From Bacteroidota bacterium (GTDB taxonomy: Bacteria; Bacteroidota; Bacteroidia; Chitinophagales; Chitinophagaceae): DNA of 64,000 bases. The position numbers and the translations under genes are program-made. Below the pieces are notes generated by a model, which was not told where the DNA came from, made no database searches, and worked only from the letters and a program-made list of their open reading frames with translations. Below are positions 1 to 64,000 of the stretch, in pieces; within the stretch, counting starts at the first letter, position 1; every line of letters begins with the position of its first letter. The DNA is taken from assembly GCA_018266555.1 (NCBI GenBank), contig JAFEAF010000009.1, positions 62,001 to 126,000 of the forward strand, written 5' to 3'.

Positions 1-2126
1 TGCTATGGCGAAAGATTGTAAAGCATAAATCACAGAACGACCGATATCGCTTTCAGAATTTTTCTTATGAGCTTTATAATAAGCTGGAGCTGGATATTAA
101 AAATCTGAATTTTAACCGGCTTTCCAAATTCAAACCACTAAAACCGGTGGGTGATCTTATCAGAAGTAATGTGGACACTTCAGAAGGGTTGAAATATCTC
201 CCCACTTTCCTGACAGAAGTTCTCTCAGATTATTATTACCAGAAAAAACCTGAGAAATTCCGGGAAGTGATTAAAGCTGCCAATACCAATGGTGTAAAAA
301 ATGAAAGTGCGGTAAAGCTGCTCGGCGGCATGGATCAAAATGTAAATGTCTATAATAACTTCATTCAGGTATTCGATAAACAATTTGTAAGTCCCATCAG
401 CGATAACGGCGATTATTATTATAAGTACGGAGTGGTGGATACCCAGTTTTTTAATCATCATAAATTTTATCACATGATCTTTACGCCACGGCGTAAAGGA
501 GAAAATACGTTTGAAGGAGACTGCTGGGTAAATGATACCACATTTGCTATCCAAAAAATGAATCTCCGGCTGGGTAATGATGCTAATGTGAATTTCCTGG
601 ATCGCCTCAGCCTGATACAGGAATATTCTTTGATTAATGATTCTACCTGGTTTCTTTCGAAAGATAAGTTTGTTGCCGATGTTTCACCGCTTGGCAAAGG
701 CAAACTGGGATTTATCGGGAGAAAAACAACCACTTATAAAAATGTAGTCATCAATGACAGTTCTGTAAGCAGGGAGCTTGCAAAAAATAAAATCAGAGAA
801 GAAGTAATCACATTGCCCGGTGCTGATGAAAAGAGTAAAGAATTCTGGAGCTCCTCCCGCCATGAAGAATTAAGTAATTCTGAACAAGCAATCATCAAAA
901 TGATTGACACCCTGACCAATGCCCCGGTTTTCAAGCGATTTACCAAAACGATCACTTTTATTGGTACTGGTTATCTCGATGTGGGCAATTACCAACTCGG
1001 CCCCTGGTATAATGCATTTTCTTATGACGGATGGGAAGGCTACCGGGTGAGATTTGATTTCGGCACCAACCATCATTTTGATAAACATTTCTGGTGGCAC
1101 GGTTACATGGCTTATGGCTTTGGTGACCAAAAATGGAAAGGAAAAGCAGAATTATTTTACCTGCCCAAAAAACATCCCCGCTTATATTTATACGGATCAT
1201 ATACCCGTGATCTCGATTTCGGGCAAAACTATTATGGTGAAGTAACTTCCGATAACATTTTTGCATTGGCCATCCGGAAACCAAATATCCCGATCAAGTA
1301 TATGAAAGTGGATGAAAAAAGATTTGAGTTTTATAATGAACAACGATCCGGGTTGTCCACTTTATTTGCCGTCACCCACAAACAATATATTCCTTTAAAA
1401 AACATTCCGCCCAAAGATTCATTTGTATTGAATAATGGAAGAGATGCCATGGCCTCTTTTGAAACTTCGTTAAAAATCCGTTTCGCTTATCTTGAAAAAT
1501 TTCTTGAAAACGATTTTTTCCGTACCAGCCTCGGAAGCCCCTATCCCATCGGTGAATTGTATTTAAGTAAAGGCTTTGCCGGCGTGGCAAAAAGCGGGTA
1601 TGATTATTTCAAAATTTCAGGAAGCGTTTCCGATTATATCAAGGTTCCTCCTTACGGCAGTTTTTCATTTAATGTATATGCCGGAAAAACTTTCGGTACT
1701 CTTCCTTATGTATTTCTTGATATTGCCCCGGGTAATGAATTATATTATTACAATACGTATGCTTTTAATACTATGAATAAATATGAGTTCATTCATGATA
1801 AATATGCCGGCGTGAACCTTGATTATAATATTGGCAATGGTCTCTTTCGTTTTATTCCTGTAACCCGCAAATTGAAGTTCCGGCAATTCTTCACGATTAA
1901 AACACTATGGGGAAGTTTGAGCGATGCCAACAAAACATTAAATTTTAAACAAGGCAATACTTTTCAAACACTGGATGGAAAAACATTTATGGAATTAGGA
2001 ACAGGGGTGGATAATATTCTTCGAGTATTCCGGCTTGATTTTGTGTGGAGAATGATGCCAAGGCCTTTACCAAAAGTGAGTAGCGAGCGATTTGGTGTTT
2101 TTGGCAGCTTCCGCCTCAGCTTCTGA
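1..2126 (+). CDS. DUF5686-type outer-membrane protein, 5' end outside window
   Basis: C-terminal part of an outer-membrane protein of the DUF5686 / carboxypeptidase-regulatory-like type common in Bacteroidota. The frame is already open at base 3, with no stop before the first possible start (GTG at 147), so the true start lies left of the window. Strand-like, aromatic-rich segments dominate the second half, and the protein ends in FGSFRLSF with a terminal Phe, as expected for a BAM-inserted barrel. The N-terminal regulatory-like domain of full-length members is not visible. No substrate is known for the family. The gene converges on the aminotransferase gene 10 bp away. The family call rests on overall resemblance, not on a catalytic motif. 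Confidence 0.75.
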   Translation, partial: LWRKIVKHKSQNDRYRFQNFSYELYNKLELDIKNLNFNRLSKFKPLKPVGDLIRSNVDTSEGLKYLPTFLTEVLSDYYYQKKPEKFREVIKAANTNGVKNESAVKLLGGMDQNVNVYNNFIQVFDKQFVSPISDNGDYYYKYGVVDTQFFNHHKFYHMIFTPRRKGENTFEGDCWVNDTTFAIQKMNLRLGNDANVNFLDRLSLIQEYSLINDSTWFLSKDKFVADVSPLGKGKLGFIGRKTTTYKNVVINDSSVSRELAKNKIREEVITLPGADEKSKEFWSSSRHEELSNSEQAIIKMIDTLTNAPVFKRFTKTITFIGTGYLDVGNYQLGPWYNAFSYDGWEGYRVRFDFGTNHHFDKHFWWHGYMAYGFGDQKWKGKAELFYLPKKHPRLYLYGSYTRDLDFGQNYYGEVTSDNIFALAIRKPNIPIKYMKVDEKRFEFYNEQRSGLSTLFAVTHKQYIPLKNIPPKDSFVLNNGRDAMASFETSLKIRFAYLEKFLENDFFRTSLGSPYPIGELYLSKGFAGVAKSGYDYFKISGSVSDYIKVPPYGSFSFNVYAGKTFGTLPYVFLDIAPGNELYYYNTYAFNTMNKYEFIHDKYAGVNLDYNIGNGLFRFIPVTRKLKFRQFFTIKTLWGSLSDANKTLNFKQGNTFQTLDGKTFMELGTGVDNILRVFRLDFVWRMMPRPLPKVSSERFGVFGSFRLSF

Positions 2127-2136
2127 TGTCGCAACT

Positions 2137-3318
2137 TTATTTTGCTTCACAATTTTTCAGAATAATTGCAGCAGATCTCCTGATCTGCTCTTCGGAGATC
2201 GTCAAAGGTGGTGAGAGCCTGATGCAATCCGGCGCAAATAAAAACCAATCAGTCAATACTCCGTCCCGGATGCAGGCATCAATAATTTTTTTACAGGTTT
2301 CAAATGAATCAAATTCAATTGCCATCCATAACCCGAAGGAACGAACTGATTGTATTTTTGGATGAACCAGCAATGACCGGAATAATTTTTCTTTTGCCTG
2401 AACAGCATTGATCAATTTTGTTTCCAACAGCACTTTCATCGCTGCCAAACCTGCCGCACAGCAAACCGGGTGGCCGCCAAATGTGGTGATATGCCCTAGT
2501 TCCGGTTGACGGGTCAATACAGCCATTAATTTTTTATCTGCAATAAAAGCGCCTAAGGGCATACCGCCTCCCAATGCTTTGCCCAATAATAAAATATCGG
2601 GAACAATATCAAAGTGCTCAAAGCCCCACAATTTTCCTGTGCGGCCAAATCCTGCCTGTATCTCATCGAGAATAAAAATTGTTCCTGTTTCAGTACACTT
2701 TTCTCTTAACGCTTGCATCCATTCCTTTGATGGAACTATAATTCCCGCTTCTCCCTGAATGGTTTCTGCGATCACACAAGCCGTTTGTTCGGTGATCTCA
2801 CTTAAAGATTCAATCAAATTATAATCAAGATGCAAAATACCGGGTAACAATGGCCGAAACGCATTGCGCCAATATTCATTTCCCATCACACTTAATGCGC
2901 CCTGTGTGGATCCATGATAAGAATTTTTAAATGCAATGATCTGAGTCCTGTTGCTGATCCGCTTTGCCAGCTTCATGGCACCTTCCGTAGCTTCAGCGCC
3001 GGAGTTGGTGAAATAGACTGAATTGAGCGACAAAGGCAAATGATCTGTCAGCAATTTGGCATATTGCACCTGCGGCGTTTCCACAAATTCTCCATACACC
3101 ATAATATGCAAATAAGAATCGAGCTGATTTTTTATAGCTTCAATTACTGCAGTATGGCGATGACCGGTATTGGCAACGCTGATTCCGCCTATCAGGTCAA
3201 TATATTCTTTTCTTTTTGCATCATATAAAACAGCACCTTCAGCTTTCACAATTTCCAATGCAAGCGGACCATCAGAAGTCTGTGCAATATGCCGCAAAAA
3301 AAGTTCCCGCTGATTCAT
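2137..3318 (-). CDS. Class III PLP-dependent aminotransferase (acetylornithine/aspartate aminotransferase family)
   Basis: Fold-type I, class III aminotransferase of 393 residues, a normal length. Visible landmarks are the PLP phosphate-binding NSGAEA at about 105-110, the aspartate that contacts the pyridine nitrogen in ILDEIQAGFGRTG (about 216-228) and the Schiff-base lysine in LLLGKALGGGMP (Lys about 247). The family moves amino groups from ornithine-, lysine- or GABA-like donors to 2-oxoglutarate. The substrate cannot be read from the sequence, and no arginine-biosynthesis gene lies nearby to argue for ArgD, so no symbol is given. It is a cytoplasmic, single-gene unit divergent from the gamma carbonic anhydrase gene. 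Confidence 0.88.
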   Translation of the reverse strand: MNQRELFLRHIAQTSDGPLALEIVKAEGAVLYDAKRKEYIDLIGGISVANTGHRHTAVIEAIKNQLDSYLHIMVYGEFVETPQVQYAKLLTDHLPLSLNSVYFTNSGAEATEGAMKLAKRISNRTQIIAFKNSYHGSTQGALSVMGNEYWRNAFRPLLPGILHLDYNLIESLSEITEQTACVIAETIQGEAGIIVPSKEWMQALREKCTETGTIFILDEIQAGFGRTGKLWGFEHFDIVPDILLLGKALGGGMPLGAFIADKKLMAVLTRQPELGHITTFGGHPVCCAAGLAAMKVLLETKLINAVQAKEKLFRSLLVHPKIQSVRSFGLWMAIEFDSFETCKKIIDACIRDGVLTDWFLFAPDCIRLSPPLTISEEQIRRSAAIILKNCEAK

Positions 3319-3408
3319 CCGGCAAATATCGCTTATTGATTCCAGTCATTTAACACTCAGATAATCAAAACCACTATGAAATTCTATAATTTGCAGTCAA
3401 ACATTTTT

Positions 3409-3948
3409 ATGTCGTTGATACTGCCCGTTGAAGAAAAATATCCTCAATTTGGAAAAAATTGTTTCCTGGCTCCAAATGCCACAGTTGTAGGGGATGTGAT
3501 TATGGGTGATGATTGCAGTATTTGGTTTAATGCGGTGGTTCGAGGTGATGTAAACTTCATTCGAATGGGTAATAAGGTAAATATACAGGACGGTGCTATT
3601 ATTCATTGCACTTTTAAACGATACGGAACAACCATTGGCAATAATGTTTCGATTGGACATAATGCGATCGTTCACGGCTGTACTGTACACGATAATGTAT
3701 TGATAGGAATGGGGTCTATTGTTATGGACCATTCGGTTATTAACAGCAATACCATCATTGCAGCAGGAGCCGTAGTGCTGGAAGGAATGGTTTGTGAAGC
3801 CGGAAGTATTTATGCCGGGATACCTGCCAAAAAAGTAAAAGATATTTCACCCGATAAGATTCAGGGAGAAATTGAGAGAATCGCCAATAACTATGTTCGT
3901 TATGCAGATTGGTTTCGAAGCCAACCTGCTGAAAAAGAGAATGAATGA
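3409..3948 (+). CDS. Gamma-class carbonic anhydrase family protein
   Basis: Left-handed beta-helix protein built from hexapeptide repeats over most of its length. The three zinc-ligand histidines of the family are present in GAIIHCT and IGHNAIVHGC. Such proteins hydrate CO2 or act as YrdA/CaiE-like relatives of unproven activity. The frame can be extended to an ATG at 3376, but 3409 (MSLILPVEEKYPQFG) gives the usual family N-terminus and about 179 residues. A promoter-like TATAATTTG lies inside the longer version (about 3385-3393), which also favours the shorter one. A small lipoprotein gene follows about 100 bp downstream. Confidence 0.87.
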   Translation: MSLILPVEEKYPQFGKNCFLAPNATVVGDVIMGDDCSIWFNAVVRGDVNFIRMGNKVNIQDGAIIHCTFKRYGTTIGNNVSIGHNAIVHGCTVHDNVLIGMGSIVMDHSVINSNTIIAAGAVVLEGMVCEAGSIYAGIPAKKVKDISPDKIQGEIERIANNYVRYADWFRSQPAEKENE

Positions 3949-4044
3949 ATTTAAAGGCTAAAAAAATTGTGTTACCAGTAGTTTTACTATGGCAAAAGCA
4001 ATTATTTCTGGATAATTTCGTTTTTGAAGAAAGCAATAATACAA

Positions 4045-4239
4045 ATGAAAAACCTGAGCTTTTTCGTAGTACTGTTAAGCCTGATGATGATAATTTCCTC
4101 CTGCAGAATATGGAGCAGCTTATTCAAACCAAAATATGGATGCCCCAGCAACGGGAAGAATATCGGAGCAGAAAGAATACTCAGCGGCGATCCTGCTGCT
4201 CTGAAAGAAGCCAGTAAAGCAAAAAAATTTAAGAGTTGA
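4045..4239 (+). CDS. Small lipoprotein of unknown function
   Basis: A 64-residue protein from the ATG at 4045. It has a Lys start, a hydrophobic stretch and the lipobox MIISSC, so it should be exported and lipidated at the Cys near residue 20. The mature part is only about 45 residues and holds the segment KYGCPSNGKNIGAERILSGD with one further Cys; it ends in a Lys/Ala-rich tail. The frame can be read from a TTG at 4024, but ATG 4045 starts directly before the signal peptide. An overlapping open frame at 3945-4217 has no such features and is taken as chance. Function unknown; I know of no described motif. Confidence 0.6.
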   Translation: MKNLSFFVVLLSLMMIISSCRIWSSLFKPKYGCPSNGKNIGAERILSGDPAALKEASKAKKFKS

Positions 4240-4310
4240 AGAATATAGATGCAGCTATTTTTCTTTGATCCAAGTCTTATCTAAAACCACTAAATTAAAA
4301 TTTTTGTACC

Positions 4311-4637
4311 ATGAGCCTCAATCTTCGTACTTCTATGGGATGCACTGAAGCTGTCATTGATGATGATGGCGGTTTAAAACGCTTCTACCAAGTTGCAGAT
4401 GTTCTCAGTGAAGACCTGCACATCAACTTTAACAACAAAGAAGACGATTTCGATACCATCAATTGGGAATTCAGATTCAAAGGGCATAACCTGACCCTTC
4501 ATTACAACATTTACAATGGCATTTCTATTTTTCCTACCAAGACCCGTGATGCATTAAACAAGGACAATAAAGCGGTTATTGAACTGGCTAATGCGTTAGA
4601 GGTAAAATTATTCAATGAAACCAGGAATATTGCCTGA
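4311..4637 (+). CDS. Conserved hypothetical cytoplasmic protein (108 aa)
   Basis: Small soluble acidic protein without signal peptide or membrane segment. The middle contains alternating polar/aromatic stretches (INWEFRFKGHNLTLHYNIY), suggesting an antiparallel sheet, followed by a C-terminal helix (about 80-103). ATG at 4311 follows an AT-rich leader typical of Bacteroidota starts. A hairpin overlaps its stop codon and could end transcription. I do not recognise the family. It lies between a small lipoprotein gene and the convergent rsgA gene, which gives no functional hint. Confidence 0.6.
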   Translation: MSLNLRTSMGCTEAVIDDDGGLKRFYQVADVLSEDLHINFNNKEDDFDTINWEFRFKGHNLTLHYNIYNGISIFPTKTRDALNKDNKAVIELANALEVKLFNETRNIA

Positions 4638-4660
4638 CTAACCTGATTCAGGCAAGTTTT
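4631..4660 (+). terminator. Possible rho-independent terminator after the 4311-4637 gene
   Basis: Seven-base stem TGCCTGA (4631-4637) / TCAGGCA (4648-4654) with a 10-nt loop, followed by AGTTTTAG. The stem includes the stop codon of the upstream gene. The T-tract is short, so this is tentative. Confidence 0.35.
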
Positions 4661-5597
4661 AGTAATTCTTTGTCTCAATAGTTTCAAGAATATTGAGATA
4701 ACTGGTATAACGATCCATATTAATCAATCCTTTTTCCACAGCTTTTTTAATAGTACAACCCGGTTCATTTACATGCTGGCAGTTATTAAACTGGCAATCA
4801 TTTAATCGCTCCCTCATTTCTGGAAAATAATGCGATAACTCTTGCCGGGAAACATCCACTAATCCAAATTCTCTCATACCCGGTGTATCAATCACTTTTC
4901 CCCCTTCCTGATTATTGGGAGAAAGATCAAACATTTCTGCAAAAGTTGTCGTGTGCATTCCTTTTCCACTCCAGCCACTCACATCCTGTGTTTTTAAGTT
5001 TAGTTCAGGCAATAAACTATTCAACAAAGATGATTTCCCCACTCCGCTGTGCCCGCTGATCAAAGTGGTTTTGTTTTTTAATATATCTTTTATTGCAAAT
5101 AGGTCAACATCATTTTTCAAACTTGCCAATATCACTTTATATCCAGCTTGTTCATACATCTGTTTCCATTCTTCAAATTTCTGTTGTTCTTTATTTCGAT
5201 GAAGATCTGATTTATTAAACAGTATTATCGGGGTAACATGATACATTTCTGAAGCAATGAGAAAGCGATCAATAAAGCCCTGGGACGTTTTGGGTTCCTT
5301 TAGCGTAGCAATCAGCATAGACTGGTCAACATTGGCCGCAATAATATGATGCTGGTGCTTTATCCTTGGAGATTGCCGGTTAATATAATTCTTCCTTTCC
5401 CTGATAGCGGTTATGATTGCAGTTTCTTCATCTTCATTCTCAGGATCTATATCCACTTCATCGCCTACGGCTACAGGATTGGTACTGGTGATCTCGTCTA
5501 TTTTAAAAATGCCTTTCATACGGGCATTATAAAATTTGCCCGATTCGTCTTTGACCGTATACCAGCTCCCTGTGGACTTATAAACTACTGCTTTCAT
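4659..5597 (-). CDS. rsgA: Ribosome small-subunit-dependent GTPase A
   Basis: Circularly permuted GTPase that checks late maturation of the 30S ribosomal subunit. Order seen: N-terminal OB-fold (about 1-70), then G4 NKSD in ILFNKSDLH, G1 GHSGVGKSS and G3 DTPG in VIDTPGMREFG, that is, the permuted G4-G1-G3 order. The C-terminal zinc site is CQFNNCQHVNEPGC. The frame can start at 5606 (MHRMKAVV); the internal Met at 5597 gives the commoner N-terminus MKAVVYKSTG. It lies 26 bp downstream of batA on the same strand and may be its last co-transcribed gene. Confidence 0.95.
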   Translation of the reverse strand: MKAVVYKSTGSWYTVKDESGKFYNARMKGIFKIDEITSTNPVAVGDEVDIDPENEDEETAIITAIRERKNYINRQSPRIKHQHHIIAANVDQSMLIATLKEPKTSQGFIDRFLIASEMYHVTPIILFNKSDLHRNKEQQKFEEWKQMYEQAGYKVILASLKNDVDLFAIKDILKNKTTLISGHSGVGKSSLLNSLLPELNLKTQDVSGWSGKGMHTTTFAEMFDLSPNNQEGGKVIDTPGMREFGLVDVSRQELSHYFPEMRERLNDCQFNNCQHVNEPGCTIKKAVEKGLINMDRYTSYLNILETIETKNY

Positions 5598-5623
5598 CCG
5601 ATGCAAGATAACAGAATATATGA

Positions 5624-6634
5624 TTAGGGAAACCTTTTCAGAATTGTAAAACGAAGTATCATTTCCAAAAACAATAATCCTAATGCCGCAAGTAATAATG
5701 GGAAAAATAAATCCTGGAATTTTTTGGTGGTGGTGATTTCCACTTTTGATTTTTCCATTTTATCAATCTGCTGATAAATATTCTTAAGTCCTTCATGATC
5801 CAGCGCTCTGAAATATTTACCGCCGGTTTCATTGGCAATTCTGCGAAGCAGTTCTTCGTCCACCATGCTTGTAGCTGGATTTGTCTTTTTATTAAGTACA
5901 TCCGTAGATTCAACCACAGTGGATGGCGCTGCACCGAGTCCGATTGTATATACTTTTACCTGCTGTGCTTTTGCAATTTCCAGGGCTGTTAAAGGATCAA
6001 TGATACGGGTTGCCGGCGCTGATTCTCTCCCGTCGGTAAGTAAAATAATCACTTTACTTGGAGATCCCCTTTTTTTCAAACGATCCACAGCTGTAGCCAA
6101 TCCTTCACCAATCACGGTCCCATCGGCCAGGTATTTCTGAGTTTCCAAGGATTGAATCTGTTCGATCAATGCAGTTCTGTCGGTAGTTAAAGGACATTGA
6201 GTAAAACTTTCTCCAGAAAATATCACCAGGCCGATACGATCCAACGGACGATCCTCTATAAATTGAATGGCAACTTCTTTTGCTGCTTCTAAACGTGATG
6301 GCAATACGTCTTTTGATCCCATACTTCCGCTCACATCCATACATAACATGATGTCAATTCCATTGCCGCTTACTTTTTGTATCTCACTTCTTTTCTGTGG
6401 ACGGGCTATTGCAATAATCACACAACTTAAGGCCAGCAGGCGAAGGATGAAAGGAAGATGCCGTAAACGGTTTTTCCACGACTTGAATGAAAATGAATAA
6501 ACGGAGGACACAGGAATAAATGCCTGTGCGACATTATATTTTTTTAGATACCAATAAATCAAGCCCGGAATGACCACAAACAAGCCGAATGCAAAAGGAT
6601 AAGCAAATTCAATATTTTCAAACCAGTCCGTCAT
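5624..6634 (-). CDS. batA: BatA-like von Willebrand factor A domain membrane protein
   Basis: Membrane-anchored VWA protein of the Bacteroides aerotolerance (Bat) type. Two hydrophobic segments lie near the N-terminus (about residues 12-29 and 58-78), then a VWA domain with the metal-binding MIDAS motif DVSGSMGSKD, and a third membrane segment near the C-terminus (about 308-330). This places the VWA domain between membrane anchors, as in other BatA proteins. It overlaps the upstream gene by 4 bp, so the two are translationally coupled. The operon order is moxR, DUF58, BatD-like, batA. The gene after it is rsgA, not batB. The exact role of Bat proteins is unsettled. Confidence 0.9.
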   Translation of the reverse strand: MTDWFENIEFAYPFAFGLFVVIPGLIYWYLKKYNVAQAFIPVSSVYSFSFKSWKNRLRHLPFILRLLALSCVIIAIARPQKRSEIQKVSGNGIDIMLCMDVSGSMGSKDVLPSRLEAAKEVAIQFIEDRPLDRIGLVIFSGESFTQCPLTTDRTALIEQIQSLETQKYLADGTVIGEGLATAVDRLKKRGSPSKVIILLTDGRESAPATRIIDPLTALEIAKAQQVKVYTIGLGAAPSTVVESTDVLNKKTNPATSMVDEELLRRIANETGGKYFRALDHEGLKNIYQQIDKMEKSKVEITTTKKFQDLFFPLLLAALGLLFLEMILRFTILKRFP

Positions 6635-7518
6635 TTCGTGCCCGAATTTTCAATTCGCTCAATAGATTTTTTTATTGTCTCAAACACTATTTTATTGTCT
6701 TGTTCCGTAGGAATGAACTTTGCAAATTTTACAGAATCGCTCAATTGTAAAGACTGGAACAGTTGGCTGAACAATTCCTTATCCAGATTCAATCTTCGCA
6801 GTTGCGCTATTAAATCATCTGTTGTTTCCTGTAAAGAAAGAACTCCCTTTTTTCTGAAAATATATAAACGAAAAATATCAGTAAGCGTAGAATAATATTG
6901 CTTCACATGGTCAGTCTTCTTTTGTACCTGCTGTAATTGCTGCATGGCTTCTTTATATGCATCAACTTTTATCAATGCAGAATTTTCTTTCGGAGATTTC
7001 TTCTTTTTCAAAAGCCAGATCATTGCCCCTATCACCAAAACAGAAATGATTGCCGGCAATACCCACCAGTTTTGATTTTTTTCCGCAGGTACTTCAATAA
7101 TTCCTTTAATGTCGTGATAATCTTTTGATGGATCAAAATCGGAAAAGACTACATCAACCGGAATAGAACTGGTTTTATTTTTTTTATCAAGAACAAAAGG
7201 GGAAATCATCCAATGGCCGGAATCAAAACTGGTAAGCTGCAACTGTTGTTTTAAAGAAATTCTGTCTTTCATTTTTTCTGTGTCCACTTTCTGCCTCATG
7301 GTGATCACAAAATGCGGGATGCTGTCTACAGAAAAAAAATGAACGGCGCTGCCCGATGGAAACGATGCCTCCAGTAAAAGATGAATTCGCTCTCCAATCA
7401 GAATTTTACTCTTATCAACCGAAGCGTTCACTGAAATCTTGTTTTGAGCATGCACCACTCCAGCTGCAGATAAAACGAGGAAGCCAAATATTATTTTATG
7501 AAAATTAAATTTGTACAT
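6631..7518 (-). CDS. BatD-like/DUF4381-like membrane protein of the Bat operon
   Basis: A 295-residue protein with a cleavable signal peptide (ends at about VHAQN), a predicted beta-rich periplasmic part (about 25-145), one membrane helix (about 152-170, NWWVLPAIISVLVIGAMIWLL) and a Lys-rich cytoplasmic tail with helices. That layout matches the protein that usually sits between the DUF58 gene and batA in moxR/bat operons. The call rests on architecture and position more than on a motif. It overlaps batA by 4 bp and lies 10 bp after the DUF58 gene. Role presumed structural in a Bat membrane complex. Confidence 0.75.
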   Translation of the reverse strand: MYKFNFHKIIFGFLVLSAAGVVHAQNKISVNASVDKSKILIGERIHLLLEASFPSGSAVHFFSVDSIPHFVITMRQKVDTEKMKDRISLKQQLQLTSFDSGHWMISPFVLDKKNKTSSIPVDVVFSDFDPSKDYHDIKGIIEVPAEKNQNWWVLPAIISVLVIGAMIWLLKKKKSPKENSALIKVDAYKEAMQQLQQVQKKTDHVKQYYSTLTDIFRLYIFRKKGVLSLQETTDDLIAQLRRLNLDKELFSQLFQSLQLSDSVKFAKFIPTEQDNKIVFETIKKSIERIENSGTK

Positions 7519-7528
7519 TCTGAAAATA

Positions 7529-8401
7529 TCAACGGTTCCTGCTTAAAAAGAATCGCTCCAGCACTCTCACATAATCTTCTCCGCTGCGGATATGCAAAAG
7601 ATCACAACCTGCTTTTTTAAATATATCAGCGCTGTATGCTGTCACCCTGAAAAACTCTTGCTGATATGCATCTCTTACTGAACTGCTGCTGCTGTCCACC
7701 CAGCGGGTTAGACCACTCTCTGCATCCATCACCTGCAACAATCCCGCATCGGGCAATTCCAAATCCATTTTATCATACACTTTTATTCCTACCACATCAT
7801 GTTTCCTTGCTGCAACCCGTAACGCATCTTTGTAACTGGCATCTAAAAAATCGCTCAATACAAAAACAATGCTTTGTTGCCTGGTAATACTATTAAATAA
7901 TTGTAGCGCCTTGTTCAACTGCGTACCTTTTTGCTTGGGTTGCCGGGTCAGAATTTCACGAACAATGTAAAGAGCATGTTGCCTTCCTTTTTTCGGAGGA
8001 ATATACCCTTCTACCTGGTCGCTGAAAAAAATGACGCCGACTTTATCTGCATTACTTACCGCTGAAAAGCTCAATACTGCTGCTATCTCAGTAATTATAT
8101 CTTTTTTTCTTGCATGCACAGTACCAAACAGGGAACTGGCGCTGATGTCAATCAATAACATTACGGTTAACTCTCTCTCTTCTTCAAAAACTTTACTGAA
8201 TGTTTGTCCAAACCGTGCAGACACATTCCAGTCAATAAATCGAATATCATCCCCGGCATAATATTCCCTGACTTCTTTAAATGACATTCCTTTTCCTTTA
8301 AATGCACTGTGGTATTCCCCGGTAAAAATATCGGTGGCGAGCTTTTTACTTTTAATTTCCAGCTCTTTTACCTTTTTTATTATTTCTGTTATTGTCTGCA
8401 T
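7529..8401 (-). CDS. DUF58 domain protein (VWA-like partner of MoxR)
   Basis: Soluble 290-residue protein with the DUF58 hallmark FKEVREYYAGDDIRFIDWNVSARFG (residues about 41-65) followed by a VWA-like domain beginning MLLIDISASS, whose DxSxS metal site is intact. DUF58 proteins are the regular partners of MoxR AAA+ ATPases and are thought to help assemble or remodel other proteins. Its start overlaps the moxR stop by one base, so both are probably made in fixed ratio. Confident family call; molecular role not established. Confidence 0.9.
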   Translation of the reverse strand: MQTITEIIKKVKELEIKSKKLATDIFTGEYHSAFKGKGMSFKEVREYYAGDDIRFIDWNVSARFGQTFSKVFEEERELTVMLLIDISASSLFGTVHARKKDIITEIAAVLSFSAVSNADKVGVIFFSDQVEGYIPPKKGRQHALYIVREILTRQPKQKGTQLNKALQLFNSITRQQSIVFVLSDFLDASYKDALRVAARKHDVVGIKVYDKMDLELPDAGLLQVMDAESGLTRWVDSSSSSVRDAYQQEFFRVTAYSADIFKKAGCDLLHIRSGEDYVRVLERFFLSRNR

Positions 8402-9402
8402 TAAGGCACATTAACCGTTTTTAAAATTTCATCAATTACATTTTCCACATTTATACTTTCTGCCTCGGCCTCATAAGTCAACCCGATACGGTGACGAAGT
8501 ACATCTTTACAAATACTTTTAATATCATCAGGTATTACAAATCCTCTTTTATTTAGAAATGCCTGCACTTTTCCTGCCAAAGCAAGATTGATGCTTCCCC
8601 GTGGTGATGCTCCGTAAGAAATCAGTGGTTTTAATTTATCCAGCTTGTACTGCTCCGGTTTTCGGGTAGCAAAAACAATATCGAGAATGTATTGCTCAAT
8701 CTTATCATCCATATAAATTTCACGCACCAGGTCTTTTGCCGTCATTACTTCCTGAATAGAAACAACCTGTTTTACCGAGGATAAGGAAAGTCCCTGTACG
8801 TTTTGTCTTATGATCATTTGTTCTTCATGCATGGCAGGATAATCCACAATCACTTTCATGATGAAACGATCCACCTGTGCTTCGGGTAATGGATAAGTGC
8901 CTTCCTGCTCCAAAGGATTTTGCGTAGCTAATACCAGAAATGGTTCGTCCAATTTATACGTTGTATCGCCAATAGTCACTTGTCTTTCCTGCATGGCTTC
9001 CAGCAATGCCGATTGCACTTTGGCCGGGGAACGGTTGATCTCATCTGCTAAAATGAAATTGGCGAAGACGGGCCCTTTGCGAATTACAAATTCATTGCGC
9101 TGCTGATTATAAATCATGGTGCCGATGACATCAGCCGGTAATAAATCGGGGGTAAATTGAACCCGGCTGAACTTTGCATGAATAGCTTGTGCCAAAGATT
9201 TTATAGTTAAAGTTTTGGCAAGACCGGGCACGCCTTCCAGCAAAACATGGCCATTACTTAATAAACCGATGAGCAAGCGGTCGAGCATGTGCTGCTGACC
9301 AACAATTACCTGGCTGATCTCACCCCTTAACCGATCCACAAATTTTCCGGCGGAAGTAATTCGTTCGTTGAGTTGCCTGATATCTTCTGCAGTTTTTAGC
9401 AT
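8401..9402 (-). CDS. MoxR family AAA+ ATPase
   Basis: AAA+ ATPase of the MoxR type, 333 residues. Walker A is seen in LLEGVPGLAKTL (about 54-65), Walker B in ILADEINRSP, and sensor 1 in LVLATQNPLEQEGTYPLPEAQVDRF, which is typical of the family. The C-terminal lid holds SYGASPRGSINLA. MoxR proteins act as chaperone-like remodelers with VWA proteins, here encoded directly downstream. First gene of the leftward operon that continues through batA. It faces the lipoprotein gene at 9556 across 150 bp. Confidence 0.94.
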   Translation of the reverse strand: MLKTAEDIRQLNERITSAGKFVDRLRGEISQVIVGQQHMLDRLLIGLLSNGHVLLEGVPGLAKTLTIKSLAQAIHAKFSRVQFTPDLLPADVIGTMIYNQQRNEFVIRKGPVFANFILADEINRSPAKVQSALLEAMQERQVTIGDTTYKLDEPFLVLATQNPLEQEGTYPLPEAQVDRFIMKVIVDYPAMHEEQMIIRQNVQGLSLSSVKQVVSIQEVMTAKDLVREIYMDDKIEQYILDIVFATRKPEQYKLDKLKPLISYGASPRGSINLALAGKVQAFLNKRGFVIPDDIKSICKDVLRHRIGLTYEAEAESINVENVIDEILKTVNVP

Positions 9403-9529
9403 AGAATTTAATTATGGTGACGCAAAATACGAAGCTTCTTTAAGCAAATAATTTGCCGATAAAATAAAGATTGTAATTCTCCGTTTAAAAAGGCGTATTT
9501 ATACCGTTTTAAGACCTCTTTTTTGTTAC

Positions 9530-9537
9530 TAAATTTG
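9530..9537 (+). promoter_or_regulatory. Bacteroidota-type -7 element before the lipoprotein gene
   Basis: TAAATTTG matches the TAnnTTTG consensus exactly and lies 18 bp before the ATG at 9556. No clear -33 TTTG is visible at the expected distance, so this is a half-match. Confidence 0.4.
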
Positions 9538-9555
9538 ATATTAAATCCAATTAAT

Positions 9556-10014
9556 ATGAAATCGCCCATCCTGAAAATTTTCGTTGTTAGTTTCCTGCTT
9601 GCTACCATGTTCCAGGCTTGTAAAAAATCTTCTTCATCCTCCACTCCCTCAAAAACAAAAACGGATCTGCTTACACAGGCTTCGTGGAAATTCAGCACGG
9701 CTACCGTTGGAGGCGCTGATGTATCGTCGCTTCTGCAATCTTGCCAAAAAGATAATATTCTTACATTCCAGTCGAACGGGAATGGCTCATTAGATGAAGG
9801 GCCAACCAAATGCAATTCCGGCGATCCACAAACCAATCCTTTTACATGGACTTTTCAAAGTAGCGAGACAATGATCCATGTTTCGGCAGTATTGTTCACT
9901 GGTGGTAGCAGTGATTTTACTTTGGTGAGCCTGACAGAAACGCAGCTAGTGTTATCACAAAATATAACATTGGGTGGAACTACTCAGAACGCTGTGGTGA
10001 CTTTTATTCATTAA
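9556..10014 (+). CDS. Lipocalin-like lipoprotein
   Basis: Secreted lipoprotein of about 152 residues. Signal peptide and lipobox MFQAC, then a Ser/Lys linker (KKSSSSSTPSKTKTD), then a small beta-barrel-like domain starting LLTQASWKFSTATVGG, which is typical of Bacteroidota lipocalin-like / DUF5004-type proteins. An in-frame start at 9523 would add residues before the signal peptide and sits upstream of a promoter-like TAAATTTG, so 9556 is preferred. The end of this gene and the 45 bp after it are duplicated about 960 bp downstream next to nadE (see the remnant at 10843-10977). Ligand unknown. Confidence 0.7.
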   Translation: MKSPILKIFVVSFLLATMFQACKKSSSSSTPSKTKTDLLTQASWKFSTATVGGADVSSLLQSCQKDNILTFQSNGNGSLDEGPTKCNSGDPQTNPFTWTFQSSETMIHVSAVLFTGGSSDFTLVSLTETQLVLSQNITLGGTTQNAVVTFIH

Positions 10015-10017
10015 AAA

Positions 10018-10062
10018 GTCATCAGGAAAGATATTTCCCAACTACCGGTACTCTTTTTCCCC
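10018..10062 (-). pseudogene. Duplicated 3' end of nadE (remnant)
   Basis: Read leftward, this stretch encodes GKRVPVVGKYLS and a stop, almost identical to the true nadE C-terminus GRRVPIVGKYLS at 10980. About 40 bp are conserved between 10021-10060 and 10979-11018. The homology ends abruptly at about 10060, and no more of nadE can be recognised further right. Together with the lipoprotein remnant at 10843-10977 it shows that a convergent lipoprotein/nadE junction was duplicated. Confidence 0.75.
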
Positions 10063-10163
10063 TTGCCTTCGTGTCCCACGAACCAAATTTACTAACTTTA
10101 AAGTGTGCATGAAGATGTAGCCTATAAGCGAAAATCATATATTGAGATTGGGGAAATATTTAC

Positions 10164-10680
10164 GCCGTTGTTGGTGTTTAAATTTAAAGATTTTTTACCT
10201 ATTGTTTTTTCACACCAACAACAAGAGCTTTGAAGGAATCAATCTTAGGTTTTCAAATTATGCACACCATCATAACTGAATTCTTACGCCGTTGTTGGTG
10301 TTCAAATTTAAAGATATTTTTTTCTATAGTTCTTTCACACCAACAACAAGAGCTTTGAAGGAATCAATCTTAGGTTTTCAAATTATGCACATCATCATAA
10401 CTGAATTCTTACGCATTATAATGACTGAACTATAGTTTGGTTGTTGGTGTGGAATTTTACGCCGTTGTTGGTGTTCAAATTTAAAGATATTTTTTTCTAT
10501 AGTTCTTTCACACCAACAACAAGAGCTTTGAAGGAATCAATCTTAGGTTTTCAAATTATGCACACCATCATAACTGAATTCTTACGCATTATAATGACTG
10601 AACTATAGTTTGGTTGTTGGTGTGGAGTTTTACGCCGTTGTTGGTGTTCAAATTTAAAGATATTTTTTTCTATAGTTCTA
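10164..10680. repeat. Tandem array of a hairpin-bearing repeat (four copies, 124/173 bp period)
   Basis: Each unit begins with a 56-57-bp element whose ends are perfect 11-bp inverted repeats, GTTGTTGGTGT and ACACCAACAAC. Copies lie at 10167-10222, 10291-10347, 10464-10520 and 10637-10680 (the last is cut off). Copies 2 and 3 are identical, and copy 4 matches them as far as it goes. Copy 1 differs in the loop but keeps both arms. The segments between copies are also near-identical (they start AAGAGCTTTGAAGGAATC), so they are not CRISPR-style unique spacers. Units 2 and 3 carry 49 bp more than unit 1, bounded by TTACGC direct repeats, including a lone GTTGTTGGTGT (10440-10450, 10613-10623). 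Every copy contains TAAATTTG on the minus strand, matching the -7 promoter consensus. Confidence 0.9.
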
Positions 10681-10688
10681 TTTCCCAG

Positions 10689-10730
10689 CAACGTCTCCCG
10701 CCAAGCCTTCTGTGATAGCCGGGGACGTTG
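10689..10730. repeat. Imperfect inverted repeat within gene-remnant sequence
   Basis: CAACGTCTCC (10689-10698) pairs with GGGGACGTTG (10721-10730) with one G:T wobble across a 22-bp loop. It begins 8 bp right of the point where the fourth hairpin repeat stops. Read leftward, 10686-10860 would encode a peptide with residues such as NLAQRPRLSQKAWRE that looks like part of a real protein, but I do not recognise it. Confidence 0.45.
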
Positions 10731-10842
10731 CGCCAGGTTATCTATTACTTCCATTTTTACAAACACAATATCATCCATTCCCAAATAGTTATTCATGAAA
10801 CATCCTGGCTTATGCACAAAGCCCGGTAAGAAGATGTTGCCG

Positions 10843-10977
10843 GGAATAAGTTTATTCTCTGTAGCCAGCAATGATTTTACAATAATCACTTTGTCCGACA
10901 CACAATTGGTAGTTTCATTTCCCTATACACCACCATCAGGTTCAACAGTACAATTGGTGGTGACATTTATTCACTAA
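10843..10977 (+). pseudogene. C-terminal fragment of a second lipocalin-like lipoprotein
   Basis: The peptide NDFTIITLSDTQLVVS ... STVQLVVTFIH closely parallels the C-terminus of the intact lipoprotein upstream (SDFTLVSLTETQLVLS ... TTQNAVVTFIH). An ATG-started frame from 10795 exists, but everything before about 10843 is unrelated and lacks a signal peptide, so the gene has lost its 5' two thirds. It ends 3 bp before nadE, in the same convergent arrangement as the duplicated copy at 9556-10062. Confidence 0.75.
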
Positions 10978-10979
10978 AA

Positions 10980-12695
10980 TCAGGAAAGATATTTCCCAAC
11001 TATCGGCACTCTTCTTCCTACACCAAACGCTTTGGTGCTGACACGAATGATGGGACAAAACTGGTTTCGCTTGTACTCATTTGTATTGACGAGCTTCAAC
11101 ACTCTTACCACCAATGCAGCATCAAACCCCCTTGCAATGATTTCTTTCGGGCCTCTCCGCTGTTCAATATATTCATACAACACTTTGTCGAGTATTTCAT
11201 AAGCCGGTAATGAATCAGCATCTTTTTGTCCCGGCCTTAATTCCGCAGATGGCGCTTTTGTCAATATGTTATTCGGAATAATTTCTTTTTTCTTATTGAT
11301 ATATTTTGACAATGCATACACCTGCGTCTTATACAGATCACCTAACACACCTAAACCGCCGGCCATATCACCGTATAAAGTTCCATAACCCGTTGCCAGT
11401 TCACTTTTGTTGGAAGTATTGAGTAAAATATATCCGAATTTATTGGCGATTGCCATTAGAAGATTTCCTCTCGTACGACTTTGAATATTTTCTTCTGCTA
11501 CTCCAAAAGGAAGGTCATTAAACACAGGCTTGAGTTCTTTCAAAAAAGTTTCATAGATATTTTCAATTGGAATAATGTCGTATGGATTGCCGAGGTTTAT
11601 GCTCAGTTGTTTTGCATCAGCTACAGAATGAGCACTTGAATATTGAGAAGGCATCAGGATGGCTCTCACATTTTCTTTTCCTAATGCATCTACTGCGAGT
11701 GCCTGTACCAGAGCACTATCTATTCCGCCCGAAGCCCCGAGAATTGCTTTGCTGAAACTCATTTTCCGGAAATAATCCCTGATACCTAAAATAAGAGCTT
11801 GATATATTTCATCTATATTTTTATCATCAGAAAGATATTCCAGTGTGTTCACGTCTGAACCAACTTCCCTTGCAGAGTAAAAATATTTTTCAGCCCCTTC
11901 CAAAGGAGTGATATTTGAAGTTTTTGAAACCTGTAATAACTTTTCCAAATCAAATACCTCGTAATCTTCTTCAAAATATTTCATCTCTTTTACCTTGCAT
12001 CCGTTAATGTCATACACCAGACTGCCCCCGTCGAAAACAATTTCCGTTTGCGAGCCAACAGCATTGCAATACAACATGGGCAATTTATATTTCAGCGTAA
12101 GAGCTTTCACAATGCTGTTGCGAACAATATCCTGCGCATAATTATACGGAGAAGCCGAAAGATTGATCATCACATCCGGTTTCATAGGCATTAGTTGCTC
12201 CATCGGGGTGATGCGATACATGGGATTGCCACCAAAATTCCAGATGTCTTCGCAGATGGTGACCGCCAGTTTCTTCCCTTTAAATTCAATCACTTTCCAT
12301 TCAAATGCCGGTTCGAAATAACGGTACTCATCAAACACATCATAATTGGGAAGCAATGTTTTTTGTATCTCCGCTTTGATTTCTTTTTGATAAAGTAAAA
12401 AAGCTGCATTGAAAAGATCTTTCCCTTTTTCATTCGGGTTTCGTGAAGGGCTGCCCACCAACACGCCAATAGTATCAGCATGTTCCCTGATTACATCCAG
12501 CGACTCATAACATTTATTAATAAAATCATTGAACTCCAGGAAATCCCGTGCAGGATAGCCGGGAATACATTGCTCTGAAAAAACGACCAGGTCGGCGCCT
12601 TGTTGTTTTGCCCATTGAATGGCTTCAATAATCTTCCGGGTATTCTCTTCAAAATTTCCGATATGATAATTTTGTTGCGCTAAAGCAATCTTCAT
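10980..12695 (-). CDS. nadE: Glutamine-dependent NAD+ synthetase
   Basis: Two-domain enzyme that amidates nicotinic acid adenine dinucleotide to NAD+ with ammonia drawn from glutamine. The N-terminal nitrilase domain shows the catalytic triad context: Glu in VVFSEQCIPGYPARD (about 40), Lys in IQKTLLPNYDVFDEYRYF (about 114) and Cys in LAVTICEDIWN (about 149). The C-terminal synthetase domain (from about 290) has the ATP pyrophosphatase loop GASGGIDSALV. Length 571 is normal for the bacterial two-domain form. Its 3' end converges on a lipoprotein fragment and is partly duplicated at 10018-10062. The divergent neighbour is gldB, a pairing often seen in Bacteroidota. Confidence 0.96.
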   Translation of the reverse strand: MKIALAQQNYHIGNFEENTRKIIEAIQWAKQQGADLVVFSEQCIPGYPARDFLEFNDFINKCYESLDVIREHADTIGVLVGSPSRNPNEKGKDLFNAAFLLYQKEIKAEIQKTLLPNYDVFDEYRYFEPAFEWKVIEFKGKKLAVTICEDIWNFGGNPMYRITPMEQLMPMKPDVMINLSASPYNYAQDIVRNSIVKALTLKYKLPMLYCNAVGSQTEIVFDGGSLVYDINGCKVKEMKYFEEDYEVFDLEKLLQVSKTSNITPLEGAEKYFYSAREVGSDVNTLEYLSDDKNIDEIYQALILGIRDYFRKMSFSKAILGASGGIDSALVQALAVDALGKENVRAILMPSQYSSAHSVADAKQLSINLGNPYDIIPIENIYETFLKELKPVFNDLPFGVAEENIQSRTRGNLLMAIANKFGYILLNTSNKSELATGYGTLYGDMAGGLGVLGDLYKTQVYALSKYINKKKEIIPNNILTKAPSAELRPGQKDADSLPAYEILDKVLYEYIEQRRGPKEIIARGFDAALVVRVLKLVNTNEYKRNQFCPIIRVSTKAFGVGRRVPIVGKYLS

Positions 12696-12811
12696 ATTGC
12701 AAATTTACAAACAGCTATTCTAAGGTATGTAAAAATCTCTGGCCGTTACCGGCAGCATTCTTCTATCTTCGCATACAACATTTTTGAGCCATTCACGTTT
12801 TAAAATTCACC

Positions 12812-13843
12812 ATGAAAAAAACGGTCTTTCTTTTACTTTCTACGCTCCTGGTCATTTCATGCAAAAACAATAAAAATGTTCCTGATGTTTCGGGTATCAA
12901 ATTATCCATCAACTTAGAACGTTTTGACAAAGATTTTTTTGCTCTTGACAGTAATAATGCTGCGCCAGGGCTGGAACAATTGCATAACAAATATCCGCAG
13001 CTTAGCGAGATCTTTTTATATAATGTACTCGGATTGGACAGCACATCCACACTTACTGGCGTCAAACATTTCCTGAATCTCAACCGGTCTATCTATGATT
13101 CAGCGCAAAACGTTTTTAAAAGCACAACAACTATTGAGAAGGATTTCAAAAGGGCTTTCCAGTTTGTAAAATTTTATTTCCCCGATTATAAAGTACCCAA
13201 CATAGTAACGATCATCGGGCCGATCAATGCATTGGCAAAATTGGGGAATGAATTAACGCCGGATTTCCTGGGGACAGATTTTTTAGGAATCAGTTTGCAA
13301 TTTTATTTGGGGAAAAATTATTCCATCTACAAAGACCCGTTTTTTATTGATAATGTGGCTCCTCTATTTCGCAGCCGGCGATTCAGCAAAGAATACATTG
13401 TTCCCGATGCCATGAAATTAGTGGTGGACGATTTATTTCCCGATAAAAGCGCTGGAAAATCATTGATAGATCAAATGATTGAAAAAGGAAAGCAATGGTG
13501 GCTGCTGGATAAATTTTTACCTGAACTGGCTGACTCTGTAAAAACCGGATACTCTCAACAGCAATTAGATTGGTGCCAGCAAAATGAAGGATTGATATGG
13601 AGTACTATTGTCGGAAACGGGGAGATTAATTCCATAGACCCGGTAACGATTCAAAATTATATCGGCGAAGGGCCATTTACTCAAGGGTTCTCCCAGGAAT
13701 ATTCGCCCGGCAATATCGGCCAGTGGATCGGTTGGCAGATTATTAAAAAGTTTGCTGAAAAAAATCCTGATATAAAACCCGAAGAGGTAATGAAAGCCGA
13801 TTCGAAAAAAATTCTTGAAACTGCTAAATACAAGCCAAAATAA
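12812..13843 (+). CDS. gldB: Gliding motility lipoprotein GldB
   Basis: Lipoprotein of 343 residues with signal peptide and lipobox LLVISC (Cys at about 17). The mature part carries family-type segments such as INLERFDKDFFALD near the start and, further on, FYFPDYKVPNIVTIIGPINALAKLG and GEGPFTQGFSQEYSPGNIG. GldB is one of the lipoproteins needed for gliding and surface-protein function in flavobacteria. The location beside nadE supports the call. Its usual companion gldC does not follow here; instead the convergent apaG gene ends 7 bp away. Confidence 0.9.
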   Translation: MKKTVFLLLSTLLVISCKNNKNVPDVSGIKLSINLERFDKDFFALDSNNAAPGLEQLHNKYPQLSEIFLYNVLGLDSTSTLTGVKHFLNLNRSIYDSAQNVFKSTTTIEKDFKRAFQFVKFYFPDYKVPNIVTIIGPINALAKLGNELTPDFLGTDFLGISLQFYLGKNYSIYKDPFFIDNVAPLFRSRRFSKEYIVPDAMKLVVDDLFPDKSAGKSLIDQMIEKGKQWWLLDKFLPELADSVKTGYSQQQLDWCQQNEGLIWSTIVGNGEINSIDPVTIQNYIGEGPFTQGFSQEYSPGNIGQWIGWQIIKKFAEKNPDIKPEEVMKADSKKILETAKYKPK

Positions 13844-13850
13844 GGCCTTC

Positions 13851-14237
13851 CTAATTCCCCTTATACGGAAAGATCATTTCAAACGCAGGAATATCCACTT
13901 CAAACATTTGTTTGCTATACAAATTTTCCATTTTATAAGTACCCGACATTCTTCCCATTTCTGTGCGGAGATTGCAACCGCTGACGTATTGATATTGTTC
14001 GCCGGGATTTAATGAAGGCTGCACCCCTACCACACCTTCGCCCTCCACTTCACGATGGCTGCCGTTGCTGTCAAAAATATGCCAGTGGCGGCGATGGAGT
14101 TTAACAGGAAATGAATTATGATTTTCGATAGTAATGCGGTAAGCAAACATAAACTCCGATTGCAGCGGATTGCTGTAATCCGGCTGGTAAAATGTTTCTA
14201 CACTCACCTTTACGCCTTCGGAGATCATGCTGGTCAT
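13851..14237 (-). CDS. apaG: ApaG domain protein
   Basis: A 128-residue single-domain protein with the ApaG fold (immunoglobulin-like beta sandwich). Family signatures are YRITIENHNSFPVKLHRRHWHI and the glycine-rich GEGVVGVQPSLNPGEQYQYVSG. ApaG was linked to Co2+/Mg2+ resistance in enterobacteria; its biochemical role is not known. It is cytoplasmic and stands alone, convergent with gldB and divergent from icd. Confidence 0.93.
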   Translation of the reverse strand: MTSMISEGVKVSVETFYQPDYSNPLQSEFMFAYRITIENHNSFPVKLHRRHWHIFDSNGSHREVEGEGVVGVQPSLNPGEQYQYVSGCNLRTEMGRMSGTYKMENLYSKQMFEVDIPAFEMIFPYKGN

Positions 14238-14268
14238 AAAATTCCTTTGTATAAAAATAAAGAAAAAC

Positions 14269-14296
14269 TTTGAACGGTGAGCATACCCTAATTTTG
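14269..14296 (+). promoter_or_regulatory. Probable promoter of icd
   Basis: TAATTTTG (14289-14296) matches the TAnnTTTG -7 consensus of Bacteroidota. TTTG at 14269-14272 could be the -33 element with a 16-bp gap, slightly short. The ATG follows at 14316. Confidence 0.5.
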
Positions 14297-14315
14297 CACC
14301 GAAATTTAAAATTTT

Positions 14316-15788
14316 ATGAAAATAGCTGTTGCTAAGGGAGATGGAATAGGGCCGGAGATCATGGATGCTGTGTTAAAAATTTTTGAAGCCAACAAAGCTC
14401 CACTCGAATATGAAATGATTGAAATGGGAAAGTGGGTGTTTGACAAGGGATTCAGCAACGGAATGACTCCCCAGGCCAAACTGACTATTGAAAACCTTGG
14501 TATTTTATTTAAAGGGCCGATGGAAACTCCAAAAGGCAAAGGAGTTAAAAGCATTAACGTAACAGCCCGGAAAACATGGAACACTTACGCTAATAAAAGA
14601 GTTTTTCAATCGCTTCATGGTGTTGACACCGTTTTTTCAAAAGCCGGAATACCGGTTGATATAACTGTGGTAAGGGAAAATATTGAAGATACTTATGGTG
14701 GCATTGAACACATGCTGACACATGATGTAGCACTAAGCCGTCGCTTCATCACCCGCCCCGGAAGTTTACAGGTGATTAAGTATGCTTTTGAAATGGCAAA
14801 AAAGAAAAACCTGCCTGCCGGACAGGCAGGTGCAAGGCGGATCACCTGTGCCCACAAAGCAAACATCATGAAAATATCTGACGGTCTTTTCCTCGAATGT
14901 TTTTATGATGTGGCAAGAGGTTATCCTGAATTAAAAGCAGATGATGTGATCGTGGATGATCTGTGCATGAAACTTGTCACAAGGCCCGATACATTTGATG
15001 TGATTGTATTGACCAATTTCCAGGGAGATATTGTTTCTGATCTATGCGCCGGATTAGTGGGAGGATTAGGCTTTGCGCCTTCTGCAAACATCGGAGATCA
15101 TATTTGTATTTTTGAAGCAGTGCATGGCACTGCACCGGATATTGCCGGAAAAAATATTGCAAACCCGACAGCTTTATTACTCAGCGGCATTGCCATGCTA
15201 CGCCATTTGGGATATATGAAGAATGCGGCTGTAATTGAAAACGCATTGCTTTATACATTGGAACAGGGAATTCACACAGGAGATTTTGGCGATAAAAGCA
15301 AACCTGCCTTAAATACAACAGAATTTGCCGAAGCGATCATAACCAATTTTGGGAAAATACCGGCGCAGGGCGCCAAACCTATCATGGAAAATTTGCCGGC
15401 TACAGATACGCATTTCAAATTAGAAAGAAATCCTTTGATCGTAACAGAAGAGATGGAGCAGGAAAAAATTGTCGGCGCTGATTTTTTTATTGAAAGCACG
15501 GAGCAACCGGAAATGATTGCTCATAAATGTGAACGACATGCAGGCGAAAAATTCAAACTGATCAATCTCAGTAATCGTGGTACGCAAGTGTGGCCAACAG
15601 GTTCTGTTTATACCAATCTCGTAAATCAATACAATGCCCGCTTTGAAAGTGTGGATGCGGAACCAGTGCGCCAGCAGGATATAATTGGTTTGTACATCAG
15701 CTTAAGCGGCGACTTCAAGGTTTGTTCATTAGAGTTATTAAATATGTGGGGCGATAAAAGAGCGTATAGTTTGGCGCAGGGGCAATGA
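14316..15788 (+). CDS. icd: NADP-dependent isocitrate dehydrogenase (Thermus-like long form)
   Basis: Isocitrate/isopropylmalate dehydrogenase family enzyme that decarboxylates isocitrate to 2-oxoglutarate in the TCA cycle. The 490-residue length with an extra C-terminal domain after about residue 335 resembles the Thermus-type enzyme. Seen: GDGIGPEIM at the N-terminus, the substrate segment [25 protein letters not shown], the metal aspartates around DDLCMKLV and [11 protein letters not shown], and the nucleotide-binding [18 protein letters not shown]. Odd: codons about 166-172 encode LPAGQAG between KKKN and ARRITCAHK. This is an in-frame insertion of a GC-rich palindrome (14811-14831) that relatives should lack. 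The frame stays open, so the enzyme is probably functional. Confidence 0.92.
14810..14831. repeat. GC-rich palindrome inserted in frame in icd
   Basis: CCTGCCTG (14810-14817) pairs with CAGGCAGG (14823-14830) around a CCGGA loop. Twenty-one bases, seven codons, are added to icd, giving LPAGQAG. Similar GC-rich palindromes occur at 49001-49032 and 49429-49513. Their base composition is far above that of the surrounding AT-rich coding sequence. Confidence 0.8.
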
Positions 15789-15843
15789 ATATCTGAAATT
15801 TATTTTTTTGCTGTAACTTAATCCAGATTATCTCTCATTATTC

Positions 15844-16065
15844 ATGTCGCAAAAGATTTTTAAATATATTAATGGAGAAATAACGATAGTCTGGAAACCG
15901 GATGTATGCCAGCATTCCACACTGTGCTGGAAAGGGCTTATAGAGGTTTTTAATCCAAGAGAACGGCCCTGGATAAAAATGAATGGCGCTACTACCAAAC
16001 GAATTATTGAACAGGTAAAAAAATGTCCAAGCGGAGCGCTGGGTTTTTTGAAAACGATAAAGTAA
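15844..16065 (+). CDS. YjdI-like (4Fe-4S) mono-cluster protein
   Basis: Compact 73-residue protein of the divergent 4Fe-4S mono-cluster family. Three Cys are seen in VCQHSTLCWKGL and KKCPSGAL, along with the characteristic RPWIKMNGATTKRIIEQVKKCPSGAL. It probably binds one iron-sulfur cluster and serves as a small electron carrier or sensor; the partner is unknown. It starts 55 bp after icd on the same strand and may be co-transcribed with it. Confidence 0.85.
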   Translation: MSQKIFKYINGEITIVWKPDVCQHSTLCWKGLIEVFNPRERPWIKMNGATTKRIIEQVKKCPSGALGFLKTIK

Positions 16066-16087
16066 CTACTTCTGAAAATAAAAATGA

Positions 16088-16432
16088 TTAATTAATTTTC
16101 TTTGCCTTAATAAAATTATTTTTCAACAACCACTGCATCACCTTTTCACACTGATCTCCCTGTATGATGATTTCACCATCTTTTGAAGAGCCGCCGGTTC
16201 CGCAAAAGGATTTTAGTTTTTTCTCCAATTCTTTCAAATCTTCTTCTTTTCCTTTGAAACCTTCTATTAATGTAACGACTTTTCCGGCCCGTTGTTTTGT
16301 GTCCAGTTTTACATTTAATACTTGCTGTGATGGCGGAAGAGTTTCTGAATTTTCAGATTCATGTTCAAAACGGAAATCAGGATCTGTGCTGTATACAAAT
16401 CCCCTGCTGTCAGGTTTATTTTTTTTGCTCAT
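16088..16432 (-). CDS. SUI1/YciH-type translation initiation factor
   Basis: A 114-residue protein with a variable N-terminal tail (about 1-35) and a SUI1/eIF1-like domain. The core motif GKVVTLIEGFKG, then LKSFCGTGGSSKDGEIIIQGDQ and a C-terminal VMQWLLKNNF helix, are typical of bacterial YciH. The family is related to eukaryotic eIF1 and may affect start-codon fidelity; in bacteria its role is weakly defined. It begins directly after the nadC stop on the same strand, so both are likely one transcript. Confidence 0.9.
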   Translation of the reverse strand: MSKKNKPDSRGFVYSTDPDFRFEHESENSETLPPSQQVLNVKLDTKQRAGKVVTLIEGFKGKEEDLKELEKKLKSFCGTGGSSKDGEIIIQGDQCEKVMQWLLKNNFIKAKKIN

Positions 16433-17290
16433 TTAAATAATTACTGCTTTTAAACTAAGATCCAGGCTTTTTGCCTGGTGTATCAATGCGCCGACACTCA
16501 CATAATCCACTCCTGTTTTTGCAAACTCAACTATATTCTCCAAATTGATACCACCGCTGGCTTCTGTTTCAAAAGAGCCATTAATTATTTTTAAAGCTTC
16601 GGTTATTTGTAGGGGGGTAAAATTATCAAGCATGATGCGAAACACTTTTCCTTTCCCTGCTGCAACAACCCTTTTTACATCATCCATGTTCCGGGTTTCA
16701 ATTTCAATTTTCAATCCCGGTTTTTTGTTTGCCGCATATTGTGCTGCTTTCTCAATTGCTTTTTCAATACCACCGCAGAAGTCAATATGATTATCTTTCA
16801 ACATGATCATATCATATAATCCAAAGCGATGATTGACGCCACCGCCGATATGAACCGCTTCTTTCTCCAGCAAGCGAAAATTAGGTGTTGATTTCCGGGT
16901 GTCCAGTACTTTGGTTTTATATCCTCTCAGTTTTTCAACATACTGATGGGTCAGCGTAGCAATACCGCTCATTCGCTGCATACAATTCAGCACTAAGCGT
17001 TCGCATTGCAGTAAAGTATGAACAGTACATTCGATCTCAAAAGCTTTTTCTCCCGGTATCATTTCATCACCGTCTTTTTTAAAAGCTGTAAATGTGCTTC
17101 CGGGTTCCTTATACAAAAATATTTTTCGGGCAATAGACACACCGGCCAAAATTCCTTCTTGTTTAATTTTTAAAACGGCCTTCCCTTTTACCTGCGGCGA
17201 AATACAGGATAGCGTTGACTGGTCGCCGTCGCCAACATCTTCTTTCAGCGCTTCATCTATCAGGTGATATAGTTGTTGATCATAATTCAT
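16433..17290 (-). CDS. nadC: Quinolinate phosphoribosyltransferase (decarboxylating)
   Basis: Makes nicotinic acid mononucleotide from quinolinate and PRPP in de novo NAD synthesis. Visible motifs are ERLVLNCMQRMSGIAT, KVLDTRKSTPNFR, the GGGVNHRFGLYDMIMLKDNH block and the C-terminal EASGGINLENI and GVDYVSVGAL phosphate-binding loops. Length 285 is normal. The SUI1 gene follows without a gap. A terminator just upstream (17303-17332) separates nadC from the DUF4783 gene. With nadE it is the second NAD gene in the window, though not in the same operon. Confidence 0.95.
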   Translation of the reverse strand: MNYDQQLYHLIDEALKEDVGDGDQSTLSCISPQVKGKAVLKIKQEGILAGVSIARKIFLYKEPGSTFTAFKKDGDEMIPGEKAFEIECTVHTLLQCERLVLNCMQRMSGIATLTHQYVEKLRGYKTKVLDTRKSTPNFRLLEKEAVHIGGGVNHRFGLYDMIMLKDNHIDFCGGIEKAIEKAAQYAANKKPGLKIEIETRNMDDVKRVVAAGKGKVFRIMLDNFTPLQITEALKIINGSFETEASGGINLENIVEFAKTGVDYVSVGALIHQAKSLDLSLKAVII

Positions 17291-17302
17291 CCAGGCAAAA
17301 AT

Positions 17303-17332
17303 AAAAAAGCTCCGGAAGTAATAGCCAGAGCC
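17303..17332 (-). terminator. Rho-independent terminator after the DUF4783 gene
   Basis: Read leftward, a stem GCTCTGG (17331-17325) / CCGGAGC (17315-17309) with one wobble pair and a 9-nt loop is followed by TTTTTT. It sits between the DUF4783 stop and the nadC start and should end the upstream transcript. Confidence 0.7.
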
Positions 17333-17362
17333 TTATATTAATCTTCGTATTGTAATAAATTA

Positions 17363-17752
17363 TTATTCTAATGCCTGGAAACGGATTTGCTTTACTACCT
17401 GTTTATCTCCTTTCATTTTCATGAATACGGTAGTACGGAAATTTCCTGATTTGGTTTGCAAAGTACCAATACAGAACTGGCCGCTTCCATTATCCCCCTT
17501 ATGCTTTACTTCAAAATTGGTTACGCTGTTATTATTAAAAAAATCCCTCACAATCTGTAACGCCTGAGCTTTACTGTAATTGTCGCTTTTATCCGGTAAA
17601 GTGAGTTCTACATTTTCATCAAAATATTTTGACAATTCTTCTGCATTTCCTGAACGAAGCGCCCCGATAACTCCATCAATATTACTTTGCAGCGTAAAAG
17701 CTGAAAGTATAATAAGAGGAGCAACTAAAAGAGAAGTAAATAATGTTTTCAT
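17363..17752 (-). CDS. DUF4783 domain protein, secreted
   Basis: Small NTF2-like exported protein. From the Met at 17752 (MKTLFTSLLVAPLIILSAFT) a signal peptide is obvious. An extra six residues from 17770 are possible but break the usual signal-peptide start. The mature part has the DUF4783 pattern: IDGVIGALRSGNAEELSKYFDENVELTLPDKS, then SKAQALQIVRDFF and a C-terminal GNFRTTVFMKMKGDKQVVKQIRF sheet. Function unknown; NTF2-like folds often bind small ligands in a central pocket. It is often found near nadC in Bacteroidota, as here. Confidence 0.85.
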   Translation of the reverse strand: MKTLFTSLLVAPLIILSAFTLQSNIDGVIGALRSGNAEELSKYFDENVELTLPDKSDNYSKAQALQIVRDFFNNNSVTNFEVKHKGDNGSGQFCIGTLQTKSGNFRTTVFMKMKGDKQVVKQIRFQALE

Positions 17753-17975
17753 AATAAGTTTGATTTTCACAGGTCAATTAATCTAAAAATATGCCATTAT
17801 ATTCTTCCAAAATTTTCAAAGCACAAATTACTAAAAATCAAGCGTTCTTAACAGGTCAAACCGGCAATAGATTATTTGGATGTAGATTTACATCCCGAAA
17901 AAAGGGTAAATCCTGTCAAAATCACTCTTTTTCCTTAAAAACAAATGTGATTCAATCAATTTTAAACAGTTTTTG

Positions 17976-19508
17976 ATGAGTAACAGAAAAATTATTTTGC
18001 TGATAATGGACGGCTGGGGGTTAGGAAAAGTTGCTTCTGTGGATGCTATTCAAAATGCCAACATTCCTTTTTTTAAATCTTTATATTCTAAATATCCACA
18101 CTCGACATTAATAACTTGTGGCGAAGCCGTGGGCTTGCCGGATGGACAGATGGGAAATTCAGAAGTAGGGCATTTGAATCTCGGCGCCGGCAGGATTGTA
18201 TACCAGGAACTGCAACGGATTAATAAAGCGGTAAAAGACGGTGATTTTGCAAATAACCCGATCTTACTTCAATCACTTCGTCATGCAAAAACGAACAACA
18301 AACCTTTACACCTTTTAGGATTGGTAAGTAATGGTGGCGTCCACTCTCACATCAATCATTTGAAAGCTGTCCTTGATATTTGTAAAACTGAAGGATTAAA
18401 AAATATTTTTGTTCATGCCTTTACAGATGGCCGTGATTGTGACCCAAAAAGCGGGTTAGGTTTTATAAAAGAGTTGCAATTGCACATGAATACTTCCGTT
18501 GGAAAAATTGCAACAGTTAGCGGAAGGTACTATGCCATGGACCGGGATAAAAGATGGGAACGGGTAAAGCTGGCTTATGATGCATTGGTCAATGGCACTG
18601 GAGAAAAAGCGACCGATGCGATACAAGCCGTGGAAAATTCTTATAAAAAAAATGTGACAGATGAATTCATTAAACCAACTGTTATTGTAGATGAAGCGCA
18701 GCAACCGTTAACGACTATCCAGGATGAAGATGTAGCAATCTGTTTTAATTTTCGCACTGATCGCTGCCGGGAAATAACACAAGTGCTTACTCAAACTGAC
18801 ATACCTGAATCAGGCATGAAAAAATTAGCATTGGATTATACTACCATGACGGAATATGATCACAGCTTTAAAAATGTTCATGTCATTTTTGAAAATGACG
18901 ATCTGAAAAATACGCTTGGTGAAGTGTTGCAGAATAATAATTTAAAGCAGATCCGAATAGCTGAAACAGAAAAATATCCGCATGTCACTTTCTTTTTCAG
19001 TGGTGGCAGGGAAAAACCATTTGATGGAGAAAAAAGGATTTTAATTCCATCTCCAAAAGTTGCCACCTATGATCTGCAACCGGAAATGAGTGCTTATGAA
19101 GTAACTAATGCCCTGATTCCCGAAATTGAAAATAAAACGGCTGATTTTATTTGCTTGAATTTTGCTAATGCAGACATGGTGGGACATACCGGTGTTTGGA
19201 AAGCAGCTATCAAAGCTGTAGAAACCGTAGATCAATGTGTGAATCGGGTTGTGACGGCAGGGTTAGCAAACGGTTATACAATTTTTCTAACCGCAGATCA
19301 TGGCAATGCAGATTATATGATCAACGAGGATGGTTCTCCTAACACTGCCCACACCTTAAATCTTGTCCCTTTTTTCATCATTGATAAAGATTGGAAAGGG
19401 ACAATCATGTCGGGAAAGCTCGGCGATATTGCTCCCACTATATTAACGATGATGGGAATTTCCATTCCTAAAGAAATGACAGGCCAGGTTTTGATAGACA
19501 AACCTTAA
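17976..19508 (+). CDS. gpmI: 2,3-bisphosphoglycerate-independent phosphoglycerate mutase
   Basis: Cofactor-independent, Mn-dependent enzyme that interconverts 3- and 2-phosphoglycerate in glycolysis. The N-terminus IILLIMDGWGLG carries the first metal aspartate, the nucleophilic serine lies in QMGNSEVGHLNLGAGR (about 62), and FVHAFTDGRDCDP and SGRYYAMDRDKRWERV are substrate-site motifs. The C-terminal metal cluster is seen in NFANADMVGHTG and TADHGNAD. Length 510 is normal. A TTG lies one codon upstream (17973), but ATG 17976 is the likely start. A haem-binding protein gene follows after 24 bp. Confidence 0.96.
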   Translation: MSNRKIILLIMDGWGLGKVASVDAIQNANIPFFKSLYSKYPHSTLITCGEAVGLPDGQMGNSEVGHLNLGAGRIVYQELQRINKAVKDGDFANNPILLQSLRHAKTNNKPLHLLGLVSNGGVHSHINHLKAVLDICKTEGLKNIFVHAFTDGRDCDPKSGLGFIKELQLHMNTSVGKIATVSGRYYAMDRDKRWERVKLAYDALVNGTGEKATDAIQAVENSYKKNVTDEFIKPTVIVDEAQQPLTTIQDEDVAICFNFRTDRCREITQVLTQTDIPESGMKKLALDYTTMTEYDHSFKNVHVIFENDDLKNTLGEVLQNNNLKQIRIAETEKYPHVTFFFSGGREKPFDGEKRILIPSPKVATYDLQPEMSAYEVTNALIPEIENKTADFICLNFANADMVGHTGVWKAAIKAVETVDQCVNRVVTAGLANGYTIFLTADHGNADYMINEDGSPNTAHTLNLVPFFIIDKDWKGTIMSGKLGDIAPTILTMMGISIPKEMTGQVLIDKP

Positions 19509-19532
19509 TTTTACTTGTCAACACTTACAGCT

Positions 19533-20030
19533 ATGATTAAAAAAATCCTGATCATTTTATTGATTGCTTTGATTGTGATACAATTTTTTCACCCCACAAA
19601 AAATAAAGCGGAGGGTGAGCAGGAAAATTATATCGGGAAAAAATTTATTGTTCCTGATGATGTAAAATCAATCCTGGAAAAATCCTGTAATGATTGTCAT
19701 AGCAATAATACCCGGTATCCCTGGTATAGCAAAGTACAACCTATAGATTGGTGGCTTGATCATCATATAAAAGAAGGAAAGCGGGAAATTAATTTTGATG
19801 AATTTTCCAATAAATCTTTACGCTATCAATACCATAAAATTGAAGAAATAGCGGAACAAGTCAAGAAAGGTGAAATGCCGCTTAATTCTTACACATGGAC
19901 ACATAAGGATGCTATTTTAACTGATATTGAAAAAAACAAAATTTTTACATGGACTGATGCCATGAAAGACAGCATGAAAGCAAAATACCCCTTGGATAGT
20001 TTAGTGAGAAAAAGGCCGCAACAGCAGTAA
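19533..20030 (+). CDS. Haem-binding domain protein (c-type, CxxCH)
   Basis: Exported or membrane-anchored protein of about 165 residues. The N-terminus IKKILIILLIALIVIQFFHP is a signal anchor. One cytochrome-c-type haem site CNDCH follows, inside a Haem_bd-type domain (IVPDDVKSILEKSCNDCHSNNTRYPWYSKVQPIDWWLDHHIKEGK). Proteins of this kind are probably periplasmic mono-haem carriers. ATG 19533 is preferred over an in-frame TTG at 19515, which would put polar residues before the anchor. It follows gpmI closely and may share its transcript. Confidence 0.85.
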   Translation: MIKKILIILLIALIVIQFFHPTKNKAEGEQENYIGKKFIVPDDVKSILEKSCNDCHSNNTRYPWYSKVQPIDWWLDHHIKEGKREINFDEFSNKSLRYQYHKIEEIAEQVKKGEMPLNSYTWTHKDAILTDIEKNKIFTWTDAMKDSMKAKYPLDSLVRKRPQQQ

Positions 20031-20191
20031 CTTTTAACTGCATTTCAAAAAAATGGCTATTAATTAAATCTCTGAATTCTAGATACCCGGGACTCCGGCA
20101 ATAGTGATGCTGGTTTTCTTATAAATTTTACAATGCCGTGCAGCACTTGTATTTGAAAATTGTCTAAATTACAGGCAACCAAACGGGGGTT

Positions 20192-20773
20192 ATGACCGAG
20201 GAAGCCATCTTACAAGGATGTTTACAAAATGATGCTGTAGCTCAAAGGGAACTGTACAATAAGTATAGTCCCAAGATGCTGGCAGTATGTTATCGCTTCG
20301 CCCATAGCCGTGAAGATGCCGAAGATATGCTGCAGGAAGGCTTTATTAAAGTTTTTTTGCAGATAAGAAACTTTGAAAACCGGGGAGCTTTTGAAGGATG
20401 GATACGTAAAATTATAGTACACACCTGCATTAATATCCTGAAAAAGAATAAAAAATTTAATGAAAGTGTAGATATTATTCATGCTACAGGTATTCAGGTG
20501 AGAGAAGAAAGTGTTCCTTCAATTATACAGGCTAAACAAGTAGTAGAATGTATCCGCTTGCTGCCGATAGGCTATCGTACCGTACTTAATTTATATGCTA
20601 TTGATGGATACAGCCATAGAGAGATCGGTAATATGCTGGATATTGAGGAAAGTACCAGTAGAAGCCAATATACAAGAGCTAAAGCTATGCTGGAAGAGAT
20701 ACTGATACGAAAAAAAATTTTACAAAAACCAAAACAAGAACTGGAATGGCTTGCAGCCTTTGACCGGAGATAA
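20192..20773 (+). CDS. ECF RNA polymerase sigma factor, partner of the following gene
   Basis: ECF sigma factor of 193 residues with region 2 (ELYNKYSPKMLAVCYRFAHSREDAEDMLQEGFIKVF, about 20-55) and region 4 (LPIGYRTVLNLYAIDGYSHREIGNMLDIEESTSRSQYTRAKAML, about 122-167). The Arg/Lys-rich end is typical of Bacteroidota ECF factors. It directs RNA polymerase to a small regulon, usually under control of an adjacent anti-sigma protein. The gene 31 bp downstream has the layout of a membrane-spanning anti-sigma factor with a beta-barrel, which suggests that envelope state is the input. Confidence 0.93.
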   Translation: MTEEAILQGCLQNDAVAQRELYNKYSPKMLAVCYRFAHSREDAEDMLQEGFIKVFLQIRNFENRGAFEGWIRKIIVHTCINILKKNKKFNESVDIIHATGIQVREESVPSIIQAKQVVECIRLLPIGYRTVLNLYAIDGYSHREIGNMLDIEESTSRSQYTRAKAMLEEILIRKKILQKPKQELEWLAAFDRR

Positions 20774-20804
20774 TATTAAACTTATCCTAAATAGATGACT
20801 GGTT

Positions 20805-22208
20805 ATGCAGAATGATTTCGACAATAATGACTTTGAGAGGTTTGTAAAACAAAATGCAGATCAATACCGAATGTATCCCTCAGAAAGGGTTTGGAAAGGA
20901 ATTAATTCATCCATTCATACCCGGAGAACATGGTATGGATTAGGATTCATTTTATTGATACTGGCCTCTGTTATAGTAACCTGGATGATGGTGAGCTCTC
21001 CGGAAGTTAAACAACAGGTCAATAATAACAGCAGCCTGACTCCTTCAGCATTAAAAAATCAACCCCAAAAAGAAACACATAAATCTACTGTTCATGAATT
21101 CATTGGATCTGTTTCTTCCATGAACGAATATAAATTCCCGGAATCTTTGCCTGTAAATCATTCGGAAGCAGACCTACAAAACAATCCTATTTTGATAGAA
21201 ACTGCTGACCGGAAACTTAATGATCCATTGACTTCTCATACAATTCATGCCACCGATATTTCTTATGCTGTAATTTCAAATGAAAATGCAACGCAGGAGC
21301 AACAAAATACAATTAGAGATATGAGGGGCTTCTTAATTTCAGATCAGGCCACAGACAATAATTTTAATCCTGCTGAAATTACAGAGACTCCAGATAATAT
21401 TTTTAACTCAGAAATCCCAAAGGCCATTTATCCTCTAACAATTGAAAGTATAGCAAATTCTTACACGCATTCGGTTATTCATAAAAAAATAAAATGGCAA
21501 CTTGCCATTACTCCTACTGTAAGTTACAGAAGGTTGTCGGAGAATAAATCATTCCTGCGCAATGCATCCATTGCATCCGGCAATTACAATTATGCTTACC
21601 TGTATAATGTAAACAGTGTTGTTACTCACAAGCCCGATATGGGCTTTCAGATAGGATTACTTGCCGGTTACCCCCTTACAAAGAATATGAAAATTAGAGC
21701 GGGCGTTCAATTTAATATTAACCGTTATGGGATAAAAGCATTTTCGTATTCTAATGAAGTAGCTACAATTGCATTTAACAGTAATCGAGGCAAAGATTCT
21801 TTAAATGAAATAACCCAGTACCGGAATTTTAACGGATATAGATCCAGTTGGTTGCAGAATTTCTATTTTTCAGTTTCTGCTCCCATTGGCGTAGAGTACA
21901 ATTTTGCAGGAAACAATAATACTCAATTCGGAATTGCCGGCACTATACAGCCCACTTATATTATCAGCGATAAAGCGTATCTCATTTCTACAGATTATAA
22001 AAATTATGTGGAAGTTCCCTGGCTCGTTCGCAGGTGGAATATGAATACAGGTTTAGAAATGTATATAAACTATTCTACTGGCAACGTAAATTGGCAAATG
22101 GGCCCGCAGGTTCGCTACCAATTGTTATCCAGCTTCCAGAATAAGTATCCTGTTAAAGAAAATTTATTTGACTTTGGTTTCAAAGTGGGTATCATGTTAA
22201 ATAAATAG
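20805..22208 (+). CDS. Probable dual-membrane anti-sigma factor with C-terminal beta-barrel
   Basis: A 467-residue protein without a cleavable signal peptide. Residues 1-42 are polar and would lie in the cytoplasm (short helix FERFVKQNADQYRMYPSERVWK). One membrane helix follows (about 43-63). Residues 64 to about 212 are polar, Asn/Ser/Thr-rich and probably disordered. From about 213 to the end there are repeated amphipathic, aromatic-rich strands, including GFQIGLLAGYPLTKNMKIRAGVQ, as in PorT-type outer-membrane barrels. This cytoplasm-TM-linker-barrel order matches the dual membrane-spanning anti-sigma (Dma) proteins described in Bacteroides. The upstream ECF sigma gene supports it. The plain alternative is an inner-membrane-anchored protein with a periplasmic sheet domain. 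Confidence 0.7.
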   Translation: MQNDFDNNDFERFVKQNADQYRMYPSERVWKGINSSIHTRRTWYGLGFILLILASVIVTWMMVSSPEVKQQVNNNSSLTPSALKNQPQKETHKSTVHEFIGSVSSMNEYKFPESLPVNHSEADLQNNPILIETADRKLNDPLTSHTIHATDISYAVISNENATQEQQNTIRDMRGFLISDQATDNNFNPAEITETPDNIFNSEIPKAIYPLTIESIANSYTHSVIHKKIKWQLAITPTVSYRRLSENKSFLRNASIASGNYNYAYLYNVNSVVTHKPDMGFQIGLLAGYPLTKNMKIRAGVQFNINRYGIKAFSYSNEVATIAFNSNRGKDSLNEITQYRNFNGYRSSWLQNFYFSVSAPIGVEYNFAGNNNTQFGIAGTIQPTYIISDKAYLISTDYKNYVEVPWLVRRWNMNTGLEMYINYSTGNVNWQMGPQVRYQLLSSFQNKYPVKENLFDFGFKVGIMLNK

Positions 22209-22316
22209 AATACTATTACCAACAGCCTAATTTTCCTGAAACTAACTTCACAGCAAAAATAGAAGGCTCTCCGGGAAATTTATTTTTACTGCATTGTTTT
22301 CAATTAATTTTATGGT

Positions 22317-22880
22317 ATGAAAAAATATTTGACAGGATTTATCTTGTTGCTCTTTATAGCATGCAGCAGTGAGAAAAAAGAAGGGCTTTTCCCGGTCCTA
22401 TCATATATCAAAAGCCAGGTGGCACATGTGGATACTTCTTTTTACCCCATCATGAAAATCACCTGGCTGGATAGTATCAGGACGGATACCCAATATGTTA
22501 AAAGGGAAGATTTCAGCAACCTTGCAAAAGATTTTCTTGAAATGCCTGACCTGGCAGAAAAAAAATATCAAGCTCAGTACACAGAAGAAAAATTCTTTGA
22601 CCAGGGATTGAATCGTATTGTGTTCACCTGTAAGCCAAAAAAATCTGAAACTGCCATTATTCAACAACAGGAAACTCAGATAATGCCCGATCCGTCCGGA
22701 GATAAAGTAAAAAGCTTTTTTATTGATCTTGTTACCTCGAATAAAGATAGCCTGGTGGAGAAAAAAATGTTGTGGAAGGTGGATGAGAGTTTCCAGGTGG
22801 CCACATTAATTCAAAAACCGGGTCAGCCGCAAATTACCCAAATTATGAAAGTAGCCTGGAACGGGAAACCTCATGAATGA
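22317..22880 (+). CDS. Lipoprotein of unknown function coupled to uvrC
   Basis: A 187-residue lipoprotein: signal peptide with lipobox LFIAC (Cys at 16), then a soluble domain of mixed strands and helices rich in Lys and Glu. Recognisable segments are FPVLSYIKSQVAHVDTSFYPIMKITWLDS and the C-terminal LWKVDESFQVATLIQKPGQ. I do not recognise a named domain. The stop overlaps the uvrC start (ATGA), which implies translational coupling, although a periplasmic lipoprotein and a cytoplasmic repair nuclease have no evident shared job. Confidence 0.8.
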   Translation: MKKYLTGFILLLFIACSSEKKEGLFPVLSYIKSQVAHVDTSFYPIMKITWLDSIRTDTQYVKREDFSNLAKDFLEMPDLAEKKYQAQYTEEKFFDQGLNRIVFTCKPKKSETAIIQQQETQIMPDPSGDKVKSFFIDLVTSNKDSLVEKKMLWKVDESFQVATLIQKPGQPQITQIMKVAWNGKPHE

Positions 22881-24682
22881 CACATGCTGAATTCCGACAT
22901 ATTGCAGTAAGTATTCCTTCTCAGCCCGGTATTTACAAATATTTTGATGCTGATAATGAGCTATTGTATGTTGGCAAAGCCAAGAACATCCGCAAAAGGG
23001 TAAGTTCTTATTTTATTAAATCATTCAGCACATACAAAACACATGAGCTGGTGCGACGTATTGCCCGAATCGAATTCACCATTGTAGATTCAGAGCAAGA
23101 TGCTTTTTTGCTGGAAAATTCTCTCATCAAACAATTTCAACCCAAATTCAATATCAACCTTAAAGACGATAAAACCTATCCTTACATTGTCATTAAAAAT
23201 GAACCATTTCCAAGAATATTTCTTACCCGTAAAGTCATGAATGACGGATCGGAATATCTTGGTCCCTACACCTCCGTAAAAAAAGTAAAAGAGCTGCTGG
23301 AATTTATCCGGCAAACCATCCCGCTTCGTAATTGCACGCTGAACCTTACCGAAAAAAATATTCAAAAAGGGAAATTTAAAGTATGCCTGGAATACCATTT
23401 AGGAAATTGTAAAGGGCCTTGTGAAGGTTTGCAAACAGCAGAAGATTATGCCGAGAATTTAAATCAGGTAAAAAATATATTAAGAGGGAATCTCACCTCG
23501 GTTATCAGGCATTTCAAAGAAGAAATGAAATTATTAGCCGTTAACCTTGCATTTGAAAAAGCACAAGTATTAAAAAAGAAGCTCGAATTTCTTCAGAATT
23601 ATAAAGCCCGGTCGGTCATATCCGGGGTTAAAGAAATAGATGTGGATGTATTTTCACTGGTGAAAGAGAAAACGATTGCTTATGTCAATTACCTGATGGT
23701 GCGAAGCGGTACCATTATTCAAACACATACCACCAAAATAGAAACCCATTTAGATGAAAATGAAGATGAGATCATTTCATTTGCCATTAACCGGATCAGG
23801 GAAACATTTAAAAGTGACACAAAGGAAATTATCACTCCTTTTTCTTTCCCTTATCCCGATAGCAGTATCCGTGTAATAGTGCCCAAAACCGGTTATAAAA
23901 AGAAATTGCTGGAGCTATCTGAAAAAAATGCAAACTATTTTATTGAAGAATTTAAAAATAAAGAGCGGCTTCAACTAAACGCTCCTAAACTTAAAACAGA
24001 ACAATTGCTCCTGCAACTACAAAAAGATCTTCAACTGCCATCCTTACCATCACACATTGAATGTTTTGACAACTCCAATTTTCAGGGTAGCCATCCTGTG
24101 TCAGCAATGGTTTGTTTTAAAAATGCAGCACCCAGTAAAAATAATTACAGGCGCTTTAATGTAAAGACAGTGCACGGAATCAATGATTTTGCGACCATGA
24201 AAGAAGCTGTTTACAGACGCTATAAAAGGGTTCTGGAAGAAAATATTGAATTTCCTCAGTTGGTTATCATTGACGGCGGAAAAGGCCAATTAAACGCCGC
24301 TATTGAGGCATTAAAAGAATTGGATGCTTCTTCAAAAACCACATTGATTGGATTGGCGAAAAATGAAGAAGAAATATTCTTTGCAGGAGACATGGAATCA
24401 CTGAAGCTTCCATTTGCCAGCGACAGCCTGAAACTAATCCGGCGCATCCGGGATGAAGTGCACCGTTTTGGAATCACTTTTCACAGGAAGAAGAGAAGTG
24501 AAAATACATTTAAAAACGAATTAGAAGCTATTCCCGGCATTGGTAAAAACACAGCTGATTTATTGTTGAAAGAATTTCGGTCCGTAAAAAATATCAGGGA
24601 AGCGGGGCAGGAAGAACTGGAAAAGTTTTCAGGAAAGGCTAAGGCCAGAATCGTATTCGATTTTTTCAATAAAAAAGGCTGA
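22877..24682 (+). CDS. uvrC: Excinuclease ABC subunit C
   Basis: Makes both incisions during nucleotide excision repair after loading by UvrA/UvrB. Order of domains: N-terminal GIY-YIG nuclease (about 14-90, with GIYKYFD and LLYVGKAKNIRKRV), a Cys-rich region (CLEYHLGNCKGPCEG), the UVR helix pair that binds UvrB (about 200-235), the RNase H-like second nuclease (HIECFDNSNFQGSHPVSAMVCF, VIIDGGKGQLNAA) and C-terminal helix-hairpin-helix repeats (IPGIGKNTADLLLKEF). Length 601 is complete. The start overlaps the preceding lipoprotein stop. A terminator hairpin follows at 24701. Confidence 0.97.
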   Translation: MTHAEFRHIAVSIPSQPGIYKYFDADNELLYVGKAKNIRKRVSSYFIKSFSTYKTHELVRRIARIEFTIVDSEQDAFLLENSLIKQFQPKFNINLKDDKTYPYIVIKNEPFPRIFLTRKVMNDGSEYLGPYTSVKKVKELLEFIRQTIPLRNCTLNLTEKNIQKGKFKVCLEYHLGNCKGPCEGLQTAEDYAENLNQVKNILRGNLTSVIRHFKEEMKLLAVNLAFEKAQVLKKKLEFLQNYKARSVISGVKEIDVDVFSLVKEKTIAYVNYLMVRSGTIIQTHTTKIETHLDENEDEIISFAINRIRETFKSDTKEIITPFSFPYPDSSIRVIVPKTGYKKKLLELSEKNANYFIEEFKNKERLQLNAPKLKTEQLLLQLQKDLQLPSLPSHIECFDNSNFQGSHPVSAMVCFKNAAPSKNNYRRFNVKTVHGINDFATMKEAVYRRYKRVLEENIEFPQLVIIDGGKGQLNAAIEALKELDASSKTTLIGLAKNEEEIFFAGDMESLKLPFASDSLKLIRRIRDEVHRFGITFHRKKRSENTFKNELEAIPGIGKNTADLLLKEFRSVKNIREAGQEELEKFSGKAKARIVFDFFNKKG

Positions 24683-24700
24683 ATACCCCGTAAAAAAAAT

Positions 24701-24732
24701 GGGGCCCGGATAGAAATCCAGCCCCGTTTTTA
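24701..24732 (+). terminator. Rho-independent terminator after uvrC
   Basis: GGGGC (24701-24705) pairs with GCCCC (24721-24725), and inside it GGAT pairs with ATCC across an AGAA loop. GTTTTTAAAA follows. It begins 18 bp after the uvrC stop. Confidence 0.75.
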
Positions 24733-24852
24733 AAATCCAATATCCTATGAAAAACCGAAACGAAAGTACGATATTATTCCAAATAACCTAATAGGAGTTT
24801 TACGATTTTCAAAAGTTTTTTTAATCCTTTTAAAACGAAATATTTGAACAAT

Positions 24853-24879
24853 AAAAAAGCCCCGAAAAGGGGCTTTAAA
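24853..24879 (-). terminator. Rho-independent terminator after gldN
   Basis: Perfect 8-bp stem AAAGCCCC (24856-24863) / GGGGCTTT (24869-24876) with a 5-nt loop. In the leftward direction it ends in a run of T. It lies about 30 bp after the gldN stop and should close the gldKLMN transcript. Confidence 0.85.
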
Positions 24880-24904
24880 AAAATATTTTAAACATAGCAG
24901 TATA

Positions 24905-25945
24905 CTAATAAGACCATAGATTTTGCTCGTAATCAAATATTTTATTTTTGATATTATCTCCTTCCAGTAAAGCAAGTATCGGGTCTTTAATATAATTCCT
25001 GATATACTTATTAAGTGGATTGTCTAAAGTTGACTTTACTATATAACTGCTGAACATGCGACTTTCAAACAATTCCTCCCAGGTCATCCTGCTTTGCCCC
25101 ATATTTTTAGGATTATATACTTCGTATTTAGCAAGAGTAGCACGAAGATCGGGGTAATAAAGCCAAAATAAAGGCCGTGATCCCAATTCTGTTTTTTTGT
25201 CGGCTCCATAAACTGTTTTCATTGGCGCAATTCCAATAATACGGCAGAATAAGCGGCTGGCTTCACGGTCAAATACCCAATCTTCTTTGATCCTGAATTT
25301 TACAATTTCATCAGGATTTAAAGTGGGACATACAACCACGAAACTGTCAATTTTAGTAGGATCCTGCAGATTGTAAACAGCGTTTGTATCACATTTATTA
25401 TCACCTCCGCTTAAAGCCTTTTCAAAACCAGCAGAGTCAAGAGGTGTAGTAAAACGATCGTCATCAGGATTGAAAGCTGTCACTTTACCGGAACGAACTG
25501 CCTTAACCAAAATACTGATGAAGCGTTGATCTCCATTATCATCCTGTGCAGCATAGCGGAATACCTGGTTCATTTTTTCTCTGATATCAATATCTCTCCA
25601 TACCCTTTCACTGAACAAAGCGTCATCTTTTCTCAGATATTCATATTCCAAAGGCGTCCTTTCGTTAAGCCCCTTATCAAAGACACCATCCACACGCAAT
25701 GACTTCTTCACTGTATCTTCAAAGCCGCCGACACTTGGTGCCATCTTAATCGGAATGTTTCCATAAGGATTATAGTTTGTAGGCTGTTTGTTATTGTTAT
25801 TAACCTGCGTCGGCTGTTTGGTAGTATCAGCAGGCTGTTGTGTAGTTTGATTCCTGTTTCTGCCACGACGTTGGGCATCCACATTCATGGTGACTACAGT
25901 CGCAATAATTAATAGCAAAACCAGCTTCACTGACATCTTTTTCAT
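24905..25945 (-). CDS. gldN: Gliding motility / type IX secretion protein GldN
   Basis: Periplasmic component of the type IX secretion system, 346 residues. Signal peptide (KLVLLLIIATVVTMNVDAQ), then a low-complexity Gln/Asn/Thr/Pro linker (about 28-62), then the GldN domain with KSLRVDGVFDKGLNERTPLEYEYLRKDDALFSERVWRDIDIREKMNQ. GldN forms a ring with GldK at the outer-membrane side. Last gene of the leftward gldK-L-M-N operon, 12 bp after gldM, with a strong terminator behind it. Confidence 0.95.
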   Translation of the reverse strand: MKKMSVKLVLLLIIATVVTMNVDAQRRGRNRNQTTQQPADTTKQPTQVNNNNKQPTNYNPYGNIPIKMAPSVGGFEDTVKKSLRVDGVFDKGLNERTPLEYEYLRKDDALFSERVWRDIDIREKMNQVFRYAAQDDNGDQRFISILVKAVRSGKVTAFNPDDDRFTTPLDSAGFEKALSGGDNKCDTNAVYNLQDPTKIDSFVVVCPTLNPDEIVKFRIKEDWVFDREASRLFCRIIGIAPMKTVYGADKKTELGSRPLFWLYYPDLRATLAKYEVYNPKNMGQSRMTWEELFESRMFSSYIVKSTLDNPLNKYIRNYIKDPILALLEGDNIKNKIFDYEQNLWSY

Positions 25946-25957
25946 TTCTTATTAAAT

Positions 25958-27484
25958 TTATTTCAACGAAAAAACTAATGGGGTTAATTTACGGGTTCTT
26001 CCATCCGGTCCAATAGCCCTGATATCATCAATTGTTATAAAAGAGCCCTGACGGCATTTATTAATAATACTTCTTGCTTCATTCCACGCTGCACCTGTAT
26101 TATTCTTTTCTTCAACACCTTCATCAAAGCCTGCGCCATCCCCTGTAATACGGAAACTGGTTACATTAAATTGCGTTTCGTAAAAGAAATTTTTTACATA
26201 CGCCCTTACTCCGGCTTGAGATCTGAACGCCGCAGCAGGAACATCACCACTTTCATTATTTCCTACATAAGGGGTGGGGTCAGGTATAGAACGGACACGG
26301 AATTTGATAGGTGTCACTTTCCCATCAGGAGTTCTTACACTAATCGTGCAATCGTCTGTTTCCTGTGACACTTTTACTGAACGATGACCTCCTGAACCTG
26401 AAATAACTGCGCCACCACCGGAAGCAGATACCTGCAATTGATCTACAGATCCGCTACCTGAAATGGTAATCGGGTTATCAACACCAATGAATAATACATT
26501 CATTTTATCCAGTTGCACCGCAGCATTGGATTGCCCAACGGTATATTCAATAGTTTTATTAATTGACTGCTTTTTTCCATCCTGATCTGTATATTCAATA
26601 TGAACAGGAACAGTGTGGCCCCCCAATGAAGTACCCTGGATTTCCATTTGTGCGGTACCATCAGCTCCAACAGGAACATTTGTTCCGTTAATAGAAATCT
26701 GAGGTTTCACCGCAGTGCTGAATCCACCAACACCTGCTGTGACATTGATCTTTTGTCCGGGTAAAATATAGTTGGCATCAGCGACTGCTATGGCAGCAAA
26801 AGCATCATTTCTAACCACTACTTCACCTACTTTATTATGGCAAAAAGCAATTACCTTATTCTCAGAAGTTTTTACGTCATTCTGAAATTTACTTAAAATC
26901 GTAAGTGCTGCCACGGTGGGAACCATGTTGAAATAAGCGGTTGACCATGTTTTATTACTCTTATTTTGAGTTTTAGGAACGCTGAGGTCAATAGGAAGTG
27001 ATGTTGCAAATTCAGCTTTGAGAGTATCATTAATACCGAGTATATTATTTTTGAAATCACTCAGTTTTTGATATAATACCTTCCCTTCACCTTTATCAAC
27101 CATCATCCGAGTAGCAATATCCAGGTTATCTTCTTTATAACTTTTATCTGGATTATTAGGATCTCCTCCGGCTTTAGTCAGAATTGAATTTTTCAATCCC
27201 TGAATAAAATTATTAATATCGGCAGCATATTGTTGAACCTGTTGGGCTCTGGGATACCAAATTCTTGCCTTTTCAGCGGTAGATGGATCGCTCAGTTTTT
27301 GTTCCAGAGATTTCATTATTGTAGCTGTCGAGGTGGTTATAGTAGTATTGGATTTTTCCAATGAGCTGTTCACCGTTTTAAAGGCATTCAGAATCTCAGA
27401 TGATACATTTAATGCCAACATTGCAGTCAGCACCAGGTACATCATATTGATCATCTTCTGCCGGGGCTCTTTAGGTAAAGACAT
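25958..27484 (-). CDS. gldM: Gliding motility / type IX secretion motor protein GldM
   Basis: Inner-membrane protein with one N-terminal helix (KMINMMYLVLTAMLALNVSSEILNAF, about 10-35) and a long periplasmic part of stacked domains, 508 residues in all. Together with GldL it forms the proton-driven motor that powers gliding and secretion. Pro-Arg-Gln just before the helix fits the family. Later segments such as GGAVISGSGGHRSVKVSQ belong to the periplasmic beta domains that reach the GldK/N ring. It lies 94 bp after gldL, the widest gap in the operon. Confidence 0.96.
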   Translation of the reverse strand: MSLPKEPRQKMINMMYLVLTAMLALNVSSEILNAFKTVNSSLEKSNTTITTSTATIMKSLEQKLSDPSTAEKARIWYPRAQQVQQYAADINNFIQGLKNSILTKAGGDPNNPDKSYKEDNLDIATRMMVDKGEGKVLYQKLSDFKNNILGINDTLKAEFATSLPIDLSVPKTQNKSNKTWSTAYFNMVPTVAALTILSKFQNDVKTSENKVIAFCHNKVGEVVVRNDAFAAIAVADANYILPGQKINVTAGVGGFSTAVKPQISINGTNVPVGADGTAQMEIQGTSLGGHTVPVHIEYTDQDGKKQSINKTIEYTVGQSNAAVQLDKMNVLFIGVDNPITISGSGSVDQLQVSASGGGAVISGSGGHRSVKVSQETDDCTISVRTPDGKVTPIKFRVRSIPDPTPYVGNNESGDVPAAAFRSQAGVRAYVKNFFYETQFNVTSFRITGDGAGFDEGVEEKNNTGAAWNEARSIINKCRQGSFITIDDIRAIGPDGRTRKLTPLVFSLK

Positions 27485-27578
27485 GATTTTTCGGCTTTTA
27501 ATTTATTAATGGTGACTTATAATAAATCACGGATACGGATTGTATTTTATAAAAACGAATCCAATTTTGCTTATGTGT

Positions 27579-28406
27579 TTATGCACGGCCTTGCATAGCG
27601 GTTAGCATATTTCCATAAATCTGGTTCAGGCGGCCGAGATTATTGGCCAAAACTGCAATCTGATCATGGGCCTTTTTAGCTTCCCCTACGCTGCCTTCCA
27701 TGGTTTGAGAGGCTTGTGCCAGGCTGCTGTAAAATTGGTTCATTACTTTCAGGTGATTGTTTGTATCCTGCAATTCCAACTCATAAATTGTATTGAGCGA
27801 AGACAGATTTTTGGTTAATACCTGTACCTGTTCATGGAATTGCTTGGTACCCTCAGCCGCCGTATTCAAATGCATAACACTGTTGGTAGCACCGAGATAG
27901 GCTTCTTTCATAGAACCTAAAGCTGCTGCTGCTTCACGGGTTTTTGCTGTATAATCACCCGTAGCTGAGACTACATCACTGATATCAGACATTTTGTCTA
28001 CTGTAGTACCTAACTTTTTAAAATTATCACTAAGCCTGCCAAGGTTAGCCGGAGTAATATCTGCTTCACGAAGCATATCCTCCAGTTTGGTCAAAGCAGG
28101 ATTTCCGTTAGATCCGGGGGCTACTAAAGGAGTTACTTCAAATTTTCCGGTTTGGGCTTTCTCTACATCAGGATGTACATTGATATTTGGAAAATACCTC
28201 TGCCAGTGTGGTTCTTCCGGAGGCGGAACAAGAAATGCCATTACAAGGAATACAATAACCTCAGAAAGCAATCCTAATGTGATCATTTCATCAGCATTTT
28301 CCCAGTGGCGGATTTTAAATAATGCGCCGAGGATTACAACGGCTGCAAAAAAGGCGAAAATAAAGTTGAGGACGATTTGGCCTCGATGGGTTTTAAAGAA
28401 AAGCAT
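27579..28406 (-). CDS. gldL: Gliding motility / type IX secretion motor protein GldL
   Basis: Inner-membrane motor stator of 275 residues. Two membrane helices (about 12-30 and 41-60) are followed by a long cytoplasmic helical part with coiled-coil character (EDMLREADITPANLGRLSDNFKKLGTTVDKMSD and later). The glutamate in GLLSEVIVFL is residue 49, the position reported to matter for proton flow in the flavobacterial protein. The C-terminus ends with repeated AQASQTMEGSVGEAKKAHDQI-like helices. Operon position between gldK and gldM is standard. Confidence 0.96.
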   Translation of the reverse strand: MLFFKTHRGQIVLNFIFAFFAAVVILGALFKIRHWENADEMITLGLLSEVIVFLVMAFLVPPPEEPHWQRYFPNINVHPDVEKAQTGKFEVTPLVAPGSNGNPALTKLEDMLREADITPANLGRLSDNFKKLGTTVDKMSDISDVVSATGDYTAKTREAAAALGSMKEAYLGATNSVMHLNTAAEGTKQFHEQVQVLTKNLSSLNTIYELELQDTNNHLKVMNQFYSSLAQASQTMEGSVGEAKKAHDQIAVLANNLGRLNQIYGNMLTAMQGRA

Positions 28407-28509
28407 AATTGGCTCGTTTTATAGGTGATTAAATTTTACTTCCTTTCAGTTAGTTAGTGGTTGAGTCAACTTGATTTGTAGTTTTTCTTATTTACTTCTC
28501 AAGTTTCAT

Positions 28510-29820
28510 TTAACGACGACCTCTTCCTGAAGCGGCCGGTAGATCGATAACAGAACGGAACCCGATATACGATTTGGATGAATCCTGATATTCGTAGGTG
28601 CTGGTACCAGTTTGCAGATAATAGCCTACATCCTTCCAACTGCCGCCGCGAATAATTTTACGCTTCATCAAAGGGGGATCATCATCTTTTGCATTCCAGC
28701 GAACATCGGGGTTCATATCATGCTGGAAGTTATTACGGCCTTCATAATAAATAGATGAAGTCCACTCTGCTACGTTACCTGCCATGCAATACAAACCATA
28801 ATCATTCGGCCAGTAAGCATCTGCACGTACTGTATAAAATCCTCCGTCTTCTGGATAGTTGCCCCGGCCAGGTTTGAAATTGGCCATTAAACATCCTTTT
28901 TTATTTCTGAGGTAATAATTTCCCCATGGAAACATAGATTCAGAACGACCTCCCCTGGCAGCATATTCCCATTGTGCTTCTGTAGGTAACCTGAAGTCAG
29001 ATTCCTGTGTTCTATGTTTTGAGTCAAGATAGGCATTCAATAAATGCGTTCTCCATTCACAAAAGGAATTAGCCATTTTCCAGTTTACACCTACTACAGG
29101 ATAGTTGCCAAAGGCCGGATGAGAAAAATAACGTTTTGTCATCGGTTCATTGTAAGAATAGGCGAAATCACGAATCCAGCAAAGTGTATCAGGATAAATA
29201 GGTACATCCTTTTTAATAATAAATTTAGAGCGGGGTTTACCTGCATTTTCTCTTTTAGCAGCTTCTTTCAAATCAAATACTTCTGAATGATAAATTAGCT
29301 TCGAAGGATCAATTTCTTTTTTACCATCAATTCTGTCTTCCGGAGAAAGTATAAAATCGGTTTGAGCCAATTGCTCAACCACTTTGGGGTCGTTCCATTT
29401 GAGGGTTTGCATTTTTTTCCAATCCACATATTCAATACCGTCTGCACCGGCTTTTACATACCCTAATTTCCGTGCAGCAATGGAGTCACGAACCCAGTAT
29501 ACAAACTGGCGATACTCATTGTTAGTAATTTCAGTAGCATCCATCCAAAATCCGCTTATAGATACAGTACGGTTTCGGGCACTGAATTGATATGCCGGGT
29601 CTTCATCGCTGGGTCCCATGTGAAATACTCCTTGCGGGATATAAACCATACCCGGAGGTTTGGGTAGGACATATTTACTACCAGGAGCTATACCATGCAA
29701 CTGGCCATCATTGGGTAGGACGGAACCACTGCTACTCTTTTTTCCAAAAATTCCGCAGCTTGTAAGTAGTAAAACACTTAATACTGCAAAACATCCGTAG
29801 TAAAGGTTTTTCATTTTCAT
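28510..29820 (-). CDS. gldK: Gliding motility / type IX secretion lipoprotein GldK
   Basis: Outer-membrane lipoprotein (lipobox LLLTSC) with a formylglycine-generating-enzyme-like domain: IPQGVFHMGPSDEDPAYQFSARNRTVSISGFWMDATEITNNEYRQFVYW near the start and IRGGSWKDVGYYLQTGTSTYEYQDSSKSYIGFRSV at the end. It forms the ring with GldN. The open frame begins at 29871, but a good promoter lies at 29840-29874, so translation must begin at the internal Met codons at 29820 or 29814, directly before the signal peptide. First gene of the gldKLMN operon. Confidence 0.95.
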   Translation of the reverse strand: MKMKNLYYGCFAVLSVLLLTSCGIFGKKSSSGSVLPNDGQLHGIAPGSKYVLPKPPGMVYIPQGVFHMGPSDEDPAYQFSARNRTVSISGFWMDATEITNNEYRQFVYWVRDSIAARKLGYVKAGADGIEYVDWKKMQTLKWNDPKVVEQLAQTDFILSPEDRIDGKKEIDPSKLIYHSEVFDLKEAAKRENAGKPRSKFIIKKDVPIYPDTLCWIRDFAYSYNEPMTKRYFSHPAFGNYPVVGVNWKMANSFCEWRTHLLNAYLDSKHRTQESDFRLPTEAQWEYAARGGRSESMFPWGNYYLRNKKGCLMANFKPGRGNYPEDGGFYTVRADAYWPNDYGLYCMAGNVAEWTSSIYYEGRNNFQHDMNPDVRWNAKDDDPPLMKRKIIRGGSWKDVGYYLQTGTSTYEYQDSSKSYIGFRSVIDLPAASGRGRR

Positions 29821-29839
29821 ACTCTTAAAGGGTATTGGG

Positions 29840-29874
29840 CAAATATAATATTTTGGTCTTTTCTCGATCACAAC
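29840..29874 (-). promoter_or_regulatory. Promoter of the gldKLMN operon
   Basis: Read leftward, TATATTTG (29847-29840) fits TAnnTTTG exactly, and a TTG about 23 bp upstream can serve as the -33 element. The predicted transcript would start near 29833, leaving a leader of about 13-19 nt before gldK. This fixes the gldK start at 29820 or 29814. Confidence 0.6.
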
Positions 29875-29968
29875 GTTAGTGTTTATATTTTTAAAATCAA
29901 ATCGTATTTTTCAAAGTAAAAATTCTAACGGGTATTGTATCGGTTTTATTGTATTAACGAAAAATTAT

Positions 29969-32023
29969 TTACCTGCCGTTGAGCTTGTTTATCAAAGAAA
30001 TAAGCTCTTTGGGGGATTTTACTGGCGGTAGGCACGAAAAATTCCGACAGAGGTATATTAAATCCTCTTGTGTCACAGGCTTGTCTGCCAATACAGGAAA
30101 GTTATTATCCGAAAATATAGAGGAAATGATAATGCTTTGGGGAATGTAATATTTAAGTAACTGGGTATGTTGCACTAATGCCTTTTCTCCTATAACTACA
30201 ATTTCTTCTGTACCTGTAGTGACCTCCTGGTATAGGCAAGCCCAGAAGCCAAATGATGAAGGGTATTTCACTATTGCTTTCCCGAGAGAAGTAATCACGT
30301 TGATGCTTCTTTGCCGCCAGTCAATTTTTTCAAATATTATTGCCAGGTGATAAAGATTATACATCATCATCGAATTCCCCGAAGGAACTGCGTTATCATA
30401 AACTTCTTTCTTTCTGATAATGACATCCAATTGATTTTTTTCTGTGTAATAAAAAAAGCCGGTTTCTTCATCTGAAAAATTTTCAATGACAAATTCGGTC
30501 AGTTCTCTTGCATGAATCAACCAATCGTTATTGGCTGTTATAGTTTGAAGTTGTATTAATGCACGAATTAAAAATGCATAATCATCAAGAAAAGCGTGAT
30601 ATTTTCCGATTCCTTGTTTCCAGGTATGATAAAACCCATTAGTATTTCTTATCGAAAACCTGTCTAATAGAAAACTCATGTTTTTTAAAGCCAATTGCCG
30701 GTATAATTCATTTCCCGTAGCAGCAAATGCTTTGCTGCATGCCATATTCATTAATGCATTCCATCCCAAATTAATTTTATCATCTTTGCCCGGAGCGGCT
30801 CTTTTACTTCGTTCTGCCAATAATTTTTCACGGCAATTTTTTAACAACCGGCTGAGTGAATCTTCGTTTAAATTTTTTTTAAATGCAAAAACCTCCAGTG
30901 GTTGTTTTACCCGAAGAATATTTTTTCTTTCCCAAATGCCATGCGGACTGATATCATAGTATTCGCAAAAAATATCTGCGTCTGTACCCAGCGTTTCTTG
31001 AACCTCCGTAAAACCCCAAACATAATATTTTCCTTCCTCTCCATCGCTATCGGCATCTGAAGCAGAATAAAAACCTCCTTCACTAAAAAATAATTCCCGA
31101 AGAATGAATCCTATGGTTTCTTCAATTACTTCTTTATATCTTCTTTTTCCTGTTAATTGAAACGCTTCACTTAAAACTGTCACCAGTAATGCATTATCAT
31201 AAAGCATTTTTTCAAAATGCGGAACCAACCATTCAGAATCAGTAGCATAGCGGGCAAATCCACCTCCGATTTGATCATAAATACCTCCCTCGATCATTTT
31301 ATCAATGCTAAGTAATGCCTGTTCCTTTGCATCCGGATTCCCGAATAGATGATAAAATCGTAATAAATAATTGATGATAAACGGCTGGGGAAATTTTGGA
31401 GCTTTTCCAAACCCTCCCCATACTTTGTCTGCAGACTTAATAATGTTTTCAAAAATTTCAACCACATTTTCTTTCTTCAACAATATATCAATGTTCGTAT
31501 TGATATTTGATCCAATCGAATTTGCTTGTATCAAATGCGTTGTCAGATTTTCTGCCTGTGCATCAATTTCATTTCTTTTTTGTTTATAGGCCAGTGCAAC
31601 ATTTTGTAAAACCTCTTGCCAGGAAGGTCGGTTATAAGCACGTCTTGGCGGGAAATATGTGCCTCCATAAAATGGTTTTGTATCGGGAGTCAAAAAAACA
31701 TTCAGTGGCCAACCACCACTACCAGTCATTGCCTGGACAGCATCCATATATATATGATCAAGATCTGGTCGTTCTTCCCTGTCAATTTTTATATTAATAA
31801 AGTTTTCATTCATTATCCGGGCTGTGATTTCATCTTCAAAACTTTCCCGTTCCATTACATGACACCAATGGCAAGCAGAATATCCGATACTAACTAAAAT
31901 GGGTTTATTCTCATTCTTCGCTTTTTGTATTGCCTCATCACACCATGGAAACCACTCTACAGGATTATGTGCATGTTGAAGCAGGTAAGGACTTGTTTCG
32001 CTTATGAGTTTGTTAGTGTGCAT
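29969..32023 (-). CDS. YyaL/SSP411-type thioredoxin-domain protein (DUF255)
   Basis: Long cytoplasmic protein (684 residues) with an N-terminal DUF255 thioredoxin-like domain and a C-terminal (alpha/alpha)6-barrel related to N-acylglucosamine epimerases and glycosidases. The N-terminus [28 protein letters not shown] and the motif [16 protein letters not shown] (CHWC redox pair) are diagnostic, as is NLGWNALM-like sequence in the barrel. The family is widespread from bacteria to man, where it is called spermatogenesis-associated protein 20, and has no settled activity. Monocistronic by appearance; a terminator for hemD lies just upstream. Confidence 0.93.
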
Positions 32024-32056
32024 TCTTATTTGAAAACGAAGTTCGTGTAATGAAAG

Positions 32057-32088
32057 TAAAAAGAAAAGGTGCCTGAAGAAAGCACCAT
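32057..32088 (-). terminator. Rho-independent terminator after hemD
   Basis: Read leftward, GGTGC (32086-32082) pairs with GCACC (32072-32068), extended by flanking bases, and is followed by TTTTCTTTTT. It lies 28 bp after the hemD stop and closes the DUF4271-hemD unit. Confidence 0.7.
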
Positions 32089-32113
32089 TTTATTCTTTTT
32101 ATCAATAAATAAT

Positions 32114-32914
32114 TTATTTCTTTTTCAACTGTGAGGATAAAAATTGTTCCAGCGCAGAAACCATACTGGGTGCTTGGGGTTGAGGGGCTTTTATTTCCAG
32201 TTTCAGCCCTGCTTCTTCTATCGCTTTAGATGTGTTGCTTCCAAAAGCGCCTAAAACAGTACCATTTTGTTTATATTTTGGAAGATTATCAAACAGGCTT
32301 TTCACACCACTGGGAGTAAAAAAACAAATGATATCATATTCCTTTTTAATCAGTATCTCTTTCACATCATTGCTTTGTGTGCGGTACATAAATGCCAGTG
32401 AAAATTCACAATTATTTGTTTTTAGCCAACCGCAGATTTCGTTATCCTGCTGGTTTTCGGAACACACATAAAGAAACTTCTCATTTCCTTTATGCTTGTT
32501 TATTGCTTCAAACATACTTTTATTGGTGCCGTCGCTTCCATAAAAAACTTTTCGCTTCCGGTAAAGAATAAACTTTTGCAGATATAAGGCTACCGCTTCA
32601 GTAATACAGAAATACTTGTTATCCTGTGAAATATTGATTTTCATCTCTTCACAAACCCTGAAAAAATGATCAATCGCATTGCGGCTTGTAAAAATTACAG
32701 CTGTATAATTATGGATCTCAACCTTTTGCTTCCTGAACTCCTTTGCTGGAATCGGGTCAAGCTTAATAAATGGATGAAAATCGAGCTCCACTTTATATTT
32801 TTTGGAAAGTTCAAAATAGGGAGACTTATCGTTTTCAGGTTTCGGTTGGGTAATAAGAATTTTCTGAATCGATTTTGCCTGAGTCTCTGCCTTGTTAACC
32901 CCGTCTTTTACCAT
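32114..32914 (-). CDS. hemD: Uroporphyrinogen-III synthase
   Basis: Closes and inverts ring D of hydroxymethylbilane to make uroporphyrinogen III, the branch point to haem and cobalamin. Fits the fast-evolving HemD family: a two-lobed protein with ILITQPKPENDKSPYFELSKKYKVELDFHPFIKL at the start, VIFTSRNAIDHFF (first-lobe loop), and FFTPSGVKSLFDNL plus GAFGSNTSKAIEEAGL near the end. The frame can start at 32941; the Met at 32914 (MVKDGVNKAET) gives a more usual length. It follows the DUF4271 gene closely on the same strand, a common pairing in Bacteroidota. Confidence 0.9.
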   Translation of the reverse strand: MVKDGVNKAETQAKSIQKILITQPKPENDKSPYFELSKKYKVELDFHPFIKLDPIPAKEFRKQKVEIHNYTAVIFTSRNAIDHFFRVCEEMKINISQDNKYFCITEAVALYLQKFILYRKRKVFYGSDGTNKSMFEAINKHKGNEKFLYVCSENQQDNEICGWLKTNNCEFSLAFMYRTQSNDVKEILIKKEYDIICFFTPSGVKSLFDNLPKYKQNGTVLGAFGSNTSKAIEEAGLKLEIKAPQPQAPSMVSALEQFLSSQLKKK

Positions 32915-32943
32915 AATCTGATTGGCTAAAGTTGGATGCAAAG

Positions 32944-33918
32944 TTAAGTAGTTCTGTTGAAAAAGAATAGCAGTGCTTTATAGATGAGGAAGAGAGGAGC
33001 TACCTCAAATGCACATAAGTATAAAAAGAAGTGAAAAAGATTGAGTTTGACCTGATTGCGAAGAGCGCTGTATGATAAGATTAGCCGGTATAAGTATAAA
33101 GCCCCAATTCCACACCATGATAACGTCATCGAAACCTGGTAAAGACTGCCCTGCGTAAATGCTAACAAGACTAAAAAGGGTAACAGATAAATACCCAGAA
33201 TTTTGTTTACAACAAAAACAATAAAAAGATAAGAATCTGCCGCTTCGGTTGCACCGAAAATCCAGCCTGTAAGCTTAAGGCCAATAAATTTTATGAGATA
33301 AACTATTGAAACTGCCAGCCCGCAATACAAAAACATTTTCCAGAAATCATCAATATTATTCAGATTAAAATACTGTAACAAAAAATCAATATACAAGGCT
33401 GATGAAAAAACAAAAAAACCATTGAAAAGTAATGAAGGCAACGGTGATTGCATCAGTTGTTCTTTAATCTGTCTTTGCTTTAAAGTGGTACGAAAAAAAA
33501 GCCGGAAAAGATCAGAAAAATATTTTGGGAAAAGCTTTTTCAGTAATGCAAAAGCCAGCAGAAAAGCAATAAGCATATAAAACAAAAAATCTTTCCCATT
33601 AAATTTTTTTTGATTAGTTATAACAGTAATTCCAGGGGTATTAAATCCAAAATAAGGATGCCTTTCAAGTATTTCTTTATTGAACTCCTTTGTAAAAAAA
33701 TGGGAACCAATTGAAATATGCCAACTACCCCGTTGTTCAGGTCTTTTTGAAATAGAATCTGCAGAGAAGATGTTCTTTTCAGGTTGTTTAAAAGTATTAG
33801 TGTCTAGAACATGTCTTATTGTATCCGTAATCGTATGTATAGTGTCTTGCCGGTCCTGAGCAAAAAGGCCTTCATTAAAAAGTAATAAAAATATAATACT
33901 GGTAAAGAAACGGCTCAA
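32944..33918 (-). CDS. DUF4271 membrane protein
   Basis: Signal-like N-terminus (FFTSIIFLLLFNEGLFAQ), a polar stretch to about residue 100 with GSHFFTKEFNKEILERHPYFGFNTPG, then about seven membrane helices to the end (such as FLFYMLIAFLLAFALLKKLF and ILGIYLLPFLVLLAFTQG). Known only as DUF4271 and regularly encoded upstream of hemD in this phylum. No enzyme motif is visible. It is tempting to think of a role linked to haem or the envelope, but nothing in the sequence shows it. 2-30 bp gap to hemD depending on the hemD start. Confidence 0.85.
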   Translation of the reverse strand: MSRFFTSIIFLLLFNEGLFAQDRQDTIHTITDTIRHVLDTNTFKQPEKNIFSADSISKRPEQRGSWHISIGSHFFTKEFNKEILERHPYFGFNTPGITVITNQKKFNGKDFLFYMLIAFLLAFALLKKLFPKYFSDLFRLFFRTTLKQRQIKEQLMQSPLPSLLFNGFFVFSSALYIDFLLQYFNLNNIDDFWKMFLYCGLAVSIVYLIKFIGLKLTGWIFGATEAADSYLFIVFVVNKILGIYLLPFLVLLAFTQGSLYQVSMTLSWCGIGALYLYRLILSYSALRNQVKLNLFHFFLYLCAFEVAPLFLIYKALLFFFNRTT

Positions 33919-33961
33919 GAAATATGTTTAAAGTGCAAAAATATTCTAACCTGGTGATGCT

Positions 33962-35758
33962 TTAAAAATAATTCACAAATCCAAAATGAATTTTTGATTG
34001 ACGCAAATTTAATTTCGTATCGCTTCTCTTTCCAACAGCCCAGGCCAGGTTGAAAATTCCTGCTTTTGTTTCAAAGGCCAGCCCTAGACCTGTTCCAAAA
34101 TATGAATAATTAGCATTTATATTCTGACTATTATTTTTGCCCCAGCCTCCATCCATCAGGGCATAGAAATAAGAATTCAGGCCGATCAGATAATGATATT
34201 CTGCTGTAGCAATTGCATACTGAGATAAATACTGGCTTTCCTCATCAAAGCCCCGCAATAATTTAAAACCGCCAATTTGAAATAATTCATTCCTGAAAAT
34301 ATTCCCGCTTTGCAAAAATCCCATATTAATTGCTGTTTTAATCGTACTCTGTTTACCTATCGGATAATATTTTTCAGCAGTCAGTTGTACTCTAAGCTGA
34401 TACGTCTTCAGTTTTACCGTATCGTACAAAGTGCCGAAATCATAAGACGGATTGGCGGGATCTTTCAAGGTAAGAATATCATTATTCTTTTTGATCTTCT
34501 TAGTTCCAATAGTCGTGACAATAACTAAATTGTTGCCTTTTTTCGGATTCATCCTGTAGTTGGTATTATTAAATTCATAATTCACTCCCATATTCACAGT
34601 ATTGACATCCGCAGCATCCGGCAGCCGGTAGTTTTGTAGTACAAAATTTTTATCGACCCCATTAACAATCGTTTGAAATCGTTGTAAAAACAGTTTGCCG
34701 GTTTGTGTAGAAGAAAGAGTATACTGCGCCCCTAACAGAAGGTTTACATTTAAAAAACTGCTGTCTTTACGAAACATACCAAAACTGAAATCCAACCCGA
34801 AAGGAGAATTAAAAATGAATGGATGCTGATACAAAATGTTTAATCGTTGGGATTGTACCTGCAATGCCTGGAAATTCAGGCCAATAGTTTCCCCCAATCC
34901 TAATGCATTTTTCAGATTAAGATTTCCCTCCCCTGTTATCAAAAGTTTTTTACTGCTGGTAGCATCGCTGTTGGGCTGAAAGCCAATGATAGCATATATC
35001 TGGCTACTCTTTTTCTGCTTCAGGTATAAATTAACAGTTGATCCGGTAGGTAACATGGAAATATCAAAGGGTTTTTCCTGTTCCAAATAACTCAGATCAC
35101 GAATTTTTTTATTGATATTGGTTAATTTTTCTTTGCTGTAAGGGCTACCATTAGGAATATTCAGATAACGCTGCAAATAACTGATGGAAACCTTTGTATT
35201 ACCAAAAATCCTGAAGCTGTCAATTTTATATGGCGGCCCTTTATCCACATTCAGTAATGCAGAAATTTTTTCACCCACAATATGAATACTGTCCAAAGAA
35301 ATTTTGGCAAATGGGTGCCCGTTATTCTCCAGGTAATCCAGCATCCGTTTCTCCATTAATTGTACCTGTGAAAAATCTGCGGGCTTGTCGCTAAACAATT
35401 TTTCTCTCCAGCCTGCGGCTTCCAGTAAAGAAGGATCTACTTTTTTTGTATCCAAAGATACCCAACGGTAGGATGTGCCAAGAAAAAGTACCAGGCGGGC
35501 AAAACTGCTATCAAATTGAATACTATCCATTGACGCAGTGAAATATCCTTTGGCATGCAGTAAAGTGGGTAATTTATTTATATATTCTGTACACTCGAAT
35601 CTCGAATTAAAAGATGTAGTCAATGCAAGATCTGACACTAAAAATGATGAATCTTTATCAACTCCTTTTAAATGCAACTGGTAGGTACTCTGTCCCACCA
35701 GGTTCAGGCAATATAATTGAAATGTAAGAACCGATATTTGCAGTCTCAATTTTATCAT
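33962..35758 (-). CDS. BamA/TamA-like outer-membrane protein
   Basis: Omp85-superfamily protein. After the signal peptide (IKLRLQISVLTFQLYCLNLVGQ) come POTRA-like repeats; the clearest is DSFRIFGNTKVSISYLQRYLNIPNGSPYSKEKL at about 185-220. A 16-strand-type barrel makes up the second half, with FQIGGFKLLRGFDEESQYLSQYAIATAEYHYLIG, where the GFDEE segment corresponds to the L6 RGF motif of Omp85 proteins. The frame opens at a TTG at 35773, but ATG 35758 starts the signal peptide. Probably an accessory assembly factor, not the essential BamA. It is divergent from hemW. Confidence 0.88.
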   Translation of the reverse strand: MIKLRLQISVLTFQLYCLNLVGQSTYQLHLKGVDKDSSFLVSDLALTTSFNSRFECTEYINKLPTLLHAKGYFTASMDSIQFDSSFARLVLFLGTSYRWVSLDTKKVDPSLLEAAGWREKLFSDKPADFSQVQLMEKRMLDYLENNGHPFAKISLDSIHIVGEKISALLNVDKGPPYKIDSFRIFGNTKVSISYLQRYLNIPNGSPYSKEKLTNINKKIRDLSYLEQEKPFDISMLPTGSTVNLYLKQKKSSQIYAIIGFQPNSDATSSKKLLITGEGNLNLKNALGLGETIGLNFQALQVQSQRLNILYQHPFIFNSPFGLDFSFGMFRKDSSFLNVNLLLGAQYTLSSTQTGKLFLQRFQTIVNGVDKNFVLQNYRLPDAADVNTVNMGVNYEFNNTNYRMNPKKGNNLVIVTTIGTKKIKKNNDILTLKDPANPSYDFGTLYDTVKLKTYQLRVQLTAEKYYPIGKQSTIKTAINMGFLQSGNIFRNELFQIGGFKLLRGFDEESQYLSQYAIATAEYHYLIGLNSYFYALMDGGWGKNNSQNINANYSYFGTGLGLAFETKAGIFNLAWAVGKRSDTKLNLRQSKIHFGFVNYF

Positions 35759-35765
35759 TCGGCTT

Positions 35766-35784
35766 TCCGCCAAAGGCGGAGATT
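35766..35784. repeat. GC-rich palindrome between the TamA-like gene and hemW
   Basis: TCCGCC (35766-35771) pairs with GGCGGA (35775-35780) around AAA. It lies 8 bp upstream of the TamA-like ATG and is contained in the short in-frame extension of that gene. It could fold in the leader RNA or be another member of the palindrome group seen elsewhere in the window. Confidence 0.55.
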
Positions 35785-35819
35785 CAGAAATTAAAATTAT
35801 TCATTAAATAGCATTCTGT

Positions 35820-36929
35820 TTGGCTGGAATTTATATCCATATACCTTTTTGCAAGCAGGCTTGTCATTATTGTAATTTTCATTTCAGCACATCGCTGAGA
35901 TATAAAAACGAATTTAACGAAGCTTTATTGAAGGAAGCGGTACTGCAAAAAGATTATTTGCAAAATGAAGCGATTGAAACGATTTATTTTGGGGGAGGAA
36001 CACCTAGTTTGCTGGAATCTGAAGAGCTAAGGAAACAAATCATTCATATTCGTTCTCTTTATTCTGTATTGAGTGAAGCCGAAATTACACTGGAAGCTAA
36101 CCCTGACGATATTACTGAAAAAAAATTAATACAATGGAAACAAGCAGGTATTAACAGGCTCAGCATCGGTATACAAAGTTTTTTTGAAGAAGATCTGAAA
36201 TGGATGAACCGGGCACATAATACAGAACAGGCTCTGGTTTGCTTACAATCGGCAAAATGTCATTTTAAAAATATTACCATTGATCTTATTTATGGAATGC
36301 CGATGCTGACCGATGAAAAATGGAAACAAAATATAGAAACTGCAATAGCTTTGTCCGTTCCGCATCTTTCCTGCTATGCATTGACGGTGGAAGAAAAAAC
36401 CCCTCTGTACAAAATGATCCGAAAGCATGAAAAGGAAGACATCAATCCCGGTAAACAATCAGAACAGTTCTTATTATTAATGGAATGGATGGAGAATGCA
36501 GGTTATGATCATTATGAAATTTCCAATTTTGCAAAACCAGGTTTTCGCAGCAGGCACAATTCATCCTATTGGCAGGGAAAAAAATATTTGGGAATAGGGC
36601 CTTCAGCCCATTCTTTTGATGGAATATCACGTCAATGGAATATTTCCAACAACAACATTTATATAGATTCAATCAACAAAGGAATCATGCCATTTGAAAA
36701 AGAAATACTCACACCCACTCAGAAACTTAATGAGTACATCATGACTTCATTAAGAACCTTGGAAGGACTGAATCTGGAGAAATTGGAAAATGAAATAAGC
36801 TTAAAGCTGCGTGATTCAAGCAGGACATACATTGAAAATGGATTAATGATCTTTGAAAACGAATATCTCCGTCTGACAAATAAAGGAAAATTGATGGCTG
36901 ATGGGATTACAGCAAATTTGTTTTTTTAA
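35820..36929 (+). CDS. hemW: Radical SAM haem chaperone HemW
   Basis: Coproporphyrinogen-oxidase-like radical SAM protein thought to deliver haem to respiratory enzymes. N-terminus AGIYIHIPFCKQACHYCNFHF holds the CxxxCxxC iron-sulfur motif, followed by a Cys-free phenylalanine as expected for HemW. FGGGTPSLL and LTLEANPDD-like segments follow. The start is a TTG at 35820: the in-frame codons upstream run into TAA at 35805 without any ATG or GTG, and AGIYIHIPFC is the normal family N-terminus. Length 369 is typical. Confidence 0.93.
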   Translation: MAGIYIHIPFCKQACHYCNFHFSTSLRYKNEFNEALLKEAVLQKDYLQNEAIETIYFGGGTPSLLESEELRKQIIHIRSLYSVLSEAEITLEANPDDITEKKLIQWKQAGINRLSIGIQSFFEEDLKWMNRAHNTEQALVCLQSAKCHFKNITIDLIYGMPMLTDEKWKQNIETAIALSVPHLSCYALTVEEKTPLYKMIRKHEKEDINPGKQSEQFLLLMEWMENAGYDHYEISNFAKPGFRSRHNSSYWQGKKYLGIGPSAHSFDGISRQWNISNNNIYIDSINKGIMPFEKEILTPTQKLNEYIMTSLRTLEGLNLEKLENEISLKLRDSSRTYIENGLMIFENEYLRLTNKGKLMADGITANLFF

Positions 36930-36931
36930 AA

Positions 36932-37141
36932 TTATTTCCCGCTACCAATCCAGTTAATAATAATATTAAGTGCACATCCCAAAGCCACAAGAGTTGTGAG
37001 GATAAAATCAAACCATCTGATGGGATGTGGTTTGGCATCGGGATGTTGTTTACTTTCCCTGTACTTATTAAAACGTATGACATTAAGAACGATTAGTACT
37101 ATGGATGCAACCAGAAAAAGAATCTGGAAAAACTTAACCAT
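36932..37141 (-). CDS. Small two-helix membrane protein
   Basis: A 69-residue protein with two membrane helices (about 4-22, FFQILFLVASIVLIVLNVI, and about 45-65, WFDFILTTLVALGCALNIII), joined by a basic loop (RFNKYRESKQHPDAKPHPIR). Such short hydrophobic proteins are common and rarely characterised. It converges with hemW with only 2 bp between stops. The ATG at 37141 is the only reasonable start. Hydrophobic pattern and placement make it a likely real gene; function unknown. Confidence 0.6.
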   Translation of the reverse strand: MVKFFQILFLVASIVLIVLNVIRFNKYRESKQHPDAKPHPIRWFDFILTTLVALGCALNIIINWIGSGK

Positions 37142-37340
37142 GGCTTGTACATTTATTTGCCTAAAAGTAAGTTTTTTTATGATTTCGCTGTCTTTGCCGA
37201 AACTTTTTGTACCCCTGAGAGGCGATAAGACAAAGCACCATGATTAATATGGCCACAGGACCGAAACCGTTATATGAAAGAGGCATAAAATTTCAATATT
37301 TGATTTTTACCAACTCGTCTTTTAATCTCGCTCTCGGAAA

Positions 37341-38384
37341 TCAGACTAAAGCCTGTTCTATGCGTTTAAATCCTGCAGAAGCTTTAACGTTTTCCCAAAG
37401 GATGCGGAAAACAGTTTCAGCAATAGGGATGGCGGCTTTAACCGATTGGTTAATATTATATATACATTTTGAAGCAAAATAACCTTCGGCAACCATATTC
37501 AGTTCCAACTGTGCAGCCTTTACCGAATATCCTTTTCCAATCATAGTGCCGAAAGTGCGGTTACGGCTGAATAATGAATAACAGGTAACCAGCAAATCGC
37601 CAAGATAAACTGAGGCCGCATAATTCGGGGTTTTCCGGTGATTGAATGGATCTTCGCCCTCATGTTCACCAACCACTATATGCCGGACTCCAAACTTTTT
37701 CAGGAAGCCAGCCATTTCATCTGCAGCATTAGCAATATAAACACTTAAAAAATTATCACCATAATCCAGTCCATGTGCAATGCCGGCGCCTAATGCATAA
37801 ATATTTTTCAGCACCGCCGCATATTGCACACCTAATATATCCTGATTGACTATGGTGTTAATATAATTTGTATTGAAATAAGATGCAATCTCTGAAGCCA
37901 TAATAAGATCGACACCGGAAAATGTAAGATAAGATAACTTTTCTTCCGCCACCTCTTCTGCATGGCATGGTCCAAGTACAGCAAAATAGTTTTCGATTGG
38001 AAAATCAAACTGCTGTTGCAAATAATAATTCAACAATACGTTCCTGTCGGGCAGCAATCCTTTGATTGCAGAAACTACCTTCTTATTTTTCCACTCAGCA
38101 GCCGATATGGAGCCAATGCTTTTTTCGGCATAAGCGGACGGAACTGCAATGAGTATAATATCAGAATTTTTTATAATCACACTGATATCATTGGAAAGAG
38201 ACAAAAATTCAGTATTAAAATCAACTGAACTCAGGTAGTGCGGATTATTACCCTGCTGCTGAAGGTTTTGAATTATTTCAGGATTACGGATCCACCAATT
38301 AATTGGATATTTTTTACCAGTGAGAATCTTTGCCAGTGCAGTAGCCCAACTACCCCCACCTATTATACCAAATCGATGATCCAT
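37341..38384 (-). CDS. gpsA: Glycerol-3-phosphate dehydrogenase (NAD(P)+)
   Basis: Reduces dihydroxyacetone phosphate to sn-glycerol-3-phosphate for phospholipid synthesis. Rossmann motif GIIGGGSWATALAKIL at the N-terminus (residues about 6-21), the family glycine/proline loop AVLGPCHAEEVAEE, the catalytic-lysine region YAAVLKNIYALGAGIAHGLDYGDN and the C-terminal NRTFGTMIGKG. Length 347 is normal. The 200 bp to its left (37142-37340) hold no feature I can support. Confidence 0.94.
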   Translation of the reverse strand: MDHRFGIIGGGSWATALAKILTGKKYPINWWIRNPEIIQNLQQQGNNPHYLSSVDFNTEFLSLSNDISVIIKNSDIILIAVPSAYAEKSIGSISAAEWKNKKVVSAIKGLLPDRNVLLNYYLQQQFDFPIENYFAVLGPCHAEEVAEEKLSYLTFSGVDLIMASEIASYFNTNYINTIVNQDILGVQYAAVLKNIYALGAGIAHGLDYGDNFLSVYIANAADEMAGFLKKFGVRHIVVGEHEGEDPFNHRKTPNYAASVYLGDLLVTCYSLFSRNRTFGTMIGKGYSVKAAQLELNMVAEGYFASKCIYNINQSVKAAIPIAETVFRILWENVKASAGFKRIEQALV

Positions 38385-38448
38385 GATGTAAGCGTCTCAA
38401 AATGATTTAATAAATAAAGATAAGAAAGTCACTGAATCAATTACTGAA

Positions 38449-38480
38449 ATAAAAAAAGAGCTCTGGTAATAGAACTCTTA
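38449..38480 (-). terminator. Rho-independent terminator after the efflux adaptor gene
   Basis: Read leftward, AAGAGTTC (38479-38472) pairs with GAGCTCTT (38463-38456), one wobble, 8-nt loop, then TTTTT. It lies 19 bp after the adaptor stop, so gpsA is not in the same transcript. Confidence 0.75.
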
Positions 38481-38498
38481 AAAAAATAATGAATGATT

Positions 38499-39857
38499 TT
38501 AATTCTGGAATAATTTATCCTTTGGTACCACTTTTACTTTGGTACCATCTTTCAATGTTTTGCTGATAGCGGAATAGGGGCCTGTGACGACTTCATCACC
38601 TTCTTGTAATCCACTTGTAACTTCTATATAATTTATATCCTGGATACCGGTGGTTACAACAGCCCTTTTTACTTTACCATCTTTTTGCAATACAAAAACA
38701 ACTTCTTCCAATTCATCAGTATTGGCGGCGTCGTTGTCATTTTGCATATCTGAATTATCTTCTTTCATTTTTTTCTCTTCTTTCTTTTTTTCTTCCATGT
38801 TTTTATCAGTTCCCTTTACCCGTGCATTTACGGCTGTAATAGGAACCGATAAAACGTTGTCGTGCTCCCTTGTTTTGATATCGGCACTTGCATTCATCCC
38901 CGGCCTAAAGGGAAAAGTTTTTGTGATGAGATCTTTATACGAATCCCTGATCAGCCGTATCCGGACTTCATAGTTCGTGACATCGTTTGATGTGGTTGTT
39001 GCGGATGTTGTATTGGTGCTGCTGGAAATCTTAGTAACAATCCCTTTGAATTTTCTGTTATTGTAAGCGTCCACTTCTACATCGGCTGAATCCCCGATAT
39101 TTACTTTTACAATATCATTTTCTCCCACGTCTACCCGAACTTCGATCACACTCATATCTGATACCGTCATCATCTCAGTTCCCAGGGTAAAACTATTGCC
39201 CGCCACTCTTTCACCATTCTTCACTTTCAAAGATGTGATAACGCCATCCATCGGAGCAATAAGTGTGGTGCGGCTTAAATTTTTAGCCGCAGATGTCAGG
39301 TCGGTTTGAGCAGATTGTACCCCGGCTTTAAGGCTAAGTATATTTTGCTTGGCAGCATTATAATTTGCCACTGCGGTTCTATAGGTTGTTTCATATTGGT
39401 CCAGTTCTGCTTTCGAAATTACTTTTTGATCAAACAATGTTTTATTCCTGTCATAATTTTGTTTAGCAAGATCCAGGCTTGCTTTTAAAGCATTAAGCGA
39501 TTCTTCACTATTTGCCACAGTAGCCTCCGATTGACTTACTCTCGATGCCGCCACATCTTTTTGCAGAGCATAAATATCTGCATAGATACGGGCCAGTATT
39601 TGACCTTTTTTTACAGTATCACCTTCCTGCACATCCAGTTCGGTGATCTGTCCGGAAATATCCGGGCTGATTTTTACTTCCGTTTCCGGATAAATTTTTC
39701 CGCTGGCATTTACCGTTTCAATAATCGTTCGCTTCTCTGCTTTTTCTGTTGCTACTTTTACTCCATCATCATTTCCCCCCATAATTAATTTACCGGCAAT
39801 AATCAACACAATTACAATTCCCAAAACGATCAATATCCATTTAACAGTTTTATTCAT
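38499..39857 (-). CDS. Periplasmic adaptor (membrane fusion) protein, MacA/RND-type
   Basis: HlyD-family adaptor of 452 residues. One N-terminal membrane helix (VKWILIVLGIVIVLIIAGKLIM), then the lipoyl half SGKIYPETEVKISPDISGQITELDVQEGDTVKKGQ, a helical hairpin (about 100-175), the second lipoyl half SRTTLIAPMDGVITSLKVKNGERV and a beta-barrel/membrane-proximal domain. A Lys/Glu/Asp-rich insertion lies near residues 355-380. It links an inner-membrane pump to TolC. The tolC-like gene ends 14 bp upstream, but no pump (RND or MacB) is encoded before the terminator. Confidence 0.92.
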   Translation of the reverse strand: MNKTVKWILIVLGIVIVLIIAGKLIMGGNDDGVKVATEKAEKRTIIETVNASGKIYPETEVKISPDISGQITELDVQEGDTVKKGQILARIYADIYALQKDVAASRVSQSEATVANSEESLNALKASLDLAKQNYDRNKTLFDQKVISKAELDQYETTYRTAVANYNAAKQNILSLKAGVQSAQTDLTSAAKNLSRTTLIAPMDGVITSLKVKNGERVAGNSFTLGTEMMTVSDMSVIEVRVDVGENDIVKVNIGDSADVEVDAYNNRKFKGIVTKISSSTNTTSATTTSNDVTNYEVRIRLIRDSYKDLITKTFPFRPGMNASADIKTREHDNVLSVPITAVNARVKGTDKNMEEKKKEEKKMKEDNSDMQNDNDAANTDELEEVVFVLQKDGKVKRAVVTTGIQDINYIEVTSGLQEGDEVVTGPYSAISKTLKDGTKVKVVPKDKLFQN

Positions 39858-39871
39858 GTTTGAAATAAATT

Positions 39872-41299
39872 TTAAAGTTTAATGCCCTGTCCCTTGTAAA
39901 ACTCAAGCAGTTTTATTTTAAATACATAATCATAATGCGAGTATAACATTTGCGATTTAGCAGTTAACAAACTATTCTGGCTGATCAGCAGATCATACGT
40001 GGATAGTAAATTCAGATCATACCGTTTTTTGGCAAAATCATATACTTTCTGAGCTGTTTCTACGGCTTTTTTATTTGCATTATATTTTTCAAAAGCAGCC
40101 AGTGCGTCATTATATGCTTTATAAATATCCTGTTTTAATGTCTTGCTGTTTTGTTCTTTTTGAAGTTCGGTTTGCTTCAAGCTGAGCTTAGCTCTTTGCC
40201 AGCCTGTCCGTAAATTACCTCCGTTCAATATCGGTACATTGACACTCAGGCCAATTGATTGCCTGAAGTTCTGATTCAACTGATTAAAATAATTAATTTT
40301 TCCATAACCGTACACATTAAACGGGTTTAAAGGATACACCTGGTATGGTGTTCCACTTACAGTTACAGTACCTATCGGAGCATTGATTTGTGTTTTTGAT
40401 GTTATCTCACTGGCTTTATCATTATACGTTGTACCCAGGCTTCCAAACAATGAAAAAGTAGGATACATATTTCCACGGGCTACCTGCACAGATTTTATCG
40501 CTGCTTTCAGATTTAATTCATCTACTTTTTGCTGAGGCAGGTTTGCTATAGCTAGATTATACACAGATTCCGGTTGTAGTTCTGCTAAACTTAATACAGG
40601 AACCTGATCCACGGGCACAGCCGCAATATCAAAGTCGGCTGCAGCATCCAAATTCAATAATGCCTTTAATTGAAGTAATAATTCCTGGGCAGTTGTTTCA
40701 GCTGCGATCAGGCTGGAACTATCTGTTGCTAATTGAGATTCTACCTGGGCTGCATTCAGTTCAGGAAGTACTCCCGCATCTACCTGCTTGCGGGTATTCT
40801 CCAATTGCGATAGTGTTTGTGCAACCTGGATAGAAGCGAGAGTAGCTTGTTCTTTGGCAAGCAATACTTGCAAATAACCAACAGCAACGTTTAATGAAAT
40901 ATCATCTCTTGCTTTTTGTGCACCAGCCTGTGTTGCCTGCAGGTTAAAGTCTTTAACGGCAATCGTATTTTTTTGAGTGAACCAATTAAATAGAGTCACA
41001 CTGGCCTGTAATGAATAACCATTTGAAAGATACCCGGTAGTGATTAAACTGAAACTTGTTGGATCCTGGTTTCGTCCGGAGCTATATCCAAGGTTGCCTC
41101 CAAAATTCAAAAATGGATATTTTGCCAATTTACTTTGCTGAAAATCCAGTTCTGCAAACCGAATTTGCAAATCTGCCTGCTTCACAGAAATATTATTTTG
41201 CAAAGCATACGTTACACATTTACGCAAATCCCATTTTTCCTGGGAAAACGATCGGGAAAAAATCAACAGGCATACAGCCAGTTTTAAAAAACGCATCAT
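39872..41299 (-). CDS. TolC family outer-membrane efflux protein
   Basis: Outer-membrane channel of the TolC type. Signal peptide (MRFLKLAVCLLIFSRSFSQ) then the typical start KWDLRKCVTYALQNNISVKQADLQIRFAELDFQQSK and the duplicated alpha-helical repeats, with the second half ending in KAVETAQKVYDFAKKRYDLNLLSTYDLLISQNSL. About 475 residues, complete. Extra Met codons at 41308 and 41299 make the exact start uncertain. It is followed after 14 bp by the adaptor gene, so the two form an operon for export of an unknown substrate. Confidence 0.92.
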   Translation of the reverse strand: MMRFLKLAVCLLIFSRSFSQEKWDLRKCVTYALQNNISVKQADLQIRFAELDFQQSKLAKYPFLNFGGNLGYSSGRNQDPTSFSLITTGYLSNGYSLQASVTLFNWFTQKNTIAVKDFNLQATQAGAQKARDDISLNVAVGYLQVLLAKEQATLASIQVAQTLSQLENTRKQVDAGVLPELNAAQVESQLATDSSSLIAAETTAQELLLQLKALLNLDAAADFDIAAVPVDQVPVLSLAELQPESVYNLAIANLPQQKVDELNLKAAIKSVQVARGNMYPTFSLFGSLGTTYNDKASEITSKTQINAPIGTVTVSGTPYQVYPLNPFNVYGYGKINYFNQLNQNFRQSIGLSVNVPILNGGNLRTGWQRAKLSLKQTELQKEQNSKTLKQDIYKAYNDALAAFEKYNANKKAVETAQKVYDFAKKRYDLNLLSTYDLLISQNSLLTAKSQMLYSHYDYVFKIKLLEFYKGQGIKL

Positions 41300-41373
41300 A
41301 GGGCGCAAAATTAAGTTAATTGAGGAGAGAGTTTCACTGATTTGTGATAACCGGTTTAAATTTTAAACTTTTT

Positions 41374-42537
41374 TTATTCTACAAGGGATAAGGCCTGTTC
41401 AAGATCAGAAATTAGATATGGCGCATCTTCCATACCCATATACATCCTGATGTACCGGTGTTCTTTATTACCTGGATCAAAATCAATAGGAGCAATGCCA
41501 CAGCATTTTGGAATAACGAGGCTTTCATGACCGCCCCAGCTAACCGCCATCAGGATATGCTTTAATGATTCACAGAATTTCACAATAGCCTCCCTTTTCC
41601 TTGTTTTTATAACAATGGTAAATAAACCACAGGCGCCACGCATTTGTTTTTTTGCGAGTTCATATTGAGGAAATGATTCATCAAAAGGGAAAAGGACTTC
41701 TTCAATTTTAGGGTGCATTTTCAAAAACGCCACTACTTCTTTTGTAGTATTGCTGATACGATCCAATCTGGCGGAGAGTGTCCTCAGTCCCCGAATCAAT
41801 AACCACGCATTGAAAGGTTGAATTCCGCTTCCGATATTCAGATACTCACTATCGAATATTCTTTTGATCATTGCTTTGGATCCACTTAAAACCCCACCCA
41901 ACACATCGCTATGCCCGCCAATATATTTGGTAGCGGTTTGCATACTGAGATCAATTCCCAATTCAATAGGCCTTTGATACAACGGTGTACAATAGCTGTT
42001 ATCAATCATTGTCACAATATTTTTCTTCTTTGCTATGGCGGCTACTGCTCTTATATCCTGCAAAGCAAAATCCCAACTGTTGGGTGATTCCAGGTAAAAT
42101 AATGTTGTGTTATGGCGTGTAGCTTGTTCCCAATTTTCAATTTTAGTACCGTCAATATACGTGGTGGTCACACCAAAGCGGGGAAGAATTACATCGAATG
42201 TTCGTTGCGCCCATGTGTAAGGTGCTTTAACTGAAACAATATGATCGCCGGATTTTACATTGGTTAAAATTCCTGCAAAAATTGCTGCGGCACCGCTGCT
42301 CCATACCAGGCAATCTTCGGCACCGTCCAGTGCAGCCAGTTTTTTCCGGAGCATTTCAACCGTAGGATTCAAACCCCGGCTATACAAGTAACCCTGCATT
42401 TCATCTCGCAAAGCCCTGCTCAGGTCATCAACTCTTTTAAAGACAAAATTGCTGCTCTGCATGATCGGCGGTGCTACGGCGTTAAAATAATTTTCCCGAT
42501 CTTCTCCCAGTTCATTTAAAATGTATGAAATTTCCAT
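41374..42537 (-). CDS. Cys/Met-metabolism PLP enzyme (cystathionine gamma-synthase/beta-lyase family)
   Basis: Fold-type I PLP enzyme of the transsulfuration family, 387 residues. YSRGLNPTVEMLRKKLAALDGAEDCLVWSSGAAAI holds the phosphate-binding and tyrosine contacts from the neighbouring subunit; the PLP aspartate is in VTMIDNSYCTPLYQRP and the Schiff-base lysine in MQTATKYIGGHSDVLGG. Members make or break C-S bonds of cystathionine, homocysteine or methionine, and specificity cannot be read here. The permease gene ends directly upstream, which suggests uptake and breakdown of an amino acid by one operon. Confidence 0.9.
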   Translation of the reverse strand: MEISYILNELGEDRENYFNAVAPPIMQSSNFVFKRVDDLSRALRDEMQGYLYSRGLNPTVEMLRKKLAALDGAEDCLVWSSGAAAIFAGILTNVKSGDHIVSVKAPYTWAQRTFDVILPRFGVTTTYIDGTKIENWEQATRHNTTLFYLESPNSWDFALQDIRAVAAIAKKKNIVTMIDNSYCTPLYQRPIELGIDLSMQTATKYIGGHSDVLGGVLSGSKAMIKRIFDSEYLNIGSGIQPFNAWLLIRGLRTLSARLDRISNTTKEVVAFLKMHPKIEEVLFPFDESFPQYELAKKQMRGACGLFTIVIKTRKREAIVKFCESLKHILMAVSWGGHESLVIPKCCGIAPIDFDPGNKEHRYIRMYMGMEDAPYLISDLEQALSLVE

Positions 42538-43872
42538 TTACGTTTTTTGTTTTCTGAATTTTTGTGTTGCAAAATATAATACAAGAAATATAAGAAACAC
42601 TGAAGTGCCGATAACTGCATATCTCCAGTTATCAACACCAATCATAATACCAACGAAAATATAAGTGGCGATAAAAAGTATAGGCATCAATGGATACAGT
42701 TTCATGGAATAAATTCCTGTGCCATTTAAATGCCTGGTACGCTTTCTCAAAATAAAAATCGTTGCAGCCGAAGTAGCCATTCCAATGGAATCAAGAAAAA
42801 TAGTGAAGCTTAATATCTCATTAAATTTTTTTGCAAAAAACAAAACGATAATACAAGCAGCAGCAAAAACCGTAAGGCTGACGGTGAGCACATCTTTTTT
42901 CTCATCCTTCTTTTTAAACGCTGCCGGTAAAATTCCATCTTCGCTCATAGCGTACATCACTCTTGGATTACTCAACAGCAATACATTTACATACGCCAGC
43001 ACAGCAATGAATAAAAGTACAGATGCAACGGTGCTACCCGTGGGTCCAAACATTTTTTCAACCATTATTGCCGCTATCCCGGATGTCGTTTTCAGTTCAT
43101 TAAATCCAATCACTTTGTAATACGCATAACTTACTGCAAGGTATAATGAAACAATAAGTAGTATCCCGATAAAAATTCCTTTTGGAATACTTTTTTTCGG
43201 ATTTTTTATCTCGTCGCCAAAGTTGATCGTCTGCTGGTATCCTCCGTAAGTGAAACAAGTAGCTTTTAACGCAATGGCAAACGATAACAGGATTGTTCCA
43301 AAGCTAACAGCTTTCAAATCCACCGCAGGCTGGGGTGTGTTATTATATAAGTGTGGAAAAAAAATAGATGAAATAAGAATTAATACCATCCCTATTTTTA
43401 TAATCATTAAAATATTCTGTGTACGTGAACTCATTCGCAGTCCTTTGAGGTTTACTGCATAAAAAAGTACAATGGCTGACATAGCAATCAATGCTTTTAT
43501 AAAATCGCTTGTATCATTTTTAAAAATCAACGGAGTTATGTACTCACTGCCGATCAAAGCTACGCCTGACAATGAAGCAGCGTTAGAAATAAGAATGATA
43601 CAGTTGATAGCAAAAGCAATAGAAGGATGATATGCGTACGAAAATATTTTGTAATACCCTCCGGTTACCGGATAGCGGCTTCCGATTTCCGCATACGTCA
43701 ATGCTCCGCAAAAGGCAACGATGCCGCCGAATATCCATGCCAGGAAAAATATAGTTGGTGTCAATGCTGCCTGTGCTGCATCTTTTGATGTCCTGAAAAT
43801 TCCCATTCCAATCACGAGGCCGATAACAATCATGGTCAATGAAAAAAGTCCCAGTTTATTCTTTGGTATCAT
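42538..43872 (-). CDS. APC-superfamily amino acid permease
   Basis: Inner-membrane transporter with about 12 helices. The first helix carries the APC signature IVIGLVIGMGIFRT, and ALTYAEIGSRYPVTGGYY is the typical helix 2-3 segment. About 444 residues from the Met at 43872; an extension to 43896 would add eight residues (MFFRYLQT) and is less likely. No substrate can be named, but the direct junction with a Cys/Met-metabolism enzyme gene suggests a sulfur amino acid or serine-like substrate. Confidence 0.9.
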   Translation of the reverse strand: MIPKNKLGLFSLTMIVIGLVIGMGIFRTSKDAAQAALTPTIFFLAWIFGGIVAFCGALTYAEIGSRYPVTGGYYKIFSYAYHPSIAFAINCIILISNAASLSGVALIGSEYITPLIFKNDTSDFIKALIAMSAIVLFYAVNLKGLRMSSRTQNILMIIKIGMVLILISSIFFPHLYNNTPQPAVDLKAVSFGTILLSFAIALKATCFTYGGYQQTINFGDEIKNPKKSIPKGIFIGILLIVSLYLAVSYAYYKVIGFNELKTTSGIAAIMVEKMFGPTGSTVASVLLFIAVLAYVNVLLLSNPRVMYAMSEDGILPAAFKKKDEKKDVLTVSLTVFAAACIIVLFFAKKFNEILSFTIFLDSIGMATSAATIFILRKRTRHLNGTGIYSMKLYPLMPILFIATYIFVGIMIGVDNWRYAVIGTSVFLIFLVLYFATQKFRKQKT

Positions 43873-43930
43873 GGTTTGAAGATAGCGAAAAAACATTCTA
43901 CCTTAGCAGAGCGAATATGAATCCAATTCA

Positions 43931-45997
43931 ATGAAAAAAAAGGTCTCCCTTATATTACTTTTTTGTTTTTTCTTTTCAGCTATCCGGTCGCAACAAAATG
44001 TTTCTGCTGATTCTGTCAAAGTGTTGGGAGAAGTTGTACTAAAAGCGTATGAGCAAAACCGCCAACTGAAACAGATTGCCACGGCTGTGAATTATATCAG
44101 TCAACAAGACCTGGAACGTTCAAATGACATGAACATTTTACCGGCATTCAATAATACTCCGGGTGTAAGAATGGAAGAACGTTCGCCAGGGAGTTACCGT
44201 ATAAACATTCGTGGAAGTACTGTTCGTTCTCCATTCGGAGTGCGAAATGTGAAAGTGTACTGGAATGGAATTCCATTTACTGATCCGGGAGGTAATACAT
44301 ATTTGAATCAATTGAGTTACTACAATTTTAATTCCATTGAAATTATAAAAGGCCCTGCCGGAAGTTTATATGGCGCTGGTACCGGAGGTGCCATACTTAT
44401 CAACAGCTTGCCGCCTTTTCAAAAAAAAGAAATTGGATTACATTATCTCTATGGTAGTTTTGGAACAAATAATATAGATGCACAATGGAATGGTGGTACC
44501 GATAAAATAAGGAATATCGTTAATTACTCACACCAGAGTTCCAGCGGCTACAGGGATCATACTGCTTTGCGACGTGATATCGCAACCTGGCAAATGCAGA
44601 TAAAAGCAAATAAGAAAGACCAGCTTAATTTAAATTTTTTGTACGGAGATTTATATTATCAAACACCGGGTGCATTAAATAATACAGAATATACTAATAA
44701 TCCAAAACAGGCAAGGCCTGCAGCAGGCAGTTTTCCAAGCGCTGAAGGAGCTAAAGCTGCTATTTTCCAAAAAACCGGGTTACTCGGTATCTGCAACACT
44801 TATCAATTTACAAACCGTTTTGAAAATACATCGATCCTATACGGAACAGTTTCACATATTACCAATCCCACTTTTAGAAATTACGAAACCCGGCAGGAAC
44901 CTCATTTCGGTGCCAGGACCATTTTTCATTGGACACCCCAAAAAACCAGCGATTTTATACAAATTGTATTCGGGGCTGAAATGCAGCAGGGTTTTTTTAA
45001 TACCAAAGACTTTGGAAACGTAAATGGAAAACCCGATACGATTCAAACAAACGATAATATCAGGAATAGCATTTTATCTTTGTTTGCACAAGCTGACTTC
45101 CGTTTGAAAAATGACTGGGGCATAACTGCAGGTGTAGGCAGCACCGAATCATATATACGGATAACAAGGTTATCTGTTCCATCAGCAGTTCCTCAAAAAA
45201 GAACATACCGTAATGAACTGGCACCACGATTAGCAATATCAAAAAAACTATTTGGAAACTTTTGGATATATGGAAGTATTTCAAAGGGCTTTTCCCCACC
45301 TACGGTTGCAGAAGTATTGCCTTCTACCGGTGTGATCAGCACGAATCTGAATGCTGAAGACGGAGTCAATTATGAAACAGGATTTAAAAGCAGCTGGCTT
45401 CAGCAACGATTATATATTGAAATAAATGCCTTTTATTATGAATTAAAAAATGCAATCGTACAGCGAAGAGACTTCAGCAATGCAGATTACTATACAAATG
45501 CCGGGTCCACCCGTCAAAAAGGAATTGAATCGCAGGCCAGTTACCAGTTTTTTAAAAATCCAAAGTCATTTATCACTTTCGCAAAAACCTGGATCAGTTA
45601 TACACTTTATAATTTCAGGTATCATGATTTCAAACAAATCAGTTCTGATTATTCGGGAAATAAAATCCCAAGCGTAGCTCCTAATACCTTTGCAGCAGGA
45701 GCAGATATTTATATGAAATCCGGCTTATACACAAATCTAACATACTATTATAGTGACCCGGTTCCTTTAAACGATGCCAACACCAGTTTTGCATCGCCTT
45801 ATAATTTACTTGGAGTAAGAATTGGCTGGCAACAAAAAATCAAAAGAAAAAATAAGTTCGAATTATTTACCGGCGTTGACAATATTTTTAATATAACATA
45901 CAGTTTAGGTAATGATATCAATGCGGCCGGTGGCCGCTACTACAATGCTGCTCCGGGAATAAATTATTATATCGGCGCATCGTTTAAAATATTCTGA
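43931..45997 (+). CDS. TonB-dependent outer-membrane receptor
   Basis: Siderophore/metal-type TonB-dependent receptor, 688 residues: signal peptide (ends at about IRSQQ), a TonB box-like LGEVVLKAYE, a plug domain with INIRGSTVRSPFGVRNVKVYWNGIPFTDPGG and IEIIKGPAGSLYGAGTGGAILINS, then a 22-strand-type barrel ending in the aromatic IGASFKIF. The ligand is unknown; the plug is closer to iron-chelate receptors than to SusC, as no N-terminal carboxypeptidase-like domain is present. It lies upstream of the cobalamin riboswitch, so it is not itself under that switch. Confidence 0.93.
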   Translation: MKKKVSLILLFCFFFSAIRSQQNVSADSVKVLGEVVLKAYEQNRQLKQIATAVNYISQQDLERSNDMNILPAFNNTPGVRMEERSPGSYRINIRGSTVRSPFGVRNVKVYWNGIPFTDPGGNTYLNQLSYYNFNSIEIIKGPAGSLYGAGTGGAILINSLPPFQKKEIGLHYLYGSFGTNNIDAQWNGGTDKIRNIVNYSHQSSSGYRDHTALRRDIATWQMQIKANKKDQLNLNFLYGDLYYQTPGALNNTEYTNNPKQARPAAGSFPSAEGAKAAIFQKTGLLGICNTYQFTNRFENTSILYGTVSHITNPTFRNYETRQEPHFGARTIFHWTPQKTSDFIQIVFGAEMQQGFFNTKDFGNVNGKPDTIQTNDNIRNSILSLFAQADFRLKNDWGITAGVGSTESYIRITRLSVPSAVPQKRTYRNELAPRLAISKKLFGNFWIYGSISKGFSPPTVAEVLPSTGVISTNLNAEDGVNYETGFKSSWLQQRLYIEINAFYYELKNAIVQRRDFSNADYYTNAGSTRQKGIESQASYQFFKNPKSFITFAKTWISYTLYNFRYHDFKQISSDYSGNKIPSVAPNTFAAGADIYMKSGLYTNLTYYYSDPVPLNDANTSFASPYNLLGVRIGWQQKIKRKNKFELFTGVDNIFNITYSLGNDINAAGGRYYNAAPGINYYIGASFKIF

Positions 45998-46055
45998 CAT
46001 CCTGTGAACAAATAGATTTTTTTGAATAGACCGGTGACTCCTATTTTTGCAGCGT

Positions 46056-46275
46056 TCTGGTTCCCGATACATCGGGATGAAAAGGGAAGTCCGGTGTACT
46101 TGCCCGCCGTAGGCAAAGAGTCCGGCGCTATCCCCGTAGCTGTAAACAATGCCCAAACCTTAAAAGAGTTTTGGGAAATTTTCTCAAACTACAAACCACT
46201 GTCCCGATATGCAGGGACGGGAAGGAAAGTGAGAAAAGTTGTAAGCCAGAAGACCTGCCAGTACACTAACAATAT
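46056..46275 (+). ncRNA. Cobalamin (adenosylcobalamin-type) riboswitch
   Basis: The conserved blocks occur in the right order: GGTTCCC, AAAGGGAAGTCCGGTG, then after an extra helix (GCCCGCCGTAGGC) GAGTCCGGCGCTATCCCC, GTAGCTGTAA (B12-box core) and finally GCCAGAAGACCTGCC (46245-46259). Peripheral helices TCCCGATACATCGGGA (46062-46077) and GTCCCGATATGCAGGGAC are visible. It precedes a BtuB-like receptor gene, the standard target. Cobalamin binding should lower expression. The expression platform would lie between 46276 and the ATG at 46393; CGCCGGGGCGGC (46329-46340) is a candidate anti-start helix. Confidence 0.93.
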
Positions 46276-46392
46276 TTTCCCTGAGATTCGTCGAAGGGTT
46301 GCTTTCGGGTGAAAAGCGGTAATGTAAACGCCGGGGCGGCATTTATATTTATCATCATTTTCCTGGAAGCAGTCACTAAAAAATTTTCAGAA

Positions 46393-48339
46393 ATGAAAAA
46401 GACATTTTTTATTGTGACTGCTATCATAACCAGCAGTCATCTTTTTGCGCAGCAAGACAGCTCTAAAACATTGGATGAAGTAATTGTTACAGCGAACAAG
46501 TATCCCCAAAAACAAAGCGAAACGGGAAAAGTAATTACGGTGATCAACCAACAACAATTAGAAAAAAGTTCCGGAAAAACATTAGGAGAAGTTTTAAACA
46601 CTGTTTCGGGAGTAACTATTCCCGGTGCAGGAAATGATCTGGGCACGAATCTCACTTTGAATATTCGGGGCGCTTCAGCCGGAAATGCACTTATCCTTGT
46701 TGACGGTATTCCGGTGAACGATCCTTCCACCAATAACAATTATTTCGATTTGAATTATCTTCCTACCGGGCAAATTGAACGAATTGAAATTTTGAAAGGC
46801 GGGCAATCTACGTTGTACGGCTCGGATGCGGTAGCTGGGGTAGTCAATATCATCACTAAAAAAACTGTTAGCAAAAAATTTTCTGCCAATGCCGGGATAA
46901 GTGACGGAAGCTATAACACCTTAAAAGCTATTGCAGGTATTGGTGGTAATACTAAAAAAATAAATTACAATATTCAATATTCCCATATTTCTTCCGATGG
47001 CTTTTCTGCTGCGTATGACTCCTCGGGAAATAAAAATTTTGATAAAGACGGAATCAATGAATATGCCGTGAATGGCAACATCACTTTTAAGCTAAACAAT
47101 AATTTTCGTTTAAAAATTTTCAATAATTACAGTCAATATAAAACCGGGTTAGACGCTTCTGCATTTACTGATGAAAAAGATTATTCTGTTACCACCCGAA
47201 ATCTTCAAAGCGGAGCCGGGTTTATTTATAATCATACTAATGGATCATTACACTTTAATTATGTATTCAATTATGTAAGCCGTGATTACCTTGATGACTC
47301 ATCGTATAAAAGCAATCCTTTTGTTTCGTTTTCAAGAAGCTCCTACATTGGCAGAACCCACTATGCAGAAGTGTATAACAATTGGAAATCCAGAAGCTGG
47401 GAATTCCTGGCAGGCGCAGATTATCGCTTCAACAATACTTTTCAGCAATATTTTTCAACCGGGCCTTTTGGACCTTACGCACCGCCGGTATTAAATCAAA
47501 GAATGTCGCAATTCAGTCCTTATGCCTCGCTTGTCTATAAAAATAAACAGGGATTCAATATCGAATTAGGAGGAAGATGGAATCATCATTCTGAATATGG
47601 AAATAATTACACGTACACATTCAATCCATCTTTTCTTATAAATGATAAAGTAAAACTTTTTGTCAATCTGTACTCGGCATACAAAACACCAACGCTTTAC
47701 CAGTTATTTGATCCATCGGCAGGCAATTCAAAACTGCAGCCCGAAAAAGGAACCATTGAAGAAGCAGGTATTGAAGTTTTCTCAAACAAATCTTTCTTTT
47801 TCAGGGCAACCGGTTTCTACCGCAATACAAAAAACGCAATTCTTTATTCCTTTAATTCTTCTACGTTTGCCAGTTTATACATCAATGCGAGCAGGCAGGA
47901 AAATTATGGAGCTGAATTTGAAACCAAATATCTAACAAAGAAATGGGACTTTAGCCTGAATTACACCTATACAGACGGAAAAACAAAATCAGCTTATGAT
48001 GGCACCGGTGCCCCGGTTGGAAAAGATTCTTCTTATTACAACCTGTATCGCATTCCTAAAAATGCATTTAATTTTTTTGCAGGCTTGCAGGCTACAAAAG
48101 ATTTTTTTGTCAGTACACAACTACATGCAGTAAGTAAACGCAGTGAATTTATATACGGAGCAGCCCCGGAAATTTTAAAATCATACATGACGATTGATTT
48201 ATACGGGGAATATGCCATAACTCAGAATTTCAAATTTTTTATTGATCTGAAAAACCTGGCTAATAAAAAATATTTTGATTTCCTCGGCTACAATGCAGCC
48301 CGTATTAATTTTAATGCCGGGATAAATTTCAAATGGTGA
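46393..48339 (+). CDS. btuB: BtuB-like TonB-dependent receptor (cobalamin uptake)
   Basis: Vitamin B12-type TonB-dependent receptor of about 648 residues. From ATG 46393: signal peptide KKTFFIVTAIITSSHLFAQ, TonB box LDEVIVTANKYPQKQSETG, plug with NIRGASAGNALILVDGIPVNDPSTN and IEILKGGQSTLYGSDAVAGVVNIITK, both BtuB-like, then the barrel, ending NFNAGINFKW. The open frame begins at 46309, but the extra 28 residues overlap the riboswitch leader and carry no signal peptide. Control by the riboswitch just upstream strongly supports the substrate. Confidence 0.93.
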   Translation: MKKTFFIVTAIITSSHLFAQQDSSKTLDEVIVTANKYPQKQSETGKVITVINQQQLEKSSGKTLGEVLNTVSGVTIPGAGNDLGTNLTLNIRGASAGNALILVDGIPVNDPSTNNNYFDLNYLPTGQIERIEILKGGQSTLYGSDAVAGVVNIITKKTVSKKFSANAGISDGSYNTLKAIAGIGGNTKKINYNIQYSHISSDGFSAAYDSSGNKNFDKDGINEYAVNGNITFKLNNNFRLKIFNNYSQYKTGLDASAFTDEKDYSVTTRNLQSGAGFIYNHTNGSLHFNYVFNYVSRDYLDDSSYKSNPFVSFSRSSYIGRTHYAEVYNNWKSRSWEFLAGADYRFNNTFQQYFSTGPFGPYAPPVLNQRMSQFSPYASLVYKNKQGFNIELGGRWNHHSEYGNNYTYTFNPSFLINDKVKLFVNLYSAYKTPTLYQLFDPSAGNSKLQPEKGTIEEAGIEVFSNKSFFFRATGFYRNTKNAILYSFNSSTFASLYINASRQENYGAEFETKYLTKKWDFSLNYTYTDGKTKSAYDGTGAPVGKDSSYYNLYRIPKNAFNFFAGLQATKDFFVSTQLHAVSKRSEFIYGAAPEILKSYMTIDLYGEYAITQNFKFFIDLKNLANKKYFDFLGYNAARINFNAGINFKW

Positions 48340-48378
48340 CACTGGTGAGTCCACTACCTTTGTCGAAAATTATCAACT

Positions 48379-48957
48379 ATGGCTTTCAATTTCGGTGAAT
48401 TACTTACAGTGACGTTCACCCTTTTTGCCGTTATTGATATCGTAGGCTCGGTTCCTATTCTTATTTCATTGAAAGAAAAAATGGGAGGTATCCGGGAATT
48501 AAGAGCCACATTTATTTCCGGGGCATTGATGGTATTGTTTCTTTTTGGAGGTGAAGCATTTCTTAATTTGTTAGGGTTGGATGTAAAATCTTTCGCAGTA
48601 GGTGGTTCTATAGTTATTTTTATTCTTGGCCTGGAAATGGTGCTCGGTGTTGAGTTTTTCAAAAGTGAAAAAAATATTAAGGCGGCAACGGTTGTTCCTA
48701 TAGCATTCCCGCTCATAGCCGGTTCGGGAACTCTGACAACAGTGATGTCCTTAAAAGCAAATTATGGAGAAACTACAATACTGCTTGCCATACTGGCTAA
48801 TCTCATCATTGTATTTATAGTTTTAAAATCATTAAATGCAATTGCAAAGCTGCTCGGTGATGCAGGTTTAATTGCCGTACGAAAATTTTTTGGCGTAATA
48901 TTGCTGGCTATTGCCGTAAAGATCTTTGCCACCAATGCGCATGGACTGATAAAATAG
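48379..48957 (+). CDS. MarC family integral membrane protein
   Basis: Six-helix inner-membrane protein of 192 residues with family signatures TLFAVIDIVGSVPILISLKE, LLGLDVKSFAVGGSIVIFILGLEMVLG and the re-entrant-like IAFPLIAGSGTLTTVMSLKANYGE. MarC proteins were once linked to antibiotic resistance, but a transport substrate has not been shown. It starts 39 bp after btuB on the same strand and might be on the same riboswitch-controlled transcript, though no functional link to B12 is known. Confidence 0.92.
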   Translation: MAFNFGELLTVTFTLFAVIDIVGSVPILISLKEKMGGIRELRATFISGALMVLFLFGGEAFLNLLGLDVKSFAVGGSIVIFILGLEMVLGVEFFKSEKNIKAATVVPIAFPLIAGSGTLTTVMSLKANYGETTILLAILANLIIVFIVLKSLNAIAKLLGDAGLIAVRKFFGVILLAIAVKIFATNAHGLIK

Positions 48958-48983
48958 CTCGTCATAAATGACAGGAAATTTCA

Positions 48984-49048
48984 GGCCTCGTAGTACAATG
49001 CCCGCCCGTACCGAAAGGTACGTTCGGGCGGGGATAGTACGCAAAGTG
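48984..49048 (+). pseudogene. Partial tRNA-Arg copy interrupted by a palindrome
   Basis: GGCCTCGTAGTACAATG (48984-49000) and GATAGTACGCAAAGT (from 49033) match the 5' half of the intact tRNA-Arg at 49095 with only small changes. Between them lies a 32-bp GC-rich palindrome (49001-49032). The palindrome therefore sits in what was the D-loop. Nothing of the anticodon arm or 3' half is recognisable to the right, so this is a fragment. Confidence 0.8.
49001..49032. repeat. GC-rich palindrome inside the partial tRNA copy
   Basis: CCCGCCCG (49001-49008) pairs with CGGGCGGG (49025-49032), and TACC pairs with GGTA around GAAA. The element is 32 bp, and removing it restores a continuous tRNA-like sequence, which marks its exact borders. 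Confidence 0.85.
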
Positions 49049-49094
49049 AGAACGCTTTTTGATATTTGTTTTTTAGTATAATAAAACTGAAACT

Positions 49095-49166
49095 GGTCTC
49101 GTAGTACAATGGATAGTACGCAAGTCTCCGGAACTTGATATCCCAGTTCGATTCTGGGCGAGACTA
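49095..49166 (+). tRNA. tRNA-Arg (anticodon CCG)
   Basis: Folds as a cloverleaf: acceptor GGTCTCG / CGAGACT (ending in a G:U pair at 1-72) with discriminator A, D-arm GTAC..GTAC, anticodon stem CAAGT / ACTTG with loop CTCCGGA (anticodon CCG), and T-arm CCCAG-TTCGATT-CTGGG. No CCA is encoded, as usual in this phylum. A damaged partial copy lies about 50 bp upstream, and a GIY-YIG gene begins 14 bp downstream. Confidence 0.92.
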
Positions 49167-49179
49167 CAAAAAATAATTT

Positions 49180-49422
49180 ATGTCCTTTGCTTATGTCTTG
49201 AAGAGCATTTATCAAAATTTTTATTATAAAGGTCATTGTGAAAATTTAGAAGTAAAGTTGACTCAATACAATTCAGGCATGACTGATTCAATTCGCCCTT
49301 ATATTCCATTTAAATTAGTTTATTCAGAACAATTCCAAACCAGAGAAGAAGCTATTGCAAGAGAAAAATATTTCAAGTCAGCCGCCGGCAGAAGGTTTCT
49401 GAAAAAAAAACTATTCTCATAA
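49180..49422 (+). CDS. Small GIY-YIG nuclease-family protein
   Basis: An 80-residue single-domain protein. It aligns in layout with UvrC/YhbQ-type GIY-YIG domains: AYVLKS (GIY position), FYYKGHCENLEVKLTQYNSG (YIG position and following helix), and the C-terminal EEAIAREKYFKSAAGRRFLKKKL. Key residues are changed: YIG reads YKG, and the arginine normally in the following helix (ERRL) is replaced by EVKL. It may be catalytically altered. It begins only 14 bp after the tRNA-Arg, so it is likely read from the tRNA transcript. Such small genes often lie beside RNA genes in Bacteroidota. Confidence 0.8.
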   Translation: MSFAYVLKSIYQNFYYKGHCENLEVKLTQYNSGMTDSIRPYIPFKLVYSEQFQTREEAIAREKYFKSAAGRRFLKKKLFS

Positions 49423-49428
49423 TACAAT

Positions 49429-49523
49429 GCCTGCCTCTCTGAAGTCAGTCGGACGGGCAGGCCTGACCGAAGTCATTCGGGCGGGTCCGCCCGGCTCATG
49501 CCTGTCGGACAGGGATTCCTGCA
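49429..49523. repeat. Cluster of three GC-rich palindromes
   Basis: Side by side lie CCTGCC...GGGCAGG (49430-49461), CGGGCGG-GT-CCGCCCG (about 49478-49493) and CCTGTC-GGACAGG (49501-49513). Shared words such as GAAGTCAGTCGGACGG and CGAAGTCATTCGGGCGG show that they belong to one group. The stretch is far richer in G+C than its flanks and has no open frame of note. The 130 bp to its right, up to the gene at 49652, hold nothing I can support. Confidence 0.75.
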
Positions 49524-49651
49524 ATGCTACTTTTACTCTGATTCCAGTTCCAAATGGCTTGCTGTTGTAATTTTGATACACTTTTTATTTCTTTTGTAAA
49601 CTTTGGATTTTCAAAAAAATGTTTACCTTCCTCATCTCTTAATTTTTATTT

Positions 49652-50095
49652 ATGGAAAAAACTGAAAAAATAAGCCTCGCTACCGGCAAACCCAGCACTT
49701 TCCTGCTTTTTCCCTGGGGGTTACTTTCTATTATAATTATTTTGGTTTTAAATATTATGCTCAGCGATAGCTGGTTTGGAAAAAACTGGAGTTGGATCAC
49801 CCTTATCCTGATTATTCCAGCAGCAATTCTTGAAAATTTCAAGATCGGATTTACTACCATGCAGGTTATGTTTCTTAAAGTGATTTACTCTCTTCTTTCC
49901 TATTTAATAATAGGTATTGCTTTTGGCGCAGCAATTGTCAACTATTTTCAGAAAGATATGAACATGCAGAAATTAAGACTACCGTGGTATGTATTACTGG
50001 CCCTTGTTATTATGATGTTTATTGATATTGCACAGCTCTTCAGCATGTTGAAAGCCGTCAGAAGATCCTTTATGCAATTTGATCCCGATAGTTAG
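49652..50095 (+). CDS. Four-helix membrane protein of unknown function
   Basis: A 147-residue inner-membrane protein with four hydrophobic segments (about 18-37, 48-62, 72-93 and 111-133), a short polar N-terminus and a basic end (KAVRRSFMQFDPDS). I recognise no domain. It stands alone on the plus strand and converges with crtY, 8 bp between the stops. ATG 49652 is the only good start. A real gene judging by the regular helix pattern. Confidence 0.65.
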   Translation: MEKTEKISLATGKPSTFLLFPWGLLSIIIILVLNIMLSDSWFGKNWSWITLILIIPAAILENFKIGFTTMQVMFLKVIYSLLSYLIIGIAFGAAIVNYFQKDMNMQKLRLPWYVLLALVIMMFIDIAQLFSMLKAVRRSFMQFDPDS

Positions 50096-50103
50096 TTAGG
50101 GCA

Positions 50104-51264
50104 TCAGATTTGTTTCAGCGCAGCTTTAAGGAATGGTATCGTGGGAAGCGTTGAAATGATCTTTAGTTCATCTTTAATAGAACTTTCATTATCTAAAAAC
50201 CTCAGCACCTGCTGAGGTTTGTTTTTTTTAAATAAGAGGCTGAAAATTTTCTCACCGGGAAGTTTATTATGGGAGAGAATATAAAGAAGTGTGTTATCAT
50301 AAAAACGAAATCGTGGAGCTGAAATCGGTTTTTTCAAAAAAGGGTTTCCAAATGAGACGAGCTGCTGCACTAATGCTACAGAATGCTTTTGAATGAACTG
50401 AAACGTATAGCCACTGGATGCTTTCGTCTGGCCACCGGCTGTCCCAATATTTATAATTTTATCTTTTTTTGATGGAGACCGGTAATTAGTCATGGGGATA
50501 ACCCCGAACTCTTCGTCCAGAATTTTATAAGAATCAGTTTTCAAAAACTGACTAATATATTTTTTTAGCCCCTCGTTGTATTGGTTTCGTTCCAACAGGT
50601 GATTGCCGAATAAAGTGAACTCTATTAATGCCTGGGTTGCTGAGAAAGGCATGATATAAACAAAAGCTGTTCCCTGCTCTTGCTTTACCCTAAAATCCAT
50701 GAGCACCGGTTTATCAGTTTCAAAAACCGGGAAATCGGTTTCAATGATCCAACCTTTGAAGTGCTGCAGCAGGTTATATTGTGAAGGTTTCAATACAGGT
50801 CTTTCAATTTGAATACTATTGAAAATGTAATCACCCCTAAACGTTTTACCGTTTACAACTATAGCGCCGTTTGTATCTATTTTTTCAACTTCGCCATAAA
50901 CAATTTCAAAATTTTTATGCTTACCAATAACACCAAAACAATAATTATAAAAATCAATTCCCCTGATCAACTTGTATTCATAAGGGGAAAGTTGCAGAAG
51001 CCGGGAAATTTTTTCTCCATAATACCAGGCCTGATGCCATTGCCGGTACACTATTGATTCAAACAATCCGGGGTTTGTTTCCCAAAAACACCAGGTGCGG
51101 TCATTCATCTTTTTTACATCCCGATCAACAATTAAAATTTTTTTATCAGAAAACCTTCCGGAATGTATCAAATGCACAGCCAGGCTAAGCCCCGCACAAC
51201 CGGCACCTGCAATAATAAAGTCATATTTGAATATAGAGTTCAGAAATGAAAAGTCGGAATTAAT
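50104..51264 (-). CDS. crtY: Lycopene beta-cyclase, start codon not canonical
   Basis: FAD-dependent CrtY-type cyclase that makes the beta-rings of beta-carotene. The dinucleotide motif IIAGAGCAGLSL is encoded just upstream of the first GTG (51177), which therefore cannot be the true start. Later motifs are MNDRTWCFWE and FVYIMPFSATQALIEFTLF, and GTAGGQTKASSGYTF. In the open frame between the last upstream stop (in the crtZ end) and 51177 there is no ATG, GTG or TTG. An ATT at 51264-51262 overlaps the crtZ stop as TAATT, exactly where TAATG is expected; a CTG at 51243 is an alternative. Coordinates use the ATT. Last gene of the carotenoid operon. Confidence 0.85.
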   Translation of the reverse strand: MNSDFSFLNSIFKYDFIIAGAGCAGLSLAVHLIHSGRFSDKKILIVDRDVKKMNDRTWCFWETNPGLFESIVYRQWHQAWYYGEKISRLLQLSPYEYKLIRGIDFYNYCFGVIGKHKNFEIVYGEVEKIDTNGAIVVNGKTFRGDYIFNSIQIERPVLKPSQYNLLQHFKGWIIETDFPVFETDKPVLMDFRVKQEQGTAFVYIMPFSATQALIEFTLFGNHLLERNQYNEGLKKYISQFLKTDSYKILDEEFGVIPMTNYRSPSKKDKIINIGTAGGQTKASSGYTFQFIQKHSVALVQQLVSFGNPFLKKPISAPRFRFYDNTLLYILSHNKLPGEKIFSLLFKKNKPQQVLRFLDNESSIKDELKIISTLPTIPFLKAALKQI

Positions 51265-51767
51265 TAGTCTGGTGCGTAAGCAACTTTTTTTAAACCTGCC
51301 ATCAGTTTTTTATCAGCACGGATTTTTCTCCAATACTTCGCACCCACATACAGCATACCGAAGCTTTCACCTTCATGACGATCAAGATGCTTGTGGTGCA
51401 TTTTATGCGCCCACCGGATAGCTCGTATGTAACCGTTATTACTTTTCGTAAACCATTTAAACCGCTGATGAATGATGACATCATGCACTATGAAATAAGC
51501 AAAACCATAGGTCATAATCCCGAAACCAATGGCCTGCATCCACCATACATGATTGAATGATCCGTAATAAATCAATAAAATACTTGGAATGGCAAAAATG
51601 ATAAAGAATGTATCATTTTTTTCAAAAAACCCGGGCTCCACATTGTGATGATCTTTGTGCAGAAACCAGAGGAAACCATGCATCACAAATTTATGAGTAC
51701 ACCAGGTCACTCCTTCCATAAATACAAAGGTTCCCCCTAAAATCAATATATAAAACACCGTAATCAT
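51264..51767 (-). CDS. crtZ: Beta-carotene hydroxylase (CrtZ-type)
   Basis: Di-iron membrane hydroxylase of the fatty-acid hydroxylase/sterol desaturase superfamily that adds 3-hydroxyl groups to beta-rings, giving zeaxanthin. The histidine clusters are intact: HKFVMH, HKDHH, HDVIIHQR and HKMHHKH. Three to four membrane helices, 167 residues, normal length. It follows idi by 2 bp and runs into crtY. It is confidently placed by both motifs and context. Confidence 0.95.
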   Translation of the reverse strand: MITVFYILILGGTFVFMEGVTWCTHKFVMHGFLWFLHKDHHNVEPGFFEKNDTFFIIFAIPSILLIYYGSFNHVWWMQAIGFGIMTYGFAYFIVHDVIIHQRFKWFTKSNNGYIRAIRWAHKMHHKHLDRHEGESFGMLYVGAKYWRKIRADKKLMAGLKKVAYAPD

Positions 51768-51769
51768 TC

Positions 51770-52309
51770 TTAGGCCATTTTAACTTGATACCGCTTATTC
51801 CACCACATCTCCACCTTTGAAAAGGCTAATTGAAACCGTGCTGTAAATTTTTCGGGGTGCATTATTAAAGCTTGTTTTATTTTCCTTATATCTTTAAAAT
51901 AATAATCTATTACTTCTTCCCTGTTACACGTAATTTCTCCGTCATACTGGCCGGCAAATACATGATCAAATTCATATTCGGTCATTCCATTATCGAATTC
52001 TGCTTTATATATAAAATCAAATATTTGCTCAAGCTTGGTTTCAATCCCCATCTCTTCTCTTAATCTAATGTTGGCCGCAGTCAAAGTATCTTCCCCGGGC
52101 CTTGGATGACTGCAACAGGTATTCGTCCATAGCCCTGCGCTATGATATTTATTCTTTGCCCTTTGTTGCAGAAGCATATCCCCTTTGCTGTTAAAAATAA
52201 AAACACTGAAAGCACGGTGGAGTAATCCTTCTCTATGAGATTGCATTTTACCGGCAAATCCTATAGGTTCATTTATTTCATTGACTAATATCACCTGCTG
52301 CTTTTCCAT
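51770..52309 (-). CDS. idi: Isopentenyl-diphosphate delta-isomerase, type I
   Basis: Nudix-fold isomerase that balances isopentenyl and dimethylallyl diphosphate for isoprenoid chains. Catalytic cysteine in LWTNTCCSHPRPGED, catalytic glutamate region in YEFDHVFAGQYDGEI, and the Nudix-like RLREEMGIETKL. 179 residues, complete. Its place between crtB and crtZ ties precursor supply to pigment synthesis. One-base gap after crtB. Confidence 0.94.
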   Translation of the reverse strand: MEKQQVILVNEINEPIGFAGKMQSHREGLLHRAFSVFIFNSKGDMLLQQRAKNKYHSAGLWTNTCCSHPRPGEDTLTAANIRLREEMGIETKLEQIFDFIYKAEFDNGMTEYEFDHVFAGQYDGEITCNREEVIDYYFKDIRKIKQALIMHPEKFTARFQLAFSKVEMWWNKRYQVKMA

Positions 52310-52310
52310 A

Positions 52311-53165
52311 TCAAATCAATTTTAATTGATTCTTTACCCCGGCACTCAAAATAATGAGTGCTTTATTCAAATTCGGAATGCCTATTCTTTCATTAAAAAT
52401 CCGTTCGGGGCGTAAGCGTTTAATTTTTTTAAATAAACTTGAATAATAACGATATGCTACATATACGCCAAATCTTGCTTTCACCGGTAATTGCATAATG
52501 CCCTGGTAAGCTCGGCTAAAATCATGAGCAATATCTTCTTCAATTTCCATCTTCTCCTTGCTTGTAAAATTCACAAAATCACATCCGGGAAAATAAACTC
52601 TCGACAAATCTGAATAATCGGCTTTTATATCCCGAAGGAAATTGACTTTTTGAAAAGCAGCTCCCAGGGCTTTGGCAGGCTCTTTCAATTTTTCAAATAG
52701 TTCTTTGTCCCCCTGACAAAAAATAGTTAGACACATTAAACCTACAGATTCAGCAGATCCATAAATATATTCCTCGTATTCATTTTTGCAGTACTTTTTT
52801 TTGGAAAGATCAAGTTGCATACTATTAAAAAAGGAATGGATCAAATCAGTATTTATTTTAAAATCATTTACTGTTTTTTGAAAACTGTTTAATATCGGGT
52901 TAAGGCTAAGGCCCTGCTCAATTGCGTTAAAAGTCTCTTTTTTATATGACAGAAGAAAATATGATTTATCATGATCATGAAATGTGTCCACAATTTCATC
53001 AGCTAATCTTACAAACCCATAAATATTATAAATAGGTGCCTGCAAATCTTTATGCAATAACCGTATAGCAGATGAGAACGAAGTGCTGTAGTTACGGGTT
53101 ACTATCTTACTGCAATCTTCGCTTACTTTATTAAATAATTGCATCATAGATTGTAAATTACTCAA
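52311..53165 (-). CDS. crtB: Phytoene synthase
   Basis: Head-to-head condensation of two geranylgeranyl diphosphates to phytoene. The two Asp-rich Mg sites are seen in FVRLADEIVDTFHDHDKS (DEIVD) and NFLRDIKADYSDLSRVYFP (DxxxD). 284 residues, all-helical, normal length. Encoded 1 bp after crtI and 1 bp before idi on the same strand. The alternative (squalene synthase family) is unlikely given the neighbours. Confidence 0.95.
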   Translation of the reverse strand: MSNLQSMMQLFNKVSEDCSKIVTRNYSTSFSSAIRLLHKDLQAPIYNIYGFVRLADEIVDTFHDHDKSYFLLSYKKETFNAIEQGLSLNPILNSFQKTVNDFKINTDLIHSFFNSMQLDLSKKKYCKNEYEEYIYGSAESVGLMCLTIFCQGDKELFEKLKEPAKALGAAFQKVNFLRDIKADYSDLSRVYFPGCDFVNFTSKEKMEIEEDIAHDFSRAYQGIMQLPVKARFGVYVAYRYYSSLFKKIKRLRPERIFNERIGIPNLNKALIILSAGVKNQLKLI

Positions 53166-53166
53166 A

Positions 53167-54642
53167 TTATCTGAATGCTTTTATTACTTCAGTGGAAACC
53201 ACCTCTCCGCTGATAAGGCTGGGAGGTACTCCCGGACCAGGAACAGTTAACTGACCGGTATAAAATAAATTCTTTATTTTTTTGCTTCGGCATGAAGGCT
53301 TGAGAAAAGCTGTTTGTCGAAACGTATTGGCTAACCCATACGCATTGCCTTTAAAAGAATTATATTCAGAAACGAAATCGCTGACTGAATAGGTTCTCTT
53401 ATAAGCCACAAAATTTTCCACGGGCTCCCCAAAATGTTTTTCCATTCTTTTGAGAATAAGTTTAAAATAGTGATCCCTCACGGAATCCGAATCATCACCA
53501 AGTCCTGCGGCTATGGGAATTAAAAAAACAAGATTTTCACAGCCGGGAGGGGCAACAGAAGAATCCGTTACTGATGCAGCGCTTATATAAAATAAAGGAT
53601 TCGTAGGCCATCGAGGTTCAGAATATATTTCTTGCCCATGTAACGCAAACGGCACATCAAAAAACAAGGAGTGATGGGAAAGATTTCTTAACTTTTTATT
53701 CAAGCCCACATAATACAACAGGCAAGAGGGAGCCATTACACGGTTGCTCCAATATTTTTCCGAATAGCTTCGGTATTTTTTCTGCAACAGTTTAGTTTCC
53801 GTAAAATGATAATCAGCGCCACTTATTATAACATCTGCATTGAAAACATTTTTATTTGTCTTTATTTTTTTTGCCATCCCTTTGTCTACAATAATTTCCT
53901 CAGCCCTCTCATCAAAATAAAATTGTACGCCTAACTCTTGTGCCAGTAGATACATTCCTTCTACAACCGCATACATTCCTCCTTTGGGATACCAGGTGCC
54001 CCCATGAATATCTGCATAATTCATCAGGCTGTAAAGGGCAGGTGTGTTTTCCGGTAATGCTCCCAAAAACAAAGCCGGGAACTCCAATAACTGGCGAAGC
54101 CTGGGGCTTTTGAATTTTTTTTGAATTTGTTTTTGAATAGAAGAAAATATATTCATCCGGAAAACACCCTTTATCATTTCAGGGACAAAAAATTCGGCAA
54201 TTGATTTTCCTGGTTTATAAACAAACCGGTTGATACCTGCATCATATTTATAAGCAGCATCGGCCAGATATTTTTCAAGCAGAATACCACTACCTTTTTC
54301 AATTGATTCAAATGTTCTTTTTAATTCGTGAATACCAGCCGGAATATCTGTGTATCCATCCTCCCAATAAACCCGGTAGGAGGGGTTCAATCTTTGCAAT
54401 GAATAATAATCAGAAACTTTTTTCCCAAAATGAGCAAAATATTTTTCAAAGACATCCGGCATCCAGTAAAAACTGGGGCCTTTATCAAAAATAAAACCGG
54501 ACTCTTTCAATTGACCGGCACGGCCTCCGGGATTGCTGTTTTTTTCAATCACAGTTACCTTCCACCCCGCTTTTGCCATGAAAGTTGCTGCAGATAATCC
54601 GGCAAAACCGCTACCAATTACAATGATAGATTTTACAGCCAC
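53167..54642 (-). CDS. crtI: Phytoene desaturase (CrtI-type)
   Basis: FAD-dependent desaturase/amine-oxidase-like enzyme converting phytoene to lycopene. N-terminal Rossmann motif IIVIGSGFAGLSAATFMAKAGWKVTVIEKNSNPGGRAG and C-terminal FAD motif FYTGQLTVPGPGVPPSLISGEVV are intact. 491 residues, normal. The sigma-factor gene ends 9 bp upstream. The whole block from sigma factor to crtY reads as one operon. Confidence 0.95.
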   Translation of the reverse strand: MAVKSIIVIGSGFAGLSAATFMAKAGWKVTVIEKNSNPGGRAGQLKESGFIFDKGPSFYWMPDVFEKYFAHFGKKVSDYYSLQRLNPSYRVYWEDGYTDIPAGIHELKRTFESIEKGSGILLEKYLADAAYKYDAGINRFVYKPGKSIAEFFVPEMIKGVFRMNIFSSIQKQIQKKFKSPRLRQLLEFPALFLGALPENTPALYSLMNYADIHGGTWYPKGGMYAVVEGMYLLAQELGVQFYFDERAEEIIVDKGMAKKIKTNKNVFNADVIISGADYHFTETKLLQKKYRSYSEKYWSNRVMAPSCLLYYVGLNKKLRNLSHHSLFFDVPFALHGQEIYSEPRWPTNPLFYISAASVTDSSVAPPGCENLVFLIPIAAGLGDDSDSVRDHYFKLILKRMEKHFGEPVENFVAYKRTYSVSDFVSEYNSFKGNAYGLANTFRQTAFLKPSCRSKKIKNLFYTGQLTVPGPGVPPSLISGEVVSTEVIKAFR

Positions 54643-54651
54643 AAATTTTTT

Positions 54652-55176
54652 TTAACCTCTTGCGATCTGTTCCTTGAGAAGTTTTCGGGCAAAATGTATC
54701 CTGCTTTTGATGGTTCCAAGCGGTTCATGTAAAATTTCCGCAATCTCCTGGTATTTATATCCATCAAAATACAATTGAAACGGGTTTTTAAATATTTCAG
54801 GGAGATGTTCGATAGCCAGGCGGATTTCTTTGATATGTATATTAGCTTCAGCCTGGTTTGGAACGGATGCCTGGCGGAGGTTGATCAGGAAATCTCCCGG
54901 CGTATTATCAAAAATGGTTTTTTGTCTTGCATTCCTTCGATAATTATTAATAAAAATATTGCGCATTATGGTATAAAGCCATGCCCTGATATTGGTGCCG
55001 GAATGATATTTTTCCCGGTTTACCAAAGCTTTATAGAGTGTTTCCTGGAATAAATCATTGGCGGAGTCAGAATCTTTGGTCAGGTTTATCGCAAAGGGCC
55101 TGAGAAAATCAGCATTACTTAACAGTAAATCATTAAAACCACCGGTGTTCATATCATTCCTTAATTCTGTCTTCAT
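54652..55176 (-). CDS. ECF-type RNA polymerase sigma factor at the head of the carotenoid operon
   Basis: Short sigma-70 factor (about 174 residues) with region 2 (FLRPFAINLTKDSDSANDLFQETLYKALVNREKYHSGTNIRAWLYTIMRNIFINNYRR) and region 4 (LYFDGYKYQEIAEILHEPLGTIKSRIHFARKLLKEQIARG). It belongs to the widespread Bacteroidota ECF group without an obvious adjacent anti-sigma. It is the first gene before crtI. A TAAATTTG -7-like element (55184-55191) lies 1 bp upstream of the first ATG (55182), so translation more likely begins at the Met at 55176 (MKTELRN) or at 55152 (MNTGG). Whether it controls pigment genes is inference. Confidence 0.88.
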   Translation of the reverse strand: MKTELRNDMNTGGFNDLLLSNADFLRPFAINLTKDSDSANDLFQETLYKALVNREKYHSGTNIRAWLYTIMRNIFINNYRRNARQKTIFDNTPGDFLINLRQASVPNQAEANIHIKEIRLAIEHLPEIFKNPFQLYFDGYKYQEIAEILHEPLGTIKSRIHFARKLLKEQIARG

Positions 55177-55183
55177 CTTCATT

Positions 55184-55191
55184 CAAATTTA
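55184..55191 (-). promoter_or_regulatory. Possible -7 element of the carotenoid operon
   Basis: Read leftward, TAAATTTG, an exact TAnnTTTG match. A TTG about 24 bp upstream is slightly too far for an ideal -33. If used, the transcript would begin within the first codons of the sigma gene as drawn from 55182. Confidence 0.4.
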
Positions 55192-55323
55192 ATCAATAAA
55201 GTATAAAAAATTACACAAGCATTTTTGAATTAACTGAAAAACAACATGGAAGTGAACACAAAAAATGATCCGAATGAAAATTGATGGTAAAATGTCAGAA
55301 TATGGGTGGAAAAATTAAGCAGG

Positions 55324-56061
55324 CTATAATTGTGTATTTATAAGAGTGCAGGAATCAAGTAATTTTTTTAACCCGTTCACCATAGACGAATCCTGCAGGC
55401 GTTTCAATTGCTGTAGATTATGAAGATCGGTGCCGGCAAGATTATAATATCCTTTTTTAATGAGATAATGTGCCAGATCGCTGACAGATTTTCCGTAAAG
55501 GCCGGTTAATGAAAGAAGGTTTATTTGAAATAAGCATCCAAGGCCTTTTAATTCATCATAAAAATCTTTTGCATTTTCAAGATAAATGTACCGCTCCGGA
55601 TGCGCCAGCACCGGTTGATACCCCTGCATTTGCATATCGAATAAAATATTTTTGATACTGAAGGAAGGGAATGCCATTGAAAATTCGACTAAAACCATTT
55701 TCTTGCTAATGGTAAGCAGAGGTTCAGTTTTACGCAGTAATTCAGACACATGATCATCAAGAAAATATTCTGCCGCTGCATGAATTTCCACATCTACACC
55801 TTCCAATTGAACCGCTTTCTTTAAACGTTCTAATCCACTCAGTATAATTTCCGGAGTGTTTTGATACATATCCCAAAGAATATGCGGTGTAGTGATCAGT
55901 TTTTTAAACCCGAGGTCCATCATTCCTTTAATAAGCTCTAAAGAATTTACCACATCCCGTGCGCCATCATCAATACCCGGTATAAGATGAGAATGCATGT
56001 CAGCTCCTAATATGCTGAAATCAAGTTCATCCCGTTTGGATCTTGAAAATATTTTAAGCAT
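55324..56061 (-). CDS. CpsB/YwqE-type PHP-domain tyrosine-protein phosphatase
   Basis: Metal-dependent PHP phosphatase found in capsule and exopolysaccharide loci, where it removes phosphate from the chain-length tyrosine kinase. DMHSHLIPGIDDGARD holds the first metal ligands; VDVEIHAAAEYFLDD and YQPVLAHPERYIYL supply further ones; YYNLAGTDLHNL is near the end. 245 residues, complete. It lies 60 bp after the sugar transferase on the same strand. The 142 bp to its left, up to the sigma factor, hold only AT-rich sequence and the possible promoter. Confidence 0.92.
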   Translation of the reverse strand: MLKIFSRSKRDELDFSILGADMHSHLIPGIDDGARDVVNSLELIKGMMDLGFKKLITTPHILWDMYQNTPEIILSGLERLKKAVQLEGVDVEIHAAAEYFLDDHVSELLRKTEPLLTISKKMVLVEFSMAFPSFSIKNILFDMQMQGYQPVLAHPERYIYLENAKDFYDELKGLGCLFQINLLSLTGLYGKSVSDLAHYLIKKGYYNLAGTDLHNLQQLKRLQDSSMVNGLKKLLDSCTLINTQL

Positions 56062-56120
56062 GATGTATAGCTTATAAACCGAAATTAGTTATTTATTAGA
56101 ATTACGAACCGAAACATTAT

Positions 56121-56777
56121 TTAAAAGTTTCTCCTGGGCAAAGAAGGAAATATTTTATATATCAAATTGCTAAATGAAAAGAATAAGCCCCACCCTGTCA
56201 GAAAAATAATCGCCAGGTCAGTATAAAATGATTTGTTTTCCTGGTACCATTGTTCTACCCTCCCTTTATAGTCAAATATCTTTCGGTAAGTTTCCTGAAT
56301 ATTCTTACTTTCAGAAACAATTTTCTCCTCATCCCGAAAAATAACGGATCCAACCCCGGTAATACCGGGCGGTGAATCATAAACAACAGCTTTAACATCC
56401 TCCGAATATTGCTCAAAACTTTTCTGCATTAATGGGCGTGGGCCGACAATGCTCATATTACCCACAAACACATTAATGAGTTGCGGCAACTCGTTTATCT
56501 TTGTCCTTCGCAGAAAGCGACCTACTTTCGTTACCCTGGGATCATTACGCAGGGTGATTTCCCCGGTGCCAAGATTAGGACTGTCTTTTATCATGGTAGC
56601 AAATTTCCAGATGCGAAACTCTTTATTTTTATATCCCACTCTTTTTTGTCCATAGAAAACTTCATGTTCGCCTGTAAACAATAAAATTATAATCAACGGA
56701 AGCATGAATGGCAATAAAAGAATAATTGCAATCAAGGAAAATAGAAAATCAAAAAAACGTTTTATAATTCGATACAT
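56121..56777 (-). CDS. Initiating sugar-phosphate transferase (PglC/WcaJ C-terminal type)
   Basis: Monotopic polyprenol-phosphate sugar-1-phosphate transferase of the short (PglC-like) form, 218 residues. A single hydrophobic re-entrant helix near the N-terminus ([26 protein letters not shown]) precedes the cytosolic core: [43 protein letters not shown] and [11 protein letters not shown]. It adds the first sugar to undecaprenyl phosphate. A terminator separates it from the aminotransferase gene upstream. LegC/PglE-like and PglD-like genes nearby suggest a diamino sugar as substrate. Confidence 0.92.
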
Positions 56778-56785
56778 AGCTTTAA

Positions 56786-56814
56786 TTAAAAACCCCTCAA
56801 AGATGAGGGGTTTT
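56786..56814 (-). terminator. Strong rho-independent hairpin after the DegT aminotransferase
   Basis: AACCCCTC (56791-56798) and GAGGGGTT (56805-56812) form an 8-bp stem with a short loop. Leftward reading continues into TTTTTAATT. It stands between the aminotransferase stop (56835) and the sugar transferase start (56777), inside an otherwise same-strand cluster, so it splits or attenuates it. Confidence 0.8.
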
Positions 56815-56834
56815 GAGCAATTTTATATTAGCTG

Positions 56835-57968
56835 TCATTGATAAACTGATCTAATTTTCTCAGAAACAGAAGCCATTTCTTCATCCCGGATGTTTGTGGA
56901 ACATGGAATGCTCAGGCAACGTTTGTAGATATAATCGGAACAGTCATTGTGATTGAAATAAATATTTTGAGCAAACATGGGCAACTGGTTCATAGGTACC
57001 CAAAACGGCCTTGACTGCATTTCATTATCATTAAGAATTTTCAGCACTTCTTTTTGTTTTTCAGTCATAATGGTAAATAGCCAGTAATTAGGGTCTGTTT
57101 CTTCCTGAACTTTTTGAAACCGGATATCTCCTGTTCCGTTCAGCTCTTTTTTGTAAAATGTATCAATTTCTTTTTTCCGTTTTACAAAGGAAGGTAACAA
57201 TTCTAATTGTGCCACTCCCATGGCTGCCAGCACATTTACTAACCGGAAATTATAACCAATTTCATCATGTTTGTATTCGAAAGGATCACTTTTTGCCTGT
57301 GTAGTAAGGTGCTTTGCTTTTTTGGCCAGGTCTTCATCATTGGTAACGATGACACCGCCACCGCCTGTAGTTATAATTTTATTTCCATTAAAACTGAAAC
57401 AGCCCATCGAACCAAAACCACCCGTATGTTTTCCTTTATAAAATGTTCCCAGGGATTCAGTAGCATCTTCAATAACTTTCAAATTATATTTCTTTGCAAT
57501 GGCAAGCAGTTTATCAATATCACAAACATTACCGAGAACATGAACAGGAAGGATACACCGGATTGCTCTCCCGTCACGAACACAGAACAATTCTCCATTT
57601 TTTTCATCGGTTTCATTTTCCAAAAACTCTTCCAGCAAATCCAAATCCATTTGCCATGTTTCTTCGTCCACATCAATGAGGATGGGATCAGCGTTATTGT
57701 ATTTAATTGCATTTATAGTTGCAATAAAAGTTACATTAGGGGCAATGACGTAATCATCCCGTTTTACACCGGTAAGTAATAATGCAATGTGCAAAGCAGC
57801 AGTTCCATTGCTGGTGGCCACTCCGTATTTACAGCCGGTATATTCCGCCATCATATTTTCAAATTTAGAAACGTAAGAACCTACGGATGAAACCCACCCG
57901 GTATCCAAACACTCTTTTACATATTTCCATTCATTGCCTGAAATATTCGGCCCGGAAAGTAGCAACAT
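56835..57968 (-). CDS. LegC/PglE-like DegT/DnrJ/EryC1/StrS aminotransferase
   Basis: PLP sugar aminotransferase of 377 residues. N-terminus LSGPNISGNEWKYVKECLDTGWVSSVGSYVSKFENMMAEYTG is typical of LegC-type enzymes acting on 4-keto-6-deoxy UDP- or GDP-HexNAc. The PLP aspartate is in KVIEDATESLG and the Schiff-base lysine in GCFSFNGNKIITTGGGGVI. It would install the 4-amino group of bacillosamine- or legionaminic-type sugars. The matching 4,6-dehydratase is not in the window. The NeuD-like acetyltransferase nearby could act next. Confidence 0.9.
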   Translation of the reverse strand: MLLLSGPNISGNEWKYVKECLDTGWVSSVGSYVSKFENMMAEYTGCKYGVATSNGTAALHIALLLTGVKRDDYVIAPNVTFIATINAIKYNNADPILIDVDEETWQMDLDLLEEFLENETDEKNGELFCVRDGRAIRCILPVHVLGNVCDIDKLLAIAKKYNLKVIEDATESLGTFYKGKHTGGFGSMGCFSFNGNKIITTGGGGVIVTNDEDLAKKAKHLTTQAKSDPFEYKHDEIGYNFRLVNVLAAMGVAQLELLPSFVKRKKEIDTFYKKELNGTGDIRFQKVQEETDPNYWLFTIMTEKQKEVLKILNDNEMQSRPFWVPMNQLPMFAQNIYFNHNDCSDYIYKRCLSIPCSTNIRDEEMASVSEKIRSVYQ

Positions 57969-58007
57969 AATTCGAGGACTAATTTTTAAAGTAAGAAAAG
58001 ATTTATC

Positions 58008-58982
58008 TCAAATATTCCTAAACTTTGGAGAAAACGGATCTGTAATAATTCCGCTGCGCATCAGTTTAATAATTTCCCGGATGCCATCAGGAACTTTTTT
58101 AGTAATGGTAAAGCCCAGCTCTTTTTTTATTTTATCGCAGTTCACCCTGTAATCTCTCGGGTCTTCTGTTTTTTCCACATACTTAGCTTTTGCCCCTTGT
58201 ATTTGTTTTTGAATTTCTTCCATCAGCATCCGCTTGGAATAATTCTCAGATGTATCACCGACATTGAAAACGTTTGCTCTCACTTTTTGTTCGGGTGAAT
58301 CAAAAATCAGCATCACGGATCTTGCCAAATCATCAACATGGCAATAAGGCCGGTTAAACTGGGGCCCCCAAATTTCCTGTTCACCCGTTAAGCAAACATT
58401 CCGGGTAAACTCATTTACTGTTAAGTCAAATCGTATTCTTGGTGAAAAGCCATACACGGTAGAAAAACGCAAAGCGGTACCACACATCCGGGATTCCTTA
58501 TTTTCTTTCAACAAAAAATTTTCAAACTTTACTTTTAACTCAGCATATAATGATACGGGGCGCAGTTCAGAATTTTCATCTACAAATGAATTAGGATCGG
58601 ACATCTTACCATAGTTGCTGCAGGTAGAAGCAAAAACAAATCGCTCCACTCCTGCCTGTTCTGCCTTTTTAAAAAAGGAAACAGAAGCGGACCAGTTCAC
58701 TTCTTTAGCTTCGTCTGAAAATTTGGAGCAGGCGGGATCACCAACAATGGCAGCAAGGTGGGCCACATAATTAATTCCTTTCAATGCATTGCCCATATCT
58801 GCATCATTTCGCAGATCGCCTTTCACAAATTCAAAATTCGGATGCTGTGCAATATCATACAATGCTTCTCCGCCAAATTTTAGAGAATCAACAACACGAA
58901 CAGAATATCCGCTGTTCAATAAAATTCGGCTTAGAACAGATCCGATATATCCTGCACCACCTGTAACAAGTACTTTCTTCAT
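58008..58982 (-). CDS. NAD-dependent nucleotide-sugar epimerase/dehydratase
   Basis: Extended short-chain dehydrogenase of 324 residues. GxxGxxG in KVLVTGGAGYIGSVL, NAD-binding HLAAIVGDP, catalytic region FASTCSNYG and the YxxxK pair in SLYAELKVKFE. FNRPYCHVDDLARSVM is typical of nucleotide-sugar enzymes. Epimerase versus dehydratase cannot be told from sequence alone; the SNYG/YAELK pattern fits an epimerase/reductase better than a 4,6-dehydratase. It lies 39 bp upstream of the aminotransferase gene on the same strand. Confidence 0.88.
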   Translation of the reverse strand: MKKVLVTGGAGYIGSVLSRILLNSGYSVRVVDSLKFGGEALYDIAQHPNFEFVKGDLRNDADMGNALKGINYVAHLAAIVGDPACSKFSDEAKEVNWSASVSFFKKAEQAGVERFVFASTCSNYGKMSDPNSFVDENSELRPVSLYAELKVKFENFLLKENKESRMCGTALRFSTVYGFSPRIRFDLTVNEFTRNVCLTGEQEIWGPQFNRPYCHVDDLARSVMLIFDSPEQKVRANVFNVGDTSENYSKRMLMEEIQKQIQGAKAKYVEKTEDPRDYRVNCDKIKKELGFTITKKVPDGIREIIKLMRSGIITDPFSPKFRNI

Positions 58983-59042
58983 AAGATAATTTCGCTGATT
59001 GATTTAGTAAATAAATACTCCCTGGTATCCTGCTTTAAATTG

Positions 59043-59864
59043 TTATTTTTTTTGAAGTATATATGCTTCAATAGGAGAATAACAACCTGAGGGAGGTAAG
59101 AATGAGAAAAATTTTACAAATTCAGTATTCCTGATTGTCGGATCTCCTTTTGTAAGCAATGGATGTATTACCCTGGCAACAAAATAATGGCTGCTTAAAA
59201 AATTCTGATGAACAGGGAATTCAGTGCCGGCGCCCAGGTCACCAGATTGAAGTACGCTAAATTTTTTTGAAACAAAAGTTTCAAATGCTTCCTTTTCAAA
59301 ATAAAGATTATGATGTGGCATTGGTATACTTTCCAATCCCATCTGATTTCTTGCTATATTCAGATTGTTATAACCGTCCGAAAAGGATTCAATAAAAAGT
59401 ATATAGCCGCCTTTCTTTAATACCCGGTGCATTTCATTTAAACCTTGTTGTTGCTCCTCCCAACTTAATAGATTAATTATGCAACGTTCTGTGAATACCA
59501 CATCGAAACTGTTATCTTCAAACCTGAGTTTACGGACATCCCCCTGTTCGAATCTGGCGCCGGAAAGTTGCCTGTCATTTGCAATTTTAAGCAGGTCTTC
59601 ACTGAAATCAAGCCCCAGGAAATTGTAGTCCGGAAATTCTGAAGTTAACAGGCTCAAAGTATATCCGTTTCCACACCCTATTTCCAGCACCTCTTTGCAT
59701 TTATTTTTAATGGCGGGTGTGCGGAAAAAATTCTGAATCAGGTTTACCTCTTTCTGCCTTGTCGTCAGGTCTTCCATAGTGGAAGTGGCTGAGCCTTTAT
59801 GTTTACCTGCCTGAATTTTATAATGATCTTTAATAATCTGATCGTTACTTACGTTTTCTTTCAT
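59043..59864 (-). CDS. Class I SAM-dependent methyltransferase
   Basis: Rossmann-fold methyltransferase: motif I VLEIGCGNGYTLSLL (about residue 60), then NFLGLDFSEDLLKIA, FEQGDVRKLRFEDNSFDVVFTERCIINL, and MHRVLKKGGYILFIE. About 273 residues from the Met at 59864; an upstream extension to 59909 is possible but has no motif value. Location inside the polysaccharide cluster suggests a sugar or glycan substrate. A longer C-terminal half (after 180) is unlike housekeeping enzymes and may give specificity. Confidence 0.88.
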   Translation of the reverse strand: MKENVSNDQIIKDHYKIQAGKHKGSATSTMEDLTTRQKEVNLIQNFFRTPAIKNKCKEVLEIGCGNGYTLSLLTSEFPDYNFLGLDFSEDLLKIANDRQLSGARFEQGDVRKLRFEDNSFDVVFTERCIINLLSWEEQQQGLNEMHRVLKKGGYILFIESFSDGYNNLNIARNQMGLESIPMPHHNLYFEKEAFETFVSKKFSVLQSGDLGAGTEFPVHQNFLSSHYFVARVIHPLLTKGDPTIRNTEFVKFFSFLPPSGCYSPIEAYILQKK

Positions 59865-59959
59865 GTTTATTTTTTTAAAAGTTATTTTATGTTCCCTGCA
59901 ATTAGGCAAACATATCGTATTTACAAACTTTCCGCAAAAGTAAAGCAGGTAATAACAAA

Positions 59960-59991
59960 AAGATAAAAAGCAGCATGAAAATTCATGCTAA
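59960..59991 (-). terminator. Probable terminator after the NeuD-like gene
   Basis: AGCATGAA / TTCATGCT (59972-59989) forms an 8-bp stem with a 2-nt or larger loop, followed leftward by GCTTTTTATCTTTTT. It lies about 35 bp after the NeuD-like stop and ahead of the methyltransferase gene. Confidence 0.6.
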
Positions 59992-60023
59992 TCTTTTTAA
60001 TCACATTTTATCCCTGAAATAAA

Positions 60024-60683
60024 TTAAGCTGCCAGTAGTTTCGAAGATTGTTTTTTGGCTAGCGTTCTTTGAGGATTTCCAACAACTGTAGTATTATCTG
60101 GTATATCTTTAATAATCACTGCTCCGGCTCCTATGACAACATTTTTGCCGATGGAGATTCCCTGGCGTATAACAGCATTGGCACCAACAAAAGTACCTCT
60201 TCCCACTTTTACATTTCCACATAGCACAGCGCCGGGAGCTATGTGTGCAAAATCATCAATCACACATTCATGATCAATGCTGCTTGAAGTGTTGCAAATA
60301 ACGCCTCTGCCTATTTCGACAAGCGGATTAATGGTTGTATTGGCTGCAATCATAATTCCTTCAGCCATTCTTGCAGATTGTGAAATCACCGCACTTGGAT
60401 GAATTGCGTTTACCGGGTCATGAACATGTTTATTCAATTCCAAATGAACTTTACCCCGGATATCATTATTGCCAATACATACGAAGAGATCAAATTTCTT
60501 TAACTTATCAAATATCCCGGATTCGCTCCCAAGATATTGCAGGTGGTATGGATTTTTTGATTTCTCTTCGCTGTCACAGTATGATGTTACTAAACGGCCT
60601 GCATTAAGGAAGATATCAACAATTACATAGGCATGACCTGAATAGCCAATAATGGCTATGGGTTTTTTCAATGTGGCTTTCAT
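60024..60683 (-). CDS. NeuD/PglD-like sugar acetyltransferase
   Basis: Acyltransferase with an N-terminal Rossmann-like half (KPIAIIGYSGHAYVIVDIFLNAG, then the unusual GNNDIRGKVH) and a C-terminal left-handed beta-helix of hexapeptide repeats (AARMAEGIMIAANTTINPLVEIGRGVICNTSSSIDHECVIDDFAHIAPGAVLCG). The His in SIDHECVIDD matches the catalytic base of PglD. ATG 60683 starts just before the Rossmann strand; 60707 would add eight residues. Likely N-acetylates an amino sugar made by the LegC/PglE-like enzyme. Confidence 0.9.
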   Translation of the reverse strand: MKATLKKPIAIIGYSGHAYVIVDIFLNAGRLVTSYCDSEEKSKNPYHLQYLGSESGIFDKLKKFDLFVCIGNNDIRGKVHLELNKHVHDPVNAIHPSAVISQSARMAEGIMIAANTTINPLVEIGRGVICNTSSSIDHECVIDDFAHIAPGAVLCGNVKVGRGTFVGANAVIRQGISIGKNVVIGAGAVIIKDIPDNTTVVGNPQRTLAKKQSSKLLAA

Positions 60684-60773
60684 TGAATTGGATTTTACAG
60701 CATCCAAAATAGAAGCTATTTCCAGTTTCCCATAGCAAAAAATTCAAATTCAAAAAATATCGGGTGAGTTTAC

Positions 60774-61970
60774 TCACAGGAAAATAGTAGTTTTTCGATT
60801 ACGGGTATGTGATTGATACGTTGTGATGATTTCGCTGTACTTGTCTTTTATCTTTCCATGAAGAATTTTTTGATCAAATTTTTCTTCAATTTTCCTTCTC
60901 AACCCGATGGCATATTTATTTAAATCATCAGGAATAGTCAAAGCATTTCTTAATACCTGATAAAGACTTTCTTCGTTTTGAGCTTCGAAAAGCAAGCCGG
61001 TTTCTTTGTCGTCCACAATATCTACATTTCCTTCTATCCGGGAACAAATAACCGGGCAATACATAGCGCCGGCCTGCAATAAAACATTGGGGAATCCCTC
61101 CCGGTAAGATGGGTGAATCAAGGCAAAAGAAATATGCATGAAATATTCCACATCGTTTCTCCAGCCAGTCATGATAATTCCGGGATGGGTTGTAAGTATC
61201 TCTTTTGTTTCTTCACCGATCGGGTCCAGGTGATCTTCATATGAGCCAACAAGTATCAATCGTAAGCGATTATTGCTTTTATATAACCGGGCAAAAGTAT
61301 GTACCAGTTCTTTTATTCCTTTGTCTTTAACGATCCGGCCTACGCATAGCATATAAATATGCTGAGGGTCATAATTCAAATCTTTCTTAATAGTTTGAAC
61401 TCTTACAGGTTCTAAATTTTCGGGGGAAAATCTCGATAGATTTATACCATTGCTGGAGCCAAACCCGATTACTTCCATTTTTTTTACAGGTAACAATCGG
61501 GTATCCTTTATATAGTTTAACAATGAAAAACTATTAGGCCAAATATGCGTGGCATGATGTGCCGTTATTTTTTCCATTCGCATCAGCAATTTCCTCGTTA
61601 AACCTTTAGATGTCATAAATCGCAACCCGGCAACTGTATGAATTCTAATTTTCACTCCCGCCCATTTGGAAGCTACCATGGCTATTAATCCTGCTTTCGG
61701 AGTATGTGAGTGAACAATGTCGGGCTTTTCTTTTTTTAGAAACTTATACATCTTCCAAAGTGACCGGAGGTCTGCAAAAGGAGAAATAGTTCTTGTCATA
61801 GGAATAATATGGTGTTCACATCCTTCTTGTTTTTCCAAATCTTCTCTCCCCTCACCGTCAGCGCTTACCATGATGACATCATACCCATTTTCCTTCATAT
61901 ACCGCATCTGCCCGGCCAGTAAATATTTTAGTGCAATCGGAACAGTGGTGACACGGATCAGCTTAGGCAT
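60774..61970 (-). CDS. GT4-family glycosyltransferase
   Basis: Retaining GT-B glycosyltransferase of 398 residues. N-terminal acceptor domain with DIVHSHTPKAGLIAMVASKWAGVKIRIHTVAG, linker VIGFGSSNGINLSRFSP, donor domain VGRIVKDKGIKELVHTFARLYK and the EX7E-type region HPSYREGFPNVLLQAGAMYCPVI with the two glutamates of GT4. It adds one sugar during repeat-unit assembly on the cytoplasmic face. It overlaps the asnB-like gene by 8 bp, so the two are coupled. Confidence 0.9.
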   Translation of the reverse strand: MPKLIRVTTVPIALKYLLAGQMRYMKENGYDVIMVSADGEGREDLEKQEGCEHHIIPMTRTISPFADLRSLWKMYKFLKKEKPDIVHSHTPKAGLIAMVASKWAGVKIRIHTVAGLRFMTSKGLTRKLLMRMEKITAHHATHIWPNSFSLLNYIKDTRLLPVKKMEVIGFGSSNGINLSRFSPENLEPVRVQTIKKDLNYDPQHIYMLCVGRIVKDKGIKELVHTFARLYKSNNRLRLILVGSYEDHLDPIGEETKEILTTHPGIIMTGWRNDVEYFMHISFALIHPSYREGFPNVLLQAGAMYCPVICSRIEGNVDIVDDKETGLLFEAQNEESLYQVLRNALTIPDDLNKYAIGLRRKIEEKFDQKILHGKIKDKYSEIITTYQSHTRNRKTTIFL

Positions 61971-63804
61971 TTTTCAAATAACATTTTTTATACCATACTT
62001 CCAATGCAAATAAAGTCCATATCATTTTTGCTCTTTTTTCATCGCTTGTTTTTATTTTCTTTTTCCAGAGATCACCAATAAATGAATCCCTGACAAAATT
62101 TTTGCAAAATGCTCCCGTCGTCAGGATATTATCTGCAATCAAATTATGCAATGGCCCGTCTATCCATTTTTTCAAAGGGATTTCAAACCCCCGCTTAGGT
62201 TGATGAATAAGTTCAGCGGGTAAATATTTTTCAGCAAGCTTGCGCAATATATATTTTGTGGTTGTGCCTCTGATTTTGAAATGATCCGGCAGGCCGGGAA
62301 CATATTCGAGGAACTCTTTACAAAGCAACGGGCTTCTCCCTTCTAAAGAATTAGACATGGTAGCAATATCCATTTTCACAAGAAGATCGCCAAATAGGAT
62401 ATTATCAAAATCAAGATTCATCATTTTTTTTAATCCTGTAAGCCCGGATTTATTAATTCTTTCAAACCCGTTTTGCATCTCCTGAAGAAGATTGGGATCA
62501 GCTTTAAGGTTTTTTTCTAACCCGTCAAAACTGTCAATGGTTGCTGATAAATATGTTTCTAATCCTTTCTTTCCGGTAAAATTCATCAATCTGTAAAAAT
62601 AATTATACCTGCTTTTTTTGTTATGTGACTCCGGCAAAAGCTTTAATGCTAATGAAGCCGGGATTCTTAAAAAAGGATTATTTTTAAAAAAATCAAATTT
62701 TGCCGCAGGAACATAACGCCGGTATCCTCCAAACATTTCATCTCCTCCATCTCCATTGAGAATAACGGTCAGGTGCTTTTTAGCTTCGCGGCTCACATAA
62801 TAGCTTGGAATGGCCGAGCTGTCAAAAAAAGGTTCCCCGTAATTATAGAGTATTGTTTCCGTTTCGTCTTTCAGATGATCAAAAGATATTTTTAGTTCAT
62901 AATGATCCGTTTCATATTTCTTTGCCACTAATGCAGCAAGCGGGGCCTCGTTGTATTCTCCTTCAAATGAAACGGTGAATGTTTTAAGTGTGCTGTTATA
63001 CTGTTTGGCGATAGCAGATATAATTCCGCTGTCAATACCCCCGCTTAAAAAAGAGCCTACTTCCAGGTCTGAAGATTCTACTCTCCTCTTTACTGCTGTA
63101 TGTAGATAATTATCTATTTTATTTAACGCAGTAGAAAAATCATCTTTTGATTTCTGTAAGTAATATTGATGAATATCCCACCATTTAGTAACAACAGGGC
63201 GGGGATTTTTTAAAGAAACATAAGCATAGCTGCCTCCCGGCAATTCATGCACATTTTTATAAGGTGTGGAAGTTTTATAAAAATAACCGATGCGGACAAA
63301 CTGCGCAAGGTGTTCTTCATTCATTTCAGGATTTACCTGGTGGCGGATTGCATTCAATTCACTTGCAAATAAAAATTTATCCGAATCCGAATAATAGTAA
63401 AAAGGTTTTTTTCCCGCACGGTCTCTTGCCAGGAACAATTCCTGCTTTTTCCGGTCATAAATTATCATGGAAAACATGCCATCCATATCTTCCAGGCATG
63501 AAGGCCCCAGCCTGGCATAAAGGAGTAATATCGTTTCCGTATCTGAATTTGTTTTTCCGGTCAGCGCATATTTTTTCCGTAAATCATTATGGTTATAAAT
63601 TTCTCCGTTGAAAATAATTGTCAGGTGTTCATAATGCATCGGCTGCCGCCCGCCTGCAATATCAAGAATGGAAAGCCTGTAATGATGCAGTTCGAGGTTT
63701 TGATCTGTAAATACACTTTTTTCATCAGGGCCCCTGTGGCCAAGATTCTTATCTAGCTGAAAACTATTAATCGGGTAATTTATGGAGCCGGCAATACCAC
63801 ACAT
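61963..63804 (-). CDS. asnB: Glutamine-dependent asparagine synthase family protein
   Basis: Two-domain amidotransferase, 613 residues. Begins MCGIAGSIN, so Cys2 is free as glutaminase nucleophile; HRGPDEK and LSILDIAGGRQPM follow in the class II glutaminase domain. The synthetase domain has the ATP loop SFLSGGIDSGII and GDGGDEMFGGYRRY. In polysaccharide clusters such enzymes often amidate sugar acids or other acids instead of making bulk asparagine; that is inference here. It lies 11 bp from the truncated membrane-protein gene and overlaps the glycosyltransferase gene. Confidence 0.88.
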   Translation of the reverse strand: MCGIAGSINYPINSFQLDKNLGHRGPDEKSVFTDQNLELHHYRLSILDIAGGRQPMHYEHLTIIFNGEIYNHNDLRKKYALTGKTNSDTETILLLYARLGPSCLEDMDGMFSMIIYDRKKQELFLARDRAGKKPFYYYSDSDKFLFASELNAIRHQVNPEMNEEHLAQFVRIGYFYKTSTPYKNVHELPGGSYAYVSLKNPRPVVTKWWDIHQYYLQKSKDDFSTALNKIDNYLHTAVKRRVESSDLEVGSFLSGGIDSGIISAIAKQYNSTLKTFTVSFEGEYNEAPLAALVAKKYETDHYELKISFDHLKDETETILYNYGEPFFDSSAIPSYYVSREAKKHLTVILNGDGGDEMFGGYRRYVPAAKFDFFKNNPFLRIPASLALKLLPESHNKKSRYNYFYRLMNFTGKKGLETYLSATIDSFDGLEKNLKADPNLLQEMQNGFERINKSGLTGLKKMMNLDFDNILFGDLLVKMDIATMSNSLEGRSPLLCKEFLEYVPGLPDHFKIRGTTTKYILRKLAEKYLPAELIHQPKRGFEIPLKKWIDGPLHNLIADNILTTGAFCKNFVRDSFIGDLWKKKIKTSDEKRAKMIWTLFALEVWYKKCYLKNA

Positions 63805-63815
63805 ATATATATAAG

Positions 63816-64000
63816 TCAGGAACGTTCTTTTGAAATGAAATTAAATATTTTATTTGTCCATGCCGGCAGCTTCAATCCGTTTTGGTAATAAATGGCAAAA
63901 AGCATGACAAGGTAAAAAGGCAAACAAGGTATCTTATACCGTGATAGCGATCCGAAATTTGTGGCCGTGGATCCTACAGAAGCTGCAAATACAAATGCAA
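63816..64000 (-). CDS. C-terminal part of a polysaccharide-cluster membrane protein (runs off window)
   Basis: Reading leftward from the window edge, one frame is open and ends with TGA at 63818-63816. It encodes SRYKIPCLPFYLVMLFAIYY, a likely last membrane helix, followed by a basic tail (NKIFNFISKERS). The upstream part lies outside. Position and the terminal helix suggest a multi-pass protein such as a polymerase-type or glycosyltransferase-type membrane protein, but the family cannot be named from 60 residues. Confidence 0.6.
   Translation of the reverse strand, partial: AFVFAASVGSTATNFGSLSRYKIPCLPFYLVMLFAIYYQNGLKLPAWTNKIFNFISKERS

Follow-up and report, generated by a model that had tools for sequence, protein, structure and literature searches.

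The DNA analysed here, 64,000 nucleotides of a contig from a member of the Chitinophagaceae (hereafter the window), contains between the convergent ends of a lipocalin-like gene and nadE a series of hairpin-bearing repeats, raising the question of what kind of element such an array represents. The original prediction had considered structured RNAs with a built-in promoter as well as a non-autonomous mobile element or a relic. According to the evidence given below, the array very probably consists of internally deleted REPtrons arranged head to tail, that is, REP elements from which the RAYT-type transposase gene (REP-associated tyrosine transposase) has been deleted.

Structure of the hairpin array

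Both arms of the hairpin, GTTGTTGGTGT and ACACCAACAAC, are present in three copies as perfect 11-bp inverted repeats, and the copies follow each other at 124, 173 and 173 bp; arms and spacings are as predicted. The repeat unit, however, starts five bases before the arm and thus earlier than had been assumed, with a conserved unpaired ACGCC, the foot. Copy 1 extends from 10162 to 10222 (foot at 10162–10166, arms at 10167–10177 and 10212–10222), copies 2 and 3 including the foot from 10286 to 10347 and from 10459 to 10520, all on the plus strand. In contrast, the supposed fourth copy (10632–10679, plus strand, arm part 10637–10679) is a left half only, broken by another repeat. Moreover, two single arms, at 10440–10450 and 10613–10623, had been overlooked; in units 2 and 3, they form the inner arm of a second, right hairpin that is truncated in the window (10440–10451 and 10613–10624, plus strand) but complete in a copy on host contig C1 (L011:2339–2399). 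Nine arm matches with at most one mismatch were found, versus 0.72 expected. Units 2 and 3 show 98–99% identity. Copy 1 (10162–10285) is a mosaic. Its arms are unchanged and its loop is changed, as already noticed in the prediction; the loop is strongly diverged, whereas the leader after the hairpin shares 98% identity with that of copy 2.

Because the segments between the copies are near-identical and not unique spacers, a CRISPR array was correctly dismissed from the outset. An integron attC site was likewise rejected, as the arms do not match the consensus GTTRRRY/RYYYAAC. Searching the literature for this arm gave, among the matches listed, unrelated oligonucleotides only.

Folding of the hairpin as RNA beats 200 of 200 shuffles (z between –4.6 and –5.7) and is strong in both strands, and folding as single-stranded DNA does so as well (200 of 200, z between –3.5 and –4.2). 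A strong RNA hairpin on either strand might speak for small structured RNAs transcribed from promoters built into each repeat, all the more as a TAnnTTTG motif is found on the minus strand. This motif had been assigned to every copy, but TAAATTTG occurs in copies 2–4 only, while copy 1 has TAAATTTA, and the three matches represent a single one that was duplicated. A –33 TTG at the right distance from the motif is lacking, a promoter scan revealed nothing above shuffles, and the motif is absent from the hairpins of other species, which have unrelated loops. Furthermore, Rfam offers no match to the array, and the occurrence of the hairpins follows that of RAYT genes. Small structured RNAs as an explanation are consequently unsupported and considered very unlikely. 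In the whole window, the only Rfam matches are a cobalamin riboswitch at 46041–46276 and a tRNA gene at 49095–49166.

RAYT gene ends in the unit, insertion site and dispersed copies

The order within the unit is left hairpin, leader, ATGCACACCATCATAACTGAATTC encoding MHTIITEF (RAYT start), TTCTTACGCATTATAATGACTGA (RAYT end) and truncated right hairpin. The first eight RAYT-I codons are located at 10260–10283 in unit 1 and at 10385–10408 in unit 2 (both plus strand), and resemble the N-termini of RAYTs in relatives, M..IITE(Y/F/W), for example, MVEIITEF, MENIITEY and MKKIITEW. The RAYT-I 3′ end (..LTHYND-stop) follows at 10403–10428 in unit 2 and is fused to the N-terminal codons at 10558–10601 in unit 3 (both plus strand). 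In the 124-bp unit 1, the RAYT tail and the right arm are absent, having been lost between two TTACGC sequences. As only 8–9 RAYT codons are left per end, tblastn of whole RAYTs against the array gave no significant match, and the link of the unit to RAYT genes is based on DNA alignment with a genus-mate RAYT tail (L222, L219). In this genus-mate, G041, a RAYT reading frame (..YETGIDNWGFLTHYN.., ...SSALFYETGIDNWGFLTHYNELTLE-stop) continues straight into the same right hairpin as in the window unit (L222). Enclosing start and end of a RAYT gene between hairpins, the unit is therefore best read as a RAYT element whose middle has been deleted. Judged from its sequence, the 173-bp unit is an internally deleted, non-autonomous REPtron derivative, afterwards amplified locally.

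In genus-mates G041 and G132, the lipocalin-like gene and nadE abut without an array, whereas in the window about 900 bp separate them. The insert is composed of 40 bp repeated from the end of nadE, a RAYT-III 5′ fragment with hairpin, the array, and sequence of a second REP family together with a tail from a third RAYT. The REP-III hairpin TTCGTGTCCCACGAA and, starting at 10105, the initial 19 RAYT-III codons occupy 10068–10161 (plus strand), a stretch of 94 bp with 96.8% identity to an intact RAYT locus of G041 (L182). The left end of the array sits inside this RAYT-III fragment, and the junction at 10161/10162 is directly visible, as the window reads GGGGAAATATTT followed by ACGCC (AATATTT/ACGCC) versus AATATTTTTC and GGGGAAATATTTTTCTGG in the uninterrupted relative. 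On the other side, a REP-II hairpin with the C-terminal remnant of RAYT-II (10680–10793, minus strand) abuts the broken copy 4 and shows 81% identity to the flank of an intact host RAYT-II gene (L186). The REP-II family (AGCAACGTC...GACGTTGC; 10680–10846 in the window) has eight host copies, found near an intact RAYT on C1 (L068) and near a RAYT fragment on C15 (L070). Right-hand junctions are broken or rearranged, and an unoccupied site cleanly defined at both ends was not recovered. Hence, the earlier statement that the window encodes no obvious partner protein holds insofar as no RAYT gene is intact, but pieces of three are present. The nadE 3′ end (40 bp, 10021–10060) and a lipocalin-like 3′ fragment (10847–10979) occur as repeats flanking the insert.

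This location could also be taken to mean that a relic has been co-opted to end transcription in both directions or to stabilise the mRNA 3′ ends of the lipocalin-like gene and nadE, and REPs are often found between convergent gene ends (PMC3733652). However, good U-tract terminators are missing, with three weak matches on one strand as compared to 1.1 in shuffles, and the genus-mates, where the genes abut, do without an array, which is therefore not needed. Although improbable, this role would be compatible with an origin of the array from REPtrons, as the two explanations are not exclusive.

In line with the proposal of a non-autonomous mobile element, a DNA search of the host assembly (3.4 Mb, 32 contigs) detected the element at five other sites, on C1, C10, C18, C22 and C30, amounting to roughly a dozen hairpins at six sites in all. 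The most complete host copy is the one on C1 (L011), comprising about 200 bp with near-inverse ends TTTACGCC...GACGTAAA and a full hairpin at each end. Decayed copies with loops recognisably those of the window exist in genus-mates, and the exact 16-mer at the element start, ACGCCGTTGTTGGTGT, is found in 21 of 197 family genomes, as opposed to one with the reversed-pattern control. Between species, the arms are kept, whereas the loops are wholly different in sequence and length. Tandem arrays occur in at least three other genomes as well (G120, G022 and G039). The richest sampled genome has 19 canonical copies, and both this number and that in the host are far from the more than 100 dispersed copies characteristic of REPs and REPtrons. 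In genus-mate G132, a CRISPR-like array (GTCGCAGTGGTTACAAACTAATTCCTCACTCTTAT; L225, about 1685–1950) starts at a distance of approximately 130 bp from a decayed copy of the hairpin.

That the array arose by local slippage alone, without mobile origin, is thus hardly conceivable. The 98–99% identity of units 2 and 3 does indicate that the tandem step was local, and to this extent the tandem arrangement looks like local amplification, but dispersal of copies in host, genus and family refutes slippage as the sole origin; neither is the element unique to this locus nor is covariation absent (see below).

An intact cognate RAYT was not found in the host assembly, which contains only distant RAYTs (best E value 1e-18) and a frameshifted one on C2, and an intact RAYT with the window loop type was not found in the four genus members searched. 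In G041, such a gene may have been lost to assembly, as contig C8 breaks exactly within the RAYT tail (L219). With no cognate RAYT found, the host array is probably a relic that is no longer mobile, another of the options originally proposed, and mobility today is unlikely.

Association of hairpins and RAYT genes in Bacteroidota

In relatives, the hairpins adjoin an ORF of about 170 aa (L037, L052 and L053) or a broken ORF (L042). Two of the three ORFs score above the cut-off of NCBIfam NF047646 (REP-associated tyrosine transposase, REP_Tyr_transpos), the third just below, and the sole PDB match by sequence is TnpA-REP 4er8 (E value 2e-4). An alignment-based scan of GTDB representative genomes resulted in 80 RAYT loci, mostly from Bacteroidota (Chitinophagaceae, Pontibacter, Rufibacter, Mucilaginibacter, Dyadobacter and Flavobacteriaceae) plus one contig labelled Ignavibacteriaceae. 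When counting hairpins within 300 bp of the RAYT gene with both arms independently resembling TTGTTGGTG, at least one side is occupied in 76 of the 80 loci and both sides in 66, compared with 13 of 147 control windows. The flanking hairpins are in inverted orientation, with an NGCC foot outermost. Other RAYTs of the genus carry hairpins of their own, for example, TTGGTTCGTG-TCC-CACGAACCAA with a GCC foot, and hairpin and enzyme therefore appear, by sequence comparison, to diverge together. Near another RAYT of G041 (L184, 1610–2264), six near-identical hairpins CTGCGAGGCAGGATGCCTCGCAG represent a different REP family.

After removal of overlaps, 218 hairpins were left for analysis. The foot is CGCC in 88 and NGCC in 143 of these, with G, C and C at its conserved positions in 168, 165 and 164 hairpins, respectively, so that GTAG or GTGG tags do not apply; 5′ of the foot, merely a mild T/C preference is seen. 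Loops are mostly 4–5 nt long, TTNT being commonest, in contrast to the 34–35 nt in the window. Since the arms had been located separately, covariation could be tested. Stem positions 2–10 show 32 complementary double changes, while permutations give 6.1 on average and at most 16. The outer stem pair is Watson-Crick in 67 of 103 cases versus 31 in permutations. As the sequences are related, the permutation figures should not be taken as strict probabilities. The covariation bears out the early suggestion that the folded form matters.

The inverted ends of the roughly 200-bp C1 copy might alternatively be regarded as terminal inverted repeats of a MITE mobilised by an ordinary DDE transposase. 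However, both ends fold into hairpins of their own and are found on either side of RAYT genes, and RAYT codons are retained in the unit. Moreover, a 4-bp direct repeat was observed in one of 42 elements versus 0.73 expected, and the lack of target duplication beyond chance is as expected for IS200/IS605-like chemistry but not for DDE elements. A DDE-mobilised MITE can accordingly be given hardly any credence.

Origin of the array and relation to known REP systems

The array would thus descend from an element consisting of a RAYT gene with an inverted hairpin at each end and an unpaired (A)CGCC on the outer side of each hairpin. A deletion between short repeats (AACTG..) near the start codon and near the stop codon would have removed most of the gene, so that a hairpin, the 5′ leader, some eight codons from the gene start, a few from its end and the second hairpin were left. 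By analogy with TnpA-REP, which binds the folded single strand and uses the tetranucleotide as guide (PMC8266576), and with IS200/IS605 transposases, a RAYT acting in trans may have bound the folded single-stranded hairpin, with the CGCC foot as guide, and moved the element. The 173-bp units were probably multiplied on site by slippage or unequal recombination and not by repeated insertion, as suggested by the near-identity of units 2 and 3. Some findings count against the REPtron origin. Without an intact cognate RAYT detected in the host, present-day mobilisation cannot be claimed, the copy number is low in comparison to the hundreds in classical REPs, the loops are long, the right-hand junctions are disrupted, and the diverged loop of copy 1 beside a nearly identical leader is not explained by simple duplication.

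The closest known counterpart is TnpA-Y1 subclass 2.6 (RAYT group 5) of Bacteroidetes, whose genes are described as flanked by atypical non-GTAG structures that were found by hand and have copies elsewhere in the genome (PMC6006769). The elements studied here share the Bacteroidetes RAYT, hairpin flanks without GT[AG]G and the genomic copies. While the main text of PMC6006769 does not provide a consensus, the present hairpins can be defined by the CGCC foot and the NTTGTTGGTG stem. Motifs reported for the subclass are NH[LIV]H, WQ and YIH[QN]NP with a median HuH-Y distance of 82 (PMC6006769), and by comparison with this published motif description only, the present RAYTs have NH[ILV]H in 68 of 73 and YIH[QN]NP in about half of the cases, but mostly WE (66 of 74) and a HuH-Y distance of 76. 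Consequently, the hairpins seem to fit the subclass as described there, but the W motif and the HuH-Y spacing do not match cleanly. CGTC-tagged REPs (PMC3733652), reported from Bacteroidetes too, likewise have a C/G-rich tag, yet are without associated transposase, whereas the CGCC hairpins have one.

Classical GTAG REPs and BIMEs with TnpA-REP (E. coli, Pseudomonas and Stenotrophomonas) are alike in having tagged palindromes, inverted pairs, tandem clusters, a RAYT neighbour and an intergenic location. They differ from the present elements, in which the tag is CGCC and the stem sequence is common to genera across the phylum; in the present host, moreover, loops are long, copies are few and the unit retains RAYT codons. 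Similarities to IS200/IS605 ends and their non-autonomous derivatives are subterminal hairpins, a guide beside the foot, a single HUH/Y1 enzyme and the absence of target duplication. However, left and right ends of IS200/IS605 are not known to be inverted copies of each other, whereas those of the present element are inverted and symmetric.

The array is therefore an ordinary kind of element from a poorly described branch; elements of this type are known, but the Bacteroidota variety, tagged with CGCC instead of GTAG, is not well characterised, and the CGCC-footed hairpins described here provide a concrete case that extends across the phylum. An unexplained hairpin array is thereby identified as a piece of the RAYT/REP system, and the 'atypical' REPs of Bacteroidota gain a testable consensus, namely an NGCC foot and the NTTGTTGGTG stem. 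In addition, internal deletion retaining both gene ends offers an origin route for a non-autonomous REP unit. More tentatively, with chances somewhat below even, CGCC-tagged hairpins might constitute a third large REP superfamily, with a RAYT clade of its own, throughout Bacteroidota. Tag and stem would be constant in this superfamily while the loop could range from 4 to about 35 nt, so that recognition would reside in tag and stem and follow a guide code unlike that of GTAG. As guide rules have been derived from GTAG systems alone, a CGCC guide with a co-evolving enzyme allows testing their generality.
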